Source of the DNA: Kiritimatiellia bacterium
Lineage (GTDB): Bacteria > Verrucomicrobiota > Kiritimatiellia > RFP12 > UBA1067
Assembly (NCBI GenBank): GCA_017447805.1
Contig: JAFSMR010000019.1
Location: forward strand, 1 to 64,000
Direction of reading: 5' to 3'
DNA length: 64,000 nucleotides
Part shown: piece after piece, positions 1 through 64,000 of the stretch
How positions within the stretch are numbered: the first letter of the stretch is position 1
Layout of the letters: each line of letters opens with the position of its first letter
Notes under the pieces: model-generated
Told to the model about the DNA's origin: nothing
The model's input: only the letters and a program-made list of their open reading frames with translations
Database searches by the model: none
Made by a program: the position numbers and the translations under genes

Positions 1-465
1 GATGAAAACGAGGTGCAACCCCTCAAGAATATCGCCACTGTCTTGAGAGTGGACCAGCCTGTAGTAGTGGTAGTAGTCGTCCTTGTCTGGTTGGAAGTTC
101 TTGTTGACGAAATTGAGCGCATAGACAGGCTGGAGCAGATTATACTTCTCTGACTGCCCAAGCTGGCTCACATAAGCTTTTGAGGCGTTGAAAAGGACGC
201 GCTGACGGAAATCCGCCGTCCAGTTCATCTGCATCTCGACGATGAACTTGCGCCCGCCTGTCTCCTCGCAACGCACATCGACAATAGTGTTCTTGCCAAG
301 CGGGGTTTCAGGTACGAGTTCCGGCGGAAGATATTCTATCGACTCTACCTGTTTGCCCTCGTCAAGAGGCAACAAGGCATTTAGTAGGCTCATGACGAGA
401 TTTTTATGCTCGCCAAAAACCTTCTTGAATGTCACATCCGCCTTAGGATCGAGGTATTTTGCCAT
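1..465 (-). CDS. Rpn / PD-(D/E)XK nuclease-family protein (3' end outside window)
   Basis: The first 155 residues are visible and the rest lies beyond base 1. The N-terminal DVTFKKVFGEHKN stretch is typical of Rpn-type recombination nucleases, annotated as PD-(D/E)XK nuclease family transposases. The nuclease core is visible as Asp63 (VDVRCEE) followed by Glu77-x-Gln79 (FIVEMQM), the D...ExQ pattern of this fold. Members are DNA endonucleases, often multicopy and mobile-like. The start is set by a TAGGAG ribosome site 10 bases upstream and by an extended -10 promoter at 495-500. Whether the complete gene is intact cannot be seen. Family assignment is strong; biological role is unknown. Confidence 0.82.
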   Translation of the reverse strand, partial: MAKYLDPKADVTFKKVFGEHKNLVMSLLNALLPLDEGKQVESIEYLPPELVPETPLGKNTIVDVRCEETGGRKFIVEMQMNWTADFRQRVLFNASKAYVSQLGQSEKYNLLQPVYALNFVNKNFQPDKDDYYHYYRLVHSQDSGDILEGLHLVFI

Positions 466-494
466 ATCTTATTACTCCTACCGGGAGTGCCGAT

Positions 495-523
495 ATTATA
501 GCAAATTTTGCCTCGTATTTTAA
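495..523 (-). promoter_or_regulatory. Extended -10 promoter of the Rpn-like gene
   Basis: On the minus strand TGC-TATAAT (-10 hexamer at 495-500) follows an AAAATT tract. The -35 position, 17 bases further up at 518-523, reads TTAAAA and is weak. It lies about 30 bases before the start codon, leaving room for the TAGGAG site. Confidence 0.6.
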
Positions 524-555
524 TAGTGCCAAGCTATTTTCAGCATTTTTGGGCG

Positions 556-590
556 GCGCTTCGCGTCTGTTCAGAAGTTCAGGTATTTAG
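556..590. repeat. GCGCTTCGCG + GTTCAG repeat cluster, copy 1
   Basis: A GC-rich palindromic core GCGCTTCGCG (556-565) is followed by GTTCAG at 569-574 and 577-582. The same combination recurs at 985-1031 (opposite orientation) and 8844-8920. It lies in non-coding DNA and no reading frame is conserved among the copies. Confidence 0.5.
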
Positions 591-634
591 GGCCGGTCAG
601 CTCGCCCTACCATTCAACCTCTCTTCGTTATTCC

Positions 635-668
635 CAAGTGAGAATTTGCTGACCTATATTCTCACTTG
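635..668. repeat. Perfect 11-bp inverted repeat
   Basis: CAAGTGAGAAT at 635-645 and ATTCTCACTTG at 658-668 are exact reverse complements around a 12-base spacer. No U-tract follows on either strand, so it is not a classic intrinsic terminator. It could be an operator, a recombination site or a structured RNA. The rest of the 466-1026 gap holds only the promoter, the GTTCAG clusters and the 41-bp array. Confidence 0.6.
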
Positions 669-747
669 AAAACTTATCAAAAACCTCAAATATTCCCCTA
701 TAAATGGTTGTTTATCTCGAAATATTCCTAATGGAGGGAAAATCTTT

Positions 748-950
748 GGTAGATAGGGCCACCGCATTGCAATGGAGCTATCTACCATGGTCGATAGGGC
801 CACCGCATTGCAATGGAGCTATCTACCATGGTCGATAGGGCCACCGCATTGCAATGGAGCTATCTACCGTGGTCGACAGGGCCACCGCATTGCAATGGAG
901 CTATCTACCATGGTCGACAGGGCCATCGCAATGCGGTGGCGCTATCGACC
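748..950. repeat. Five-copy 41-bp palindromic tandem array
   Basis: Units begin GGT(A/C)GA at 748, 789, 830, 871 and 912 with an exact 41-base period; the last unit is 39 bases long. Each unit has outer arms (GGTAGATAG against CTATCTACC, perfect in unit 1) around a central palindrome CATTGCAATG, so each can fold as a hairpin or cruciform. Unit 5 differs internally (GCCATCGC facing GCGGTGGC) but still keeps a strong stem. Short open frames run through the array only because of its periodicity. It lies downstream of the CCA-HAD gene and could serve as its transcript end. Confidence 0.9.
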
Positions 951-984
951 AAAAACGAAACCTCCGCCACTTTTCTTACGGCAC

Positions 985-1031
985 CTTCGCGCCCTGAACA
1001 CCTGAACATCTGAATTTTCTGAACATCTAAA
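985..1031. repeat. GTTCAG repeat cluster, copy 2 (inverted)
   Basis: CTGAAC (reverse complement of GTTCAG) occurs at 994-999, 1002-1007 and 1019-1024, preceded by CTTCGCGCC. The cluster abuts the stop codon of the CCA-HAD gene. It is the mirror-image relative of the clusters at 556-590 and 8844-8920. Confidence 0.5.
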
Positions 1032-3045
1032 CGGCGGTCGCGGGGGCGAGTGCGAAATTTACTGCGGCGATTAGGGTGTCGAATGTCGGTGCGACTTTTT
1101 CCAAACGCCAATGGGCGTGACTACCCTGAGAACATAAGACACATTCTATGCCAAGAGCATCGGCGACTTCCTTATCGTGCAAAGCATCGCCTATCATCAC
1201 AAATCTGCCGACTTGCGGATGGGTTGCCTTGAGTTTATAGAGTAATCTTTTGGCTATATCGACTTTACTTGCGCCATCGAGATTGTTAACGCCAGCCAAA
1301 AGCTCCATTTTATCGCGAACACCGTAAAAAGCAGTATCGCGCTCAAGCAAATCTTGCCTAAGCGCCGAAAGGATGCATTGATCAACGCCGAATTCATCTA
1401 TGATTTTTATAGCTTCTAGCGCCTGTGGGTTAAGCGCCTTTACTTGCTCATGATAAATATCGTGATATTCTTGCGCTAAAGCATCCCAATCTTCATTTTC
1501 CAGGACAACGCCAATGGCTTTATAGAAAGGCTTGACGGGGAAAGCGAAGTTATCGCGATAAAACCCGAATTCGATTTTAGGCGCGTGGCGCTTTTCGAGC
1601 ATTATATTCAATGTATCGAAAGCAGCGCGAGTATCATCTAGAAGCGTTCCGTTCCAATCCCAGATTATATAAAGGGGCGTATGATTTTTCTTTTCCTCCA
1701 GCCACTTCAGCGCCGCTTCGCGGTCTTGGAATACACCATCAAGCTGCGCGCTGTAGGCTCGTTTCAAAATCTGGCCGAATTCTTTCGCCGGCTTCAATCC
1801 TAATGCAATCAAATCCCTGCCTTGCAACAGCGGCTTAGGGGCAGAATCTTTTACACGCAATCTTTGCGCCTCGGCTTCAAGCCATTCCAGCGGCGCGAAA
1901 TCTGGTTTCATGGGCGGACGCCCCTCCTCATCGGCCTTGCATACTCTTACGAGACGATCTATTCTCTTTACTTCCGAAGCGAGGCGCCTGATTGCGCTCT
2001 CGCCAGATTGAGAGCGCCACATCGAATATGGGCGCATGTGCAATCTTACGAGTGGCGGGACCTCTTTGAGAATCCGCTCTTCGTTCGTTAGACGGCGGAG
2101 GAACGAAAGAGCGAGCTCGACGCCTTTTTCATCGTGACCTAGCGAACGAATGCGACATTTCCTCTTATCGTAAAAACTCGTGGCAGGCTTGCCGAAATCG
2201 TGGCACAAGATCGCGAGCGCTACGATTATATTTTCGTCGTCATCTTGCGAAATCGCATCCCGTCCTTTTGCGAAAGCATCTAAAGCGCAAAGCGTATGAT
2301 TCCAGACATCCCCTTCCGGATGCCATTCTTTAGCTTGTTCACAGCCAATTAGCGCGGCGAGTTCCGGATAAAGCTTTACCCAATCGGTATTACGCAAAAA
2401 TTCGAGTCCTTTCGAAATCTTTTTTCCGCGCAAAAGAAGCTTTTTCCACTCTTCAAACTGCCGCTCCGGCGCGAGCGCTTCAAGCGTCATCGAGCGGCAG
2501 ATTTCGAGTGTCTCGCTAGCGGCAGTCAAATCGAATCTTGCGATAAATTGCATTCCTCGCAAAACTCTCAAAGGGTCTTCGCAAAAATGTTCCGAGACAT
2601 GACGCAATATGCCGCGCTTTAAATCTTTTTGGCCGTTCCAAGGGTCGATAATTTCGTCGGTAAGCGGGTCTTGATAAATCGCATTGATCGTAAAATCCCT
2701 TCGGGAGGCAGCTTCCTTAACGCTTAAGGACGGGTCGCATTCCACATCAAAAGCCTTATGTCCGAGCCCGAGTTTTGTTTCGCGCCGCGGCAGCGCTACA
2801 TCTATATCGTAATCGTGTAGTTTGATTACACCAAATGAAGCGCCGACTTCATCAAGATGGAACTCGCGCTCTAACGCCGCGCGCAAGGCCGCGCCTTCGA
2901 CGCCGAAAACTTCTATATCGCAATCTTTAGATTCGACGCCCAAGAAAACATCGCGAACACATCCGCCTACGAGAAGCGCCCTGCCGCCCAAATCGGCGGC
3001 TATTTTAGCGACATGCCTCGCGGCTTTCTTTGTTTCAGATTCCAC
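1027..3045 (-). CDS. cca: CCA-adding tRNA nucleotidyltransferase (HD) fused to a HAD phosphatase
   Basis: 672 residues. Residues 1-450 are a class II tRNA nucleotidyltransferase: GGCVRD at 27-32, the metal-binding DCDIE at 41-45, RRDFTINAI at 115-123 and the head/neck region to about 220. An HD hydrolase domain follows (H250; H282-D283 in CHDFGKP). It should add or repair the 3' CCA of tRNAs. Residues 458-672 form a separate Gph-like HAD domain with motif I DWNGT at 463-467, where Asn465 replaces the usual second Asp. The start is GTG, overlapping the htpX stop by 11 bases; it is the last gene of the gatB operon. The HAD substrate is unknown. The frame is continuous across the junction, so a genuine fusion is likely. 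Confidence 0.9.
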   Translation of the reverse strand: MESETKKAARHVAKIAADLGGRALLVGGCVRDVFLGVESKDCDIEVFGVEGAALRAALEREFHLDEVGASFGVIKLHDYDIDVALPRRETKLGLGHKAFDVECDPSLSVKEAASRRDFTINAIYQDPLTDEIIDPWNGQKDLKRGILRHVSEHFCEDPLRVLRGMQFIARFDLTAASETLEICRSMTLEALAPERQFEEWKKLLLRGKKISKGLEFLRNTDWVKLYPELAALIGCEQAKEWHPEGDVWNHTLCALDAFAKGRDAISQDDDENIIVALAILCHDFGKPATSFYDKRKCRIRSLGHDEKGVELALSFLRRLTNEERILKEVPPLVRLHMRPYSMWRSQSGESAIRRLASEVKRIDRLVRVCKADEEGRPPMKPDFAPLEWLEAEAQRLRVKDSAPKPLLQGRDLIALGLKPAKEFGQILKRAYSAQLDGVFQDREAALKWLEEKKNHTPLYIIWDWNGTLLDDTRAAFDTLNIMLEKRHAPKIEFGFYRDNFAFPVKPFYKAIGVVLENEDWDALAQEYHDIYHEQVKALNPQALEAIKIIDEFGVDQCILSALRQDLLERDTAFYGVRDKMELLAGVNNLDGASKVDIAKRLLYKLKATHPQVGRFVMIGDALHDKEVADALGIECVLCSQGSHAHWRLEKVAPTFDTLIAAVNFALAPATAV

Positions 3046-3934
3046 GCGTCAAATTCTGCAAAGCCTCGATGCGGTTTTCGAGCGCCGGGTGGGTGGAGAA
3101 GAGCGACTCTCTTCTTTTTGCCGAAGCGATTCCGAAAGCCTTGATCGAATCGGGCAAGATACCGGGTTTAAGATTGCCTAGGCGCCTTAGCGCGGCAATC
3201 ATAGATGAAGGCGAGCCGAGCAAACGGGCGCTTCCGGCATCGGCGGCATATTCCCTCTTGCGGCTATACCAGCATGTGACAATGGAAGCAAGAAGTCCGA
3301 GAGCGAATTCGAATAAATGGATAAACAGGTAATAGGTCCAAGAAGATGAAGCTCTCGAAGCTCTTTCGCTTCTTTCGGCAATCGCCCTTGAAGCCGCGTA
3401 TGCGGCGATTCTCGAAAGGAAGATCACGAAAGTATTCAGCACGCCTTGCGCCAGGCACATCGTGACCATATCGCCGTTTGCGACATGGCTCATTTCGTGC
3501 CCTAATACTGCGCGCAGCTCTTCTTTCGTCATCTGTTGCATGATATCCGTGGAAACTGCGATGAGCGCATGGTTCTTGAAAGCGCCGGTCGCGAAGGCGT
3601 TTGCGCTGCCGCGATATATCGCGACTTCAGGCGTCTTTAGATTCGCGAGCTGCGCAAGCTCGGCAACTGTAGCAACAAGCCAGCGTTCGGCTTCACCTTC
3701 GGTGCCATCGATTGTCTTCGCCCCGACACTCCATTTCGCAATTGGCTTGGAAAGGAGAAGCGAAATCATCGCGCCGCCAAAACCGAGAACGAGCGAGAAG
3801 CAAGCCAAATACGCCCACTCGCCGAATACAGATTCCAAATTAGCGCCGATTAACGCGAACAAAACCGATGTGGTAATCGAAAGCATAATCAGAATCGCGA
3901 AATTGACCAGCATGAAAACAAAAACTCTTTTCAT
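3035..3934 (-). CDS. htpX: HtpX-like M48 membrane metalloprotease
   Basis: 299 residues, normal HtpX length. Two N-terminal transmembrane helices (about 8-28 and 40-62) precede the zinc site HEMSH, and two further hydrophobic segments follow it. The third zinc ligand should lie in the later REYAAD segment. HtpX cleaves damaged inner-membrane proteins alongside FtsH. The gene lies 32 bases after the parC-like gene and overlaps the CCA-HAD gene by 11 bases, so it is co-transcribed. Identification is firm from motif, membrane topology and length. Confidence 0.93.
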   Translation of the reverse strand: MKRVFVFMLVNFAILIMLSITTSVLFALIGANLESVFGEWAYLACFSLVLGFGGAMISLLLSKPIAKWSVGAKTIDGTEGEAERWLVATVAELAQLANLKTPEVAIYRGSANAFATGAFKNHALIAVSTDIMQQMTKEELRAVLGHEMSHVANGDMVTMCLAQGVLNTFVIFLSRIAAYAASRAIAERSERASRASSSWTYYLFIHLFEFALGLLASIVTCWYSRKREYAADAGSARLLGSPSSMIAALRRLGNLKPGILPDSIKAFGIASAKRRESLFSTHPALENRIEALQNLTRGI

Positions 3935-3966
3935 ATCGTTTCTATCCTTTTGAATATTTTAAATCT

Positions 3967-6198
3967 CTAGCCTAAAATTCCTTTTGATGGAGAAGGTTCC
4001 TCTTCCCACCAACTGCCCTTCGACGAGGAAATTCTGGCGATCGGCTTCATAGTAAGCTGTTTGCCTTTGGCGCCAGCGCCGCGAACAGGCACGACATCTT
4101 GCAACACATTCTTGCCCGTCTCGGCATCGATTCTTTCGACTTGCTCCATGGGCAGAAAATATTGCTGGTGGATGCGCTGGTTTTTCGCAGGTTTGTATTT
4201 TACATAAATCGTCTCAGGGCAGCCCTCGACGAAAAAGAGAATTTTCGATTTTGGTTTTTCCGGCGCCAGACGATAATCTTTATTCCTGATCAACCCGCCG
4301 AATCTAAAGCGTTTGATGTATGAAAAACCATACAACCCTTCTTCGTATACGCAAGTAAATTCGCGCGTCTCACGGTCCTTTTCCTGATTATATCTTAAGA
4401 CTGCCAGCAAATTTTTATCGACGAAAATCTTTTCTTCGGGCTGAACTTTCTTGAATCGGCCATCTCGCCATATAAGGACAAGTTCATCAAGCGAAGAGCA
4501 CTTGAAGAGCTCGTCGCCAGTCTTTAGCGCGCTTCCTACATAGCAATTATCCTTATCCCAGCGGATAGTGAGTTCGCTCGCGGTAATAGCCCTTACATCC
4601 ACTTCCTTGAAAGGCGCTTTAGCGATTTCGCTAAGGCGCGGATATTTCTTCTGATAAGCCTTAACAAGGCCCTTCAAGTATTTGACTGTAAACGGCCTCA
4701 GGTGCTCGAGATTATCTTTAACTAAAGCTTCTTCGTTTAGCACAGCCTCGATATCTTCGCGATTCTTATTGATATCGAACTGCGAAATGCGGCGGATTTG
4801 CAATTTCAAAAGCCTCTCGACATCTTCATCTGTCACATCGCGTCTAAGCTCCTTGCGGAAGGGCTTGAAGCCGGTGAAGATGGCGTTCTTCACGCCTTCC
4901 ATCGTCTTTTCTTCTTCAATGCGCTTGTAAATGCGCTCTTCGATGAAGATTCTTTCCAAGGTGCGCTGATGGAATAGATCATCGAGTTCCGCAAGGCGGA
5001 TTTCCTGTTCGCGGCGCGTCAAATCGAGAAGTCGCTGGGCATTGCATTTCAGAATCTGCGAAACGCTCATCAATTTCGGCCTGCCGGCCTCGAGGACAAT
5101 CGGTCTAGAGGAAATCGATTTCTCGCAATTCGTGAAAGCATATAGCGCCGTAATGGTTTTTTCCTGGCTTGCGCCAGTTTGGAGTTCGAGCTCGATTCTT
5201 ACGCTTTCGCTTGTCAAATCGTGAATCTTTCTTACCGGGACCTTCTTCTTCTTGATGGCGTCCTCGATGGAAGATGAAAGGCTATCTGTCGTTTCACCCC
5301 AAGGCAGCTCGGTTATCACGAGCTTCGATTTATCTTCCTTCTCTATTCGCGCGCGAATCTTGATTTTCCCAAGCCCGTCTTGATAATCGCTAGCATCCAT
5401 TATTCCACCGAGCTGGAAATCAGGATAAATCTCGAATGGTTTCTTTTGGATGCAAGCGATTTCCGCCTCGAGAAGCTCGATGAAATTATGCGGCAAAATG
5501 GCCGTGGAAAGGCCGACCGCAATACCATCGGCGCCCATCATCAGAAGCAAAGGTATTTTAGCGGGCAAATATACGGGCTCTTCTTTTCGGCCATCGTAAT
5601 TCGGGACGAATTCCGTAGTCTTTTTATTGAAGACTTCCTTGCGCGCAAGCTCAGTCAAGCGGCACTCGATGTAACGGGTTGCGGCATGGGGCATGCCGGT
5701 GTAGAGCGAGCCGTAGTTGCCCTGGCCATCGATGAGATATCCCTTGCCTTCGCCCCAGAGTTTATTCGCCAATACTACTATCGCATCGCCAATCGAGGCA
5801 TCGCCATGAGGATGATACTGCATTGCATGGCCTACGATATTCGCGACTTTCGTATATCTGCCATCATCCTTTTCCCAAAGCGAATGCATTATTCTTCTCT
5901 GCACTGGCTTAAGGCCGTCCTCTACGGCAGGAATAGCGCGCGAACAGATTACATAAGCGGAATATTGACGGAAATTGAAATCGTAGAGTTCCCTCATCGG
6001 CCCTTGGCCCGTGAGAGAATTTTTGGGAATCGGCGGAATAGTCACTGCGCTTCGCGTCGGCTCTTCTTTCTTCGCACTTGATTTTTCATTATCGTTTTTG
6101 GGGAGTGCAGCGAAGAGCTCGAGATTGTCGAATAGGCTCGGCGGCTCGGCATTCGCGCCTTTGTTTTGTTTTGAAGATGAATCTTTTTTCTTGGCCAT
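3967..6198 (-). CDS. parC: Type IIA DNA topoisomerase subunit A (ParC/GyrA-like)
   Basis: 743 residues. A charged, Lys/Ser-rich leader of about 65 residues precedes the breakage-reunion domain: LKPVQRRIM, KVANIVGHAMQYHPHGD, and the catalytic Tyr in AATRYIE, the equivalent of GyrA AAMRYTE. The tower and coiled-coil regions follow. The C-terminal part is shorter than in GyrA and I see no clear GyrA box, which favours a ParC-type decatenase. Its ATPase partner (ParE/GyrB) is not in the window. The start lies one base after the trmJ stop, with no separate promoter visible. ParC against a second GyrA paralogue cannot be settled from this sequence alone. Confidence 0.88.
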   Translation of the reverse strand: MAKKKDSSSKQNKGANAEPPSLFDNLELFAALPKNDNEKSSAKKEEPTRSAVTIPPIPKNSLTGQGPMRELYDFNFRQYSAYVICSRAIPAVEDGLKPVQRRIMHSLWEKDDGRYTKVANIVGHAMQYHPHGDASIGDAIVVLANKLWGEGKGYLIDGQGNYGSLYTGMPHAATRYIECRLTELARKEVFNKKTTEFVPNYDGRKEEPVYLPAKIPLLLMMGADGIAVGLSTAILPHNFIELLEAEIACIQKKPFEIYPDFQLGGIMDASDYQDGLGKIKIRARIEKEDKSKLVITELPWGETTDSLSSSIEDAIKKKKVPVRKIHDLTSESVRIELELQTGASQEKTITALYAFTNCEKSISSRPIVLEAGRPKLMSVSQILKCNAQRLLDLTRREQEIRLAELDDLFHQRTLERIFIEERIYKRIEEEKTMEGVKNAIFTGFKPFRKELRRDVTDEDVERLLKLQIRRISQFDINKNREDIEAVLNEEALVKDNLEHLRPFTVKYLKGLVKAYQKKYPRLSEIAKAPFKEVDVRAITASELTIRWDKDNCYVGSALKTGDELFKCSSLDELVLIWRDGRFKKVQPEEKIFVDKNLLAVLRYNQEKDRETREFTCVYEEGLYGFSYIKRFRFGGLIRNKDYRLAPEKPKSKILFFVEGCPETIYVKYKPAKNQRIHQQYFLPMEQVERIDAETGKNVLQDVVPVRGAGAKGKQLTMKPIARISSSKGSWWEEEPSPSKGILG

Positions 6199-6199
6199 T

Positions 6200-6943
6200 T
6201 TACTCTGAAATTTCCTTGGCGTGTTTTATCGCCCAACCTGTTTGCCTGGCGACGCCCAATAGAAGCGCGGCATCGTCGCGCGTAAGGACGCCGCGCGAAA
6301 AAACTCTATGAAAGCCCTGCATGAAGTGACTGGTTTGCTCCTCTTTCATGAATCCGGTTTCAAGGAGCATCTGCGCCCAATTTTTCATCAGCTGCATTTT
6401 CTGGGCCTGCGGCGCGAGAGGTGCTTTTTCTTTCGGCATTTGGGCTAGACCCGATGCCGCGAATAATTCATAGCAAACGATCAACGCCGCTTGCGAGAGG
6501 TTGATCGAAGAATAACCTTCGCTTACCGGGATACGCAATAAATGCGTGCAGGCGGCGACTTCTTCATTCAGAAGCCCTTTATCTTCGCGCCCGAATACAA
6601 TTGCGACAGGTCCTTGCGAGGCTAGCTCCAATATCCCGGGCGCGGCTTCTCGCGGCGCTTTTACGTGTTGACGGTATAGCCCTTCGCGGGCAGTAGTGCC
6701 GACCACCGCGACGCAATCTTGAACAGCCTCCTCGAATGTAGCGAATTCTTCCCTCGCGTTCATTATATCGGTCGCGTGAACAGCAAGTCGCTCGCCTTCT
6801 TCCCAGGAATTCTGCAAATTCGGCGCCGCCAAGCGCAGATGGCGAATACCCATATTCGCCATGGCCCGGCAGGTAGAGCCTACATTGCCCGTATAAAGCG
6901 TTCCTACGAGAACAACTCGTATATTATCGAGAGGCGAACTCAC
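6200..6943 (-). CDS. trmJ: TrmJ-like tRNA 2'-O-methyltransferase (SPOUT)
   Basis: 247 residues. The N-terminal 160 residues are a SpoU-type SPOUT domain with the expected motifs: NVGSTCRAMANMG near the start, FGREDKGL, and the knot motif IPVSEGYSSINLSQA, which binds S-adenosylmethionine. The C-terminal helical tail matches TrmJ length. It should methylate the 2'-OH of nucleotide 32 of the tRNA anticodon loop. It overlaps the preceding lipoprotein by four bases (ATGA). Choice between TrmJ and another class 1 RNA methyltransferase rests on similarity by eye. Confidence 0.88.
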   Translation of the reverse strand: MSSPLDNIRVVLVGTLYTGNVGSTCRAMANMGIRHLRLAAPNLQNSWEEGERLAVHATDIMNAREEFATFEEAVQDCVAVVGTTAREGLYRQHVKAPREAAPGILELASQGPVAIVFGREDKGLLNEEVAACTHLLRIPVSEGYSSINLSQAALIVCYELFAASGLAQMPKEKAPLAPQAQKMQLMKNWAQMLLETGFMKEEQTSHFMQGFHRVFSRGVLTRDDAALLLGVARQTGWAIKHAKEISE

Positions 6944-7365
6944 TTGCCGCCTTCCTCTTCGCCTGTCTTCGTGAGGTTCCCTTCAAAGACGAGAAGATAA
7001 TCGCTTCCATCTTGCAAAAGCGCGCCGATCTGACATGCAAAGCCCTTTGTCAGAAATATATATTCCTTGTCATCAGTCATATACATAGTCCCGACCGGAT
7101 AGCTGTTCAGCGTTCTGTAGGCTAGAATTTTCTCTTTATCCGGAAGAGTAATTCTAACCATCATATTAGAACTATATTCGACCATCTTTCCATTGCCAGG
7201 CGAAGGGATCATGAATACATGGTCTTTCGAGCGCGTGCCGAATTCCACTATCGCCATATTGCCTTCATCGTCAATATAGGCATTCTTCTGGCGAACTTCG
7301 AACGAAGCACAACCTGCGAGAATCGAAGTCGCAAGCGCAACAAGAATCATAATCGCATTTTTCAT
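6940..7365 (-). CDS. Small lipoprotein of unknown function
   Basis: 141 residues. A short positively charged start, a hydrophobic core and the lipobox LAGC (Cys19) mark a lipoprotein. The mature part is hydrophilic, beta-rich by eye, and has no motif I recognise. Both ends overlap neighbours by four bases (gatB upstream, trmJ downstream), so it is translationally coupled within a housekeeping operon, an unusual place for a lipoprotein. Confidence 0.75.
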   Translation of the reverse strand: MKNAIMILVALATSILAGCASFEVRQKNAYIDDEGNMAIVEFGTRSKDHVFMIPSPGNGKMVEYSSNMMVRITLPDKEKILAYRTLNSYPVGTMYMTDDKEYIFLTKGFACQIGALLQDGSDYLLVFEGNLTKTGEEEGGK

Positions 7366-8780
7366 AATGCCGCCAATTTCTTTGCTACAAGGCCACCGAC
7401 GATTTTTGGATCGGCCTTACCTTTTGAAAGTTTCATTACCTGGCCAACGAAGAATCCCGCGGCTGCCTTCTTGCCTGCCTTGTAATCCGCAACGCTCTTG
7501 GGATTTGCGGCAATCGCCTGATCTACAAACGCCTCTAAAGCTCCTGTATCGCTTACAGCGCCAAGCCCACGCTCTTCCACGACCTTGGTCGGCGAAGCGA
7601 TTTCGCCGCGCAGAACTTCCGGCAGCAACTCTTTTAAGGTCGGCCCGTTGATTTTGCCTGATGTCGAAAGATTGAATAACTCAGCAAGAGCTTCCTCGCT
7701 TCCTGAAGAAAATCCGTTTTCATTGAAGAAGCTCATTACATCTGACATAAAGAAATTGCAGAGCAATTTCGGCTTATCGGCTTTAGCAGCAGCCTTTTCG
7801 AAATAATCCGCCCTTTCTTTCGCCTGAGCGAGAACTTCCGCGTCGTATTCAGTTATACCATATTCCTTTGCCATTCTCGATCTTCTTGCCTCAGGCTTCT
7901 CGGGCAAAAGCGCCCGCCAAGATTCGATCTGCTCCTCGCTTAGCTCTACAGGAACGAGGTCGGGCTCGGGGAAATACCGGTAATCGTGCGCATTTTCTTT
8001 GCTGCGCATGGAAGCCGTCTCAAGCGCCTCGGAATCCCATCTGCGCGTTTCTTGTATAATCGGAATCGAATGCGCCATGCATTCCCTCTGGCGACGAGCC
8101 TCGTATTCCAGCGCCGAGTGAATGCCATGAAACGAATTCATGTTCTTTATTTCGACTTTCGTACCAAGACGAGTCTCGCCCACTGGCCTTATCGAAATAT
8201 TTACATCGCTGCGCATATTGCCTTCTTCAAGATTGCAATCCGATACCCCGGCATATACGAGCATTTCCTTTAGCGCGGTCAAATACGCAATCGCTTCATC
8301 TGCGCTTGACATATCGGGTTCTGAGACGATTTCCATCAGCGGCGTGCCGCCACGATTGAAATCCACCCCGCTGGAAGCTGCGTAGTGGTTGATCTTTGCC
8401 GCATCTTCCTCGAGATGTATGTGATTGATGCGAATAAACTTTTTGCCGTTCGGCGTATCGATTTCCACCCCGCCTCCGATACATAGCGGATTGCCGTTTT
8501 CGGATATCTGGTAATCCTTGGCCATATCGGGATAAAAATAGTTCTTGCGGTCGAATGTCGCATGACGGTTTATCTCGCACCCAAGCATCATCCCGCTCAT
8601 GACAGTAAGCTTAATCGCTTCCTTGTTCATCATCGGCAACGCTCCAGGATACCCCAGGCAAACCGGGCAAACATTCACATTCGGCTCGCATCCCGTCTTA
8701 AGCCGACACGAACAGAACATCTTCGTTGCGGTCTTGAGTTGCACATGTGTCTCTAGACCTATCGTATTTTCAAATTCCAT
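7362..8780 (-). CDS. gatB: Asp/Glu-tRNA amidotransferase subunit B
   Basis: 472 residues, normal GatB length. The start FENTIGLETHVQL, the cysteine-rich zinc knuckle (CSC ... CPVCLGYPGALP) and the C-terminal YqeY-like helical domain identify it. With GatA and GatC (not in this window) it converts misacylated Glu-tRNA(Gln) or Asp-tRNA(Asn) to the correct amidated form. The frame stays open 15 codons upstream, but the -10 hexamer lies inside that extension and the family begins at MEFENTIG, so I place the start at 8780. It heads the operon that runs down to base 1027. Confidence 0.95.
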   Translation of the reverse strand: MEFENTIGLETHVQLKTATKMFCSCRLKTGCEPNVNVCPVCLGYPGALPMMNKEAIKLTVMSGMMLGCEINRHATFDRKNYFYPDMAKDYQISENGNPLCIGGGVEIDTPNGKKFIRINHIHLEEDAAKINHYAASSGVDFNRGGTPLMEIVSEPDMSSADEAIAYLTALKEMLVYAGVSDCNLEEGNMRSDVNISIRPVGETRLGTKVEIKNMNSFHGIHSALEYEARRQRECMAHSIPIIQETRRWDSEALETASMRSKENAHDYRYFPEPDLVPVELSEEQIESWRALLPEKPEARRSRMAKEYGITEYDAEVLAQAKERADYFEKAAAKADKPKLLCNFFMSDVMSFFNENGFSSGSEEALAELFNLSTSGKINGPTLKELLPEVLRGEIASPTKVVEERGLGAVSDTGALEAFVDQAIAANPKSVADYKAGKKAAAGFFVGQVMKLSKGKADPKIVGGLVAKKLAAL

Positions 8781-8789
8781 AGGGCGCCT

Positions 8790-8795
8790 ATTATA
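8790..8795 (-). promoter_or_regulatory. Extended -10 promoter of the gatB operon, probably leaderless
   Basis: On the minus strand TGG-TATAAT is followed by only 9 bases before the gatB ATG. Transcription should therefore begin within about 3 bases of the start codon, leaving no space for a Shine-Dalgarno site. No good -35 hexamer is visible; an A-tract occupies that position. Confidence 0.65.
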
Positions 8796-8843
8796 CCATA
8801 TTTGCGCTTTTTTTTCTACCCCCAAGCGCTTTTTTATCAGAAA

Positions 8844-8920
8844 GTTCAGGGAGCGCTTCGCGCCGTTCAGGGCGCCTGCGGCGCGTTCAGCTAGTTCAGC
8901 TAGTTCAGATAGTTCAGATG
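8844..8920. repeat. GTTCAG repeat cluster, copy 3, with a 9-bp tandem repeat
   Basis: GTTCAG occurs at 8844, 8865, 8885, 8894, 8903 and 8912. The last four form an exact 9-base tandem (GTTCAGCTA twice, then GTTCAGATA and GTTCAGATG, 8885-8920). A GCGCTTCGCGC core lies between the first two. The rest of this gap (8921-9060) is low-complexity TTGTAG-like DNA without a convincing gene. Confidence 0.6.
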
Positions 8921-9063
8921 GTTAGTTGGAGTTACGAGTTGGAGGGAAGAGAGTGGAATTGGAAAGTTTATTTAGTTGTAGTTGTAGTCGTAGTTGTAGA
9001 ATGGAATTGTTAATTTTATTTGGTTTATAAATTAACGCAGAGTCGCTGAGTTTTTCGCGGGAG

Positions 9064-9105
9064 GGCCGCAATTTATTGCGGCCGTGGTCGCAGTAAACTG
9101 CGACC
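9064..9105. repeat. Twin perfect hairpins with complementary loops
   Basis: Hairpin A has arms GGCCGCAA/TTGCGGCC (9064-9071 and 9076-9083) around loop TTTA. Hairpin B has arms GGTCGCAG/CTGCGACC (9086-9093 and 9098-9105) around loop TAAA. The loops are complementary to each other. GGGAGGG and CCCACCC flanks could add an outer stem. The element lies 24 bases beyond the stop of the secreted-protein gene, where a transcript end is expected, but no U-tract follows. Confidence 0.75.
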
Positions 9106-9129
9106 CACCCTCTTCCCTGTCCCGTGTCA

Positions 9130-9705
9130 CTATTCCACGCGCACGACTGGTTCTTTTGCAAGCTTAATCCAAGCCGGATTATTCGGCTCGGTCACGACTT
9201 TTAGAATTTTCTTATCCGGACCTATCGCGCGAACGATAACGCCTAGAAGTTTTTTACCGCTCTTGGATTTTACGACATGCCGATTGCGCCTTCCGCCCTT
9301 TAGCTCGGAAGTTTCGGTTTCGGTAATCTGTGGAGACGAAAAAGCGAATTCCTGCGTGGGCTTATCTTCTTCGCCGCCAAAGGTGAATTTCCCGACTTCC
9401 TCGCGCTTCTCTACTACATCGTAATTTTTGCTTCTGCCGAGAGTGCGAGTAATAAAATACGCTTCCAGGGTAATGGTAGCCGTCTCGCCTTTCGCTAGAC
9501 CCGAGCACGAAATCTTTCCTTCGTAGTTGCTCGTCGAATTTTTCGTTTCGACCGAGGGCCTACCCGATTTCGGCCTATCCTTGCCACCCATCTTCGTGAC
9601 ATCGACCTTCGGGCGGTCGAGCTTTATAGTAACGCTTGTTGCGGCATAAAGATTCATGCCGAACGCCAGCGCCGCGACAATCGCGAAAAGCAATACTTTT
9701 TTCAT
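9130..9705 (-). CDS. Secreted protein of unknown function
   Basis: 191 residues. A signal peptide ([15 protein letters not shown], cleavage likely near Leu-Tyr-Ala-Ala at 18-22) precedes a basic, beta-rich mature region with several Lys/Arg-Pro turns. No known domain is recognised. Similar short exported beta proteins are common in glycan-degrading members of this phylum, but that is only an impression. Its start overlaps the ruvB stop by four bases, so it is the last gene of the operon carrying the exopolysaccharide genes, argC and ruvB. Confidence 0.7.
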
Positions 9706-10721
9706 AGCAATTCCCCCTGAACCATTTTTCTATTATTGAGACCAAGTCGTTTATAGGCTAGCTCCGTAGCGACGCGCCCTTTGGGTGTCCTCTCGAGATA
9801 CCCTTCCATAATCAAGAAAGGCTCGTAGGCTTCTTCAACGGTATCCGGCTCCTCGCCGATCGATACGGAAATCGTGGAAAGGCCGACTGGTCCGCCGCCG
9901 AATTTGACGCAAATCGTCTCGAGGATTCGCCTATCCATATCATCAAGGCCATTCGGATCGATTTCCAAAAGCGCGAGAGAATCTTTCGCTACTTCGCCGG
10001 AAATGAAATTACCTGCTTTGATTTGAGCATAATCGCGCACCCTGCGCAAAAGATTGTTGGCGATACGCGGCGTGCCGCGCGAGCGGTGCGCGATTTCCAT
10101 CGCGCCATCTTCATCTATATCGACGCCGAGCCTTGCGGCAGAGCGCGTAACGATTTTTGCGAGGTCTTGCGGCGAATAGTAATCTAGCCTGTTCACAAGC
10201 CCAAAGCGCGCCCGGAGAGGCGCGGCGATGAGACCGATTCGGGTTGTCGCGCCGACTAATGTAAAGCGTGGGAGTTCGAGGCGAACAGATCTCGCGTTCG
10301 GCCCTTGGTCTATCATTATATCTATCGCATAATCTTCCATCGCGGAATAAAGATATTCCTCTACGGTCTTTGCCATGCGGTGGATTTCATCGATAAAGAC
10401 GATATCGCCAGGTTCAAGAGAAGTAAGAAGTCCGGCCAAATCGCCAGGTTTTGTTATTACCGGGCCGGAGGTAGTTTTGACGCTAACGCCCATCGCCTCG
10501 CCGAGGATATACGAAAGAGTAGTCTTGCCAAGACCCGGAGGCCCGGAAAACAATACATGGTCCAACGATTCGCCACGCTCCAACGCGGCTTTTACCGCAA
10601 GCATCAAGCGATCGCGAATCTTTTCCTGTCCGACAAAATCGCTGAACCGGGTAGGGCGAAGTTTATTGTCAAACGCATTGTTTTTGCGATTCAGTTCTTC
10701 GCTCTGCCGCTCAGCTCTCAT
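9702..10721 (-). CDS. ruvB: Holliday junction branch-migration helicase RuvB
   Basis: 339 residues, standard length. Motifs: Walker A GPPGLGKT at 60-67, Walker B FIDEIHR at 109-115, sensor GATTRIG, arginine-finger region APLRARFG, and the C-terminal winged helix that contacts DNA. RuvB hexamers drive branch migration with RuvA; ruvA and ruvC are not nearby, unlike the common ruvCAB order. The gene overlaps both argC and the secreted-protein gene by four bases. Confidence 0.97.
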
Positions 10722-11650
10722 TTTACCAACCCTTCCGTTTCTTCTGCGCCGATTACGATATTCATATTTTGAATCGCGGCACCCGAAGCTCCTTTGCCGA
10801 GATTATCGAATAGGGAAGTCACTACAATCCTCTCGTCGTTGCCGTGAACGGTAACAATCATTTTATCGGAGCCTGAAAGCATCGCGGAAGAAAGCGGCTG
10901 CTCTAGTTCGCTTGCACGGGCAAACTCTACTAGGCCGTTATTCGCATAAGAAGAAGAAAAAACTTCTTCAATCGCGGCAATGCCGCCTTTTACGAGTGAA
11001 GAATGAAGCAATACGGAAGTCTCCATTCCGCTGTAGTGCGGCACGATAATCGGGGAAAACACCGGCGCTTTTGCGAGATTGCAGACTTTCATCATCTCCG
11101 GCAGATGTTTATGGGCCTGAGATAATGCATATTGCCGACCGCCGAGGAATAGCTTATCATCTTGCTGAAGCTTCTCGTCATATTCAGCAATCATCTTCTT
11201 GCCGCCGCCAGAATATCCAGTTAGAGAAAAAGCGCAAAGTTCCGACTCGCGAGAAATCACGCCTGCGCGAACAAGTGGTTCGACGAGTGCGATGAAGCCG
11301 CTGGCGTGGCAGCCTGGGTTCGCGATTCTTTTCGAGGCGCGAATTTTTTCGCGGCGCGCGGCTAGCTCTGGAAAGCCATATTCCCAAGCTTCGTCCGTCC
11401 TGTGGGCAGTTGAAGTATCGATAAGCGCGACATCTGGATTTTCTACAAGACTCGCCGATTCTCTAGCCGCATCATCCGGCAGACAAAGGATAGCGACATC
11501 TACGCTATTGAGAGCTTCTCGGCGCGCCGAGACATCTTTGCGAAATTCATCGCTCAAGACGACGACTTCAATATCTTTACGCGCCGAAAGCCGATCGTGA
11601 ATCCTGAGACCCGTCGTCCCCGCCGCCCCATCTATGAATACCTTCTTCAT
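10718..11650 (-). CDS. argC: N-acetyl-gamma-glutamyl-phosphate reductase, short type
   Basis: 310 residues, matching the shorter type 2 ArgC rather than the roughly 345-residue type 1. The N-terminal Rossmann motif [11 protein letters not shown] and the catalytic Cys114 in NPGCH identify the enzyme, which makes N-acetylglutamate semialdehyde in arginine synthesis with NADPH. The start codon overlaps the kinase stop (TAATG), and the end overlaps ruvB by four bases. No other arginine gene is in the window. Confidence 0.93.
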
Positions 11651-14190
11651 TATTCGCCGTCGCTGAAATCGTGATCGCGTTTTGAATGCTTAGAAGCGCT
11701 CGTCTCTTCGCTCGGCTTTCCTGCCGGCGTTTCTGCTAGCGTTTCGGCGCTCTTATTCTCATCCTTGGGCGCCTCCTTGGAATCTTTTGCCTCCTTGGGC
11801 TCATCCTCCTTATCTTTATCTTCTGCCATGGGCTCCGTCGAAGCGTTAGACTTGGATTTGGCCGGTCTATAACCATATCCGTAGCCATAGCCGCGACCAT
11901 ATCCATAGCCGTATCTATAGCCGTAGCTATGATGATGGGTTGGGCTAAACGAACTTACATCGGAAAGTTCGACGTCGTTCACGATTACACCGAGAATATT
12001 CGCACCGGCTTCGGTAAGCGTTCTCGAGCAGAATTGGATTGGCTTGAAGTGAGTGCGGTCAGGACGGCACATAATAAGAATACCATCAGCAAGCACCGAA
12101 AGCGATACAGTATCGCCGACGACACCGAATGGCGGTGCATCGATGACAATCCTATCGTAATTCGCTCTAGCCCACTCGAAGAATTCCGCGACTACCGCCG
12201 AGCCGAAAATCGAAGAAGGCGCAACGCCATCAGGCGGAAGGGATGCAATTACATCAAGATTCGGCATGCCGCTCTTCTGGATGAGCGAGGCGAAATCAGG
12301 CGCCTTTTCGGAAGATTTCTGCAGCGTATGCGAGAAGCTCGTTTCTTCTTTAAGTGTAAGATCCCAAATCTTCGCTAACCTCGGGCGGCGCAAGTCGAAG
12401 TCGACATGCAACGTCTTCTTGCCGGCCTGCGAATAAGAAATCGCGATAGATGTCGAAGTAATAGTCTTACCTTCGCCGGGCTGGGTAGAAATAACTAGCA
12501 AGACATGCGACATCGCTTCATAGCGCGGCGAATCGAGCAAGTTTCTCAAGCCAGCGACAGTTTCGGAAAATTGCGAATATTTATCTTCCGCTGCAAATTT
12601 TGCGACCTGCTCGCGATGACGCAAGCGAACATGGGGAAGAACGGCCAGAACCTTAAGCGCCAGACGCCCTTCAATATCGCCGAGGTTGACGATCGTATCT
12701 TCGAGGTTATCGAGCACAAGTACGAATATCAAGCCGAGGATAAGCGAAGCGGAAATACCTACACCGAACACGATGAGAGGATTTGGCGAGACGGGCTTCT
12801 TAGGAACTGTCGCCCTACGCGCAACGCGAATGATTTCGTTATTGAACTCGGCATCGAGTCGCGCCTTGTTTTCGTCGAGGATAAGCCCTTCCATTACTCG
12901 GCGGGCAATCCCAAGCTCTGCTTCCAGATTCGTCAATTCCGATTCTGCGAGAACGATTCTCTGTTCGTAAGACATCAGTTCCGCGCGAAGTTCTTCTTCC
13001 TTGACGCAGAATTTCGAAAGCTTATTGCGCGCTACCTGAAGATCGGAACGCTCTGTTTCGAGAGCGCGCGCAGTCGCCGCGAGAAAGCGGCTTTTCGCAG
13101 ATTCGATTTCGGCTTGCTTCGTAATTACATCGGGGTGCTGCTCCGTAAGACCCGTAACGAGAAGCTTTTCCTTTTCCGAGATCGCATCTTGGAAGGTGCG
13201 ATAGTCTGTTGCGATTTCTTGCGCGCGCGGAGTTCCGGAAGAAAGCAGGCCATATCTTTCCGGGTCGCTTTGAACCGCGATAAGGAGCTTTTCCCACTGC
13301 TCGAGCTGTTCGATTTCGGTCTCGAGCGCAAGACGGCGGCTGGTGGCATCGGTAAGGCCTTGCTCAATCGTCTTATGGGTAGATTTCAAAGTATCGACCT
13401 TATTCGCGGCTCTTACATCCTGAAGCTGGCGATCGAGCTTGTCTACTTCGCCGCGCTTCTTTTCGACCTTCTCGTGAATTTGGCTTACAGCCCTATCGCA
13501 GCGGACTCTGTTTTCTTCATCGGTAAACTCTTCGATCGCATCTGCATAGGCATCCGCGAGCGCGGCGGCAAGTTGCGGGTCGGTAGAGCTTACGGTAATC
13601 GTAATCAGTCGCGAATTTCGCTTTAGCTCGAGGTTGGAACCGGAAAGAGTAGATTGAATCGTTTCATCGGAATTTATGCTTGTCGGATGCTCTTTACGGT
13701 ATGCCTGCAAGATTTTCGTTACAATCTTATCGCTTCTCCATTCAGGAAGGCGTGTATTAAAAATTTCCGCATAGTTCGCGCCAAAATCCGGCATCGCAGA
13801 ATCTAGAGGGGATGAAGAATGGGAGCTTGCGGATTTCCTGGTATCCATACTGAAATCGCTGGAAGCTTCGTAGATTCGCGGGCTGATACGATAAACAGCG
13901 AAAGCTACAATCAAGCCGACGAGAACAAACACGAATACCGAAAGCCATCTTTGCGAAACGACACGCAAAATACGCGAAAGAGTAATCGTTCCGATTACCG
14001 AACCATCTGCGCCATTATCCTGATTGCCGGCTGGCCCGCCATATTGACCGTATGAACCATAGTGAGAGCCCGCACCGTAATACACTGGGGATTCCCCGCC
14101 ATACATTGCCTTGCCGCCAGCCCCCTTGCTGGAGCCGTAGTACGTTGGCGTTGAACTCGAGTTACCGTGGTAAAGAGGTTTATCTGCCAT
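11650..14190 (-). CDS. Wzc-like polysaccharide co-polymerase / BY-kinase with tyrosine-rich ends
   Basis: 846 residues. A Gly/Tyr/Ser-rich cytoplasmic leader (nine Tyr within 1-50) precedes TM1 (82-100), a Wzz periplasmic domain with coiled-coil runs (about 235-300 and 380-450), then TM2 (471-493). The cytoplasmic bacterial tyrosine kinase has Walker A GEGKT at 572-576, Walker A' VDFDLRRP at 596-603 and Walker B IVIDAPP at 681-687. A tyrosine cluster at 756-774 alternates Gly and Tyr (nine Tyr), the usual autophosphorylation site. A charged tail of about 70 residues follows. It should control chain length and export in the adjacent exopolysaccharide system. The N-terminal tyrosine-rich leader is unusual. 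Confidence 0.9.
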   Translation of the reverse strand: MADKPLYHGNSSSTPTYYGSSKGAGGKAMYGGESPVYYGAGSHYGSYGQYGGPAGNQDNGADGSVIGTITLSRILRVVSQRWLSVFVFVLVGLIVAFAVYRISPRIYEASSDFSMDTRKSASSHSSSPLDSAMPDFGANYAEIFNTRLPEWRSDKIVTKILQAYRKEHPTSINSDETIQSTLSGSNLELKRNSRLITITVSSTDPQLAAALADAYADAIEEFTDEENRVRCDRAVSQIHEKVEKKRGEVDKLDRQLQDVRAANKVDTLKSTHKTIEQGLTDATSRRLALETEIEQLEQWEKLLIAVQSDPERYGLLSSGTPRAQEIATDYRTFQDAISEKEKLLVTGLTEQHPDVITKQAEIESAKSRFLAATARALETERSDLQVARNKLSKFCVKEEELRAELMSYEQRIVLAESELTNLEAELGIARRVMEGLILDENKARLDAEFNNEIIRVARRATVPKKPVSPNPLIVFGVGISASLILGLIFVLVLDNLEDTIVNLGDIEGRLALKVLAVLPHVRLRHREQVAKFAAEDKYSQFSETVAGLRNLLDSPRYEAMSHVLLVISTQPGEGKTITSTSIAISYSQAGKKTLHVDFDLRRPRLAKIWDLTLKEETSFSHTLQKSSEKAPDFASLIQKSGMPNLDVIASLPPDGVAPSSIFGSAVVAEFFEWARANYDRIVIDAPPFGVVGDTVSLSVLADGILIMCRPDRTHFKPIQFCSRTLTEAGANILGVIVNDVELSDVSSFSPTHHHSYGYRYGYGYGRGYGYGYGYRPAKSKSNASTEPMAEDKDKEDEPKEAKDSKEAPKDENKSAETLAETPAGKPSEETSASKHSKRDHDFSDGE

Positions 14191-14204
14191 AATTCTCCTT
14201 TAAA

Positions 14205-15617
14205 TCATTTCTTTTCTTCGGTTGAGGATTCTTCTTTTGTTTCTTTTCGCTTCGGCGGAATCGAAGCGACTCCGAGCGCCAGCACAGCGCTCATTGACAT
14301 CACCCCAGAAGATGAGAAAAGCGATGTATCGAAAAACGTAACGGCCGCGATTAGAGCTAGAGCAGCGAATGCGAGATAGCAGCCAGGCATAAAAACAGTT
14401 TTCCTGATCGTGCCGGGAATACGGCGAATGAATGCGACGACAAGCATAATCAAGGGTATTGCGAATGCAACGATTCCAACGAGTCCTCTTTCCGCAGCAA
14501 GATTAAGCCACCCATTCATCGCGTTTTCTCTTACTGTGCAAAGGATATCCCAATCGGCAGGCTGCGCATTAAAGCGAACATCCAGCGAGAATGTCCCGAG
14601 TCCCGTGCCTATCCAGAGATTTTCACTCCATACCTTGCTCGCGATTTTCGCCAGAACTTGACGTTCCTGCAAAAACACCGAGGGAAAAATTTCTAGTTTT
14701 TCGAAGGGTTCGATTTTTGCCGCCAAGAGGCCGTCAGGTAAAATACTAAGCGCAAGCAATACCGAGAATGCAATCGAAATAGAAATTATCCCGAGGAATT
14801 TCAGCGCGCCAAGCGCACGCTTTTCGCTCGCGACCCAGCCTAAAAACAAGAATATCGCTATTATCGCCATTATGAGGAATACCGTGATTATCGCTGGCGG
14901 TGCAAACGCGAGGAGCCCGAGAGCAGAGCCTGCAATCGCAAAAGCGAACGGGAAACCAAAACCCTTCCATTCATCTGCGATTGCACCGGTAAGCGCTGTA
15001 ATCGCGCAAAGCATCCATAAACCGAATATCGTGCCGACGAAAGATGGCGCAAGGAACGACTGGCCTAGACTTGCGAGCAATTTGGCATTATTGAAATCAA
15101 TCGTTTTAACAGCGATTATCGCAGCGATTGCAGCGACAAACGAACCAATAAAAAGGAAGGCGACTCTCGCAGATTTGCCGATTGCGTGAAGCAGCCCCTG
15201 AACTATGACTACGGCCGCAAGAGCTGCCGCGAACTCGATCTTGCCGTGTCCTTCAGCGGAAGCAGGCAAAATCGAAACAGGCGGTTCCTTGGCGACCCAT
15301 ACAAAATTTTCCACATCGAATGCTAATGCGATTCCGCCATTCAACCATCTAATGCCGGCTAAAATCGCGAATAGAAGCATCAACCAAAGTATGGGGTCCG
15401 AGAAAATTTCCAAGGCCGCGCGACGGCGAGAATTATGAAGATATTCGCCTCTGCGGCGTGAAGGTTCGAAGAAAACCCACAGCAAACAATAGAGAGAAAG
15501 ATAGAAAATAGCGTTCGCGACTGCTTCCGGAGAAAAGAAAGGGAATAGGACGAGCGGCGACACCGCTAATAAGGCTAGGTGCGCCGCTGTTGCGTATTTG
15601 GTTATTAACTTATGCAC
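14205..15617 (-). CDS. O-antigen ligase / Wzy-polymerase-like membrane protein
   Basis: 470 residues with about 11-12 predicted transmembrane helices and one long periplasmic loop near residues 300-370, where GTGLGTFSLD and NGWLNLAAERGLVG match the Wzy_C/WaaL pattern. Such proteins polymerise or ligate undecaprenol-linked glycans at the outer face of the inner membrane. The cytoplasmic C-terminus is Lys/Glu-rich. Position between the barrel protein and the Wzc-like kinase supports the polymerase role; a ligase role cannot be excluded. Confidence 0.8.
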   Translation of the reverse strand: MHKLITKYATAAHLALLAVSPLVLFPFFSPEAVANAIFYLSLYCLLWVFFEPSRRRGEYLHNSRRRAALEIFSDPILWLMLLFAILAGIRWLNGGIALAFDVENFVWVAKEPPVSILPASAEGHGKIEFAAALAAVVIVQGLLHAIGKSARVAFLFIGSFVAAIAAIIAVKTIDFNNAKLLASLGQSFLAPSFVGTIFGLWMLCAITALTGAIADEWKGFGFPFAFAIAGSALGLLAFAPPAIITVFLIMAIIAIFLFLGWVASEKRALGALKFLGIISISIAFSVLLALSILPDGLLAAKIEPFEKLEIFPSVFLQERQVLAKIASKVWSENLWIGTGLGTFSLDVRFNAQPADWDILCTVRENAMNGWLNLAAERGLVGIVAFAIPLIMLVVAFIRRIPGTIRKTVFMPGCYLAFAALALIAAVTFFDTSLFSSSGVMSMSAVLALGVASIPPKRKETKEESSTEEKK

Positions 15618-15620
15618 TTA

Positions 15621-16883
15621 TCAATAAGCTAGACGTACGCCAACCGTTCCACGCCAACGATCGTATTCATACCCTTGCCTGCCGCTATCGCAGAACTGGT
15701 ATTCGATATTGCCGAAGCATGTGAAATAGCGGTTGAGATGATAGTTAATGCCAAAGCGACCTGTCCAGTAGTCTGAATCGTAGTCGTTTGTCGCATATTG
15801 CGAGTATTCAGAAGATTCTTTGCGGTATGCCAAATCGAGCGAGGTCGTTACCCTGCGGCCCCAACTTTTCGCCAGACCTGCACTGAAGGTATAGACTTTC
15901 GTCGCCGAGCCATAGCTTGTTTCGGATGGCTGATAGTAGCTGGAACCGAGCAACATAAAGCTCAGACGATCTTCAATTCTCCAGTGGGCGCTGATTTGAT
16001 AAATAAAGCCGTTCGCATCAGATAGGCCATTGCTGTATTCAAAGCGGCTCATACCAGCCATTAGACGGTAATCGAGGCGCTCGGTTGCACGGGTGGCAAT
16101 ACCGCCCATAATCGACCAGCCGCGCGAATTGCCGGAAATGTTGCGACCTTTATTCTTTTGGTTCTGCGGGAGGTTGTTGAAGTATGAACCACTTCTGAGA
16201 GTATTGTTATCTTGCTGATACCACTGATAGTCGGCCGCGACTACGAAGTCTAGCCACTTGGAAGCAACGTAACCAGCGTCTACACCGACATTAGTGCGCT
16301 TCCAGCCATATAGCGGGGCGTAGCTGCTGACATTATTCTCATAATCGAGAAGGTAATAGCCAGCGGCAAGACCAGTATGGACATATTGGCTCCAGCGACG
16401 CTCTACCGCACCATCGAAGCGGAATTCTTTACGATCGCGGCCATAGCCCCTGCCGCCATGATTGGACATATCGTCATCTTGCGAAACCTGCTCGAAATGC
16501 TGTGAAGCCGTTAGCGACCAACCTCTTTCATTCGCCGCCGAATTGCGCCAATTGAACGTAAGGTTTTCGCCGTAGCTTGAGCTATTGAGCTGGGAGGAAT
16601 AGTTATTGTAGGCGTGATAGCGATAAAACGCATCGCCAACAATGCTCCAATTATCGGCGATATAATCTACGCCGATACCGGGGTTAACGGTCCAAGAGCT
16701 GCCATGATGGGATTTTTTGGAAGAATCCACATTCGAATCGTAAGTGTACGACATCGATACATAAGGCCTCAAGGTAAGACGCTGGCCAATTTTGTAACCT
16801 TGTGGTCTATCTAGCTCGCCAGCTGTAGCAGTAAGCGCCAGGGCCGCGGCTGAAATGATAATAAATGATTTTGACGACTTCAT
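15621..16883 (-). CDS. Outer-membrane beta-barrel protein of the exopolysaccharide operon
   Basis: 420 residues. A signal peptide (SFIIISAAALALTATAG) is followed by many alternating Tyr/Trp/Gly strands and a final strand ending in aromatic Tyr (VGVRLAY), as outer-membrane barrels do. I estimate 16-18 strands. The start at 16883 is preferred over the ATG six bases upstream because AGGA lies 9 bases before it. It is three bases from the polymerase-like gene. In Myxococcus-type systems a barrel partners a short OPX protein to let polysaccharide cross the outer membrane; the same job is inferred here. Confidence 0.8.
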   Translation of the reverse strand: MKSSKSFIIISAAALALTATAGELDRPQGYKIGQRLTLRPYVSMSYTYDSNVDSSKKSHHGSSWTVNPGIGVDYIADNWSIVGDAFYRYHAYNNYSSQLNSSSYGENLTFNWRNSAANERGWSLTASQHFEQVSQDDDMSNHGGRGYGRDRKEFRFDGAVERRWSQYVHTGLAAGYYLLDYENNVSSYAPLYGWKRTNVGVDAGYVASKWLDFVVAADYQWYQQDNNTLRSGSYFNNLPQNQKNKGRNISGNSRGWSIMGGIATRATERLDYRLMAGMSRFEYSNGLSDANGFIYQISAHWRIEDRLSFMLLGSSYYQPSETSYGSATKVYTFSAGLAKSWGRRVTTSLDLAYRKESSEYSQYATNDYDSDYWTGRFGINYHLNRYFTCFGNIEYQFCDSGRQGYEYDRWRGTVGVRLAY

Positions 16884-16914
16884 AAACATAAATCCTTATA
16901 TTCGTTTTAAATCA

Positions 16915-17862
16915 TTACCTTGTTGTCTGATAGGGGTATGGCTCGACGTCTTCGACCGGGGCAACAGGGTGGTCGCCTCTATCATACTCGCCATTCCAGG
17001 GCGTGCCGGGGATTGCGGTCTGAGGAATACGATCGATTCCAGTTGGCGTTTCGAACGCGGCAGGAAGGCCGAGCTGACCATAGTGCTGGCTAGCCGCGGC
17101 AGAATAAGAATCATCGCCACCAACGAGGTCGGCAAGAAGAACGAGCTGATGCTGCGCCTCCATGAGCTGAAGAACATTATCGACCCTAGGCTCGACCCCT
17201 GCGTTAGATGCGCCAAGCATCGGCTGATAGGTTTTTTCGAAACCTTCCGCCATTGCAGCAGGAATCCATTCATTCAAAGCGATGTTGCGAACCGATACAT
17301 CAGGTATTATATCGACGAGCGTCGTGCGCAAATCGGCAGGCGTTCCTTCAGAAGCACGCAAGAACATCAAAATCGCGAAAGTCGTGCGAACAGCCGACTC
17401 ATCGGTTTCAGCGCAACGATCTTGGATAACCTCGAGCGTAGACTTGGCGCGATTTGCGAAATCTTCATCAGAAATCTTCACCGAGGGGTCGGCAGAGCGA
17501 CTGAAGAGATTCGCGGCGAAAGTCTCGTTGATGACCGTCAAAGATTCCGGCGGGACAGTTGCGAACATTTCAGCGAGCAACGCCGGAAGATTCCCTTTCT
17601 TCGCGCTTTTCATCGCGGCCGTGTTGATATCATTGAAAAGCGCAGTCTTTTCATCCGTCGAAGCATTGAGCTTTTCGACAACCTGATTGACGAAGGCGAG
17701 GAATGTTACCTGATCTGCGGCAGACAACTGCGACATTACTTCCTGCATCTTGGCAGGATTGCTCACGATATCGGCAACCTTGCCGCGCGCTTCTGTAAGC
17801 GACATTTCGCCGAAAGCCGCAAGGCTCAGCGCCATTGTCAAAACTGCAAGCATTTTCTTCAT
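16915..17862 (-). CDS. Secreted helical protein of unknown function in the exopolysaccharide operon
   Basis: 315 residues. A signal peptide (MLAVLTMALSLAAFG) precedes a region that looks almost entirely alpha-helical to about residue 245, then a Pro/Gly/Tyr-rich tail with EYDRGDHPVAP. No known domain recognised. AAGGAAG lies 9 bases before the ATG. It sits between the OPX lipoprotein and the barrel gene, so it is probably a periplasmic component of the export machine, for example an adaptor or chaperone; that is inference from position only. Confidence 0.75.
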   Translation of the reverse strand: MKKMLAVLTMALSLAAFGEMSLTEARGKVADIVSNPAKMQEVMSQLSAADQVTFLAFVNQVVEKLNASTDEKTALFNDINTAAMKSAKKGNLPALLAEMFATVPPESLTVINETFAANLFSRSADPSVKISDEDFANRAKSTLEVIQDRCAETDESAVRTTFAILMFLRASEGTPADLRTTLVDIIPDVSVRNIALNEWIPAAMAEGFEKTYQPMLGASNAGVEPRVDNVLQLMEAQHQLVLLADLVGGDDSYSAAASQHYGQLGLPAAFETPTGIDRIPQTAIPGTPWNGEYDRGDHPVAPVEDVEPYPYQTTR

Positions 17863-17882
17863 ACTCTAACTTCCTTTCAAAA

Positions 17883-18569
17883 TTAATACCAAGTTTCCGG
17901 AACCCAAATTACATCGCCAGATGTAAGGACCAAATCTTTGTCGATTCGACCATCTTTGCCGATTTCATCTATATTTACGATGAATTTGGTCTGTTTACCC
18001 TCTTTATCGCACCGCGTAATCTGGACATTGCGGTGATCGGCGAATGGCTTCAGGCCGCCGGCTATTTGAATTACCTTCATTAGGGTAAGATCCTTGGTCG
18101 ATGGCATGTTTACGGGGCCGGGGCTCGATACTTCGCCAAGAATCATAACCGTTCCCCATGGGCTGACAGAAGCCGAGCGCGCATCGAATGGCGCAAAAGT
18201 CACCATAATCTGGGGCTGCTTATAATATACGGAATAGACCTGAACGAGTTTATCTTTCAACTCCTCAAGGGTGAGGCCATCGCAATGGACGGGCTCCTGC
18301 AACAAAAGCGGTAAAACTATATCGCCAGTCTGGTCGACCTGCACATTCATCGTCGTTGGCGTCTGGGAACTTATACCTACCTGGACGACTAACGAAACGC
18401 CAACCCTGACGCGCGGTTTTCCGTCAAAATACGTCGCAGCGAAATCTGGAGCGATTGGCTCTGGCTTGCCATTGACAATGTCTGAAAAAATCTCTGTAAT
18501 CGTCGCACACCCGCCTAGCATCACGCCAGCGAGCGCAAAAAACACAAATTTAAGGCACAATCTACCCAT
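17883..18569 (-). CDS. Short Wza-like outer-membrane polysaccharide export (OPX) lipoprotein
   Basis: 228 residues. The lipobox LGGC (Cys21) marks an outer-membrane lipoprotein. A Poly_export domain follows (VGVSLVVQVG ... VDQTGDIVLPLL ... LTLEELKDKL), then one SLBB-like domain (VMILGEVSSPGPVNMP ... IQIAGGLKPFAD) ending at GDVIWVPETWY. It stops there, so it lacks the C-terminal helix that forms the outer-membrane pore in E. coli Wza. A dedicated barrel protein is encoded two genes on, consistent with a split OPX/barrel exporter. The start codon lies 10 bases from a -10 box, so the message is probably leaderless. Confidence 0.88.
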   Translation of the reverse strand: MGRLCLKFVFFALAGVMLGGCATITEIFSDIVNGKPEPIAPDFAATYFDGKPRVRVGVSLVVQVGISSQTPTTMNVQVDQTGDIVLPLLLQEPVHCDGLTLEELKDKLVQVYSVYYKQPQIMVTFAPFDARSASVSPWGTVMILGEVSSPGPVNMPSTKDLTLMKVIQIAGGLKPFADHRNVQITRCDKEGKQTKFIVNIDEIGKDGRIDKDLVLTSGDVIWVPETWY

Positions 18570-18579
18570 TTCGTCGGAT

Positions 18580-18609
18580 ATTATACACTATCTTAGGTTC
18601 CTAAGTCAA
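18580..18609 (-). promoter_or_regulatory. Promoter of the exopolysaccharide operon, inside the end of tsaE
   Basis: On the minus strand TTGACT (604-609 of this kilobase) and TATAAT (18580-18585) are 18 bases apart, the best-matching hexamer pair on this strand. The ATG of the OPX gene follows after 10 bases. The -35 element overlaps the tsaE coding sequence, so the exopolysaccharide genes can be transcribed independently of the upstream housekeeping genes. Confidence 0.7.
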
Positions 18610-19054
18610 TAGTGATTCTTCGTTTTTCTTCAAATTCTTTATCGTATGCAAATCTTATATGGTAGGCATTTTGGGGGATTAACGAGCCTGCGCGCTCCGG
18701 CCATTCAACAGCAATAATAGCGCCTCTAGCTAAATATTCATCCCATCCGATTGCTTCGACATCCTCTTCACCGCCAAGTCGATATAAATCCATGTGCACT
18801 AACAAGAGCGGCTCATCGTCGCATGCACTCGTTTGCGAGGCCGTTCGCAAATGTTCGCGGACAATGCAAAATGTCGGTGATGTCACGCGCCCTGCGACCC
18901 CGAGGGCCGCCGCGAGGCCCTGTATAAAGGTAGTCTTACCCGCCCCAAGCTCACCTTCTAGGCAAATGATATCGCCCCTTTTCAGCTCTTGAGCGAATTT
19001 TGCCGCGAGGCGCCAAGTTTCTTCAACGCTAGATGTTTCAAATAAGCCCTTCAT
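18593..19054 (-). CDS. tsaE: tRNA t6A biosynthesis ATPase TsaE
   Basis: 153 residues, usual length. The P-loop GELGAGKT at 34-41, then TSPTF and HMDLYRL, are the TsaE signature, and VEWPER lies in the C-terminal part. TsaE drives the TsaBCDE complex that makes N6-threonylcarbamoyladenosine at tRNA position 37. Its start overlaps the dehydrogenase stop by 17 bases. The partner genes are not in the window. Confidence 0.95.
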   Translation of the reverse strand: MKGLFETSSVEETWRLAAKFAQELKRGDIICLEGELGAGKTTFIQGLAAALGVAGRVTSPTFCIVREHLRTASQTSACDDEPLLLVHMDLYRLGGEEDVEAIGWDEYLARGAIIAVEWPERAGSLIPQNAYHIRFAYDKEFEEKRRITIDLGT

Positions 19055-19970
19055 GTTTCAATTCATCCATCGCCATCTTTATATATTGTGGAGAAAATGC
19101 ACTAGAATGTGGCATTTTTATTAAATTTGGTATACTATTGGGTTCTCTTAAACCAAATAGCCAACCTTCACACGCTTCTTTACCAGGATTTAACTGGGTT
19201 GGTTCGTTTTTAAATACATCCAAATAAGCGCCGGCGAGGCGATTAGCGCAAAGTGCCTCTGCGAGGGCCTCTTCATCTATTGCATTGCCGCGACCGATAT
19301 TCACCACTACGGCTCTTGGGGGCAAAAGCGCTATTTTCTTAGAGTCGAGAAAATCGTCTGTTCCGGTGTCGCTAGGAAGCGCGAGTATAAACCAATCGGC
19401 TTTCTTCAGGGCTTTGGGCAATTCCTTGATGTTCTTTCTCGTGAAGCCTTCCACCTCAATGCCGATTTGCGAAAGTTTTTCTCCAATAGCCTTGCCTATC
19501 TTACCGTATCCGGCGATTACCGCCCGCGTGCCAGCTACAGTAAAGCAATCGCCGCCTAGCCAACTGCGAGGCCAAATTCCGCTTTTGGGAGGCGTGCGGA
19601 AAAATCCTCTCGCCCATCCAAGACAAAACGCCGCTACCGACTCTGCGATAATCGAACCATGGAAGCCGCCAAAATGCACTTTAATGCCATCAGGCGCCTC
19701 TTGCCAGCCTTCTATCAATTCTCTGCCGGCCGCCGGGGTAGCGAGAAGCTGCATTGCGCGCGCTTTTTCGTACCACGCTTTTTTGAAATGCCACGTAAGG
19801 ACATGAGTCGCTTTAGGCAATTCTTTCAGAAATGCACTTTCGGATTTTACTCTTACGATGCTCGAAGTTGCGCCCACGAGCGTTTTCAAGTGCTTAATAT
19901 CGCTCGCATTCGCCCTGAAGCATTCTTCGGGCCAATCAAGCCAAACGAGATAGCGTTTACTATTCGTCAA
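19038..19970 (-). CDS. D-2-hydroxyacid dehydrogenase family protein
   Basis: 310 residues. The NAD-binding motif AGYGKIGKAIG and the catalytic triad are visible: Arg in VNIGRGN, Glu in DVFKNEP, His in MPHSS. The likely reaction is NAD(P)-dependent reduction of a 2-keto acid or the reverse. Substrate cannot be read from sequence; phosphoglycerate, glyoxylate/hydroxypyruvate or lactate-type enzymes all share these motifs. It overlaps the ligase by 11 bases and tsaE by 17. Confidence 0.85.
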   Translation of the reverse strand: MTNSKRYLVWLDWPEECFRANASDIKHLKTLVGATSSIVRVKSESAFLKELPKATHVLTWHFKKAWYEKARAMQLLATPAAGRELIEGWQEAPDGIKVHFGGFHGSIIAESVAAFCLGWARGFFRTPPKSGIWPRSWLGGDCFTVAGTRAVIAGYGKIGKAIGEKLSQIGIEVEGFTRKNIKELPKALKKADWFILALPSDTGTDDFLDSKKIALLPPRAVVVNIGRGNAIDEEALAEALCANRLAGAYLDVFKNEPTQLNPGKEACEGWLFGLREPNSIPNLIKMPHSSAFSPQYIKMAMDELKHEGLI

Positions 19971-21621
19971 GTTTTCCCTTGTATGTTACGCGGCGGACTT
20001 TGCCGACAGAGGTGCGCTCAAGTGGTTCTTTGTAGACTACTACCTTGCGAATTCGCTTGTAATCGGCCATCGTCGCGCTCTTTTCCTGAACTCGCTTGGT
20101 CGTAATCTTTTCGATATCCTCCCACGTAAGAGCTTTATCGTTATAGGTTTCTTTGAACCAATCTTCGTTCGGATATACAATCGCGCCGACTCTCTCGCCA
20201 GGCACCCCGCCTTGTGTATAGCCAATTACGATAATATCCTGCACGCACGGATCTTTAGATACGATATTTTCCACTTCTTCAGGATATATGTTCTTGCCTT
20301 CACGGTTTACGATAAGCGCTTTTTTGCGTCCGCGGATTGTAATAAACCCTTCCTCATCCATGCTCGCGAGGTCTCCCGTCGCAAACCATTCGCCATCGAA
20401 AGCTTCCTTCGTAGCCTTTTCGTTATGGAAATAACCTTTCATGACGATTGGGCCTTTAATCTGCAATTCGCCAACCCCGCTATCGTTCTTATCGGCAAGG
20501 CGAACCTCAACGCCTTTGCAAGGTCTGCCGATTGTGCCGATTCTCTTGGAATCGTAATTCGTAACGGAAACGACCGGCGAACATTCCGTTAGACCATATC
20601 CCTCGAGGAATTTTACGTGAATGCGCTTAAAGCCTTCAAGCACATGTTTTGGACACGGCGCGCCACCAGTGATTATGCAGCGAAGTCTGCCGCCGAGTTT
20701 GCGTCTGACCGAATGCCATACCAATCCCCTAAGGCCAATCTTCAACAAGAACTGCGCAAGTTTCGAAGCGGCAATTCCATCTTCAAGCTTATCATGAAGC
20801 TTCTCTGCGAGCAAAGGAACAGCCATAATAACGCTCGGTCTTAAGATATTTATATCGCGTCCAACCGTTCTTAACGATTCTACGAACAGCAAATCCAGCC
20901 CTAGGCGCAATGAAAGCACGAGGTTCGCAGTAAAACTGAAAGCGTGGAAGAGAGGCAGAACGACGAGGAGCGAATCTGTTTCATCCACAGAGATGCCAAA
21001 TGTCGCGAGCGCTCCATCTATATCGCTTGAGAAATTATGGTGTGTGAGCATCGCCCCTTTGGGCTTGCCAGTTGTTCCGGAGGTATAGATTATGGAAGCG
21101 ACGTCATCTTCTTTGGCGACATTTGCGTCATACCAATCCCCGCCGCCCGATACGCGAAGCTTCTCTAGACCAACCACCGCAACGTCCCCGATTTTCTGTC
21201 CTTCAAAGATGATTCCATCGATAATCACAATCGCGCGCAGCTTCGGAAGCTTCGGCGCTAGATTCATCATCATGCGCAAATGCGACTTATCGGTAGTGAC
21301 AACCGCAGCCTCGGAATCGGCGAGTATGAACTCGACCTCTTCTTCACGCAACTTCGGGTCTAGCGGCACAACTGAAACCCCCGCGCCCGAAAGTGCGAGG
21401 TAAGTTTCAATCCATACTGGCGAGTTCGGGAGTATGATCGCAGCATTATCTTGACCGCACTTGAGCGCAAAGCGAGTCCCGAAGCCTTCCGCATAGTCGC
21501 GCACACGCGCAAGCACTTCGCGCCACGTACGACTGCGCCAGGTCTTATCTTCGTTCCATGTGAACGCCCGGCGCTCGCCAAAGCGCCTTGCAGTTTCTTC
21601 CAACATTGCTCGAAGCGTCAT
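19960..21621 (-). CDS. AMP-forming long-chain acyl-CoA (or acyl-ACP) ligase
   Basis: 553 residues. The adenylate-forming signature YTSGTTGKPKG, GYGLTECSPVVS and the hinge region ATGDLASMDEEGF place it among long-chain fatty acid ligases; the C-terminal lysine lies near RTSVGKVRR. It activates a fatty acid with ATP. The frame is open six codons upstream, but AAGAAGGGA lies 6 bases before the ATG at 21621, so that start is chosen. First gene of the ligase-dehydrogenase-tsaE operon. CoA or ACP as acceptor is not resolved. Confidence 0.9.
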   Translation of the reverse strand: MTLRAMLEETARRFGERRAFTWNEDKTWRSRTWREVLARVRDYAEGFGTRFALKCGQDNAAIILPNSPVWIETYLALSGAGVSVVPLDPKLREEEVEFILADSEAAVVTTDKSHLRMMMNLAPKLPKLRAIVIIDGIIFEGQKIGDVAVVGLEKLRVSGGGDWYDANVAKEDDVASIIYTSGTTGKPKGAMLTHHNFSSDIDGALATFGISVDETDSLLVVLPLFHAFSFTANLVLSLRLGLDLLFVESLRTVGRDINILRPSVIMAVPLLAEKLHDKLEDGIAASKLAQFLLKIGLRGLVWHSVRRKLGGRLRCIITGGAPCPKHVLEGFKRIHVKFLEGYGLTECSPVVSVTNYDSKRIGTIGRPCKGVEVRLADKNDSGVGELQIKGPIVMKGYFHNEKATKEAFDGEWFATGDLASMDEEGFITIRGRKKALIVNREGKNIYPEEVENIVSKDPCVQDIIVIGYTQGGVPGERVGAIVYPNEDWFKETYNDKALTWEDIEKITTKRVQEKSATMADYKRIRKVVVYKEPLERTSVGKVRRVTYKGKLDE

Positions 21622-21665
21622 ATAAATCCCTTCTTCCAAATACTTCTAAAGCCGTTTTCGCCACT

Positions 21666-21671
21666 ATTATA
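21666..21671 (-). promoter_or_regulatory. Extended -10 promoter of the acyl-CoA ligase operon
   Basis: Minus-strand TGA-TATAAT preceded by an AAAATT tract, about 45 bases before the ligase start. No convincing -35 hexamer. Confidence 0.55.
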
Positions 21672-21749
21672 TCAAATTTTTCGGCGTTTGTGTTGACGCA
21701 ATTGCGATTTTTGTCAAATTGTTTCTTTTATGTTTTTCATCATTGCCCC

Positions 21750-21778
21750 TAGACCGGACCGAAGAAATATGGTAAAAT
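21750..21778 (+). promoter_or_regulatory. Promoter of the secreted Thr/Pro-linker protein
   Basis: TAGACC (21750-21755), a 17-base spacer and TAAAAT (21773-21778) with TGG directly before it. It predicts an mRNA leader of about 85 bases, which holds a 5-bp stem (TGCCG/CGGCA) and a possible six-codon leader ORF overlapping the gene start. Confidence 0.55.
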
Positions 21779-21868
21779 TCCAACCGAAAATACTTTTGCC
21801 GGCAATGCCACCTGTGACGGCAGAGGGGAACGATAAATTGGCGGCGCATACATGAAAGGCGAAAAATT

Positions 21869-22456
21869 ATGAAAACAATGAAAGCAATCGCAATTTTTAG
21901 CACGTGCCTCGCACTCGCTATTCAAACTGCTCGCGCAGATGCAATAGATAACGCGCTAAAAGCCCTGGCCGACGCGACCGAACAGATAAATCAGCTGAAT
22001 ACGGCTATCTCTAATGCAACCGTTAATGCAAAATCGGCAACAACGACTACCCCAACGGCTACAACCCCGGCGACAACGCCCTCAACAACAACTCCTGCAC
22101 CGACAACGACTCCTGCGGTGACCACAACCGATACTACAGCACCTGGCGATGTTGCGCTAAAAGTCCTCGCCTATATGCAATCTGATACACCCCCGACCCT
22201 TGCACAATTGTGCGAAGTTTGCACAGATGAAACCGCCGCCTTTCTTACAATGGCTCTCAAAGAAATGGATGATGACGAGCGCGCCGAAATGAAGAAGGCT
22301 AAATTTTCCGTAGTCGATACAAAAATCGATGGTGACAAAGCAGATGTTACACTTCGCGCGACTACAACTGATGAAGATGGCGAAGTAGAAGAAGACGACG
22401 AAACCTTCACCCTTGTAAAATCAAACGGAAAGTGGAAGGCATCCTTCGATAAATAG
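21869..22456 (+). CDS. Secreted protein with Thr/Pro linker and C-terminal DUF4878-like domain
   Basis: 195 residues. Signal peptide (IAIFSTCLALAIQTARA) with cleavage likely near residue 24; a helical stretch to about 50; a Thr/Pro/Ala linker from about 57 to 92; then a compact alpha/beta domain of about 100 residues resembling NTF2-like DUF4878 proteins (TLRATTTDEDGE, LVKSNGKWKASF). The role is unknown. It is monocistronic, with its own promoter upstream and convergent to the sulfatase gene. The domain resemblance is by eye and uncertain. Confidence 0.72.
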   Translation: MKTMKAIAIFSTCLALAIQTARADAIDNALKALADATEQINQLNTAISNATVNAKSATTTTPTATTPATTPSTTTPAPTTTPAVTTTDTTAPGDVALKVLAYMQSDTPPTLAQLCEVCTDETAAFLTMALKEMDDDERAEMKKAKFSVVDTKIDGDKADVTLRATTTDEDGEVEEDDETFTLVKSNGKWKASFDK

Positions 22457-22498
22457 CATTTTCTGCGCCGAGGAACACGGCGATCCATGATAACTGAA

Positions 22499-22565
22499 TT
22501 TATAGCTGCGTCTTACGGCGCAGCTATAAAACCAAGCTTCTAAACCGCTAAACTGCGATTTAGCG
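22499..22565. terminator. Paired hairpins between convergent genes
   Basis: A perfect 12-bp stem (22499-22510 with 22519-22530, loop of 8) lies 42 bases after the secreted-protein stop. A second 7-bp stem (CGCTAAA at 546-552 with TTTAGCG at 559-565 of this kilobase) abuts the sulfatase stop. Neither has a proper U-tract, so termination is inferred from position between convergent genes. Confidence 0.55.
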
Positions 22566-22567
22566 CC

Positions 22568-24154
22568 CTACAGCGAATACTCGGAGCAATTGGAATATTG
22601 GTCTGTATCGCCGTATTTGCTACGCAGCCTCACAAGAGCTTGCATAAGTTCACCGATCCGTTTTGCGCAGGTGGGGTCGGTGAAACGATTTTCCAGCTCC
22701 TCGGGGTCTTTGACGATATTGAAATATTCCCATTCATTACGCTTGTAATAGAAAACAAGCTTATCTGTTTTCGTCCTCACGCCAAACCAAGCAGCTGTCG
22801 CGTGCTCGCCACCTTCCACATAATAGCGGCAATAGCATTCATCACGCCAATTATCCGGGGTAGCGCCCTTCATATTGCCAAGGAACGATTCACCCTGCAT
22901 TTCCTCAGGCTTCGCGGCTCCGGCGATATCGAGGAATGTAGGCGCAAAATCAATATTTGCAATCAAATCTTCATTTACGCTACCTGCGCGAATTATCTCG
23001 GGACATCGTGCGATGAATGGCATTTTGAGCGTTTCTTCCATGATAAAGCGTTTGTCGTAAAGACCGTGGTCCCCTAGGAAGAATCCTTGGTCGGAAGTAT
23101 AGATTACGAGCGTTTTGCGATCTAGCCCCTTTGCCCTAAGATATTGCATCATCTCGCCTACTGAATCGTCGACAGACTGCACGCACGCAAGATAATCTTG
23201 CATATATCTCAAGTAGCTAAGCGCGGTTTTGGCTCTATCATCCATACCCTCTGGCCAATCATCGATATATCTGCCCTGCTCATCTTTCTTGCCTTTGTAA
23301 ATTTTGCCCTCGAACTCGAAGATTCTACCGTGCGAGAAAAATTCCGCAAGCTTCAAATCGAGTCCAGGTCTCATGTGCCTAAGTAAAGTCATCGCCGTAG
23401 TCTTTATAGGACTTGCCCGGCCTTCCCACTTATCGAAAATCGTCGAAGGAAGAGGAATATCCTCTAAAGTCTTCGCCCTGAATACATCACGATATTTTGC
23501 GCTTGGTATCCAATTGCGATGCGGCGCTTTATGATGCATCATCATATAAAAAGGCTTTCCAGAAGAAAGCGCGGTATCGAGGACCGACTTGCAGACTTTA
23601 GTTATGTTTTCAGTAGCATATTCGCCGGGGAAAGATACTCTGCCTATCGAACCATCCTCTTGCCTTGTCCAAAACCATGGGTCATTGTATACGCCCTGAT
23701 TTTCGTAGACCATCCATTTATCCCAATCGGAATTTCTGATTGAAGCTGGGCCCCCGCAATGCCATTTGCCGATAAATGAAGTATAGTAACCCGCATCTTT
23801 CATATATCCGCCGATTGTTTCGATTTCAGGCGAAATCGAATTGAATACCGGAACTCCATTTTTGTGGCTGTATCTTCCAGTTAGAATACCGGCTCTCGAA
23901 GGCGTGCAGATAGGATTAGTGCAAAGGACATCGGTAAAAAGCATCCCTTCCTTCGCAAGTCGATCTAGATTAGGAGTATTATTTACCTTGCTGCCGTAAG
24001 CAGATATCGCATGTGCCGCGTGGTCATCTGTCATTATGAAAAGAATATTCAATCTATTATCTGCCGCGAGATGGAATAATTCCTGCGCGCTGGAAGATAA
24101 CATAAGCGCGCCAGCGCCTGCACCCGTGAGGAATTGCCGTCTTGTAGTTTTCAT
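22568..24154 (-). CDS. Tat-exported sulfatase
   Basis: 528 residues. A twin-arginine signal (TTRRQFLTGAGAGALML) is followed by the alkaline-phosphatase-like sulfatase fold: metal ligands Asp43-Asp44 in MTDDHAAH and the formylglycine site Cys83-Thr-Pro-Ser-Arg87 with downstream LTGR. The Cys type needs an anaerobic sulfatase-maturing enzyme, not present here. It should desulfate carbohydrate sulfate esters such as mucin or glycosaminoglycan fragments in the periplasm. Substrate specificity cannot be read. It lies two bases before rsmE on the same strand but is functionally unrelated. Confidence 0.93.
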   Translation of the reverse strand: MKTTRRQFLTGAGAGALMLSSSAQELFHLAADNRLNILFIMTDDHAAHAISAYGSKVNNTPNLDRLAKEGMLFTDVLCTNPICTPSRAGILTGRYSHKNGVPVFNSISPEIETIGGYMKDAGYYTSFIGKWHCGGPASIRNSDWDKWMVYENQGVYNDPWFWTRQEDGSIGRVSFPGEYATENITKVCKSVLDTALSSGKPFYMMMHHKAPHRNWIPSAKYRDVFRAKTLEDIPLPSTIFDKWEGRASPIKTTAMTLLRHMRPGLDLKLAEFFSHGRIFEFEGKIYKGKKDEQGRYIDDWPEGMDDRAKTALSYLRYMQDYLACVQSVDDSVGEMMQYLRAKGLDRKTLVIYTSDQGFFLGDHGLYDKRFIMEETLKMPFIARCPEIIRAGSVNEDLIANIDFAPTFLDIAGAAKPEEMQGESFLGNMKGATPDNWRDECYCRYYVEGGEHATAAWFGVRTKTDKLVFYYKRNEWEYFNIVKDPEELENRFTDPTCAKRIGELMQALVRLRSKYGDTDQYSNCSEYSL

Positions 24155-24155
24155 A

Positions 24156-24911
24156 TTATCGTTCCCCTTTTGAAATTTTCTTGTCTAAAATTGCCGTTAT
24201 TGCGGATAATGCGAATATTGCGGCCGTTTCGGCCCGCAAAACGAGTTTCCCGAAATTCGTGGCCTTCGCCCTTTTGAGAAGTTCCTCTAGTTCTTGCGCG
24301 GTAAAATCACCCTCTGGACCTATGAATGCCGCGATGGGCCGCGTATCATCTAGGGTTATTCCTTCCAAAGCCGATGCCAAAGGCTCGCTTGGTTCATCTG
24401 TAAGTGCACCGGCAAAGCACTCGGTTTTAGAAACCATTTCGAGAGCTTCTTTAAAATCGACCGCTTCGCAAATTTCAGGAATGAATAGAGCGCTAGATTG
24501 CCGCGAAGCATCTTCTGCGATTCTAAGCCATCTCTCTCGCTTCGCCTTTCGTTCGTCCTTGGGTAATCTGACAATGGTCCTTTCCGAAATAACAGGGATT
24601 ATTTTCGTTGCCCCAAGCTCGGTCGCTTTCTCGATTGTCCAATCCCATCGCGAACCTTTCGTTACGCAAGCAAATAGATGAACGGCTCTTCGTTTTGTTC
24701 GCTCGGCGCGGAAGTCTTCCAATTCACCGGCAGCGACAAGCCTATCACCTATTGCTTCATAGCGATAAATCCTTTTAAGCCCATGGCCGTCGAATAGCTC
24801 GATTACCTCAAAATCTTTAGGTCTGATTACATGCAAATGCCTAGCCGAACTTTTATCCAACTCGGCTACATCCCTCCCTAAAGAGGCGGAATCGACCAAA
24901 ATCCTATGCAT
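24156..24911 (-). CDS. rsmE: 16S rRNA m3U1498 methyltransferase RsmE
   Basis: 251 residues, usual length. Starts MHRILVDS, with the RsmE N-terminal PUA-like barrel and the SPOUT knot motifs near the C-terminus: IGPEGDFT and VLRAETAAIFAL. It methylates N3 of U1498 in 16S rRNA. An open frame continues seven codons upstream from a TTG, but those codons contain the -10 box, so the ATG at 24911 is chosen. The leader is then only a few bases. First gene of a two-gene unit with the sulfatase. Confidence 0.94.
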   Translation of the reverse strand: MHRILVDSASLGRDVAELDKSSARHLHVIRPKDFEVIELFDGHGLKRIYRYEAIGDRLVAAGELEDFRAERTKRRAVHLFACVTKGSRWDWTIEKATELGATKIIPVISERTIVRLPKDERKAKRERWLRIAEDASRQSSALFIPEICEAVDFKEALEMVSKTECFAGALTDEPSEPLASALEGITLDDTRPIAAFIGPEGDFTAQELEELLKRAKATNFGKLVLRAETAAIFALSAITAILDKKISKGER

Positions 24912-24922
24912 TTTCAGCGGAT

Positions 24923-24928
24923 ATTTTA
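24923..24928 (-). promoter_or_regulatory. Extended -10 promoter of rsmE
   Basis: Minus-strand AAATTTGG-TAAAAT with 11 bases to the rsmE ATG, giving a leader of roughly 4 bases. No clear -35. Confidence 0.55.
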
Positions 24929-25020
24929 CCAAATTTCTTGCTTAAGGTGTTAGAGAAATTTGTAATTATTTTCTGAGCGCTTCGTGAAGGGATGGGAGAT
25001 GATGAGAAATGAGAGATAAA

Positions 25021-25617
25021 TCAACGGAAGCCTAGGAGCTTATGCAGCTGAACCGATAACGCCCAGCCATCCAATTCGCCAAGCACATCTTTTGCGAGCG
25101 CAAAATCTATTTTGCCATCGCGATCGCATGGCGAAACATAGTAATCTTTCGCCGCGATTTTTCTCTCAATACGCCTGCAAAAATCTATTGCCTCTCGAGA
25201 TGAAGCGACGACCCTTACTTCATCTGCCCTATCTAATCGAAGAGAATCTTCAAATTCTACTTTCGGCGAACAGGCGATATAATCGAGAAAAGCTAGATAT
25301 GGCGCCTCGTCGAAACCCTTGGTGCCATTCGTTTCTATCGCAATCCAATAACCGCGCTCTTTTAGCGCTGCTACGAGATGCTCCATGCCATCGCGAAAAG
25401 TCGGCTCGCCACCGGTTAAAATTACGTTCTTTTGAGCAAAGCGAGCAATTTCGGCAAGAAGCTCTTCCAAACTCAAAGAAAAACGCTTGGTAAAATCCGT
25501 ATCGCACCAAGGGCAGGCGAGGTTGCAGAGCGCAAATCGCACGAACACGACCTTGCGCCCTGTATTTCTGCCTTCACCTTGGAGAGAGGCGAAAATTTCT
25601 GCAATTTCGTATATCAA
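25021..25617 (-). CDS. queE: 7-carboxy-7-deazaguanine synthase (radical SAM)
   Basis: 198 residues, typical of compact QueE. The radical SAM cluster ligands are Cys31, Cys35 and Cys38 (CNLACPWC), with FASLQGEG near the start and GGEPTFRDG as the SAM-binding segment. It makes the 7-deazaguanine core of queuosine. Overlaps the kinase stop by four bases and is the last gene of the seven-gene operon from 37346. Other queuosine genes are not in the window. Confidence 0.93.
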   Translation of the reverse strand: MIYEIAEIFASLQGEGRNTGRKVVFVRFALCNLACPWCDTDFTKRFSLSLEELLAEIARFAQKNVILTGGEPTFRDGMEHLVAALKERGYWIAIETNGTKGFDEAPYLAFLDYIACSPKVEFEDSLRLDRADEVRVVASSREAIDFCRRIERKIAAKDYYVSPCDRDGKIDFALAKDVLGELDGWALSVQLHKLLGFR

Positions 25618-26726
25618 AGCTTATTCAAGAAGCCTCTAATAGATCTTTCCCTCGCCTCTACGGATTCGCAAAGCCTAAACTGGACTCTCGCGCGGTTGAG
25701 ATTTTGCTCTGGATGCGAAGTTTTAAAATACACGTTTCCGTTCAGGTAATCCTGGAAGAATCTAAGCCCGAGCTCGAATGGCAACAGTCGGATAGAATCG
25801 AATAGATATGCTCTATCGGCATCTGTCATGAAAGCGCCAGCCTCACGCATATACCCCTTGCAAAACGCCGTAGCCAAATCTTCATCGAAAACTACCTTCG
25901 CAAGATTCGTCTCTTCTTCGCCCGCCGGATTGCAAATCGAACGCAGAGCATCGCCGAAATCGAGATGAATAAGCCCTGGGCTTACGGTATCGAGGTCGAT
26001 CATCGCAGTTCCTTTGCCCGTGACATCATCGATCATGATATTGTTTACTTTCGGGTCGCCGTGGAACATGCGTTTCTTCAATTCGCCCGAGGCTACAGCC
26101 TTTTCGAGACAAAGCGCGAGGTCTCTACGCTCTTCGATGAACCTTGCCATGCGCTTAGCTTCCATGGAACTCGAGAGGAGCTCCTTTGCGCTGTCACGCG
26201 CCAAAACCTCATCGTATTTCGCGAGATATCCGCTCGTGATATGAAAACCAGGTAACGGGTCGGTAAGGACATTTGGATCCATGTCGCTTATGAGATAGTG
26301 GAAATGCCCAAGTGCCGCACCGCATTCCATCGCGTGCTCTGGTCCTTGCGCCACGTCAAACGCGTGCGCGCTCATGATGCGAGTAATGACGCGCCAGACA
26401 TCGCCCTTCTCGTCTGTTACGTAGTCGGCGCCTTCTTTCGTCTTTACGATTCGCGGCATCTGCCATACGCGATCGTCCGTACCAGCCTTCGAATCAGCCT
26501 CGAGCTTTTCATGGCAATGACGAGTTACCTCGTGCATATTATCCATAATAACTTCGGGTTTCGGGAACACATTGCGATTCACCCTCTGCAAAATCACCTG
26601 TGTTTCGGTGAATGTATTGCGATAGATGGCAAGAAATGTATCATTGATGTTTCCATTCCCGAATGGAGTAAGCGAAACAAGCCTTCCCTTGATATTGAAC
26701 TGATTAATGAGTACGGTTAGTTCCAT
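25614..26726 (-). CDS. APH-family sugar kinase, N-acetylhexosamine 1-kinase-like
   Basis: 370 residues of the aminoglycoside/choline kinase fold. The N-terminal FGNGNINDTF loop resembles the GxGHINDTY start of NahK-like N-acetylhexosamine kinases. The catalytic loop is HGDPKVNN and the metal-binding aspartates are in MIDLDTV. A likely reaction is ATP-dependent 1-phosphorylation of GlcNAc/GalNAc released from glycans, which suits the fucosidase, sulfatase and galactosidase in the window. The fold is clear; substrate is inference. Confidence 0.8.
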   Translation of the reverse strand: MELTVLINQFNIKGRLVSLTPFGNGNINDTFLAIYRNTFTETQVILQRVNRNVFPKPEVIMDNMHEVTRHCHEKLEADSKAGTDDRVWQMPRIVKTKEGADYVTDEKGDVWRVITRIMSAHAFDVAQGPEHAMECGAALGHFHYLISDMDPNVLTDPLPGFHITSGYLAKYDEVLARDSAKELLSSSMEAKRMARFIEERRDLALCLEKAVASGELKKRMFHGDPKVNNIMIDDVTGKGTAMIDLDTVSPGLIHLDFGDALRSICNPAGEEETNLAKVVFDEDLATAFCKGYMREAGAFMTDADRAYLFDSIRLLPFELGLRFFQDYLNGNVYFKTSHPEQNLNRARVQFRLCESVEARERSIRGFLNKL

Positions 26727-28461
26727 GTTTTCTTTTCCCTTTATGCGAGTTGTTATAAAATTTCATTTTGCGGTTTTTGCGCTTTCCATCGTTTTCTTCC
26801 GTCGAATTTTCGCTTTTAGAATATTTCTGCTTGCGATCGAAACGATTATTCTGAGCGCGCTCCAGATAATCTGCCGGCACAAAATCAAGTCGTCTGTTTT
26901 TATAATCGACACTTGCGATTTTTACGCGCAGGCTATCGCCGATATGCCAAGATCTGCCACCCGGCATACTAAGGCTGTGGTCGTTGTAATTATATTTTAC
27001 ATACCCTGGCGCCAGCATGCTGATATGCACCAATCCAGATACAGCTAGTTCCTGAATATCTACGAAGCACCCAAATTTTTCGCATTTCGAAATTATTCCT
27101 TCGTATTCTACTTTCGTATGAGAAATAATTTCCTCTTCGAGAAGACGATATTTTTTTATTTCCAAAAGCGCACGTTCGGCTTCGGCCGCGCGCTCTTCCA
27201 TCTCGCTAGTGTGCTTGGCCCATTTCGCCAAGACAGCCGCGCCTATTTTGTAATTCGCTACATCTTTTTCGAGATACGCAGCAAGCTGACGGTGCAGCGT
27301 CAAATCTGGATATCGCCTAATCGGCGAAGTAAAATGAGAATAAAATCGTTTCGCAAGCCCCCAGTGGCCCATCTCTTTGGAATCATACACCGCCCTCTTC
27401 ATCGATCTCAAGACCATCAAGGCGACAGTCGGATATAAAGGACTTGATTTTATCTTTTGCAGAAACTGTGCGAATACCTTCCTGTTCTCGAGGTTCCCGG
27501 TCTTTATTCCCAGCGGATGCAATTCAGCTCGAAGATTATATAGCTTTTCTGCTTCTGGCGCATCATGAAAGCGCGATAGAATCTTGACCCCATGGGTCCA
27601 AAGTTCTTTTGCGACCGCCTCATTTGCCGCGACCATGCATTCTTCGACCATCTGGTGGCTTTCGTCGTAAGGCCGCGCTACCAAGCCAGACATCTCGCCA
27701 GCGCCATCGAGGATAACTTCCATTTCGGGAATTTCCAAATCTAGCGCGCCATTTGCGAATCTTTTTGCACGAAGCTCTTTGGCAAGCTCGTTAATTTTTT
27801 GGATCGTCTTCGCTTCTTTCTTGCCGATACCCGGGACTTCCGCACCGAGGATTATTCCCATTACCTGCGCATATTCCAGCCGCGCCTTTGAACGGATTAT
27901 GGATTTCGCGAAAGATGTTTTCACGACTTCGCCATGTTTATCGAATGTAATAAAGACGGAAAACGCGTACCGATCTTCGTTTGGGACAAGCGAGCAAAGT
28001 CCGTTCGAAAGCTCCTCCGGCAGCATCGGCAAAACTTCGTCCGCCAAATAGACGCTTGTAGAGCGCTTGAAAGCTTCCTTATCTATCGCCGAGCCAGGCT
28101 TTACATAATGGGAAACATCGGCGATATGAACGCCAAGCACGCGCCGCGAAAGACGATCCTTTTCAAAGGAAAGTGCATCATCGAAATCTCTCGCCGATTG
28201 CGGGTCGCATGTGAAGATGAACTTCTTTCTTAAGTCAAGCCTTCCATCCGGCAGAACATTTTCTTTTGCGAGTTGCTCGGCTTCTGCCCTGACAGCCTTC
28301 GGGAAACCCTTGTGAAGGTTGTAGAATTTCATCACGGAAGCCGTGTCTTCGCGCGGAATTCTGCCTGGCTCGGGCAGAAGTTTAGCCTTTTCATCCCTAA
28401 AATTCTTCCGAGCCATTCGCATTGGCGCTTTATTCGGCGATTTTTTTAAGCGTATCTTCAT
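26704..28461 (-). CDS. rnr: RNase R/II-family exoribonuclease, short N-terminus
   Basis: 585 residues against 700-800 for typical RNase R. The RNB catalytic domain is complete, with CDPQSARDFDDA (Asp86, Asp92, Asp94, Asp95), and a C-terminal S1 domain (about 480-550) precedes a Lys/Arg/Asn-rich basic tail. The N-terminal cold-shock OB domains are absent, replaced by about 40 basic residues. It degrades RNA 3' to 5'. The start overlaps the EF-hand gene by 32 bases; Met14 or Met16 would avoid this, and no ribosome site decides. The end overlaps the kinase start by 23 bases. Confidence 0.9.
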   Translation of the reverse strand: MKIRLKKSPNKAPMRMARKNFRDEKAKLLPEPGRIPREDTASVMKFYNLHKGFPKAVRAEAEQLAKENVLPDGRLDLRKKFIFTCDPQSARDFDDALSFEKDRLSRRVLGVHIADVSHYVKPGSAIDKEAFKRSTSVYLADEVLPMLPEELSNGLCSLVPNEDRYAFSVFITFDKHGEVVKTSFAKSIIRSKARLEYAQVMGIILGAEVPGIGKKEAKTIQKINELAKELRAKRFANGALDLEIPEMEVILDGAGEMSGLVARPYDESHQMVEECMVAANEAVAKELWTHGVKILSRFHDAPEAEKLYNLRAELHPLGIKTGNLENRKVFAQFLQKIKSSPLYPTVALMVLRSMKRAVYDSKEMGHWGLAKRFYSHFTSPIRRYPDLTLHRQLAAYLEKDVANYKIGAAVLAKWAKHTSEMEERAAEAERALLEIKKYRLLEEEIISHTKVEYEGIISKCEKFGCFVDIQELAVSGLVHISMLAPGYVKYNYNDHSLSMPGGRSWHIGDSLRVKIASVDYKNRRLDFVPADYLERAQNNRFDRKQKYSKSENSTEENDGKRKNRKMKFYNNSHKGKRKHGTNRTH

Positions 28462-30181
28462 CTATTTCAATTACTTCTTCTTGCGTGCTCGCACTCGCTT
28501 CTTCGCACTCGATCGCATTTTCGGCTATTTGCGCACGCTCTTCTACTTTGCATTCCTGCGCCTTGCATTTTTGGGCGCGGCATTTTCTCGCTTTGCAGAA
28601 AATCGTGCCGCCGATGATAAGCGCGAGTACGACGCAAAGGACTATTAGCGTTCTAACGAGGAGAGGATCGCAGGCGCACTTGGTAAATGACCTCGCCCTC
28701 TTCATCGAGAAACGCATCTTCCGGTTGATCGCCCATCCGCTAGCGTTCAATATCGCGCCAATATCTCTCTGGCGTAGTTTGAACCAGGTTAGAATCGAGC
28801 TGGGCAGCGAAACGACGAGTATTACCGCGCCGATGGAAACCAATAGCTGCCACCAATTCATATTCGAAACTGCCGCCATAATCGAAGCGAGCGCGGCGCC
28901 CATCATGCCGACTCCAATACCGATGGCAGCAACGCTCGAAGCCATCGCGGCGCCTCCGGCCTGCGCGGATGCACTTGTCGCATCGAGTTTCGCCTGGGCG
29001 TTCGTCTGCTTTTCGCCGAGGAATTTCTTGACGCTCGATGCAATTCCTTCACCGAGCTTCCTCCAAGGCGCCCAAAAGGCTTCCAGAAGAGAAACTTCAG
29101 ATTCCACGACCTTGGTTACGACCGCTTCCCAATCTTTGCCGTCGCGATCGTAAAATACGCCGTTTCTGCCGACATATAGGCCACGAATAGCACCAGCCGT
29201 CACAACCGAGCAAATGCTGCGCTCCAGCTTTTCGGCAGGTCTCGAAAGCTTTAAGTAAATAACGCAGCATTTCGATTTTTCCGCAAGCGCCGAATGCGCC
29301 GCTTCACTATCTACATGAAAGCAGAGATTCAATTCTTTCGCATCGATTCTAAGAGTGCCGGTCTGGAAAATCGCAAGCGCTTCTTCATCATAGAGCCTTG
29401 CCATATTAACATAGTTCTCCAGGAATTCGAGAAGATTCAATTTATATCTCAGCAATCTTTCCTCGTCATCGAGCTTAGCCTTTACGCCCGCATTCATTAC
29501 GGGCTTGGCGTTAACCCAATCGCGATACGGCGTAAAGCGTCCTTTTATCGATTTCCATTCTAGTCTATCGATCGATTCTTTTTCACCAAGGATTGGTTTT
29601 ACGCACTTTTCCGAGAAATCGAGAATTGCCTCGAGATATTTCGGATTGATTCTATCTTTGAGAGGAAGAGTTTTATCTTGCTCATCCGTAACGAGCGGCA
29701 TATCTTCCGGCACCGTAAAAAACGCGTCGATTATTCCTTCGACCGCCGCAAGCGCACCGTTTGCCGCTGCAGTATTTTCGCCTAAGAAGGCGACTTCCTG
29801 CGTCTTGCCCTTCGCTTCCCATGCCGCCATCGCTTCCTTATCGGCTTTTGTCGGCACGGCCTTCGCGAGGTCTTGCTGCTTGGCGACGATTTCATCAAGC
29901 GCCTTTTTATCTGCATCGGATGGCTTGAAGAGTTCGTCTAAATTTACATTCTTCGCTTTCAGGAATTCGATCGCAGCGATTACTTCCGCCGTGCGGATTC
30001 TGCCGTCGTGGTCGGTATCCATCAGTTCGAGCATTCTCTTGTCAAAGCGAACTGCCGCAACCGGCATGGAAATCGCAAGCCAATATTTTTTGTCGAGCTC
30101 GCACAAATGCGCGATATCTTCGCCTCTATCTAGTTTTACCTGCGTCATTCTGCCAGCCTTGAACCATTGCCAATTGTACAT
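28430..30181 (-). CDS. Uncharacterised membrane protein with N-terminal EF-hand and Cys-repeat tail
   Basis: 583 residues, no family recognised with confidence. A canonical 12-residue EF-hand loop begins at Asp55 (DTDHDGRIRTAE, ligands at 1, 3, 5, 7, 9, 12). A soluble helical region runs to about 380. Then come a Gly/Ala/Met-rich hydrophobic stretch (about 405-435), a second helix (about 440-460), a basic loop with GAILNASGWAIN, and a third helix ending near 528. The tail has Cys529, 534, 539 and 544 (C-x4 spacing), then an acidic end. No signal peptide is seen, so the EF-hand is probably cytoplasmic. It lies between recJ and rnr. Function unknown; calcium-responsive membrane remodelling or sensing is only a guess. 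Confidence 0.8.
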   Translation of the reverse strand: MYNWQWFKAGRMTQVKLDRGEDIAHLCELDKKYWLAISMPVAAVRFDKRMLELMDTDHDGRIRTAEVIAAIEFLKAKNVNLDELFKPSDADKKALDEIVAKQQDLAKAVPTKADKEAMAAWEAKGKTQEVAFLGENTAAANGALAAVEGIIDAFFTVPEDMPLVTDEQDKTLPLKDRINPKYLEAILDFSEKCVKPILGEKESIDRLEWKSIKGRFTPYRDWVNAKPVMNAGVKAKLDDEERLLRYKLNLLEFLENYVNMARLYDEEALAIFQTGTLRIDAKELNLCFHVDSEAAHSALAEKSKCCVIYLKLSRPAEKLERSICSVVTAGAIRGLYVGRNGVFYDRDGKDWEAVVTKVVESEVSLLEAFWAPWRKLGEGIASSVKKFLGEKQTNAQAKLDATSASAQAGGAAMASSVAAIGIGVGMMGAALASIMAAVSNMNWWQLLVSIGAVILVVSLPSSILTWFKLRQRDIGAILNASGWAINRKMRFSMKRARSFTKCACDPLLVRTLIVLCVVLALIIGGTIFCKARKCRAQKCKAQECKVEERAQIAENAIECEEASASTQEEVIEIDEDTLKKIAE

Positions 30182-30184
30182 ATA

Positions 30185-30206
30185 TTTTACCTCTTTTTTA
30201 CCTCTT
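30185..30206 (-). promoter_or_regulatory. Duplicated ribosome-binding site before the EF-hand gene
   Basis: An 11-base exact tandem repeat (AAGAGGTAAAA on the minus strand) places two GAGG sites, about 9 and 20 bases upstream of the ATG. The nearer one has normal spacing; the duplicate could act as a standby site. Confidence 0.6.
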
Positions 30207-30231
30207 TATATATTGTTGTCTTTCGTTAAAT

Positions 30232-31998
30232 TTATCTTACCGGCCTTAAATCCACGAGATTTATCTCTACATGCCTGCCGCCGTATTCAGAAACCGTTAG
30301 ATTAAATAGAAGATCGTAAGGCGAAGCGCTCCACGCCCTAATATCTTCTACCATATCTCCATGGCCCCACCAAACAGCCCTCGGCAGATTCCTTTCGCGA
30401 AACGCGAGCTGCAGATGGTTGCCTGTTGCGCCGAGTTGCCTTACGCCGCCTTGCGCGAGATTGACATTGCGCAAAACAAATACGGGCTCGCTGTTGCCTT
30501 CGCCGAATGGTTCCATGCGCGCAATATCTTCTGCGAAATCTAGCGTTATATCCTTCGGCTCCAGTTCTGCATCTACGAATCTGACGCCTGTATCGGCAGG
30601 CGGAAGATTCGCAGCCTGTTCTACGCAAGCCTCGGTGAAGATAGCCTTGAATTCTTCTAGCCGGCCGCTTTTCACCGCGAGTCCCGCAGCGACTGCGTGC
30701 CCGCCATAATGCAAAAGCTCGTCATCGGCGGACGAAAGCGCATCTCTTACATTATAGCCCGCCGGCGCCCTGGAAGAACCCTTGCCATCCACAAGAACGC
30801 AAACCGGAACTTGCGGACTTAGCTTTTCGAGAATTCTCGAAGCTACAATTCCAGCGACGCCTGGATGGACATCGGGATTATCGGAATCGAACGCGATAAT
30901 TTGCGCCGGCGCCCCCGGCACAATCTGGGCCATGGCCGCTTCGCTCATGCGTTGTTCGATTTGCCGCCGCTGTGAATTGTATAGATCGACGTCTATCGCA
31001 AGCGTCCTCGAGCGTTCCCTTTCGCATTCAGGGCAAAGTAGAAGCTCCAGCGCCTTATCGCCTGAATCCAATCGCCCTACCGCGTTAATCCGCGGACCCA
31101 AGAGAAAGCCGAAATCTTTGCTGGACATCGCCTCTACCCCTGTTCGCGCCGCGTGGGCATGAAGCTCGCGCAGTCCAATAGGCGCCCAGCGAGGGAAATG
31201 CCGCAGCGCTTCCGCTACGAATATTCTATTCTGCTCGCTTAGCGGCATTATATCGGTTACCGTCGCAAGTCCCGCGAGAGTAAAGAGCGTTCCGCCCAAA
31301 CCTTTAGCGATTGTAGCTTGGCTGGATTTTTGCCTCGCGATTTCCACGAGCTCGTTTGCGAGAAAATAAGCTACTGCCGCCCCGCACAAATCTTGCAGAT
31401 GCCTTGGTGCTTCCACCTTCGGGTTCACTATCGCCGCCGCCGCGGGAAGTGTTTCGCCGCGAAGATGGTGATCGGTTACGACTACCTCGATGCCATTCTG
31501 CTTTAAAGCCTCGATTTGTTCGACGGCGTTTACTCCATTATCTACGGTAACAACGAGTTTTACATCAGGGTTTTTCGAGAGCATTCTCGCGACCGACCCA
31601 TCCGTAAGCCCATATCCTTCGCCAAGGCGCTCCGGGAGAAATGGAAAAATATTTTGCTCTTTCCCCTTCACGAGACCGGGCGCGATTTCCGCGCGGATTC
31701 GCCTTAAGGCCAACGTCATTATCGCTGTGGCGCAAAGTCCATCGCAATCATAATCGCCAAAGACTACAATTCTTTCGTCTCTCGCGAGATACGAATAGAT
31801 TATTTTTGCCGCGTTTTCCACGCCTGGCAATTCTCTCGGCGCGGCTAAATCTCGCCAATCGGGCGAGAAGAATTTCTCTAACCCCTCTGGCTCTATTCCT
31901 CTAAGCGCGAGAAGCCGCGCCATTAGAGGAGAGGCGCCAGCCGCCGCAAGATCAGCGACAGCTTTCGCGTCTACAGGTCTTTCCTGCCATTCTATCAT
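30232..31998 (-). CDS. recJ: Single-strand-specific DNA exonuclease RecJ
   Basis: 588 residues, normal length. DHH-family motifs: GDYDCDG (Asp82, Asp84, Asp86), VTVDNGV, and VTDHHLRG. The DHHA1 domain (GGHAVAAG) and a C-terminal OB fold follow. RecJ degrades 5' single-stranded DNA in recombination and mismatch repair. It lies 11 bases after ilvE and 50 before the EF-hand gene. Confidence 0.96.
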   Translation of the reverse strand: MIEWQERPVDAKAVADLAAAGASPLMARLLALRGIEPEGLEKFFSPDWRDLAAPRELPGVENAAKIIYSYLARDERIVVFGDYDCDGLCATAIMTLALRRIRAEIAPGLVKGKEQNIFPFLPERLGEGYGLTDGSVARMLSKNPDVKLVVTVDNGVNAVEQIEALKQNGIEVVVTDHHLRGETLPAAAAIVNPKVEAPRHLQDLCGAAVAYFLANELVEIARQKSSQATIAKGLGGTLFTLAGLATVTDIMPLSEQNRIFVAEALRHFPRWAPIGLRELHAHAARTGVEAMSSKDFGFLLGPRINAVGRLDSGDKALELLLCPECERERSRTLAIDVDLYNSQRRQIEQRMSEAAMAQIVPGAPAQIIAFDSDNPDVHPGVAGIVASRILEKLSPQVPVCVLVDGKGSSRAPAGYNVRDALSSADDELLHYGGHAVAAGLAVKSGRLEEFKAIFTEACVEQAANLPPADTGVRFVDAELEPKDITLDFAEDIARMEPFGEGNSEPVFVLRNVNLAQGGVRQLGATGNHLQLAFRERNLPRAVWWGHGDMVEDIRAWSASPYDLLFNLTVSEYGGRHVEINLVDLRPVR

Positions 31999-32009
31999 GG
32001 CTAGCGGCC

Positions 32010-33038
32010 TTATTGCATTGCGACCTCATGACACCATCCGTGGACATCCCCAATCGTTCCATATTGAATACCTTGAACGGTATCATACAGCTTCTGCAGA
32101 TGTTCACCGACTTCATCAGGACCCGAAATCTTAATTACTTCCTCGCCGCGGGTAATTTCCCAAACCGGCGTAACGACAACGGCCGTTCCGCATGCGGCTA
32201 CTTCTTTGAAGGTTTTGATTTCTTCGTAAGGGATAGGCCGGCACTCCACCTTCCATCCCAAATCCGCCGCGCATTCCTTGAGCGACTTGTTTGTAACCGA
32301 AGGCAATACCGAGCAGCTATCCGGCGTTACGTAAGTTCCATCCGCCTTGATACCGAGGAAGTTCGAGGTCGAAAATTCTTCGACGTAAGTATGGGTCTTG
32401 GCGTCGAGGTATAGTTCCACGGGCCAGCCTTCCTTCTTCGCCTTTTCATGAGCGAAAAGCGAAGCGGCGTAGTTGCCCCCGACCTTTACGTCGCCCATGC
32501 CATGAGGCGCGGCGCGATCCCAATTATCGAGGATTACCGCGCGAACAGGTTTGAGCCCGCCTTTATAATATGCGCCTACCGGCATGCAGAGCATCAAAAA
32601 CGTATATTCTTTAGCCGGTGCAACGCCAATCTGCGGACCCGTGCCGATCAAAAGCGGTCTTAAATAAAGTGAACCGCCCGTGCCATACGGCGGCACGAAT
32701 TCTTCATTCGCCTTTATTAGTTTTTCCGCAGCTTCTATGAATAATCCCGGCGGCACTGGCGGCATTACGCACCTTACGGCCGTGCGATACATCCTTTGCG
32801 CATTTTCATCTGGACGGAATATCACGATTTTTCCGCTCTTCTGGCGGAAGGCTTTCATGCCTTCGAAGCATTCCTGCCCGTAGTGCAAACAGCTTGCGCC
32901 AATATGCATCGTAATATAGGGATCTTTCACGAACTCAGCTTCGCCCCATTTGCCATCGCGCCATACATAGCGGATGTGGCAATTGACATCTGAGAATCCG
33001 AACCCCAGATTGGCCCAATCTATATCATTCCTTGGCAT
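32010..33038 (-). CDS. ilvE: Branched-chain amino acid aminotransferase
   Basis: 342 residues, the longer IlvE form. The fold-type IV PLP lysine is in GDVKVGGNYAAS, and HYGQECFEGMKAF and EEFSTSNF match family motifs. It interconverts branched-chain amino acids and 2-oxo acids. It follows the DUF2723 gene by 33 bases and is 11 bases from recJ. Confidence 0.94.
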   Translation of the reverse strand: MPRNDIDWANLGFGFSDVNCHIRYVWRDGKWGEAEFVKDPYITMHIGASCLHYGQECFEGMKAFRQKSGKIVIFRPDENAQRMYRTAVRCVMPPVPPGLFIEAAEKLIKANEEFVPPYGTGGSLYLRPLLIGTGPQIGVAPAKEYTFLMLCMPVGAYYKGGLKPVRAVILDNWDRAAPHGMGDVKVGGNYAASLFAHEKAKKEGWPVELYLDAKTHTYVEEFSTSNFLGIKADGTYVTPDSCSVLPSVTNKSLKECAADLGWKVECRPIPYEEIKTFKEVAACGTAVVVTPVWEITRGEEVIKISGPDEVGEHLQKLYDTVQGIQYGTIGDVHGWCHEVAMQ

Positions 33039-33071
33039 TTCATTTTTCCTTTATTTGTTTTGTAAATTCCT

Positions 33072-36000
33072 TTATCGCCCCGCCGCCGCGGCTCTTTTCA
33101 TCTTGCGCCTGCGCGAAGCTTTTTCCATATCGATAGCCAAAATTCCTTTCTTCAGGATATCATCAGATTCTATCTTTACGTTCGTATAGAATCTATTGCG
33201 TTTTTTGGCGGCGGCGATTTCCGATTCCGCGCGGTCGAGGAAAGACGAATCTTTCTTTGTTACCGCCATTTGGAAGTATGTCTTCGCGAGCGCGAGATAA
33301 TGGTCTGGCTTATGGACGGGGGAAAGCGCCTTGCCTTTCTTGAAGGCGATTTCGGCTCTCGCGAGGTCGCCGGCGCCGAGGAAGGCGTTGCCGATTTCGA
33401 GCAATTCCGCGCCATCGTTCGATGTTTCGGTAACATTGGTCTTGCGGCCGGTTTTCTTATCGACGAAATTCGTAGCGAGGAAAGCCGCCGCTTCTTTCGC
33501 AAGCCCCGCTTCTATGAGATTTCGCGCAAAGACTACTCGCTCGTCGCGCGAGATTTCGCCGGCACGGTATTTGGCGTCAAGCCGCTCTATCGTGTGCTGC
33601 TCTTCTACGATTTTCCTAAGCCGCTCGGTCCGGGTATTGTTCGGGTCTAGCTTATCGGTATAATCGAGAATTTCTTCGATTACCTGCCACCTATCGCGGC
33701 GCGGGAAAAGCACATATTGCGTATAGTTGATGATCGCCTCAGGGGATGCCGGGTAAAGAAGCATCGCCTCGCGGAAAGCTTGCGCCGCATCCTCGCGCAT
33801 GCCTTGCTTGATATACAAGCCCGAAATGGCCGTGCGCAATTTAGAGAAAGATTTCTGCGCCGCAAAATCTCGCCTGTACATCGGGTCGTTCATGAGACGG
33901 CGCGAATACCAATCCCAGAAATCGCGGTCGCGCGCCGCCGTGCGCTTATCGTAGGGCGTCTTGTCGCGGTTGATTTTCATTATCAGACCATGCGGCGAAA
34001 GATAGGGGTACATCCATGGAATCGGATAGCTTTCTTCTACATAAAAGCTGTGGCGTTTCTTTTCGTGCTCGAACATCATCTCGGTAAGAGTATAGTTCAG
34101 CTCCATTACCGATAGCGCGCCGGTTACTTGCATCTTTCCGTTTTCGGATACGAAATCTTCGCCTTCCTTGTGGCTTTCTTGGTATTTGCGGAAAGCTACC
34201 GCAGAATCTTCCCTCGCGGGAATCCAGATTTCATCGCCGTATAGATCGCGCTGAACAGCCATATATGTATCATCGGCAAGCGCGTTTTGCGTAATCAGAT
34301 ATACATCAGGCCTATAGAGCGCAGAATATATCATATAAGTCGGCACGAATCTCCCCGGGTCCGTCCCACCGAAGAAAATCGAATATGGCTCCATCGGCGG
34401 CGGCCAATCGGGGTCTGGCAGAGGTTCTTCATCGGGGTCTAACTGCTCGTTTATCGCCTTTGCGCCCTCAAGCTGATAGGCGCCGAACTGCCAACCGAAA
34501 GTGTGGTCGTTTTGCTCCGAGCCGCCCATCTTGAAGACGAGCTCGTTTACGCCATTTGCATAATTTTCGCCGCAGTAATTTTGTGCTATCGGCGCAATCA
34601 ATGCGACTAAAATCATAGCGGCTGAAATGGTCCAGATTACCGCCTTGCGGCCGATTTTCGTAATATCTGCGAGAATCATCGCCGCCGTCAATACGAATAA
34701 TATCAGCGCCTCTGCAAGAATGAATTCGATGAAATTCACAATTCCGGAATATGCCGCGCTATTCCATATCAACACGACTAGAAGAGTGAATATCGCGAGC
34801 GCCCCTAGTCCCGCGCCAAGTCTCACGGCCCAACGATTGAATATTTCGCGCCGTGTCGTGCGCGCTGTCGCGAAAAATCCCGCAAGCGCTGTAGCGAAGA
34901 CCAGCCCATAGCCAATCCACAATGCAATCATCGCGTGCGAAGAAATGAACTTCACCTTCTGGATAAAGCCATCTTGTATATCGCCTTTTACTTGCGCCAG
35001 CAACATAAGCAAAATGGACATCATCAAGAAGCAAGCTACCGCCGCTGCCATCCATTGCCAGAATGTCTTACGCTTTGCCTTGCCGACTATCCAATGCCCC
35101 GCCGCGAATGGAATTGGCGCGAAGAAAAGCATCAAATCCGTAAACTGGACTTTCAGGTCGATAAAATAGTGGGCAATTTGCTTGGCGAGAAAAGTAAAGA
35201 ATTCCTTGAACGCCGCGGCCTTGAAGATAAACCAGCTGACGAAAACGTTATCTTGATATTTCGCTACGGCGGCGCACCAATCATCCATCAAAATTTCCGT
35301 GCCTTTGAAGCTAGGTATTCCAATAGCTTCGTATTGTCCACGCATAATCGCGTGCTTGAAACCATCCCATGTCCTGGGATAGCCCCAATTCATGGGTGGA
35401 TTGCGAATTTCCGAAACAATCGGCATATAGGCGTAGAACGCTGCGCCAAGCTGAGCGAAGAATGCTGCCCCGGCTACGCTTCTACCATTGGGCAATGTCG
35501 CCCACGCAAGCGCGAGAAGCACGAAATTCCACGCAATCGGCCAACCGAACCACCAACTCGCCGGATGGGTTAGACCATTCATCGCGCCATGCTTTAGCAA
35601 TATGAAAGCGGCGATTTGGAGCCCGGCTACAGGTATCGCGAAAGCAAGCGCCTTTTTCGTAGTTAGCGATAAAGCGAAGAGAATTACGATCAATCCCCAA
35701 AACACGCAACTAGACCACGCCCACGGGAATTGCGGCCCGGCATAATGCGGAACTGGCGGATTCGGGTAGCCCTTAACCATATAATCTTCGGCGAGGAATT
35801 TATATACTTCATCGACCGAGACATTTTGCGAAATTGCCTGAAGTTTTATTATGGGGTCTACGATTGTCGGGCTTTCAGCCTGCGGAACAGACAACGCAAC
35901 TACTATCGCCGCGAGAGCAAACGCAACGCTCGCCGCGAGAATCTTCGTCTTTGTATTCCAGGTAAACGCCTTGAAATCGACTAGCTTTTCACCATCCATA

Positions 36001-37346
36001 ATCGCCGCTGCTACTGCCGCGAGGGCGCTGGCGGCGGCCAACGCGCCGACTAGCACATATATCCATGGCTCCACGAGCGGCGCAATTTCGAGGTATGCCC
36101 CCGTCCAGCTCGCCTCGGAAGCGAATGGCGCTATAGTAGAAAGCACCATCGCCAAAACGCCAGCGCCGCCGACACCCGCTAGCGCCTTTAGCGCATAACG
36201 CTCGTCTTTGCGCTTTTTGAAGATTAGACCCGCGAATATCCCCGTTACAACCAGCAAAACGCCGATAATTATCATCGTCGAAGATGGCGCGCGGCTAGTC
36301 TTGGCCGTTAGGCTATACGCCCCCTTGGTCTTGAGGCTATCGGTTATTTCTTTACTTACCTTGAAATTTACCTGCGGCCATGCCTTTCTCATCCATACCG
36401 GCAAATCGGGGCTTTTCTTATCTAGCATCTCAAAGAGGTCTATGCCGCCGTGATTGCGGATAATAAAGTCGTCCGTGAAAAGCTTTTCGGATATGCCAAC
36501 CGGAACATGCTTTGCAATTACGTCATTTTGCATCGCGGGACTCTCCGCCGCCAGCTGTCCAATCTGCAATAACTGACACGTCAGCGCGACCGGGATGAGG
36601 TATATAAATACATCTCTGAACATCGGCAGATTCTTTACCGCTATTATAATCGCAAGCGGCACGATCGCAAACACGAGAACCTGGTAATTCGTAAGGCCTA
36701 AGCCGAACACGAACGCCGTAAACCAAAGTATCTTATCGGATGGCTTGCGCAGCCACCTGTAGGAAAGCAGGAATACGAGCATCAAGAATAGCGCATTAAG
36801 AGAATAGATTTCGACAATCGTCGATTGCGACCATTCAACTGGCGATAAGGCGAATGTAAGCGCACCGGCTACGCCGCCAGCGAACGAAAGAATTTCGATA
36901 TCGCTACATCCAAACCACTTAAGCCATTTCGTTTTCTTTGTAGCGACTTTGGAGGAAGTTAAACTATCAAAATCGGAATCTAACGCCCCTTGCGAAGCCT
37001 CAGGCGCGATAAAATCTCTCGAACTCCTCGTAATCAACATCGCGGTGCAGCCCGCGGCGAACGCCCCCGCGGTCGCGGAAAAGCAGCTTATCGCCCACGC
37101 CGGCGTCGGATGCCCCATATAGCCGACCCACGAAAACAGCTTGCAGAATATCCAGCTGCAAAGCGTCCAAAATGGATATCCCGGTGGATGAGGAACGCCC
37201 AAATGCGCCCCCGCTGTAGCCAATTCGCCAGAATCCTCAAGCCCAACAGATGGGCCCAATGTCCAGAAATAAACGACAAAAACAATCAGCGTCGCCGCCC
37301 AAAACGCCGCCCAATCAAGCCTAGTAAAAAATCTATCCTTCGCCAT
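33072..37346 (-). CDS. DUF2723 GT-C-type membrane protein with C-terminal TPR region
   Basis: 1424 residues. Residues 10-60 carry the DUF2723 signature: a first helix, GLEDSGELATAGAHLG (acidic Glu37/Asp38) and VPHPPGYP. Around 20 hydrophobic helices follow to about residue 950, interrupted by an insertion of long hydrophobic stretches and loops. A large soluble region follows, and the last 250 residues hold TPR-like helical pairs (QAFREAMLLYPASPEAI; LARAEIAFKKGKALSP). Related GT-C proteins transfer lipid-linked sugars to periplasmic proteins. Acceptor and donor are unknown. First gene of the seven-gene operon, with a promoter 8 bases upstream. Confidence 0.85.
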   Translation of the reverse strand: MAKDRFFTRLDWAAFWAATLIVFVVYFWTLGPSVGLEDSGELATAGAHLGVPHPPGYPFWTLCSWIFCKLFSWVGYMGHPTPAWAISCFSATAGAFAAGCTAMLITRSSRDFIAPEASQGALDSDFDSLTSSKVATKKTKWLKWFGCSDIEILSFAGGVAGALTFALSPVEWSQSTIVEIYSLNALFLMLVFLLSYRWLRKPSDKILWFTAFVFGLGLTNYQVLVFAIVPLAIIIAVKNLPMFRDVFIYLIPVALTCQLLQIGQLAAESPAMQNDVIAKHVPVGISEKLFTDDFIIRNHGGIDLFEMLDKKSPDLPVWMRKAWPQVNFKVSKEITDSLKTKGAYSLTAKTSRAPSSTMIIIGVLLVVTGIFAGLIFKKRKDERYALKALAGVGGAGVLAMVLSTIAPFASEASWTGAYLEIAPLVEPWIYVLVGALAAASALAAVAAAIMDGEKLVDFKAFTWNTKTKILAASVAFALAAIVVALSVPQAESPTIVDPIIKLQAISQNVSVDEVYKFLAEDYMVKGYPNPPVPHYAGPQFPWAWSSCVFWGLIVILFALSLTTKKALAFAIPVAGLQIAAFILLKHGAMNGLTHPASWWFGWPIAWNFVLLALAWATLPNGRSVAGAAFFAQLGAAFYAYMPIVSEIRNPPMNWGYPRTWDGFKHAIMRGQYEAIGIPSFKGTEILMDDWCAAVAKYQDNVFVSWFIFKAAAFKEFFTFLAKQIAHYFIDLKVQFTDLMLFFAPIPFAAGHWIVGKAKRKTFWQWMAAAVACFLMMSILLMLLAQVKGDIQDGFIQKVKFISSHAMIALWIGYGLVFATALAGFFATARTTRREIFNRWAVRLGAGLGALAIFTLLVVLIWNSAAYSGIVNFIEFILAEALILFVLTAAMILADITKIGRKAVIWTISAAMILVALIAPIAQNYCGENYANGVNELVFKMGGSEQNDHTFGWQFGAYQLEGAKAINEQLDPDEEPLPDPDWPPPMEPYSIFFGGTDPGRFVPTYMIYSALYRPDVYLITQNALADDTYMAVQRDLYGDEIWIPAREDSAVAFRKYQESHKEGEDFVSENGKMQVTGALSVMELNYTLTEMMFEHEKKRHSFYVEESYPIPWMYPYLSPHGLIMKINRDKTPYDKRTAARDRDFWDWYSRRLMNDPMYRRDFAAQKSFSKLRTAISGLYIKQGMREDAAQAFREAMLLYPASPEAIINYTQYVLFPRRDRWQVIEEILDYTDKLDPNNTRTERLRKIVEEQHTIERLDAKYRAGEISRDERVVFARNLIEAGLAKEAAAFLATNFVDKKTGRKTNVTETSNDGAELLEIGNAFLGAGDLARAEIAFKKGKALSPVHKPDHYLALAKTYFQMAVTKKDSSFLDRAESEIAAAKKRNRFYTNVKIESDDILKKGILAIDMEKASRRRKMKRAAAAGR

Positions 37347-37354
37347 GTTGGAGT

Positions 37355-37383
37355 ATTATAGCATTTTTTGCCCCCGAACGCAA
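37355..37383 (-). promoter_or_regulatory. Promoter of the DUF2723 operon, leaderless
   Basis: TTGCGT (minus strand, 37378-37383), 17-base spacer and TGC-TATAAT (hexamer 37355-37360), then only 8 bases to the ATG. The mRNA would start at or next to the initiation codon. Confidence 0.7.
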
Positions 37384-37436
37384 TAGCCCCCCGCCCTTGT
37401 CGCGCCGAACAAACGATTAAATTTTTAATTTCCCTC

Positions 37437-37466
37437 TTGATTTTGATGCGCTCAAAAGTGTATAAT
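37437..37466 (+). promoter_or_regulatory. Promoter of the surface-protein/yraN pair, leaderless
   Basis: TTGATT (37437-37442), 18-base spacer and TATAAT (37461-37466), then 10 bases to ATGATG. It is divergent from the DUF2723 promoter, with about 55 bases between the two -35 boxes. Confidence 0.65.
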
Positions 37467-37476
37467 ATCCGCCGAT

Positions 37477-38331
37477 ATGATGAAAGCGTATTCAAGGTTT
37501 GCTATATTCTCGGCATCCATGCTGGGGTGTTTTCGGTGTTTCAGCGATGGTTTCCTAAGAATTCAAAGTCTGGAATTTGACCAAAATTATGGCGTAATAC
37601 TAAATGTCGAAGCTGATAAAGATTACTCCTATACCGTTCTGACTAGTCAGACTCTTGAAGGCCTTAACGGGGATGAAACGGCCTCTGTTACAAACACTAG
37701 TGAAGCTATCCCTGTCATAAATGAGGAATATACAGCAAAAAGGCTCTTTCTCGAAAAAGAAGAAGGCAACCTTCGATTCTTTAGAGTCGTTGGGTCAATC
37801 GAAGACTATACTACTTACTCCGGCACTATTACAGACGATATAACTATTCCAGCCAATACGACAATCAAACTCGATGGCGTAACGCTCAGTAGCCGACGCG
37901 TTATTTGCTTAGGCAACGCGACTATAATTCTTTCAGGTGTTAACACCATAACCTCGACAGATTATGTAGCTGCTGTTAGACCTGGCGCAGTAGGCACGAC
38001 ATTAACCATAAAAGGCACTGGCTCATTAACCGCGACCGCTGGAATTTATGCTGCCGGCATAGGCGGAGATTATCAAACTAATTGCGGAAATATAGTAATT
38101 GAAGGTGGGACTATCTCAGCAAATGGCGGGCTTCGGTGTTCTGGAATTGGAAGCGGTCTTTCTGCTTCATGCGGAGACATAACAATCACAGGTGGAGATA
38201 TTACAGCCATAAGAGCCGAAGGCCTTGGCAAAACTAAGTACGACATTGGCCCTGCTGCTACAAATTCTTCTTGCGGAACGATTACAATTTCCAGTAGTGC
38301 AACAGTAACAGGAACCGTATACGAGCCATAA
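37477..38331 (+). CDS. Exported repeat protein, carbohydrate-binding/adhesin-like
   Basis: 284 residues. The N-terminus has a hydrophobic stretch with a possible lipobox SMLGC, so it is exported or a lipoprotein. From residue 120 on it contains beta-solenoid-like repeats: AAGIGGDYQTNCGNIVIEGG, then CSGIGSGLSASCGDITITGG, then NSSCGTITISS. These repeats recur in surface proteins annotated as carbohydrate-binding. The adjacent ATGATG allows a start at 37477 or 37480. Seven bases separate it from yraN. Role unknown. Confidence 0.68.
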   Translation: MMKAYSRFAIFSASMLGCFRCFSDGFLRIQSLEFDQNYGVILNVEADKDYSYTVLTSQTLEGLNGDETASVTNTSEAIPVINEEYTAKRLFLEKEEGNLRFFRVVGSIEDYTTYSGTITDDITIPANTTIKLDGVTLSSRRVICLGNATIILSGVNTITSTDYVAAVRPGAVGTTLTIKGTGSLTATAGIYAAGIGGDYQTNCGNIVIEGGTISANGGLRCSGIGSGLSASCGDITITGGDITAIRAEGLGKTKYDIGPAATNSSCGTITISSSATVTGTVYEP

Positions 38332-38338
38332 AGACGCC

Positions 38339-38791
38339 ATGTTTGAAAAACTTTTTAGCGCCTTTAAAAAGAAACCAGTGAATATTGGCGTGGAGCACGG
38401 CAAATGGGGTGAAGATATAGCTGCAAAATATATCTTTAGAAAGGGGTGGAAGATTCTAGAGCGAAATTCTCGCCCTTGTTCTCGCGATAGAAGGCTTGAA
38501 ATTGATATTGTTGCGTATGACGAGAAAACCGATACGATTATCTTCGTTGAAGTAAAACAACACAAGAGCCATTCTGAATACGAGCGCCGGCTAAGGAGCA
38601 TAAATTCAAAGAAAAAGCGCAATATGCGAATTGCCTGCAGATCTTGGATTCGCTCTCATAAATGGCAAAGCGGCTTTAGATTTGATGTAATAGAAATTTT
38701 TGGCACGCCCGAAGAAAGTAACTTCGAACTTGATCATATCGAAAGAGTGAATATCTTCGTTCCAGCCGATAAATTTGTTAGATGGACATAA
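38339..38791 (+). CDS. yraN: YraN/UPF0102 family nuclease-like protein
   Basis: 150 residues. The YraN core shows HGKWGEDIAAKYI, the conserved Glu/Asp of LEIDIVAYD, and IIFVEVKQ, the Holliday-junction-resolvase-like D...ExK site. A short N-terminal extension is present. Function is not established for the family. It is convergent with the fucosidase, with five bases between stops. Confidence 0.9.
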   Translation: MFEKLFSAFKKKPVNIGVEHGKWGEDIAAKYIFRKGWKILERNSRPCSRDRRLEIDIVAYDEKTDTIIFVEVKQHKSHSEYERRLRSINSKKKRNMRIACRSWIRSHKWQSGFRFDVIEIFGTPEESNFELDHIERVNIFVPADKFVRWT

Positions 38792-38796
38792 GGAGA

Positions 38797-40176
38797 TTAA
38801 TCTTCCGCCTTACCCTTAGTCATCCACTTTGCAGTATCTGTTTCACCTGATGTAGTAGAAGCTTCTAGGATTGCCGCGACTAAAGAAGGATCGGCAAAAT
38901 AGCGGCGAAATGTGACTTGCTGAAGATTGCCGCCATGCTTTTTGATAACGAGCTCGATATTTTTCGCTGCTACAGGCTCCTTAAGAAGACGGATACGCTT
39001 TCTTCCTATCGATTCGCCCCAAAGGATTCCTTTTCCATCGGCAATAATGGCCCATTCATCTACCTGCTCGCCGGCCGAGAGGTCTTCTTCCAGCGTTACT
39101 ACATTAAATTCTTCGCCTGCATTAGTCGCTTCTTTCGAAAACATGGCTTCTTTCATAATCTTAAAGCCTCTCAAGGCTCTTATATCTTCTTCTACTATCA
39201 CGCCTTCCTTGTTTGGCGCAATACCTATATTCATAGTTCCGCCATTGCCGACGCTAGAAAGATACAACTTCGTCAAATATGCCGAATTCTTCGTAGTGCC
39301 ACGCTCAGATTCATGATAAAACCATCCTCTGCGAAGAGGGAAATCTGCTTCGCAAACCAAGAAGCAACTACCTTCGGCCGTTCCGGTATTCAGTTGTTTC
39401 CTGTAGCCTTCCTCGCAAGGAGCTAAAGTTGTTGCGCGGGAATTTGCATCAAGAAGCCCCCGTTCATTCCCTGGCCAGCGAAAATCAGAATCCGGCCTTC
39501 CGCCATCGAAGATTGTAATCATCGGTTGGAGCTCTCTTACAAATTGGAAAATTTCGCCAAAACGATAGTAATCTTTTGGTATTATACGATTTTCATCTGC
39601 CCCGCCATACCAACCCGTGCCGCCATTAGCGCCATCAAACCACATTTCGAATATTTCACCGTAATCGCCGCCGAGCAGTTCCTTGATTTGCTCATGATAA
39701 GTATGGACATATTTTTCGCTCGCATAATCGGCATTATTGCGGTCCCATGGCGAAATATACACGCCGAATTTTATTCCACCCTTCCGGCAAGCTTCGCACA
39801 TTTCTCGCACAAAATCTCCCTTGCCCGAACGAAATGGAGAGCGCGAAATATTGTAGCTAGTCGTCTTGGTCGGCCAAAGACAAAAGCCGTCGTGATGTTT
39901 TGCGACTACGACAAGACCGCCAATTCCTCCGGCTTTGCAAGCATCTACAATCTTTTCGGCATCGAATTTTTCAGGCGCGAAAAGCTGAGCATTTGCATTG
40001 CCATAGCCCCATTCTTTATCAGTGTAAGTATTTAGTCCAAAATGAAGAATGCCGATGATTTCGGGTCCGTTTTTCAATCGCTGCTCCAAAGCCTTGGAGG
40101 GCACTGGCCTAGCGTAAGCCGACATCGCGAATAAAACAAAAGCAAAAACACCTAAGGCGATAAACGATTTTCTCAT
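38797..40176 (-). CDS. Secreted alpha-L-fucosidase (GH29)
   Basis: 459 residues after choosing the ATG at 40176, which has GAGGAG 9 bases upstream and starts a good signal peptide (SFIALGVFAFVLFAMSAYA). GH29 features: HFGLNTYTDKEWGYG, AKHHDGFCLWPT and the nucleophile Asp in FEMWFDGANGG. It should release alpha-linked fucose from mucin or plant glycans in the periplasm or at the surface. Its own promoter lies just upstream; it is not in an operon with another sugar gene. Confidence 0.92.
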   Translation of the reverse strand: MRKSFIALGVFAFVLFAMSAYARPVPSKALEQRLKNGPEIIGILHFGLNTYTDKEWGYGNANAQLFAPEKFDAEKIVDACKAGGIGGLVVVAKHHDGFCLWPTKTTSYNISRSPFRSGKGDFVREMCEACRKGGIKFGVYISPWDRNNADYASEKYVHTYHEQIKELLGGDYGEIFEMWFDGANGGTGWYGGADENRIIPKDYYRFGEIFQFVRELQPMITIFDGGRPDSDFRWPGNERGLLDANSRATTLAPCEEGYRKQLNTGTAEGSCFLVCEADFPLRRGWFYHESERGTTKNSAYLTKLYLSSVGNGGTMNIGIAPNKEGVIVEEDIRALRGFKIMKEAMFSKEATNAGEEFNVVTLEEDLSAGEQVDEWAIIADGKGILWGESIGRKRIRLLKEPVAAKNIELVIKKHGGNLQQVTFRRYFADPSLVAAILEASTTSGETDTAKWMTKGKAED

Positions 40177-40207
40177 TATTCCATACTCCTCTTTTCTTAC
40201 GGCGAGT

Positions 40208-40236
40208 ATTATAGCATTTTCTGATAATATGAGCAA
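40208..40236 (-). promoter_or_regulatory. Promoter of the fucosidase gene
   Basis: TTGCTC (minus strand, 40231-40236), 17-base spacer and TGC-TATAAT (hexamer 40208-40213), followed by a GAGGAG ribosome site. Confidence 0.65.
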
Positions 40237-40286
40237 GAGGGCCGCGGCAACCGCGGACCCTCTTAAGCGCCTCTAAAGGAAGAGGC
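40235..40286. terminator. Two hairpins downstream of the hydrogenase operon
   Basis: Hairpin 1 (40269-40286) pairs GCCTCT with AGAGGC. Hairpin 2 (40235-40264) pairs AAGAGGG-CCGCGG across a three-base loop with one bulged base. Both follow the hndD stop; neither has a U-tract. The GAGGG flanks resemble the twin hairpins at 9064-9105, suggesting one intergenic element family. Hairpin 2 overlaps the fucosidase -35 by two bases. Confidence 0.55.
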
Positions 40287-40301
40287 CTTCTCGAATTATG
40301 C

Positions 40302-42110
40302 TTACTTATCGAAAGTATAAACATCGAGCTTCTTGTAGCCGGTGTGGAGAAGGTGGTGGGCTTTCTCGCCGCCCTGCGCGCCTGTCTTGCCGTCGAGGAA
40401 GTTCTTGTAGAGTTCCTGGACTTCCGGGTTGAGGTGCGACATGCGAAGAGCGCTCTTTTCATCGTCGGTATAGATACCAGCCGTACGCTGAGCGCGAACC
40501 GCATCCGTTGCGAGGCAGGGCTGACCGCCACCGCCGATACAACCGCCGCGGCAAGCCATTACTTCGATGAAGTCGAAGCGCGGCTTTACGCCATTCTTGC
40601 GGTCTTCACGAATCATATCAAGGACCTTCTCGACATTGCCCATCTGGTGAGCAACGGCGATATTTACCTTCGTGCCCTTGATATCGATCGTAGCGGTCTT
40701 CACGCCTTCCATACCACGAACTTCATTGAAGTCGATGCTCGGAGGCTGTGCTTCGCCTGTAATCAGGCAGTAGGCCGTTCTGAGAGCAGCTTCCATTACG
40801 CCGCCGGTGACGCCGAAGATTGTGCCTGCGCCGGTGTAGGAACCGAGGAGCTTATCCGCGGGCTCTTCAGGGAGCGAAGCAAAATCAATACCCGCTGCCT
40901 TGATCATACGTGCAAGTTCGCGAGTAGTAAGAACGACATCGGTATCTTGGAAGCCCGTCGAGTTCATATATTCATCGCGGCTGATTTCATACTTCTTCGC
41001 CGTGCAAGGCATGATAGATGTTACGTGGACCTTCGCGGGGTCGACGCCATTAACTTGCGGCCAATAGCTCTTCGCGAGCGCAGAGAGCATCTGCTGAGGC
41101 GATTTCGCGGTCGAGAAGTTGCCGGTGAAATCAGGCGCATACTTTTCCATCCAGTCGGTCCAAGCCGGGCAGCAACTCGTGAGAAGTGGAAGCTCGCCGC
41201 CTTCGGTGAAGCGCTTGATGAATTCAGTGCCTTCTTCCATGATCGTGACATCGGCGGAGAAGTTCGTATCGAACACCTTGTCAAAACCGAGCATACGAAG
41301 AGCGGCATAGATCTTACCGGTCGTAAGTTCGCCAGGCTTCATGCCGAATGCTTCGCCGAGGGCGACGCGAACGGCCGGCGCGATCTGGACGAGGCAAACC
41401 TTCTCAGGATTTCTAAGCGCTTCCCATACCTTCGCGGTTTCGTCATTTTCGTAAATCGCGCCGACGGGGCAGTGGGCCGAGCACTGACCGCACTTGATGC
41501 AGGGCGATTCAGCGAGCTTGACGCCAGCAGCAGGCGCCATGACAGTCTTTTCGCCGCGGCCGATGAATTCAAGCGCCCAGACATTCTGCATCTGCTGGCA
41601 GACTTCTGCGCAACGTCCGCACTTAATGCACTTATCGGAATTAAGAACGATAGAGGGCGTAGAATTATCAACATCGCGATGGATTACTTCACGCGGGAAC
41701 GGAAGATCGCGAATTCCAAAATCGGCGGCAATCGCCTGGAGTTCGCAAGAACCGGAGCGCGGGCACTGCAAGCAATCCTGCGGGTGGTTCGCGAGGATGA
41801 GCTCGAGAACCGTGCGACGAACCTGGACGATATCCGGGTCGTGGGTAAGAATCTTCATTCCATCCGTTGCTTCAGTGCAGCAAGCGCGAAGAAGCTTCGG
41901 GCTCGGGACAAACTTGCCGGGCTCGGTGCGCGAAGGAACGAGCTGGCGCACTACGCAAATTCCGCAGCTAGCGCCCGCCTTGAGATCTGGGTGATAGCAG
42001 AGGGTCGGAATCTTGATGTGCGCGGCCTTCGCCGCCTCTAGAATATTCGTCCCCTTCGGAACGGTGACGGATTTTCCGTTGATTTCAAGCGTAATTGTTT
42101 CGGTAGCCAT
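40302..42110 (-). CDS. hndD: [FeFe] hydrogenase catalytic subunit (HndD/HydA)
   Basis: 602 residues. From the N-terminus: a plant-type [2Fe-2S] domain (CYHPDLKAGASCGIC), the His-Cys3 cluster (HPQDCLQCPRSGSC), two [4Fe-4S] clusters (CIKCGRCAEVC, CIKCGQCSAHC), then the H-cluster domain with TSCCPAW, MPCTAKKYE and MACRGGCIGGGGQP, where Arg stands at a place usually Pro. It produces or oxidises H2. The ATG at 42110 is chosen because AAAAGGAG lies 9 bases before it, although an earlier ATG overlaps the hndC stop. It belongs to the multimeric, NAD(P)-linked, probably electron-bifurcating group. Confidence 0.96.
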   Translation of the reverse strand: MATETITLEINGKSVTVPKGTNILEAAKAAHIKIPTLCYHPDLKAGASCGICVVRQLVPSRTEPGKFVPSPKLLRACCTEATDGMKILTHDPDIVQVRRTVLELILANHPQDCLQCPRSGSCELQAIAADFGIRDLPFPREVIHRDVDNSTPSIVLNSDKCIKCGRCAEVCQQMQNVWALEFIGRGEKTVMAPAAGVKLAESPCIKCGQCSAHCPVGAIYENDETAKVWEALRNPEKVCLVQIAPAVRVALGEAFGMKPGELTTGKIYAALRMLGFDKVFDTNFSADVTIMEEGTEFIKRFTEGGELPLLTSCCPAWTDWMEKYAPDFTGNFSTAKSPQQMLSALAKSYWPQVNGVDPAKVHVTSIMPCTAKKYEISRDEYMNSTGFQDTDVVLTTRELARMIKAAGIDFASLPEEPADKLLGSYTGAGTIFGVTGGVMEAALRTAYCLITGEAQPPSIDFNEVRGMEGVKTATIDIKGTKVNIAVAHQMGNVEKVLDMIREDRKNGVKPRFDFIEVMACRGGCIGGGGQPCLATDAVRAQRTAGIYTDDEKSALRMSHLNPEVQELYKNFLDGKTGAQGGEKAHHLLHTGYKKLDVYTFDK

Positions 42111-42130
42111 TTTGAAAATCTCCTTTTCCA

Positions 42131-43918
42131 TTAGCCGTGGCTGATTGCGCCGAACTTGCAGTTCGCTTCGCACTGTCCGCACTTGATGCACTTCGTCTGG
42201 TCAATTACATGAGGCTGTTTCACAGCGCCGGTAATCGCATTTACGGGGCACTTGCGTGCGCAGAGCGTGCAACCCTTGCACTTCGCTTCGTCAATCTTAT
42301 ACTGGATAAGCTTCGAGCACTTGCCCGCGCGGCACTTCTTATCGCGAATGTGTTCAAGGTATTCATCCTTGAAGTACTTGAGCGTAGACTTGACCGGGTT
42401 CGCAGCAGTCTGGCCGAGGCCGCAGAGCGAAGCCTTGCACATCGCATCAGAAATCTTCTCCATCTGAACAAGATCATCTTCGGTTCCACGACCATCGGTA
42501 ATCTTGTTGAGGTAGTTGAGAAGCTTTCTGCCACCGATACGGCATGGCGCGCACTTTCCGCAGCTTTCATCGACGGTGAAGTCGAGATAGAAGCGAGCGA
42601 CGTCCACTACGCAGTCGGTTTCGTCCATTACGATCAAGCCGCCAGAGCCCATGATCGAGCCGATCTTGGCGAGCGATTCGTAGTCAATAGGCGTATCGAG
42701 GAACTGCGGAGGTATGATACCGCCGGAAGGACCGCCCGTCTGGGCCGCCTTGAACTGGTGGCCGCCGCGGATTCCGCCGCCGATATCGAATATGATTTCA
42801 CGTAAGGTAGTGCCCATCGGAACTTCGATAAGACCGGAGTTGTTTACCTTACCGGTAAGGGCGAACACCTTGGTGCCCTTCGTGGTAGCCGTGCCGATCT
42901 TCGAGAACCATTCCGCACCCTTATTGATAATTACGGGGATGTTCGCGAGAGTTTCGACGTTGTTGATTACGGTCGGGCGCCCCCAGAGTCCCTTGACGGC
43001 CGGGAACGGAGGACGAGGCTTAGGCATACCGCGGTTGCCTTCAATGGACTGCAGAAGAGCGGTCTCTTCGCCGCAGACGAATGCGCCGGCGCCGAAGCGA
43101 AGCTCGATATCAAACGAGAAGCCGCTGCCGAGGATATCATCGCCGAGGAGTCCGAGCTCGCGAGCCTGCGCAATAGCGACCTCGAGGCGGTGAATCGCAA
43201 GCGGATATTCCGCACGGATGTAGATAAAGCCCTTCGATGCGCCAATCGCATAGCCGGCGATCGTCATAGCTTCGAGAATGGAGTGAGGGTCGCCTTCGAG
43301 GGTCGAGCGGTCCATATAAGCGCCAGGGTCGCCTTCGTCGGCGTTACAGACCATATACTTCTGGCCCTTTGGCTGCTGTTGGGCGAACTTCCACTTCATG
43401 CCAGTCGGGAAGCCTGCGCCGCCGCGTCCGCGAAGACCAGACTTGAGCATTTCGTCAACGACCTGCTCGGGCGTCATTTCAAACAGAACCTTCTCGATCG
43501 CCTTATAGCCATCGCGTGCAATGTAGTCCTCAATCTTCTCGGGGTCGATTACGCCGCAGTTGCGAAGCACGATTCGATATTGCTTCTGATAGAATGGAAT
43601 ATTCGCCTCGGCAATCAGCTTCTTAGCCTGCTCTGGGTCATAGCAAAGACGCTGGACAACACGGCCCTTTATGAGGTGCTCGGCGACGATTTCCTTTACA
43701 TCCTCAGGCTTTACCTGAACATAGAATGTGCCCTGCGGCAGAATCTTAACAATCGGACCCTGTTCACAGAAGCCAAGGCAGCCAGTTACGACGACCTGGA
43801 CCTTCTCACTCAAGCCTACGGCTTCGAGTTCGGTCTTGAAAGCTTCTACTACATTATCACCGCCACCAGAGGCGCATGCCGTGCCTCCGCAGACAAGTAC
43901 GTATGATTCGTATGCCAT
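42131..43918 (-). CDS. hndC: NuoF-like NAD(P)H-binding subunit (HndC/HydB)
   Basis: 595 residues. N-terminal thioredoxin-like [2Fe-2S] domain (CGGTACASGG; TGCLGFCEQGP), then the FMN/NADH-binding NuoF core (GRGGAGFPTGMKW, GAGAFVCGEETAL), a [4Fe-4S] cluster (ESCGKCAPCRIG), and two C-terminal ferredoxin clusters (CKGCTLCARKCP, CIKCGQCEANC). This layout is that of HydB/HndC in trimeric or tetrameric NAD(P)-linked hydrogenases. Electrons pass between NADH, ferredoxin and hndD. Confidence 0.95.
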   Translation of the reverse strand: MAYESYVLVCGGTACASGGGDNVVEAFKTELEAVGLSEKVQVVVTGCLGFCEQGPIVKILPQGTFYVQVKPEDVKEIVAEHLIKGRVVQRLCYDPEQAKKLIAEANIPFYQKQYRIVLRNCGVIDPEKIEDYIARDGYKAIEKVLFEMTPEQVVDEMLKSGLRGRGGAGFPTGMKWKFAQQQPKGQKYMVCNADEGDPGAYMDRSTLEGDPHSILEAMTIAGYAIGASKGFIYIRAEYPLAIHRLEVAIAQARELGLLGDDILGSGFSFDIELRFGAGAFVCGEETALLQSIEGNRGMPKPRPPFPAVKGLWGRPTVINNVETLANIPVIINKGAEWFSKIGTATTKGTKVFALTGKVNNSGLIEVPMGTTLREIIFDIGGGIRGGHQFKAAQTGGPSGGIIPPQFLDTPIDYESLAKIGSIMGSGGLIVMDETDCVVDVARFYLDFTVDESCGKCAPCRIGGRKLLNYLNKITDGRGTEDDLVQMEKISDAMCKASLCGLGQTAANPVKSTLKYFKDEYLEHIRDKKCRAGKCSKLIQYKIDEAKCKGCTLCARKCPVNAITGAVKQPHVIDQTKCIKCGQCEANCKFGAISHG

Positions 43919-43939
43919 TTTGAACCCTCTTTTCTGGCT

Positions 43940-44335
43940 TTAGCCGTTCTTGATGATATCAATCGACGGACGATCGAGAATCTTATCGTTGATAAGTTCG
44001 TGGCCGAGGATATGCTTCTCGACAACTTCCTTCGCCGTAGCGGCGTCAACATGCCCGTAAATTACCGCCGGCATTCCCGGGACAACGACTTCAACAGTCG
44101 GCTCGGAGTGGCAGAGGCCCATACAGCCAGTCTGGCGAATTAGCACATTAGTAAGACCCTTTTCGTTAATCGCATTGACTAGCGCGGTAAAAGTATCCTT
44201 AGCGCCCGCTGCGATTCCGCATGTTCCCATACCAACGATGACTTGCACGTCCTTATTCGAAGTATCGCGCATTTCCATCGCCTTTTGCTTTTCACCGCGC
44301 ATCTTGCGCAGATCTTCAAGTGTCAACTTGGCCAT
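43940..44335 (-). CDS. hndB: Thioredoxin-like [2Fe-2S] ferredoxin subunit (HndB)
   Basis: 131 residues. A coiled N-terminal helix precedes the thioredoxin-like [2Fe-2S] fold: GMGTCGIAAGA and QTGCMGLCHSEP supply cysteine ligands. It matches HndB of Desulfovibrio-type NADP-reducing hydrogenase. A strong AAGGAAGGAT ribosome site precedes it. Its presence makes this the four-gene Hnd arrangement rather than three-gene HydABC. Confidence 0.92.
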   Translation of the reverse strand: MAKLTLEDLRKMRGEKQKAMEMRDTSNKDVQVIVGMGTCGIAAGAKDTFTALVNAINEKGLTNVLIRQTGCMGLCHSEPTVEVVVPGMPAVIYGHVDAATAKEVVEKHILGHELINDKILDRPSIDIIKNG

Positions 44336-44375
44336 GATATCCTTCCTTTTCCTTTAAAAAGTTTTTGCCTTTAAC

Positions 44376-44855
44376 TTAGCCGCGCTCGCGATAGAGCTTG
44401 ATGATGCGCTCGACATCTTTCGATTCGAGCTTACCGTGGACTTCGCCATTCACAACCGCGACCGGCGCAAGACCGCAGCAACCTAGGCAACGAACAGCTT
44501 CTACCGAGAACATTCCATCTGCCGTCGTAGCATTCAAGCCTACGCCGAGTTCGCGCTCGAAACCCTTCAGGATATCATCGCCGCCGCGCAAATAGCATGC
44601 TGTTCCAAGGCATACCTGGATGTTGTACTTGCCAGCCTTCTGCAAACGGAAGAAGTTGTAGAACGTTATCACGCCATAAATCTTGGCGAGCGGAACATCC
44701 AGAAGTTTGCTGGTTTCTATCGCTATTTCGCGAGGAATGTAGCCATAGGTCTGCTGCACACGGTGCAACACCATAATAAGATTACCGGGCTTCGCCTTCC
44801 ACTCTTCTACGAAAGCGCGCAATTCCGGCGTCATCGTCTCAAGTTCTTTGCTCAT
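44376..44855 (-). CDS. hndA: NuoE-like [2Fe-2S] subunit (HndA/HydC)
   Basis: 159 residues, the usual length. Helical N-terminal region, then the NuoE cluster ligands in CLGTACYLRGG and CLGCCGLAPVAVVNG. It forms the diaphorase module with hndC. First gene of the operon; AAGGA is 8 bases before the ATG and the promoter lies 35-40 bases upstream. Confidence 0.95.
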   Translation of the reverse strand: MSKELETMTPELRAFVEEWKAKPGNLIMVLHRVQQTYGYIPREIAIETSKLLDVPLAKIYGVITFYNFFRLQKAGKYNIQVCLGTACYLRGGDDILKGFERELGVGLNATTADGMFSVEAVRCLGCCGLAPVAVVNGEVHGKLESKDVERIIKLYRERG

Positions 44856-44888
44856 GATTTAGTCCTTACTTTTTTCCGAACAGCGTGT

Positions 44889-44894
44889 ATTGTA
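44889..44894 (-). promoter_or_regulatory. Extended -10 promoter of the hydrogenase operon
   Basis: Minus-strand AAAATTTGA-TACAAT about 34 bases before the hndA start. No good -35. Divergent from the efp promoter about 100 bases away. Confidence 0.55.
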
Positions 44895-44992
44895 TCAAAT
44901 TTTACCCATGTTAGTCTATGCTAATTTCTAGTTCTTGCAACGAAATAATGCGTGCGCGATTTTCGAAATTACCAGAAATATCAGCTACCCCA

Positions 44993-45021
44993 TTGACCAG
45001 CGGAGCGAATTTTGATAAAAT
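44993..45021 (+). promoter_or_regulatory. Promoter of efp
   Basis: TTGACC (44993-44998), 17-base spacer and TGA-TAAAAT (hexamer 45016-45021): near-consensus -35 and extended -10. A leader of about 37 bases carries CAGGAG before the ATG. Confidence 0.75.
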
Positions 45022-45064
45022 ACGCCCTGAATTTCCATAACTATATAAAGAACAGGAGTAAACA

Positions 45065-45640
45065 ATGGGCGAAGTAATTGGTGCCGGCGAACTGCATAAA
45101 GGCGTTAAGCTGCTTATAGATGGCGAACCTTGGGAAATAACCGAGTTTGATTTTTCCAAGCCAGGCAAGGGGCAGGCTATTTACAACTGCAAACTGCGCA
45201 ATATGATGACAGGCGGCGGTATGTCTAAGAGCTATCGCTCCGGCGATAAGTTCGAAAAACCCGACCTCACACAGCAGAGCGTTACATATTCTTATGACGA
45301 CGGCACGGCATTTGTCTTTACTGATGATAATTTCGAAGAAATCCGCGTAAGCTACGAGGTAATGGGCGATAAGAAATATTTCCTCATGGATGAAATGGAA
45401 GTAAACGCCCTTTTCTTCAACGATAAGGTCATTGGTGTAGCGCTTCCTCAGCTCGTCGAGCGCAAGGTCATTAAGGTAGAGCCCGGGGTCAAGGGCAATA
45501 CTGCTAGCGGCAAGGTGACGAAGCCCGCGACGGTCGAAGGCGGTTATGTCTGCGCAGTTCCGTTGTTCATCAATGAAGGCGATGTCATTCGCATCAACAC
45601 TGAAACCGGCGAATACAACGACCGCACTTCAACCAAGTAA
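45065..45640 (+). CDS. efp: Translation elongation factor P
   Basis: 191 residues in three beta-barrel domains. The modification-loop lysine is Lys35 in KPGKGQA, and the C-terminal barrel has GDVIRINTETGEY. EF-P rescues ribosomes stalled at proline runs. No EpmA/EpmB or other modification enzyme is visible nearby. First of a seven-gene plus-strand run. Confidence 0.95.
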   Translation: MGEVIGAGELHKGVKLLIDGEPWEITEFDFSKPGKGQAIYNCKLRNMMTGGGMSKSYRSGDKFEKPDLTQQSVTYSYDDGTAFVFTDDNFEEIRVSYEVMGDKKYFLMDEMEVNALFFNDKVIGVALPQLVERKVIKVEPGVKGNTASGKVTKPATVEGGYVCAVPLFINEGDVIRINTETGEYNDRTSTK

Positions 45641-45677
45641 TAGTGAATCTTCATATATAAGGAAGGAGTAGCAGAAA

Positions 45678-46307
45678 ATGAGCATTAGGAATCTCGTATT
45701 GTCAGTAGCGACCGTTGCGCTTTTCGCAGGTTGCTCGCCGGAATCCGTTGATATCGAAGTATCAAGTTCTGATATCGCGGCCGCTCGCGCGGGTTCGGTA
45801 GGCTACGCGCAAGTCAAAGCGGTCTACAGTTGCTCGGGCGATGATGCGAAGTCAAAATTCCCGTCCATTAAGAAAACTACCCTTCCTTATCTTGGCGCTG
45901 GCTCAAAGATGGTGCTTAAGGATGATAATATCATAGCAACCTTCAAAGTTCCTGTCGTATCGAGCGCGAACTTCAATAGCATCGCGAACAAAGCGGTCGC
46001 CGCGCTAGTGCTGGATGGCGAAAAACTTACGTTCAAATCGACTTCATACCTCAAATCGCTCAATAGGGAATTGAATTCTATCGATTCTTCTATGGAAGCG
46101 GATTTCAAAGCAAAGCACATGACATTCTCGGTCTCGAGCGATTCTGACGGCTTTGAAGTTGGCGCGATTGCGGCGTTTGTCGATAGCAAAGCCTATCTCA
46201 ACTACACGGCAAAGCTCGCCAACGGCGAATCGACCGACATCGATTTCCGTTGCTCGAGCGAAGAAAGCGTATACCATACGCTCGACCCCTTCATTATCGT
46301 AAAATAA
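45678..46307 (+). CDS. Lipoprotein of unknown function
   Basis: 209 residues. Lipobox FAGC (Cys19) after a hydrophobic core. The mature region looks beta-rich with several Ser/Asp turns and two internal cysteines (YSCSGDD, FRCSSEE) that may pair. No domain recognised. A GGAAGGAG ribosome site precedes it; it is 37 bases after efp. Confidence 0.75.
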   Translation: MSIRNLVLSVATVALFAGCSPESVDIEVSSSDIAAARAGSVGYAQVKAVYSCSGDDAKSKFPSIKKTTLPYLGAGSKMVLKDDNIIATFKVPVVSSANFNSIANKAVAALVLDGEKLTFKSTSYLKSLNRELNSIDSSMEADFKAKHMTFSVSSDSDGFEVGAIAAFVDSKAYLNYTAKLANGESTDIDFRCSSEESVYHTLDPFIIVK

Positions 46308-46317
46308 CGCACCCCCC

Positions 46318-46346
46318 TTGCGGAGTTTGCGCAAATTTGGTAAAAT
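46318..46346 (+). promoter_or_regulatory. Promoter of the small membrane protein gene, leaderless
   Basis: TTGCGG (46318-46323), 17-base spacer and TGG-TAAAAT (46341-46346), followed by only 6 bases to the ATG. Confidence 0.65.
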
Positions 46347-46352
46347 ATTGCC

Positions 46353-46625
46353 ATGAAACTGAAAAAGCCAATGACAGTTAAGGCGCGTCCTGCGGCCGCT
46401 GCGGCAGCTCCTGCCGCCGGTGGCGGCGCGACAATCGCCGATCGCTTCAAGCTAGACGTAACGCCCGCGGCGGCGGCTGGTCCCGTGCGCACGGTCAACA
46501 AGACTGCCGCGCTCATCGCCCTCGTGGCGGCGCTCGCAGGCCTTGCGCTTAGCGGCTTTCTCGCCTATACTCTCTATGACCACTGGGAATTCCTGAAGCC
46601 ATCCACGAGCTTTACTAATTCCTAA
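46353..46625 (+). CDS. Small Ala/Pro-rich single-pass membrane protein
   Basis: 90 residues. A basic, Ala/Pro/Gly-rich segment (1-45) precedes one transmembrane helix (about 50-72, ALIALVAALAGLALSG) and a short C-terminus with YDHWEFLKPS. The positive N-terminus suggests it lies in the cytoplasm. No function recognised. It has its own promoter and lies 23 bases before nadC. Real gene status rests on the promoter and a plausible protein, so moderate. Confidence 0.65.
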   Translation: MKLKKPMTVKARPAAAAAAPAAGGGATIADRFKLDVTPAAAAGPVRTVNKTAALIALVAALAGLALSGFLAYTLYDHWEFLKPSTSFTNS

Positions 46626-46648
46626 TCTGTTCATAAAGGATTGCCGCG

Positions 46649-47530
46649 ATGAAAGATATTATGCTCAACCCTAGGGCACAAGAGGTTGTTTTGGCAGCTC
46701 TCGATGAAGATTTGGCTGGCGTAAAAGGCGGCGAGTGGTGCGATGCGACAAGCCTCGCGCTCGTAGATCCAAAGGCCGTAGCGACAGGCGAAATCCATCC
46801 TAAAGGCACTTCTTGCGTTGTTGCCGGCACAACCGTAGCCAAGGCGGTAATGAAAGCGATAGACCCCAAAATCAAAGTAAAGATTCTTAAAAAAGATGGG
46901 GAGGTCGCGAAAGACGGCGAGCAAATCCTTACATTCCGCGGCTCGGCAAGGAGTATCCTCGCGGCGGAAAGAACAGCGCTGAATTTCATGCAACGCATGT
47001 GCGCAACGGCGTCGCTTACGAGGAAATTCGTAGATGCTACCAAGCACTATGGGACAATGATTCTCGATACGAGAAAGACAACTCCAGGCTTGAGGGTATT
47101 CGAGAAATACGCTGTTCTCTGCGGCGGCGGCACGAATCACCGCTTCGGGATGTTCGATAGGGTTCTCATGAAGGATAACCACCGCCGGCTTTGGCGCGGC
47201 GGCAATCCAGAAGAGCTTGATAAAGCAGTTTTGGCAGCTCGCAAGAAATTCCCGAAGCTCGCTGTGGAAGTCGAAGTCGAAAGCCTCGTGGAGTGCGCGA
47301 GCGCCTTAAAGGCGAGACCTGAGTGGATAATGCTCGATAACATGAGTTGCGCCGACATGAAGAAATGCGTCAAGATGTGCCGCGGAATTTCAAAGACTGA
47401 AGCTTCGGGCGGAATTACGCTCGATAGAGCCAAAGAAGTCGCCGCGACAGGTGTCGATGCTATTTCGCTAGGTTGCCTTACCCATAGCGCAGGCTCTATC
47501 GACCTCAGCCTCGAATGGAGCGCTGTTTGA
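46649..47530 (+). CDS. nadC: Nicotinate-nucleotide pyrophosphorylase
   Basis: 293 residues, normal length. Quinolinate-binding motifs are present: ERTALNFMQRMCATAS, DTRKTTPGLR, GGGTNHRFGMFD and the C-terminal barrel with EASGGI. It converts quinolinate and PRPP to nicotinate mononucleotide in NAD synthesis. It overlaps coaX by up to 16 bases. Confidence 0.96.
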   Translation: MKDIMLNPRAQEVVLAALDEDLAGVKGGEWCDATSLALVDPKAVATGEIHPKGTSCVVAGTTVAKAVMKAIDPKIKVKILKKDGEVAKDGEQILTFRGSARSILAAERTALNFMQRMCATASLTRKFVDATKHYGTMILDTRKTTPGLRVFEKYAVLCGGGTNHRFGMFDRVLMKDNHRRLWRGGNPEELDKAVLAARKKFPKLAVEVEVESLVECASALKARPEWIMLDNMSCADMKKCVKMCRGISKTEASGGITLDRAKEVAATGVDAISLGCLTHSAGSIDLSLEWSAV

Positions 47531-48312
47531 AAATCCTCGCTTTAGATGTAGGCAATACTTCGACTGCGGCGTGCCTGTGGAAAGATGGCCGTATATCAAA
47601 TGCGATACATTGCGATGGATCGTTTGCCGAAACATCCAAGCGAATATTGGCGCTCCTCGATAAGGCAACCAGCAAAAAGAATAAAGAACCTGTTACCTTC
47701 GCATATTCCTCGGTCGTTCCGAAGATGGATTCAAAGTGGAAGAGCTTTGCCTTAAGAGGAAAACTCCCCTTCCATCAGATTTCCTACGCAGATTTTACTC
47801 GCGCGAACATTTCCAATATAACATTCGACTATCCTAAGCCAGAAACAATCGGGCAAGATCGCCTGGCAGATGCCGCCGCAGCGGTGGAAAGATATGGCGC
47901 GCCGGTAATCGTTATGGATTTCGGAACAGCCCTAAGCGCCGCGGCGATCACAAAGGACTTCGTATGGCGCGGCGGAGTAATTGCGCCAGGCTTCCCTCTA
48001 ATGCGCGACTACCTCTTCGAGCGAACCGCGAAGCTGCCGCGACTAGAAATAGGACGCGGCCAAACCCCCAAAATCGGTCGCTCTACAATTGAAGCGATGC
48101 GCTTCGGCGCGCTCGTGGGCTATCGAGGAATGGTCCGCGAAATAACCACGCAACTCAGGAAAAATTTCAACCAAGATTTCAAGCTCGTCGCAACTGGCGG
48201 CTACGCCAAGTGGGCGCTGAAAAGTTCAGGATTGGATTTTATAATCGACCCTAATCTTACGCTTTTCGGCGTAGGGTTGATCGCCGCCAAAGCCCGGCAA
48301 AAAGATATCTAA
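47515..48312 (+). CDS. coaX: Type III pantothenate kinase
   Basis: 265 residues. ASKHA-fold motifs LALDVGNTST near the start, QDRLADAAAAV and MDFGTALSAAAI identify CoaX, which phosphorylates pantothenate in CoA synthesis. The ATG lies inside nadC; a TTG at 47527, overlapping the nadC TGA, is an alternative start four residues later. Paired with nadC as a cofactor-synthesis unit. Confidence 0.94.
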   Translation: MERCLKILALDVGNTSTAACLWKDGRISNAIHCDGSFAETSKRILALLDKATSKKNKEPVTFAYSSVVPKMDSKWKSFALRGKLPFHQISYADFTRANISNITFDYPKPETIGQDRLADAAAAVERYGAPVIVMDFGTALSAAAITKDFVWRGGVIAPGFPLMRDYLFERTAKLPRLEIGRGQTPKIGRSTIEAMRFGALVGYRGMVREITTQLRKNFNQDFKLVATGGYAKWALKSSGLDFIIDPNLTLFGVGLIAAKARQKDI

Positions 48313-48332
48313 AAGAAAGGATTTACCCGGAA

Positions 48333-48875
48333 ATGAAAAAGATTTTATTCGCGCTATTGGCAACTTCCCTTTTCGCAATCTCGGGTTGCGGACCTTTCTG
48401 GGTCGACCCTTACATAGTAGTAACCGAAAGTAAACTCAACTGGGTGGAAATCCACTACTACAATCTGAACAAAAAGCCGACACAAAAGGTTTCGTTATAT
48501 CTCACCGGCGGCGGATACGGCGAACTTAAGAAAGGCACGAGCGAACTTGTCTCTAACGATTTCGCAAAACATAACGATTCGTCCGAATGGGAAAACATAA
48601 GAGTAACTCGAATCGACGCCGACCCGAAGCATATCAACGATATATTCCAAAATCTAGTGAATTATGGCTTGCTAGATAGGGAAAAAAGCTTCCGTGGGGC
48701 CAAGAAGGAAAAATACGATCGCTTTATCGCAGTTAAAGCAAATATTTCAAACTACACATATTCCGAGCGCGATAATATTTTCGAAGTCGACCCCGATTTA
48801 GCCGAGCAGCTTCTTGACGTAATCAGAGAATTCGAAAGCCACGCCCGCCTCATGCGCAACAACTCAGGATTTTAA
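48333..48875 (+). CDS. Lipoprotein of unknown function
   Basis: 180 residues. Lipobox ISGC (Cys19). The mature part is charged, mixed alpha/beta, with YYNLNKKPTQKVSLYLTGGG and a helical C-terminus. No family recognised. AGAAAGGA lies about 11 bases upstream. Four bases separate it from the DUF975-like gene, so the two are probably co-expressed. Confidence 0.72.
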   Translation: MKKILFALLATSLFAISGCGPFWVDPYIVVTESKLNWVEIHYYNLNKKPTQKVSLYLTGGGYGELKKGTSELVSNDFAKHNDSSEWENIRVTRIDADPKHINDIFQNLVNYGLLDREKSFRGAKKEKYDRFIAVKANISNYTYSERDNIFEVDPDLAEQLLDVIREFESHARLMRNNSGF

Positions 48876-48879
48876 TCAA

Positions 48880-49794
48880 GTGAAACCGAACATTGAAATT
48901 CTTGGCGAAGCAAAGCTGCTTCTCATTGCAAAAAGATGGTTTTGGCGAATTGTGCTTGCGTATTTGGCTTTCAATTTAATTTCAGTTCTTCTCGGCAACA
49001 TTCCAAATCTCGTTTTTGGCGATGCGCTTATCCCCGCTAACTTGAAAGAAGCCAATACGCCGGAAGAAATTCTTTCGATCCTCAAGCAAAAGAAATTTCT
49101 CGCCAATCTCGCGATCATCGGCTCGTTTACGGTTTTCCTTTCGTTTCTCGCAAGAGCAATCTCAAACACAGGAATATCTAAAATTCTTCTTAAAGGCGCA
49201 AGAAACTATGACGGCACCGACTGGTTCAAAGGAGCCTTTTGCGCGCTAAAAGATCCCTTTGGCGCACTCTTGCTTTTTGTCGTTTGGTTTTTTAGGGTAT
49301 TATGGATTCCAATTTTCATAATAATGCCTGCGATGATTTTCTTCTCGGTCGATTTTATGAAAAATGACGAGCCTAATTTTCTTTTCTTCTTGACTCTTCC
49401 GCTCGCGCTGCTTTCGCTCAAGCCATTCTATCGTTTTAGGCAAATATGGTTCATAAAATCAGAACGCCCCGAGCTAGGCGCTTTAGAAATAATGAAGGAA
49501 AGCGATTCTTTGATGGAAGGCAATAAAATGAAAAACTTCCACCTCGATTGCCGTTATTGGAAAATCTTCACGCTTATACTTTTGCTCATGCTGATATTGA
49601 CCGCGATTACGCTAGTCGAAGAACATATGGGGCAAAGCCCGATTCTTGCGCTCGTGCATCTAGCGTCGATGGGGCTGGTCTTTTATCTCGCAATATATTT
49701 CAACGCCTACTGGGATTTAGGCCAAGCTATTTTTTATCGCGAAATTTCGGACGAAAAGAAGCCTCTCGCCGCTGCGCAATCGGAAGAAATCTGA
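48880..49794 (+). CDS. DUF975-like multi-pass membrane protein
   Basis: 304 residues, GTG start. About six transmembrane helices, with the spacing and motifs of DUF975 proteins: a YRFRQIWFI segment, ALEIMKESDSLMEGNKMKNF before a helix, and a C-terminal FNAYWDLGQAIFYREI. Function of the family is unknown. Its end overlaps the convergent ribF end by 61 bases. Confidence 0.75.
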   Translation: MKPNIEILGEAKLLLIAKRWFWRIVLAYLAFNLISVLLGNIPNLVFGDALIPANLKEANTPEEILSILKQKKFLANLAIIGSFTVFLSFLARAISNTGISKILLKGARNYDGTDWFKGAFCALKDPFGALLLFVVWFFRVLWIPIFIIMPAMIFFSVDFMKNDEPNFLFFLTLPLALLSLKPFYRFRQIWFIKSERPELGALEIMKESDSLMEGNKMKNFHLDCRYWKIFTLILLLMLILTAITLVEEHMGQSPILALVHLASMGLVFYLAIYFNAYWDLGQAIFYREISDEKKPLAAAQSEEI

Positions 49795-50585
49795 TTCACA
49801 AGCTCTTCGAGAGAACCAAACTTCTTCTCGGGCCTTATAAATAAATGTATTTCCACTTCGCCGAATGTTTCATTCGGCTCGTCAAGAAAATGGATTTCCA
49901 GAACTTCATTCTTCCAAGCCATCTCGCCTAAAGTAGGTGCGAGGCCGAAATTCGCGACAGCCCTCGAGCCGTTTACCTTGACGGCATAAACGCCATGAGG
50001 CAAATTAAGGAATAGATTCTCAGGTTTGATATTAACGGTAGGAAAACCGATCTTTCTTCCAAGTCCTTTGCCGGGCACTACGCGACCGAAAATCTTCCAA
50101 GGCCTTGAAAGCATTGCCGAGGCCTCGCAAAACTCTCCCTTTTCTATAGCCTTGCGGATTCTCGTCGATGAAATTCTTTGATCTTTCCAAGTTGCAAAAG
50201 GCGCAATCTCTACCTGAAAGCCTAGCTTTTCCAAAAGCGCCTGATTCCCTTGTCCGCCATGGCCGAATTTCCAGTTTGCCCCGCAGACGATTTTCTTTTC
50301 TTGGCAAGGAGCGATGAATTTTTCGACGAAATCTTCGGCGCTCATCGCCGCGAGTTCGCGAGTAAATTCGAGCGCGACAACCTTTTCCACGCCTTGCGAA
50401 AGAATTAGCCTGCGCCTTTCCTCGAATGGCATGATTAGCCTGGGCGCGAGCTCAGGCCGCAGAATAGAAAGAGGGTGGTTTTTGAATGTAAGCGCGATTC
50501 TTGCAGAAGACAAAATCCTCTGATGCCCTAAATGCACACCATCGAAAAAACCTACTGCAATACCTCTCTGAGCGGAATCGTACAT
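49734..50585 (-). CDS. ribF: Bifunctional riboflavin kinase / FAD synthetase
   Basis: 283 residues, a little shorter than the usual 300-310. The FAD synthetase nucleotide motif GFFDGVHLGHQ is at 12-22, with the ISSTRIR segment; the riboflavin kinase domain has GRVVPGKGLGRKIGFPT. It makes FMN and FAD. The start overlaps the truB end by 34 bases, while the end overlaps the DUF975-like gene on the other strand. Last gene of the long operon from 62013. Confidence 0.94.
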   Translation of the reverse strand: MYDSAQRGIAVGFFDGVHLGHQRILSSARIALTFKNHPLSILRPELAPRLIMPFEERRRLILSQGVEKVVALEFTRELAAMSAEDFVEKFIAPCQEKKIVCGANWKFGHGGQGNQALLEKLGFQVEIAPFATWKDQRISSTRIRKAIEKGEFCEASAMLSRPWKIFGRVVPGKGLGRKIGFPTVNIKPENLFLNLPHGVYAVKVNGSRAVANFGLAPTLGEMAWKNEVLEIHFLDEPNETFGEVEIHLFIRPEKKFGSLEELVNQISSDCAAARGFFSSEISR

Positions 50586-51277
50586 GAAGCGAAATCTCTT
50601 ATGTCCATATCTAGCAGCTTATCGAAGGCAATCGCATCTTCGACTTTGAACTTTCCTATTCTCGTGCGACGGCAACTCTCCAGAGCCGCCCAGCAGCCAA
50701 GCTCGGCACCGAAGTCGTCGGCAAGCGCCCTGACGAGCAAACCTTTCATCGCATTAAGCGAAAACGCGACGACTCCGGGCTTTTCCGGCAGAAGCGCCGC
50801 GTTAAATTTCCAGACATGCGAGAGGAATGGTTTATGCTCGCCGGTATCGGCGATTTCGTAAAGCGCTGACCCCTCGCGGCGCACAGCGCAAAAACGCGGC
50901 TCGGTCTGGAATATGTCGCCTTTGAATTGCGGCATTACTTTCGCAATTGCATTTGCATCGATCGCGGAGAAATCTTTTTCTTCGATTATGTTGCCCTGCA
51001 TGTCGCCTGTAGAAGTCTTTACTCCCAGCCTGAAAGTTCCTTCGTACGAGCGGTCTGCACCCATTATGTCGCCGACAAACTTGTTCGCATCGTTTATGAG
51101 AAGCACAAATAGCCCGCTTGCGCTTGCGTCAAGCGACCCTCCATGACCTACATGCACAAGATTGAACTTTCTCTTGACGGCCTTCTGGACTGTCGAGAAA
51201 GCAATACCAGCGGGCTTATCGACAAGAAGCGCCGCGTTTAAATCTTCCAGTATCTTAAGCTGTGCGAGATTCGCCAT
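50552..51277 (-). CDS. truB: tRNA pseudouridine-55 synthase TruB, short form
   Basis: 241 residues against about 300 in E. coli. The N-terminal LLVDKPAGIAFST and the catalytic Asp50 in GHGGSLDASASG are present, as is the RSYEGTFRLGV segment. The C-terminal PUA domain is missing. It isomerises U55 in the T-arm of tRNAs. It starts one base after the beta-galactosidase stop. The unusual neighbour suggests the operon is a rearranged one. Confidence 0.93.
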   Translation of the reverse strand: MANLAQLKILEDLNAALLVDKPAGIAFSTVQKAVKRKFNLVHVGHGGSLDASASGLFVLLINDANKFVGDIMGADRSYEGTFRLGVKTSTGDMQGNIIEEKDFSAIDANAIAKVMPQFKGDIFQTEPRFCAVRREGSALYEIADTGEHKPFLSHVWKFNAALLPEKPGVVAFSLNAMKGLLVRALADDFGAELGCWAALESCRRTRIGKFKVEDAIAFDKLLDMDIRDFASCTIPLREVLQ

Positions 51278-51278
51278 T

Positions 51279-54200
51279 TTATTGCTGTTCTTTATGCTTT
51301 ACGCTTTCGATGGAAAGATTCCACTCGAAAACTTTCTTCGGATCGAAAAGATATTTCGCCATCGGCTTCGGGCCGCAGCTCGCCCCGCCCAATCCTGTTT
51401 GGCGGATATCGAGATCTAGGCAAACTTCGTCTCTCGGAATAAGCGGAGTTCTGAAGCGGCGCTGGCCGTTCCTGTGGCGAGAATAATTCAAATCTTCGCA
51501 AGTGTAGTGAGTAGCTTTCATGAATAGCGGCGTAGTGGACGAGAATTTCACGCCACGCCCGTTCTTGTCGAAGAACTCCGCCCAGCGTACATCGCACTTG
51601 CCGCCGTTTTCCTGCGGCCTGATATAATCGGTGAACTGGTCGTTGACGGTCGATTCCCATACGCCGAAAAAGCTGCCGGTCTTGCGGTCTATATAGTTTT
51701 CCCACGGTCCCCTTCCATAATAACGAAGGTTTTCGAGCTTGGGCGAGAGTTTCATCGAAAGCCCTATGCGCGGCAAGGCTTCGGGCATTTCACCATAAGG
51801 CGTTACCTTGTTCTTTATTTCGATAGAACCATCCTCGGCGAAAAGCCAATCGGCTTCGTGAATAAAGCCGCGCCCTTTAGCGCCGGTCACATCCGTTTTG
51901 ACTCTGACGAGATTGCCGGCAAGCGCCTCAATCTTCAACGCATGGTATTTAAGTTGCGTTAGGCCCGCACCCTCGAAACCTGCTACATCGTCACCCCATT
52001 TATTCCCGGTCCTCATCCAGTTGTCGTTATCCACAAACGCCCTTTCGCATGTAAAGCGCGGACCCGACTCCATTCCTTCGACGACATCGTCGAGTATCAC
52101 GATCCCTTTCATCGAGAGATAAGAAAGCGCGCCCGTCTTTTTGCAGAAAATCGCGCATGTGCCGTTTCTTTCGACCGTGATGGTCTTCTCGTCTTCGTCG
52201 ACTACCATATCCTGCTTGCCGGCAACTTCAACCTTTCGCGGCTCGAGAGAGTATTTTTCTTCTATAGCGATCTGATTTTTCGCCACGCACCAGCCTGCCG
52301 GGATAAAGCCTTTCGCCTCGCGCGTCTTGAAATAGATATTCACGAATCGTTCCTTCGAAGCATCCGATTTCGCAATAGCTTCTTCAAGCTCGGGAATAGA
52401 GAGTTTTCCTGAAGAAAGCGGGCCGATCGCAGGTGGCGTAAAACTGCCGCTCGCGACTTTCGCGCCGTTCTCGAGCACCTCCCATTCGCCGGCAAATTCG
52501 TCGGCGGATGTGAACCCGAAACGATTCTCTAGAGTATAACTCCAATCGTTTTTGTCCATTTTCACTACGAGGTTTCTATGGACGTGCGCTACTTCAATAA
52601 GTTTCGGCGAAATGTTTCTCATCGGGTCGACGACTCCGTTGACGCAGAAAGGTCCGTCGTTTGGCCTATCATCGAAATCGCCGCCATAGGCGAGATAGCG
52701 ATCTACAAGACCAGTCTTCGGATTTCTGCGGTCGGTGTATTTCCAAATGCCTTGATCGACCCAATCCCAAATGCACCCGCCGACGAGAGCAGGGTAAGAG
52801 TAAATCGTTTGCCAATATTCCTCGAAATTGCCGAGCGCATTGCCCATTGCATGCGCATATTCGCACATGATATACGGCTTGCCGGCCGTCTGGCCCGCGA
52901 TTGCAAAGCCCTGCCCGCCTGCCGCGCTTTCAAGAGTACCCGTCTTTTCGTTGCCGAGCTTGCCGCGCTTTTCCAACCATTCGACTGCCGGATACATGCT
53001 CGAATCGATGTCGGCGACATCATTACCGCGCTCCCAGTGAATAGGACGGCTAGGGTCTAGCTTCTTCACCTCGTCGCGCGCGGCAACAAAGCACTCCCCA
53101 TGACCAGTTTCGTTGCCGAGCGACCAGATGACGATAGAAGGATTGTTGCGATAGAAAACGACCTGCCTTGCATTGCGCTCTACGATGGAATGCTTCCACT
53201 CCTTGAATCTGCCAATCGACTTTTCTTTGTAACCAGGCTCGTGCGCCTCGACATTCGCCTCGGCTATTACATATATGCCGTATTTGTCGCATAGATCATA
53301 CCAAAGCCTGTGGTCGGGATAATGGCATGTTCTATCGGTATCGATATTGTATAGTTTAAAGAGCTCGATATCTTTCTTCATCTCCTCGAGAGTAACCGTG
53401 CGGCCGTTTTCAGGGCTTGTCTCGTGACGATTCACGCCTTTTAGCTTGATCGGCTTGCCGTTTACATAAAAAGTATTGCCGACGACTTTCTGTTCTTTGA
53501 AGCCGACTTTCTTCGTTCTGATATCAGCGCCCTTTGTCAATATCAAAGTATAGAGATTCGGTTTCTCGGCGCTCCAGAGTTTTACGTCGTCGATTTTGAA
53601 TTCTTCCTTCGTCTTGCCCTTCGCGACAATATTTTCGCCATCGTAAAGCTCGACTTCGCCATCGAACCCTTCGACGCTAAACACCGCGCTCTTGTAATCT
53701 TCGCTTACCTTCGTCGATACTTTGAAATCCCAAATGCCGTCCTTCGGCTTCGACCAAATCGACACATCGCGGAAGATTCCGGAAAAACGAAACATATCCT
53801 GATCTTCGAGATAGCTACCGTCGCACCACTTGAACACCTGCACTGCAATCAAATTCTCTTGCCCGGCAGGCGCCAAAGCATTGGTGATATCGAACTCGCT
53901 CGGCAGTTTGGAATCTTCTGCATAGCCTACAAGCACGCCGTTGACCCAAACGTAAAATGCGCTACCGACGCCTTCGAAACGCAAAATGACATCGCGTCCC
54001 GACCAGTTTTCGGGAACCTTGAAGGTTCTGCGGTAGTTTGATACTGGGTTGTAGTCGCTCTTGCCCGTAAAGCGATCGCGGATATACGGCCAATCGTTTT
54101 TATGCGGATAGTTTACGTTCGTATAAATCGGAATACCCCAACCGCGCATTTCCACGCAACTCGGGACATCTATTTCGCACCACTCCGAATCATCGTAACT

Positions 54201-54467
54201 ATTATTCCAAAATCCCATCAGCCTTTTCGCCGGGTCGCCGCACCACCTGAAGCGCCATATCCCGTCAAGGCTCATTTTGTATGGCGAAGAAGGCTCGATT
54301 TCGTCGGTGAACGCCGCCTTCTTATCGGCAAGCGGAATCGAATAGGTCCTCGCCGCGAGGCGAAAACGCGAATTGACTTCGAGATTTTCCCAGTCGTTCT
54401 TCTGCCCGGCCCAAGCCAAAACTGTCGTGGCTAGAAACATTCCCGCCATAACGGATTTTCCTCTCAT
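51279..54467 (-). CDS. Secreted GH2 beta-galactosidase
   Basis: 1062 residues with an N-terminal signal peptide (VMAGMFLATTVLAWAG). LacZ-like layout: sugar-binding domain, Ig-like domain, the TIM barrel with the acid/base Glu453 (SLGNETGHG) and nucleophile Glu536 (MCEYAHAMGN), then the C-terminal small chain (domain 5). LKGVNRHE is present. It should remove terminal beta-galactose from glycans in the periplasm or outside. GAGAGGAG precedes the ATG by 9 bases; it lies 33 bases after lysC. Confidence 0.93.
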   Translation of the reverse strand: MRGKSVMAGMFLATTVLAWAGQKNDWENLEVNSRFRLAARTYSIPLADKKAAFTDEIEPSSPYKMSLDGIWRFRWCGDPAKRLMGFWNNSYDDSEWCEIDVPSCVEMRGWGIPIYTNVNYPHKNDWPYIRDRFTGKSDYNPVSNYRRTFKVPENWSGRDVILRFEGVGSAFYVWVNGVLVGYAEDSKLPSEFDITNALAPAGQENLIAVQVFKWCDGSYLEDQDMFRFSGIFRDVSIWSKPKDGIWDFKVSTKVSEDYKSAVFSVEGFDGEVELYDGENIVAKGKTKEEFKIDDVKLWSAEKPNLYTLILTKGADIRTKKVGFKEQKVVGNTFYVNGKPIKLKGVNRHETSPENGRTVTLEEMKKDIELFKLYNIDTDRTCHYPDHRLWYDLCDKYGIYVIAEANVEAHEPGYKEKSIGRFKEWKHSIVERNARQVVFYRNNPSIVIWSLGNETGHGECFVAARDEVKKLDPSRPIHWERGNDVADIDSSMYPAVEWLEKRGKLGNEKTGTLESAAGGQGFAIAGQTAGKPYIMCEYAHAMGNALGNFEEYWQTIYSYPALVGGCIWDWVDQGIWKYTDRRNPKTGLVDRYLAYGGDFDDRPNDGPFCVNGVVDPMRNISPKLIEVAHVHRNLVVKMDKNDWSYTLENRFGFTSADEFAGEWEVLENGAKVASGSFTPPAIGPLSSGKLSIPELEEAIAKSDASKERFVNIYFKTREAKGFIPAGWCVAKNQIAIEEKYSLEPRKVEVAGKQDMVVDEDEKTITVERNGTCAIFCKKTGALSYLSMKGIVILDDVVEGMESGPRFTCERAFVDNDNWMRTGNKWGDDVAGFEGAGLTQLKYHALKIEALAGNLVRVKTDVTGAKGRGFIHEADWLFAEDGSIEIKNKVTPYGEMPEALPRIGLSMKLSPKLENLRYYGRGPWENYIDRKTGSFFGVWESTVNDQFTDYIRPQENGGKCDVRWAEFFDKNGRGVKFSSTTPLFMKATHYTCEDLNYSRHRNGQRRFRTPLIPRDEVCLDLDIRQTGLGGASCGPKPMAKYLFDPKKVFEWNLSIESVKHKEQQ

Positions 54468-54500
54468 CTTTTAAGACTCCTCTCTCTTTTTATCTCCTCG

Positions 54501-55862
54501 TCAAGACCCGAAGAATGTGCGGTAAAGCGAACGCACCGCGACATCGCGATCTTGAGAACGAATAGCTATCATGAAAGATACTTCACTGGAACCTTGGTTG
54601 ACCATCGAAATATTGACGCCCGCAGATGCAAGCGCGAGGCACGCCTTTGCAAACATACCAGCCGTATAGCACATACCTTCACCGACGACCATCAAGATCG
54701 AAAGATCTCTTTCGACGAAAACATTATCTGGATTAAGTTCGCGTTTGATATGCTGGATTACGCGATGCTCTTTTTCCTTCGGCAAGAACTGCCCTTTTAC
54801 GATAACGCACTGCGAATCCACGCCGGATGGCATGTGCTCGTAGGCGATTCCTTCATCTTCGAGAATCTGCAACAACCTTCTGCCAAAACCGATTTCGCGG
54901 TTCATTAGATATTTATCGACTACCACATTGCAAAAACCATCCGCAGACGCAATGCCGACAACCGTGCCAGGCACTACACGGCGCGATTGCACGATCATGG
55001 TTCCCGGCTCGCCAGGATGATTTGTGTTGCGGATATTGATCGGGATTCTCGCGCGTACTGCAGGAATTACGGCGTCGTCGTTGAAAACGCCAAATCCCGC
55101 GTATGCGAGCTCGCGCATTTCGCGGTAAGTCATCGTGGAGATGCCTTCCTTTACATCTGGCACAATCCTCGGATCGACCGGATATACCGAATCTACGTCC
55201 GTAAAGTTTTCGTAGACGTCTGCGCAGACTGCCGCAGCAAGAATCGAGCCGGTGATATCGCTGCCGCCGCGAGGGAAAGTCGCGACCTTGCCTTCCTTCG
55301 TATAGCCGAAGAAGCCAGGATATATGACAATTCCCTGGAAATTCGAAAACGCCCTTGAAAGCGTCGCGTAGCTTGAACTATCGAGCTGGGCATCGCCGAA
55401 CTCGCCCTTGAGGACCATACCGGTATCGCGCGGGCTTGCATAGCGCGCGTGCTTGCCGCGCGCGCAGAAAGCTATTGCGACGAGCTTGGCGTTATTATCT
55501 TCGCCCGAAGCTTTCATGAGATCCAAGAACTCTTCTTTCGATAGCGTAGCGACTTGCGCGAGGCGATCGATTATATCTTGCTCGATTTCACGAACGATTT
55601 CATCGCCAAGCTTCAACTCGCCTGCGATTTCGGCGTAGCGTTCCACTACCGCGCCAAACTGCCTATCGGTATTTTCGCCTTTCAGCGCAGTGTTGGCAAG
55701 CTCGATCAAAAGATCGGTTACTTTAGTATCTGCGCCGTTTCTTTTCCCTGGCGCCGAAACTACGACTATACGCCTTGCGGGGTCCGCAAGAACTATGTCC
55801 ATCACTTTGTTCAACTGTGCCGCGTTGGCAAGAGAACTGCCGCCAAATTTGCATACTTTCAT
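54501..55862 (-). CDS. lysC: Aspartate kinase (monofunctional, ACT-regulated)
   Basis: 453 residues. MKVCKFGGSSLANA is the kinase start, with GGSDITGSILAAA for ATP/Asp binding and two C-terminal ACT domains (SQCVIVKGQ; MVVGEGMCYTAG). It makes aspartyl phosphate for lysine, threonine and methionine synthesis, likely feedback-regulated. Two bases from hom, forming a Thr pathway pair. Confidence 0.95.
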   Translation of the reverse strand: MKVCKFGGSSLANAAQLNKVMDIVLADPARRIVVVSAPGKRNGADTKVTDLLIELANTALKGENTDRQFGAVVERYAEIAGELKLGDEIVREIEQDIIDRLAQVATLSKEEFLDLMKASGEDNNAKLVAIAFCARGKHARYASPRDTGMVLKGEFGDAQLDSSSYATLSRAFSNFQGIVIYPGFFGYTKEGKVATFPRGGSDITGSILAAAVCADVYENFTDVDSVYPVDPRIVPDVKEGISTMTYREMRELAYAGFGVFNDDAVIPAVRARIPINIRNTNHPGEPGTMIVQSRRVVPGTVVGIASADGFCNVVVDKYLMNREIGFGRRLLQILEDEGIAYEHMPSGVDSQCVIVKGQFLPKEKEHRVIQHIKRELNPDNVFVERDLSILMVVGEGMCYTAGMFAKACLALASAGVNISMVNQGSSEVSFMIAIRSQDRDVAVRSLYRTFFGS

Positions 55863-55864
55863 AT

Positions 55865-57160
55865 TTAAATCATCCTTAGCTTAACCGGTTTAGCTCCAAT
55901 TACACCACTCTGCTCGATTTCGCTCAAAGCTTTTTCGAGGTCGCTCGTCTTCGCCTCGTGGGTTAAAACCACGACCGGCACAGGCTGGTTGCCGATGCTG
56001 CCGGATTGCTGGGACGCCGCGGAAATCGAAACAGAATGCTGGCCTAGAATCGAAGCGATCGTTCCGAACGCGCCAGCCTTATCTTCCACGAGAAAGCGAA
56101 CATAGAATCTCGACGAAATTTCGCCTGCGGGGCGGAGTTTGATCTTCCCTTCGGAATATTGCGGCACTGCTCTAATGTAACGAGCTTGACCGCTCGCGAT
56201 ATTGCGCGCGATATCGCCGATATCGCCGACTACGGTAGAAGCCGTAGGTTCGCGTCCCGCCCCGCGGCCGTAATACATCGTATAATCGCTCATATCGCCT
56301 TTTACCATCGCGGCGTTAAAGGCGTCGTTGACATTGTAGAGCATGTGTGTTTGGGGAACAAGCGTTGGATGCACGCCGACTTCTACTTCATCGCCGCATT
56401 TCGCAACACACGCCAAGAGTTTTATTCTATATCCGAAATGGGCCGCGTATTTCACATCTTCGCCAGCCAAATTACGGATGCCTTCAACCTGCACATCGGC
56501 GAGTTTCGGCTGGAAACCGTAGGCAAGCGCCGCGAGAATGCAAGCTTTGTGCGCGGTATCGAATCCATCGATATCAAGACTCGGATTCGCCTCGGCGTAG
56601 CCGAGCTTTTGCGCATCTTTCAATACTTCATCGAAAGCGAGCCCTTCGTTTTCCATACGCGTCAGAATATAATTGCAAGTGCCGTTCAATATTCCGTGTA
56701 TGGATTCTATGTTATTGCCGGCGAGCCCCTCTCTTAGAACGCGGATAATCGGAATTCCGCCGCCGACAGATGCGCCGAAATAAATATCTACACCGTTCTT
56801 CTGGGCTGTATCGAAAATTTCTTGGCCGAATTCCGCGAGGAGTTTTTTGTTCGCCGTGACGACGCACTTCTTTGCGTTTAGCGCATCCAAGACGAATTTC
56901 TTCGCAATCCCCGTGCCGCCGATTGTTTCTACTATAATATCGATTTGCTCATCGGCAATCGTCGATTGCGCATCGGTCGTCAGAATTGAGGTATCTACCG
57001 TTATTCCACGCGGCGTAGTAATATCCAAATCGGCGATTTTCTTGAGCACGATATCTACGCCTAATCTATGGGACATTACTTCGCGATGTCTCAGAAGGCC
57101 ATCGGCGACTCCTGCGCCGACTGTGCCAAACCCCAATATACCAACTCCTATTTGCTTCAT
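55865..57160 (-). CDS. hom: Homoserine dehydrogenase with ACT domain
   Basis: 431 residues. Rossmann start GILGFGTVGAGV, the conserved GTCNYILTRM and the C-terminal ACT domain (FYVRFLVEDKAGAFG). It reduces aspartate semialdehyde to homoserine, feeding threonine and methionine. Length indicates the regulated long form. Between gmk (36 bases) and lysC (2 bases). Confidence 0.96.
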   Translation of the reverse strand: MKQIGVGILGFGTVGAGVADGLLRHREVMSHRLGVDIVLKKIADLDITTPRGITVDTSILTTDAQSTIADEQIDIIVETIGGTGIAKKFVLDALNAKKCVVTANKKLLAEFGQEIFDTAQKNGVDIYFGASVGGGIPIIRVLREGLAGNNIESIHGILNGTCNYILTRMENEGLAFDEVLKDAQKLGYAEANPSLDIDGFDTAHKACILAALAYGFQPKLADVQVEGIRNLAGEDVKYAAHFGYRIKLLACVAKCGDEVEVGVHPTLVPQTHMLYNVNDAFNAAMVKGDMSDYTMYYGRGAGREPTASTVVGDIGDIARNIASGQARYIRAVPQYSEGKIKLRPAGEISSRFYVRFLVEDKAGAFGTIASILGQHSVSISAASQQSGSIGNQPVPVVVLTHEAKTSDLEKALSEIEQSGVIGAKPVKLRMI

Positions 57161-57196
57161 TTTCTTCTACCTTTTACTTGCCTGTCTCGAAACTTT

Positions 57197-57802
57197 TCAC
57201 ATCCTGCCGCTCAACGCATCGATCAAATCGCAAAGCCTCTTGAATGCGTGGCTTAAATCGTCGTTCGTTACTTGATACATATATTCGCCTGCTCGCGCCA
57301 TCTCGCCTTCGGCGTTTTCAAGCCTGCGCTCTATTACATCCGCCGAATCTGTCCCTCGGCCCTCCAGGCGTTCGCGCAACGCCTCCATCGATGGCGGATT
57401 TATGAATATATCGACATATCCGATCTTCAATGGATCGGTGTTCGGAAGATTCCGTATGTATTGCCTGACTTTCGCCGCGCCTTGCACATCGATATCGAGT
57501 ATCATCGAATTGCCTTCGGCGAGAACCTCTTCAATGGGACGGCGCAGCGTGCCGTAGTAATTGCCATGCACTTGAGCGTATTCCAGGAATGCGCCTTCGG
57601 CTATCAATTCCTCGAATCGCTCCTTCTTGAGAAAATGGTAATCTATGCCATCCTCTTCATCCCCGCGAACATCTCGCGTCGTGCACGAAATCGAATATAC
57701 GATATCGTGATACTCTTGCAAAAGCATATCTATGAGCGTCGACTTGCCACAACCGGATGGTGCGGAAATAACGAGGAATAGCGGTTTTGTTTTCATTTTC
57801 AT
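57197..57802 (-). CDS. gmk: Guanylate kinase
   Basis: 201 residues, standard length. P-loop SAPSGCGKST, GMP-binding SCTTRDVRGDEEDG, and EYAQVHGNYYGT. Phosphorylates GMP to GDP. Starts four bases after the AGCS symporter stop. Confidence 0.96.
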   Translation of the reverse strand: MKMKTKPLFLVISAPSGCGKSTLIDMLLQEYHDIVYSISCTTRDVRGDEEDGIDYHFLKKERFEELIAEGAFLEYAQVHGNYYGTLRRPIEEVLAEGNSMILDIDVQGAAKVRQYIRNLPNTDPLKIGYVDIFINPPSMEALRERLEGRGTDSADVIERRLENAEGEMARAGEYMYQVTNDDLSHAFKRLCDLIDALSGRM

Positions 57803-57806
57803 TGCG

Positions 57807-59321
57807 TCAGTCGTATTCGATCCATTTCTCGCGTTCGCGGCACTTGGCGAGGAAGTCCTTGGTCGTGCGCCACACGACGGGCGAGAGCAGAATGAGGGCG
57901 ATCAGGTTCGGGAACGCCATGAGGCCGTTGAAGACATCGGCGAGGCCCCACACCACGGACACGGTCAGGTAGGGTCCGATCGCAACGATCACGATGTAGA
58001 GGAAGCGGTATGCCATGATCACGCTCCTAGTGCACTTGCGTTTGCCAAGCAGGTATTCAAGGCAGCGCTCCGCATAGTAGTTCCATCCGAGGATTGTCGT
58101 GAACGCGAAGAAACCGAGCGAAACCATAATGAACAGTCTAGCTATGTAGGCAGAGTTTGGCATGAACGCGAGGCCATTGGCAAAAGCTTCGATTGTTATG
58201 TTCGCGCCTTCGAGGTTCAGTTCCGGTCGCCAGGTCTCGGCCAGAACGATCGTCAAACCCGTCATAAGGCAGATTATGATAGTGAAGAAAGTCCCCATCA
58301 TGCAGACGAGACCCTGTCGCGCAGGTTCGTTAGTCCTTGCGGCTGCTGCGGCAATAGGCGCGGAACCCAATCCCGCCTCGGTAGCGAATATGCTGCGCGC
58401 GATGCCCTTCTGCATGGCGATGAATATGGAGCCAATCGCGCCGCCGGTCGCGGCGGCGGGGTTGAACGCCGAACGCACGATAGTCTGCAACGCCCAGAGG
58501 ATGTGCGCCAAGTTGCCGAGGATGATGAAAAGGCACATCACAAGATATGTCACGGCCATGAACGGCACGATGAAAGTCGAAACCGTCGCTATGCGCTTTA
58601 GGCCGCCGATGAGGACCAGTGCCGTAGCTACGGTCACAATCGCGCCGGCCACAACGGTACTGACGGAATAGGTAGAGCCGAAAAGGCTAATACCCGTAGA
58701 CACGTCGTTTGGGTTGAATCCGGCGTCGAAGAACTGCTGCACCGCAGAAGTGATGCCGTGTATCTGCGTGATGGTGCCGATGCCAAACAGCGCCGCCAGC
58801 GTTCCGAAGACGGCGAACATCACCGCCAACGGCTTCCACTTCGGCCCGAGTCCCTTTTCGATATAGTAGAACGGGCCGCCAAGCACCTTGCCATCCTTGT
58901 CCACCGTGCGGTATTTCACAGCAAGAAGTCCCTCGGCATACTTGGTGCCCATGCCAAGAAACGCCGCCACCATCATCCAAAACAGCGCACCCGGGCCGCC
59001 AGTGCCAATGGCCGTGGCGACGCCGACTATACTGCCCGTCCCTATCGTGGCGGACAGCGCGGTGCACAAAGCGCCGAACGCCGACACTTCACCCGTCGCC
59101 TCCAGCCCCTTCTCGGTGCGCACCATATAGTAGAACGCGCGCTTTAGATGGAACAAATGCTCCATCCTCAGGAACGCCGTCACTACAATGCCTGCAACGA
59201 GCACCGTCAAAATGAGAGGAAGTCCCCATACATAACCATCGATCCTGTCTACCCACCCGGACAACTTCACGACCCATGTCGCAGAAGTCTCCACCGTCGC
59301 CGCAGCAATAAGATTGAACAT
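57807..59321 (-). CDS. Alanine/glycine:cation symporter family transporter
   Basis: 504 residues with about 11-12 helices. The AGCS signature is clear: ATIGTGSIVGVATAIGTGG, FLGMGTKYAEGLLAVKYR and GGPFYYIEKGLGPKW. It imports alanine or glycine with Na+ (or H+). By eye the gene is slightly richer in G+C and uses different codons from gmk and hom beside it, which may reflect transfer. 28 bases from the kelch-symporter gene. Confidence 0.9.
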   Translation of the reverse strand: MFNLIAAATVETSATWVVKLSGWVDRIDGYVWGLPLILTVLVAGIVVTAFLRMEHLFHLKRAFYYMVRTEKGLEATGEVSAFGALCTALSATIGTGSIVGVATAIGTGGPGALFWMMVAAFLGMGTKYAEGLLAVKYRTVDKDGKVLGGPFYYIEKGLGPKWKPLAVMFAVFGTLAALFGIGTITQIHGITSAVQQFFDAGFNPNDVSTGISLFGSTYSVSTVVAGAIVTVATALVLIGGLKRIATVSTFIVPFMAVTYLVMCLFIILGNLAHILWALQTIVRSAFNPAAATGGAIGSIFIAMQKGIARSIFATEAGLGSAPIAAAAARTNEPARQGLVCMMGTFFTIIICLMTGLTIVLAETWRPELNLEGANITIEAFANGLAFMPNSAYIARLFIMVSLGFFAFTTILGWNYYAERCLEYLLGKRKCTRSVIMAYRFLYIVIVAIGPYLTVSVVWGLADVFNGLMAFPNLIALILLSPVVWRTTKDFLAKCREREKWIEYD

Positions 59322-59349
59322 GGCTTTCCTCCCTTGTTTTTCGGTGCTT

Positions 59350-62013
59350 CTACTTCTTGAGCGTCTTCAGTGTAAGCCCGGTAAGATCATTACCTTTTTC
59401 GTTGAATATGAACGATGCGATGTAGGCGACGACGACGCACACCACAAGCCCGATGCCACCTAGAAGGAACGGGTGGAACTTTAGTCCGAATACATCGCAG
59501 TTCAAAATTTCGCAGCTGAAGCAGACGAAATAGTTTGCCGTCAAACCGAGGACCGCAGCAAGCCCCTTTATTCTAGGCATAAACACGCCCATGAAGAAGA
59601 GACCGGTCAAGCCTGCCGTCAACATTGCGATATATTTGTTGAAGTTGTCGAAGAGCGCGTTCGATTCCATTCTCGCGAGCGTCAGCGCCGCGGTAATGCC
59701 GATAATTCCAACGACATATGTGCAAATCTGTCCGCAACGAATCTGGGATTTGCCGGAAATCCCCGGTCTGAAGCGCTTGATGAAATCTGTAACGACCGCG
59801 GTTGACGCGGAAGAAAGATTCGCCGAGAGCGTAGAAATGGTCGCTGCGAACACGGCCGCGATTACGAGACCCGCGAGCCATGCCGGCATTTCGGTTGCCA
59901 TGAAAATCGGCAATACCGAATCGCCCTTCGGCATCGTTACATCCATCGCCTGCGGGTGGGTGTGATAGAACGCGAAAAGCGCCATGCCGATTCCGTAAAA
60001 CACTACCTGCGCAAATACGCTCATGCAGCCGTTGAACCAAAGCGAACGCTTAGTTGCGTTTTCATCGGGCGTTGCGATATAACGCTGGATTACGCACTGG
60101 TCGCTCGTGTAGCTCGAGAGGTTGGAAATAAGCCCCTGCACCGCGACTACCCAAAATACCGGTTGCGTAAAGAGGAATCGGAAATCCCACATCTTGGTCT
60201 TGCCATAGCTATCTGCGACCGACCAGAATGTCGTGCCGCCAGTCTTCAAGATTAGAATTACGAGCACCGAAACTGCTCCGCCCATAAGGACGATTCCTTG
60301 CACGAAGTCAGACCAAATAACCGCCTCGAGGCCTCCAAGCGAGCAGTAAATCATCGTAAGAATGCCGCAAATAAGAATACACGCGTCAATCGAAATTCCG
60401 GTTACCGCGTTTAGCGCAATCGCCGGAAGAAGCGTTACTACAGCAACGCGGCAGACCATGAATACAACGAACGCCGCCGAGCCGAATAGCCTTACGCCGA
60501 GATTGAAGCGCTTTTCAAGGTATTCGTATGCGCTCGTGATTCCGAGGCGGCAGAAGAACGGCAAATAGTAATAAATCGCGACTGGCGCCATGCCGATAAT
60601 GAAGAACGCCATTACGAAGTAACGCCAGTCTTGCAAATAGGCCTGCGTAGGGATCGCGATGAATGTAATCGAGGAAAGCATTGTCGCAAAAATCGACATG
60701 CCCGCGACATACCACGGAATCTTGTTGCCGCCCCGGAAATAGTCGTTCTCGTCTTTTTTCTTGAAGATGAAGAAGCATGCCATACCGACCATCAAAAGCG
60801 CGTAAACGCCTACGACGCCCCACGCCATCGCGCCGAATTTGCCAGTCTTTTTGAAACTCGCGACCGATACAGCATCCGTACGCGTCTTCGGCGCCTCTTC
60901 GCCGCCAACGATAAGGAGAGTATATTTATCGGGCGTCTTTCCGCTCTTCAAGCCCGCAGCCGCGCCACAGCGGGGTTTATCGCCTTCTGCGAGTTCACCG
61001 TATTCGCACCACGCATCGGTAACGCAGTTGTAGGCATATATCTTTCTTTGCCATCCGAGCTTTTGCGCGTCCAAAGTGCCAAGCCATTCGGCCGTGAAAG
61101 CAGCTTCTTCTTCCGTAAGCTTTTGACCGGGCATCTGATATTTCTTTTCTAGCGCAATCGCCCTGCGCTTATTGCACCAGCCTTCATAGCCATAACCGCC
61201 AACGAGAAGAAGATGCTGATGGCCGCTGGGCAAAAACGCCGAGCCGATTGTCGTGATATTCTGCGGGAGGTTGGTTAGCTTTGTCCAGCACCCTTCGCTT
61301 AAGATATAGGCGTAGCCATCGCTCAGCGGCAGCCCCGTCGCCTTATCGATACCACCATAAACGACAAGCCGCTTTTCCTTCTGGTCGCCATTTTGTATGG
61401 CGGCGACGAATTGGATTCTTTCGGCGACATCAAGAGCATTGCCATCTTCGGTCTTAAGCCCTTCGCCAATCGTCGTAAGCTCCTTCCAGCCGGCATCGCG
61501 CTTTTCGAGGTCTAGAAGCCAAACCTTCTTTTCACCGACTACATAAACTTTATTATCGTCTGCCGCAGCTGCGCCCATCCATACCGCCTCGGGCAATTCC
61601 GGCAATTCCTCGACATTGCCTTCGCCATCGAGCAAGAACGCAGTCTTGAATTTTTCGCCATCCGGCTTATCGCTCGCAGTTCCGCCCGCGCAGAAAATTC
61701 CGCTCGGCGTAGAAACGCTAACGCCTTCGGCTACTGCCTGGGGCAATTCGCCGACGCTCTTCCACTCGCCTTCATTGCTGCGAACGACAATATCTTTGAG
61801 GAATACTTTCTTATTGTCAACGAAGTCGCTGCCGCCGGCGACAACAAAGACGCCATCCTTGGCCTTGTCTTTCTTATCCACGATAAAGCCATGGAAAGAG
61901 CGTGCCGCCTTGATTGGGGCTTTTTCGCTCTGCTGCCATTGAACTTCAACTGGCGTAGCGAATGCCGCGTATGCAAGCACCGCACCGACTATAGCTACTA
62001 AACTTCGTTTCAT
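59350..62013 (-). CDS. Kelch beta-propeller fused to sodium:solute symporter
   Basis: 887 residues. Signal peptide 1-19; kelch propeller from about 25 to 385, with blade GG pairs at 60-61, 110-111, 220-221, 272-273 and 370-371 (NanM-like mutarotase fold); a helix near 395; then a sodium:solute symporter domain (PWYVAGMSIFATMLSSITFIA) to about 880. The periplasmic propeller probably converts a sugar anomer, plausibly sialic acid, for the linked transporter. Substrate is inferred from the SGNH/SASA esterase upstream. AGAAGGAG lies just before the ATG. Confidence 0.88.
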   Translation of the reverse strand: MKRSLVAIVGAVLAYAAFATPVEVQWQQSEKAPIKAARSFHGFIVDKKDKAKDGVFVVAGGSDFVDNKKVFLKDIVVRSNEGEWKSVGELPQAVAEGVSVSTPSGIFCAGGTASDKPDGEKFKTAFLLDGEGNVEELPELPEAVWMGAAAADDNKVYVVGEKKVWLLDLEKRDAGWKELTTIGEGLKTEDGNALDVAERIQFVAAIQNGDQKEKRLVVYGGIDKATGLPLSDGYAYILSEGCWTKLTNLPQNITTIGSAFLPSGHQHLLLVGGYGYEGWCNKRRAIALEKKYQMPGQKLTEEEAAFTAEWLGTLDAQKLGWQRKIYAYNCVTDAWCEYGELAEGDKPRCGAAAGLKSGKTPDKYTLLIVGGEEAPKTRTDAVSVASFKKTGKFGAMAWGVVGVYALLMVGMACFFIFKKKDENDYFRGGNKIPWYVAGMSIFATMLSSITFIAIPTQAYLQDWRYFVMAFFIIGMAPVAIYYYLPFFCRLGITSAYEYLEKRFNLGVRLFGSAAFVVFMVCRVAVVTLLPAIALNAVTGISIDACILICGILTMIYCSLGGLEAVIWSDFVQGIVLMGGAVSVLVILILKTGGTTFWSVADSYGKTKMWDFRFLFTQPVFWVVAVQGLISNLSSYTSDQCVIQRYIATPDENATKRSLWFNGCMSVFAQVVFYGIGMALFAFYHTHPQAMDVTMPKGDSVLPIFMATEMPAWLAGLVIAAVFAATISTLSANLSSASTAVVTDFIKRFRPGISGKSQIRCGQICTYVVGIIGITAALTLARMESNALFDNFNKYIAMLTAGLTGLFFMGVFMPRIKGLAAVLGLTANYFVCFSCEILNCDVFGLKFHPFLLGGIGLVVCVVVAYIASFIFNEKGNDLTGLTLKTLKK

Positions 62014-62038
62014 AATACTCCTTCTTTTAAGTATTTAT

Positions 62039-62054
62039 ATTATACCATATTATA
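62039..62054 (-). promoter_or_regulatory. Tandem -10 boxes upstream of the kelch-symporter operon
   Basis: Two TATAAT hexamers on the minus strand (62039-62044, with TGG before it, and 62049-62054), about 25-35 bases before the ATG. No clear -35. The 100-base gap holds nothing else. Confidence 0.5.
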
Positions 62055-62113
62055 GACCCCGAGGTCTAGCCCCAAGCGAAAATAAAATATACCTAAAAGA
62101 AGACAAAATGACG

Positions 62114-63748
62114 CTATTTCGCTAGTTTTTTGAACATTTCGTAGTATCTTTGCGCTAAAATTCGCTGACTCGCACGGTCGAAGTGATGCTGATCTTGATT
62201 AACTAGCCCCTCGCTCGAGACTGCGGCGCTATTTGAAAGTATTTCCGGAATCTTGTTGATCGCAGGGTTGATTTTTGCTGCGTGGTCGGCCATAATGCTT
62301 GTTTTGACGGTTTTTCCGGTCTCGGGATCGACTTCTTTTTTCGTATCACGCCTTTCCCAACGCCCGATTTCGCCTACGATGAAAGGAATAGTTTCATCGC
62401 CCAATTCTTTCCTCAGCGCTTCGGCCAAATCTTTTACTCTTCCGGGATAAGTCCTCATCAGCGCCCTTCCATCGTATTTCGCGGCATCTGTTTCGCCTTG
62501 ATGCCAGAGAATCGCGATGAATTTTCCATTCTCTGCGGCGACTTTCGCCCTCTCTAGCGCCCTTTTATAGTGGCTTGCTCCGACCACCCACGTCTTTACG
62601 CTAGTCCCGCCGACCGCGCAAGGCACTACGCCTACCGTCTCGCCCGGGTGGTCTTTCAGATATAGCTTTACGAAATCGTCAACGGGGCCTACTGCCGCAT
62701 ATTTGCGGTCGAAATGATATGGCGATTTCGCCGCGACCCATTTGTTATCGCGATTTAGTTTGTATGCATTGGGCACGATTTCGCGATCTTCCGGCTCGAG
62801 CGCGCCGCGTCCTGCCATATTGGATTGCCCGATGCAAAGGATAAGTTTCATATCTTTTGGCGCGGCGACTTCGACTTCGCTTGGGTCGACGGCAAGTTCC
62901 CCGCCGGATTCATATTTCGCAATCGCTTCAGCGGCCGATTCCGTCGTCTTGGTCTCTTCCTTCGCATCTTCGCCCTTTAGCAATATTGCCTCGCCGCTCA
63001 AAGGTGCCGGCGCGCTCCCCGCCTTCGCAAGTAGCTCAGCCAGCTTTACTTCTAGAGTATCCGCCCAGACATTGTAGCCGTCTTTATTAGGATGGAGCGC
63101 ATCCTTGAAGAGTTTTTCGTTCAGTTCGCCAGTTTCAAGAAGGAAATTTTTCCTCAAATCCATAATCACTACACCATCGCCGTCTGCGAGCTTCATGATT
63201 AGTTCGTTCGCCTTGTCTATACGCTCCTTCGCATTGGCGCCGGCCTTCCTATCAGCCCGCGGCAGAATCGGCATCAAAATAATTCTCGATTCGGGGAATT
63301 TTTCCCTAAGAAAACGGACAATCCTCTCGACCCCCGCAGCGACTTCTTCGCCGCTCGCCCTCTTGCCGATATTGTTCGTTCCGGCGAGAACCTGAAATAC
63401 CTTCGCCTTGTAGCCTTCAGCTTCGCCATTCTCGAGTCGCCACATCATATTTTCGATTCTGTCGCCCATTACCCCGAGATTGAGTATCTTGTATTGGCCA
63501 AAACGCGCTTTGAGAACTTTCCCTCCACCACTCTTTTCGTTGGACCAGAAATCGCTTATCGAATCGCCGACAAGCACGAGATCGTATTCTTTCGGCCCTT
63601 CCTTTATTTCAACAAGCTTCTTTTCGTGCCTGGGCATCCACCAAGATTTTTCATTTTCTCTTGAGCTGGAGCTCATGATTGCGCTGGGCTTGGCTACTGC
63701 GCCTATCGCAGATAGCGCAGCCATTAACAAAACGACTTTCTTATTCAT
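62114..63748 (-). CDS. Two-domain esterase: SGNH/GDSL lipase-like plus SASA acetylesterase
   Basis: 544 residues. Signal peptide 1-20. N-terminal SGNH domain: nucleophile Ser63 in GDSISDFW, the Gly/Asn of LAGTNN, and Asp216-His219 in DALHP. A linker of about 60 residues, rich in Lys/Glu/Ala, leads to a SASA domain with Ser309 in CIGQSN and WHQGETD at 415-421. Both probably remove O-acetyl groups from sugars (sialate or pectin-type). GGGAGG 9 bases upstream sets the start. Follows the beta-helix gene by 15 bases. Confidence 0.9.
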   Translation of the reverse strand: MNKKVVLLMAALSAIGAVAKPSAIMSSSSRENEKSWWMPRHEKKLVEIKEGPKEYDLVLVGDSISDFWSNEKSGGGKVLKARFGQYKILNLGVMGDRIENMMWRLENGEAEGYKAKVFQVLAGTNNIGKRASGEEVAAGVERIVRFLREKFPESRIILMPILPRADRKAGANAKERIDKANELIMKLADGDGVVIMDLRKNFLLETGELNEKLFKDALHPNKDGYNVWADTLEVKLAELLAKAGSAPAPLSGEAILLKGEDAKEETKTTESAAEAIAKYESGGELAVDPSEVEVAAPKDMKLILCIGQSNMAGRGALEPEDREIVPNAYKLNRDNKWVAAKSPYHFDRKYAAVGPVDDFVKLYLKDHPGETVGVVPCAVGGTSVKTWVVGASHYKRALERAKVAAENGKFIAILWHQGETDAAKYDGRALMRTYPGRVKDLAEALRKELGDETIPFIVGEIGRWERRDTKKEVDPETGKTVKTSIMADHAAKINPAINKIPEILSNSAAVSSEGLVNQDQHHFDRASQRILAQRYYEMFKKLAK

Positions 63749-63763
63749 ATTCTTTAGCCTCCC

Positions 63764-64000
63764 TTACTTCTTCTTGCTTAATTCGCAATTTTCGAAATTT
63801 ACGCCGTGGAAAAGGTTTATGTGCCGCGAAGGATCGTTCGCCTTTACCTTTAGGTTTTCGAAAGTGAAATCTTTAAGCTCCATTACGTTCAAATCGCCAT
63901 TCGTCCTGAAGAATGTCTGGCATGTAACATCGCAGTTTCTCATCGTCACGTTCCGCGCGTGACTCTTTACATCCACTTTCGTCCTGCCTTCAAGGTCTGC
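63764..64000 (-). CDS. C-terminal end of a beta-helix protein, probably GH28 polygalacturonase
   Basis: Only the last 78 residues are in the window. Repeated short strands (ARNVTMRNCDV, FTFENLKV, VNFENCELS) form right-handed parallel beta-helix rungs as in GH28 pectinases. The catalytic part lies beyond base 64000, so the enzyme class is not proven. Its neighbour, the SASA/SGNH esterase, fits removal of acetyl groups from pectin, which supports this guess. Confidence 0.55.
   Translation of the reverse strand, partial: ADLEGRTKVDVKSHARNVTMRNCDVTCQTFFRTNGDLNVMELKDFTFENLKVKANDPSRHINLFHGVNFENCELSKKK

Follow-up and report, generated by a model that had tools for sequence, protein, structure and literature searches.

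A dispersed array of 41-bp hairpins in a Kiritimatiellia bacterium, probably part of a BOX/BIME-like composite repeat

Introduction

The described systems closest to the repeat array reported here are the BOX elements of Streptococcus pneumoniae, the REP sequences with the BIMEs that they form, and the parS (sopC) locus of the F plasmid. BOX elements follow the plan boxA-(boxB)n-boxC with n variable (PMC3049150). REP sequences are found mainly near 3' ends and between unidirectional or convergent genes, and their tag, GTAG or CGTC at one end of the palindrome, is unpaired (PMC3733652). The sopC locus is made of twelve 43-bp tandem repeats bearing inverted-repeat ParB sites (PMC6238139).

The locus described here shares features with each. 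As in BOX, a dispersed, intergenic and hairpin-forming composite combines fixed end modules with a variable number of tandem middle modules (PMC3049150); we claim no relation of sequence. Unlike BOX, the middle module is itself a hairpin, and one of the end modules, the family B hairpin, is also amplified in tandem alone. As in BIMEs and REP sequences, short palindromes are joined into mosaic intergenic clusters (PMC3733652). However, the middle units (family A) lie in direct orientation, with only the core of the fifth unit inverted, whereas the REPs of a BIME alternate in orientation (PMC2817692); moreover, the genome has no match to a RAYT and the A arrays are not mainly located at 3' ends or between convergent genes. 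Finally, tandem repeats containing inverted-repeat sites recall sopC (PMC6238139), but that is a single, ParB-bound plasmid locus, whereas here there are many chromosomal loci and no known binder.

We favour, with some reservation, the reading that the array belongs to a species-specific, BOX/BIME-like composite interspersed repeat, in which a leader is followed by one to seven family A hairpins of 41 bp and then by at least one hairpin of the 42-bp family B. The repeat is probably non-autonomous and mostly neutral. It is not a RAYT-REP system, and a terminator role is unsupported. BOX/BIME-like mosaic repeats would thereby be documented in a bacterium whose genome has no match to the REP transposase.

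Results and Discussion

Five hairpins at an exact 41-bp period

The window, by which we mean the whole 64,000-nucleotide stretch analysed, carries the array near its left end, among the following features.

1..465, minus strand: Rpn-type nuclease gene (PDDEXK_2), cut by the contig end
669..747, plus strand: leader, the conserved upstream part of the composite repeat, ending in TTTGG at unit 1 (from BLAST of window 1-1200 against the other loci)
748..786, no strand: hairpin unit 1, arms matched, GGTAGATAG/CTATCTACC
789..827, no strand: hairpin unit 2, arms chimeric, GGTCGATAG/CTATCTACC
830..868, no strand: hairpin unit 3, identical in sequence to unit 2
871..909, no strand: hairpin unit 4, arms chimeric, GGTCGACAG/CTATCTACC
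912..950, no strand: hairpin unit 5, arms GGTCGACAG/CTATCGACC, core orientation inverted
956..991, no strand: lone hairpin CGAAACCTCCGCCACTTTTCTTACGGCACCTTCGCG of family B (42 bp), forming the right end of the composite repeat
1027..3045, minus strand: PolyA_pol/HD gene (tRNA nucleotidyltransferase-like) fused to HAD, a neighbour outside the element

At 747-951, Tandem Repeats Finder (TRF) counts 5.0 copies with a period of 41, 93% matches and a score of 340. With unit limits set by covariance-model matches, these resolve into five 39-nt hairpins at window positions 748-950, joined by 2-nt linkers at an exact 41-bp period. Both analyses thus confirm the five-copy hairpin array described in an earlier note on this DNA, and domain matches bear out the neighbours that it named, an Rpn-type nuclease gene (PDDEXK_2) and a CCA/HAD gene (PolyA_pol/HD/HAD). 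Given that unit 3 repeats unit 2 exactly and that the assembly is in 74 contigs, the count of units in the window may be inexact. A CRISPR layout is absent, the units being contiguous but for their 2-nt linkers and having no unique spacers between them, and an Rfam scan of the window gave no family match at the gathering score.

The same note had described each unit as a hairpin with outer arms. Hairpins they are, but the outer arms match perfectly in unit 1 only (GGTAGATAG/CTATCTACC); those of units 2-4 read GGTCGAYAG/CTATCTACC and contain one or two mismatches. Units 1-4 have the core CCACCGCATTGCAATGG in common, while the core of unit 5, CCATCGCAATGCGGTGG, differs at a single position from the reverse complement of the others and at four from the others themselves. 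The array strand folds at -118.9 kcal/mol, compared with -69.3 +/- 4.4 kcal/mol for shuffled sequences (z -11.2), a figure that only restates its palindromic make-up, as it would for any array of palindromes.

A composite repeat at 11 loci

BLAST and covariance-model searches of the bacterium's own genome (2.25 Mb in 74 contigs) place the composite at 11 loci with 44 units in total; a covariance model of the A unit gave no additional locus in the genome. The earlier note's proviso that the array might be found once only is therefore not borne out, and the copy number variation that it proposed looking for is plain, the loci having 5, 5, 5, 5, 6, 7, 3, 5, 1, 1 and 1 A units. The plan is leader-(A)n-(B)m, that is, a leader of about 80 bp, one to seven A hairpins and one or more B hairpins. 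Leader and B hairpin flank the A units at 10 of the 11 loci, the exception being the diverged array at C13, where both are missing. The array together with the roughly 80 bp before it recurs at C53, C61, C6:66.7 kb, C51, C29:10.6 kb and C29:94.4 kb, while C41, C35 and C32 have the leader with a single unit each. Similarity of the leader begins at about 665-702 in the copies without the Rpn block (C51, C29a, C41 and C35) and in C32; at C6b, similarity to the window begins at 634 (BLAST of window 1-1200).

The B hairpin extends well beyond these loci. When window 700-1000 was used as a query, its positions 257-293, corresponding to that hairpin, gave over 12 additional matches across the genome, many of which were 42-bp tandem arrays. 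The A elements are mosaic with families B, C and D, and the combinations leader-A-B, A-B-C and C-B are all seen. At L016:139-1743 one A unit is followed by six B units, adjoining a resolvase-family recombinase gene, and a 35-bp tandem repeat (L013:5953-6073) directly follows the seven-unit A array at C29.

Arm classes and growth of the array

The arms fall into classes according to the place of a unit in its array: first units have GGTAGATAG..CTATCTACC, last units often GGTCGACAG..CTATCGACC, and middle units GGTCGACAG..CTATCTACC. At position 4, every one of the 11 first or single units has A and none of the 33 others does (Fisher p 1e-10). G at position 36 is found in five of eight last units but is absent from the 25 middle units (p 2e-4). 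Both p-values assume independent units, an assumption that duplicated copies break, yet the diverged arrays at C29a and C13 show the same pattern. As a consequence of their arm combination, middle units have a standing C/T arm mismatch of one pair, seen in 25 of 25 cases.

These classes can be explained by an ancestor consisting of two individually matched hairpins, one with arms GGTAGATAG.. and the other with arms GGTCGACAG... The cores of these adjacent hairpins being almost identical, unequal exchange or slippage between them would then have turned the pair into an array, yielding middle units with a left arm from hairpin 2 and a right arm from hairpin 1. Presumably it is because the array grew by exchange between hairpin cores that the middle units keep their arm mismatch. 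Occasional polymerase template switching in the imperfect palindromes may in addition have re-homogenised arms and inverted cores; that process is known to invert spacers and to homogenise arms (PMC8604942). The changed middle of unit 5 looks, from its sequence, like such an inversion rather than a result of selection on structure. The last unit at C53 has a perfectly palindromic core in which the centre base is flipped. The arrays thus appear to hold a readable record of a hairpin pair turning into a tandem array.

The earlier note had argued that structure matters, since unit 5 keeps its stem. That argument is weakened by the mismatch in 25 of 25 middle units, which speaks against selection for well-paired units, as such selection would be expected to remove it, and by the pooled test for compensation in family A: among 30 distinct units neither pairing nor covariation rose above shuffled sets, 42 and 65 of 500 shuffles respectively being as high. 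Families B and D behave differently: in their gapless alignment pairing and covariation both exceed shuffles, and 0 of 500 shuffles reach the covariation score. Most of this compensation, however, comes from a single C-G to T-A pair by which D differs from B, and it could also be a product of template switching. Absence of compensatory substitutions, which the note would have counted against its reading, thus holds for family A and fails for the related B and D. More generally, the case serves as a warning that a preserved stem in a hairpin array can stem from template switching, not selection.

Absence from relatives and databases

The composite appears confined to this species. BLAST of the element against 60 congeners and a further 23 genomes of the order found no match, bearing out the possibility, raised in the earlier note, that the array is not conserved in relatives. 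A covariance model gave weak, isolated matches only in the relatives, the best (G036, E 3e-6) being without an array. Neither BLAST against phages and plasmids nor a pattern scan of viral contigs gave a match, and the pattern scan of GTDB contigs gave three single matches in unrelated bacteria, none with an array. A concatenated B+C+D query matched the own genome only, in a search that scored few candidates per genome, such that distant copies could escape. A literature search on 42-bp palindromic tandem repeats returned no match. Judged by these comparisons, the best reading is that the composite is species-specific, with no counterpart in the other genomes searched.

The 41-42 bp spacing and possible DNA binding

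We sampled stretches of this genome, 693 kb in all, without regard to repeats, the window being the one exception. Of the 14 non-coding tandem arrays that reach 120 bp there, 12 repeat every 41 or 42 bp or at twice that distance. Among relatives the corresponding figure is none of 11 in about 1.0 Mb. The arrays so spaced include families A, C (AATCAAAACCAAATATGGCAAAACAAGCGGTTGTTTTGCCAT and variants), D (GGACGAAGGTAGCGTCAAAATTCTGACGGTACTTGCGACCGT) and E (L122) and a B-like variant (L146). True B arrays come from loci retrieved because they match the window. By eye, A and D have outer arms of GGTMGA type in common and B and D a core, while C and E look unrelated. The family E array (L122:2999-3198) comprises about five hairpins of unrelated sequence, spaced at 41 bp with a period of 82. 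The relatives have non-coding tandem arrays of their own with other periods (44, 64 and 78 bp), at L171:619-741, L178:3982-4117, L170:5319-5475 and L187:1588-2066.

The common period could have been selected, inherited from one ancestor, or set by hairpin length plus a short linker. It amounts to about four helical turns. One tentative suggestion is that a shared process holds the unit length of these different-sequence arrays at 41-42 bp, either a DNA-binding or chromosome-organising protein phasing over four turns, or machinery other than RAYT that mobilises or amplifies hairpins of this length. Whether the spacing common to different-looking families is selected, through DNA phasing, or a by-product of how the arrays arose is a testable question.

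A more specific proposal is that a host or mobile-element protein binds each palindrome and that the spacing aligns its sites along the same face of the helix, much as partition centromeres or nucleoid-protein arrays do. The twelve tandem repeats of sopC offer a precedent (PMC6238139), and the recurrence of the period in 12 of 14 long non-coding arrays across families differing in sequence is in its favour. Yet those families have so little sequence in common that a single binder is hard to picture, the middle A units keep mismatched arms, the arrays are missing from all congeners tested, and the period may be just that of a hairpin and its linker. We consider a binding array unlikely, if worth keeping in view.

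Gene context and possible RNA-level roles

Six independent contexts are represented on the leader side (Rpn, MarR, a 1717-aa protein without a Pfam match, DUF6261, HepT and resolvase). In each of them the gene is encoded on the minus strand, which places the array upstream of it; this uniformity is suggestive only. On the B side, six loci have a minus-strand neighbour and two a plus-strand one (YafQ and MnmA). An orientation bias of the A arrays relative to the B-side gene, initially strong, was discarded when these two loci, with confirmed genes, broke it. Arrays of B, C and D are found in every gene context, with genes called by a longest-ORF rule.

The suggestion in the earlier note of a terminator array is unsupported: a scan of window 400-1100 found no terminator-like site, that is, a G+C-rich hairpin followed by a T run, in the array, and none of the A arrays was seen to separate genes that clearly converge. 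More broadly, the hairpins might act in the transcript, serving the upstream gene as a 3'-end terminator or as a block that stabilises its mRNA, or the downstream gene as a 5'-UTR structure. Such a role would suit the six loci at which both neighbours are on the minus strand, the compensation above shuffles in families B and D, and the better folding of the minus strand in 31 sequences out of a comparison set of 45 that included one spurious pattern match. The minus strand folds better because A-C mismatches turn into G-U pairs, and the units in this comparison are not independent. Weighing against it are the result of the terminator scan, the gene arrangement (two loci divergent, with YafQ and MnmA on the far side, and none clearly convergent), the occurrence of B, C and D arrays in all gene contexts and the failure of compensation in family A to exceed shuffles. 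An RNA-level element is accordingly rather improbable.

The composite mosaic repeat remains our preferred reading, favoured by the 11 loci, the variable unit number, the first, middle and last arm classes, the lack of a match in relatives and the lack of Y1_Tnp. Against it stand the 41-42 bp period across families of different sequence, which pure drift does not obviously predict, and the B/D compensatory change exceeding all 500 shuffles, though largely one B-versus-D pair. The array would be tolerated in intergenic regions upstream of accessory genes, mainly as a selfish or neutral sequence with at most mild effects on transcripts.

Rpn genes, REP/RAYT and possible mobility

A copy of the Rpn gene is found downstream of five of the 11 A elements. 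Conversely, upstream DNA is visible for six Rpn genes, and five of these are preceded by an A element in the same orientation at a distance of 236-286 bp, as might be expected were the array a target or control element of the Rpn nuclease. However, four of the five cases are accounted for by segment duplication, these copies having about 1 kb in common, including the start of the Rpn gene, at 85-94% identity; the fifth, at C32, is a more diverged Rpn locus that also has an A unit upstream. Furthermore, the other six A elements stand alone without an adjoining Rpn gene, the Rpn copy at C35 has no A element, and Rpn genes of congeners, up to 86% identical, show no such array within the fetched flanks. 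An Rpn-linked functional site is thus very improbable. Rpn-type genes here and in congeners have 21-bp repeats in or near their 3' part (L042:1858-1899, L053:1145-1242 and L055:1187-1252); in other bacteria that part encodes a separately translated antitoxin (PMC10327210).

Of the REP/RAYT-like element envisaged earlier, the dispersed, REP-like nature stood (11 loci, with 1 to 7 units) and the RAYT link did not: the palindromes are intergenic and dispersed and the GGTAG opening unit 1 recalls the GTAG tag of REPs, but Y1_Tnp (RAYT, PF01797) has no match in the 93%-complete genome, in a search whose control was positive in 5 of 14 genomes, and the GTAG lies inside a paired outer arm, being replaced by GTCG in later units, whereas the REP tag is unpaired (PMC3733652), so that a REP/RAYT system is hardly tenable.

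We infer that the composite may move as a unit. Inspected by eye, its two ends (about 669 and 991) are not clearly complementary to each other. Copies may have spread partly by duplication of larger segments that included Rpn, and partly through some mobiliser or form of recombination. Another interspersed repeat, made of CTGAACATC / GTTCAG 9-bp units, is found at window positions 560-595, 992-1035 and 8844-8923, as well as at L130:12426-12576 and L148:18138-18232, and in the window it occurs on both sides of the block formed by Rpn and the array.
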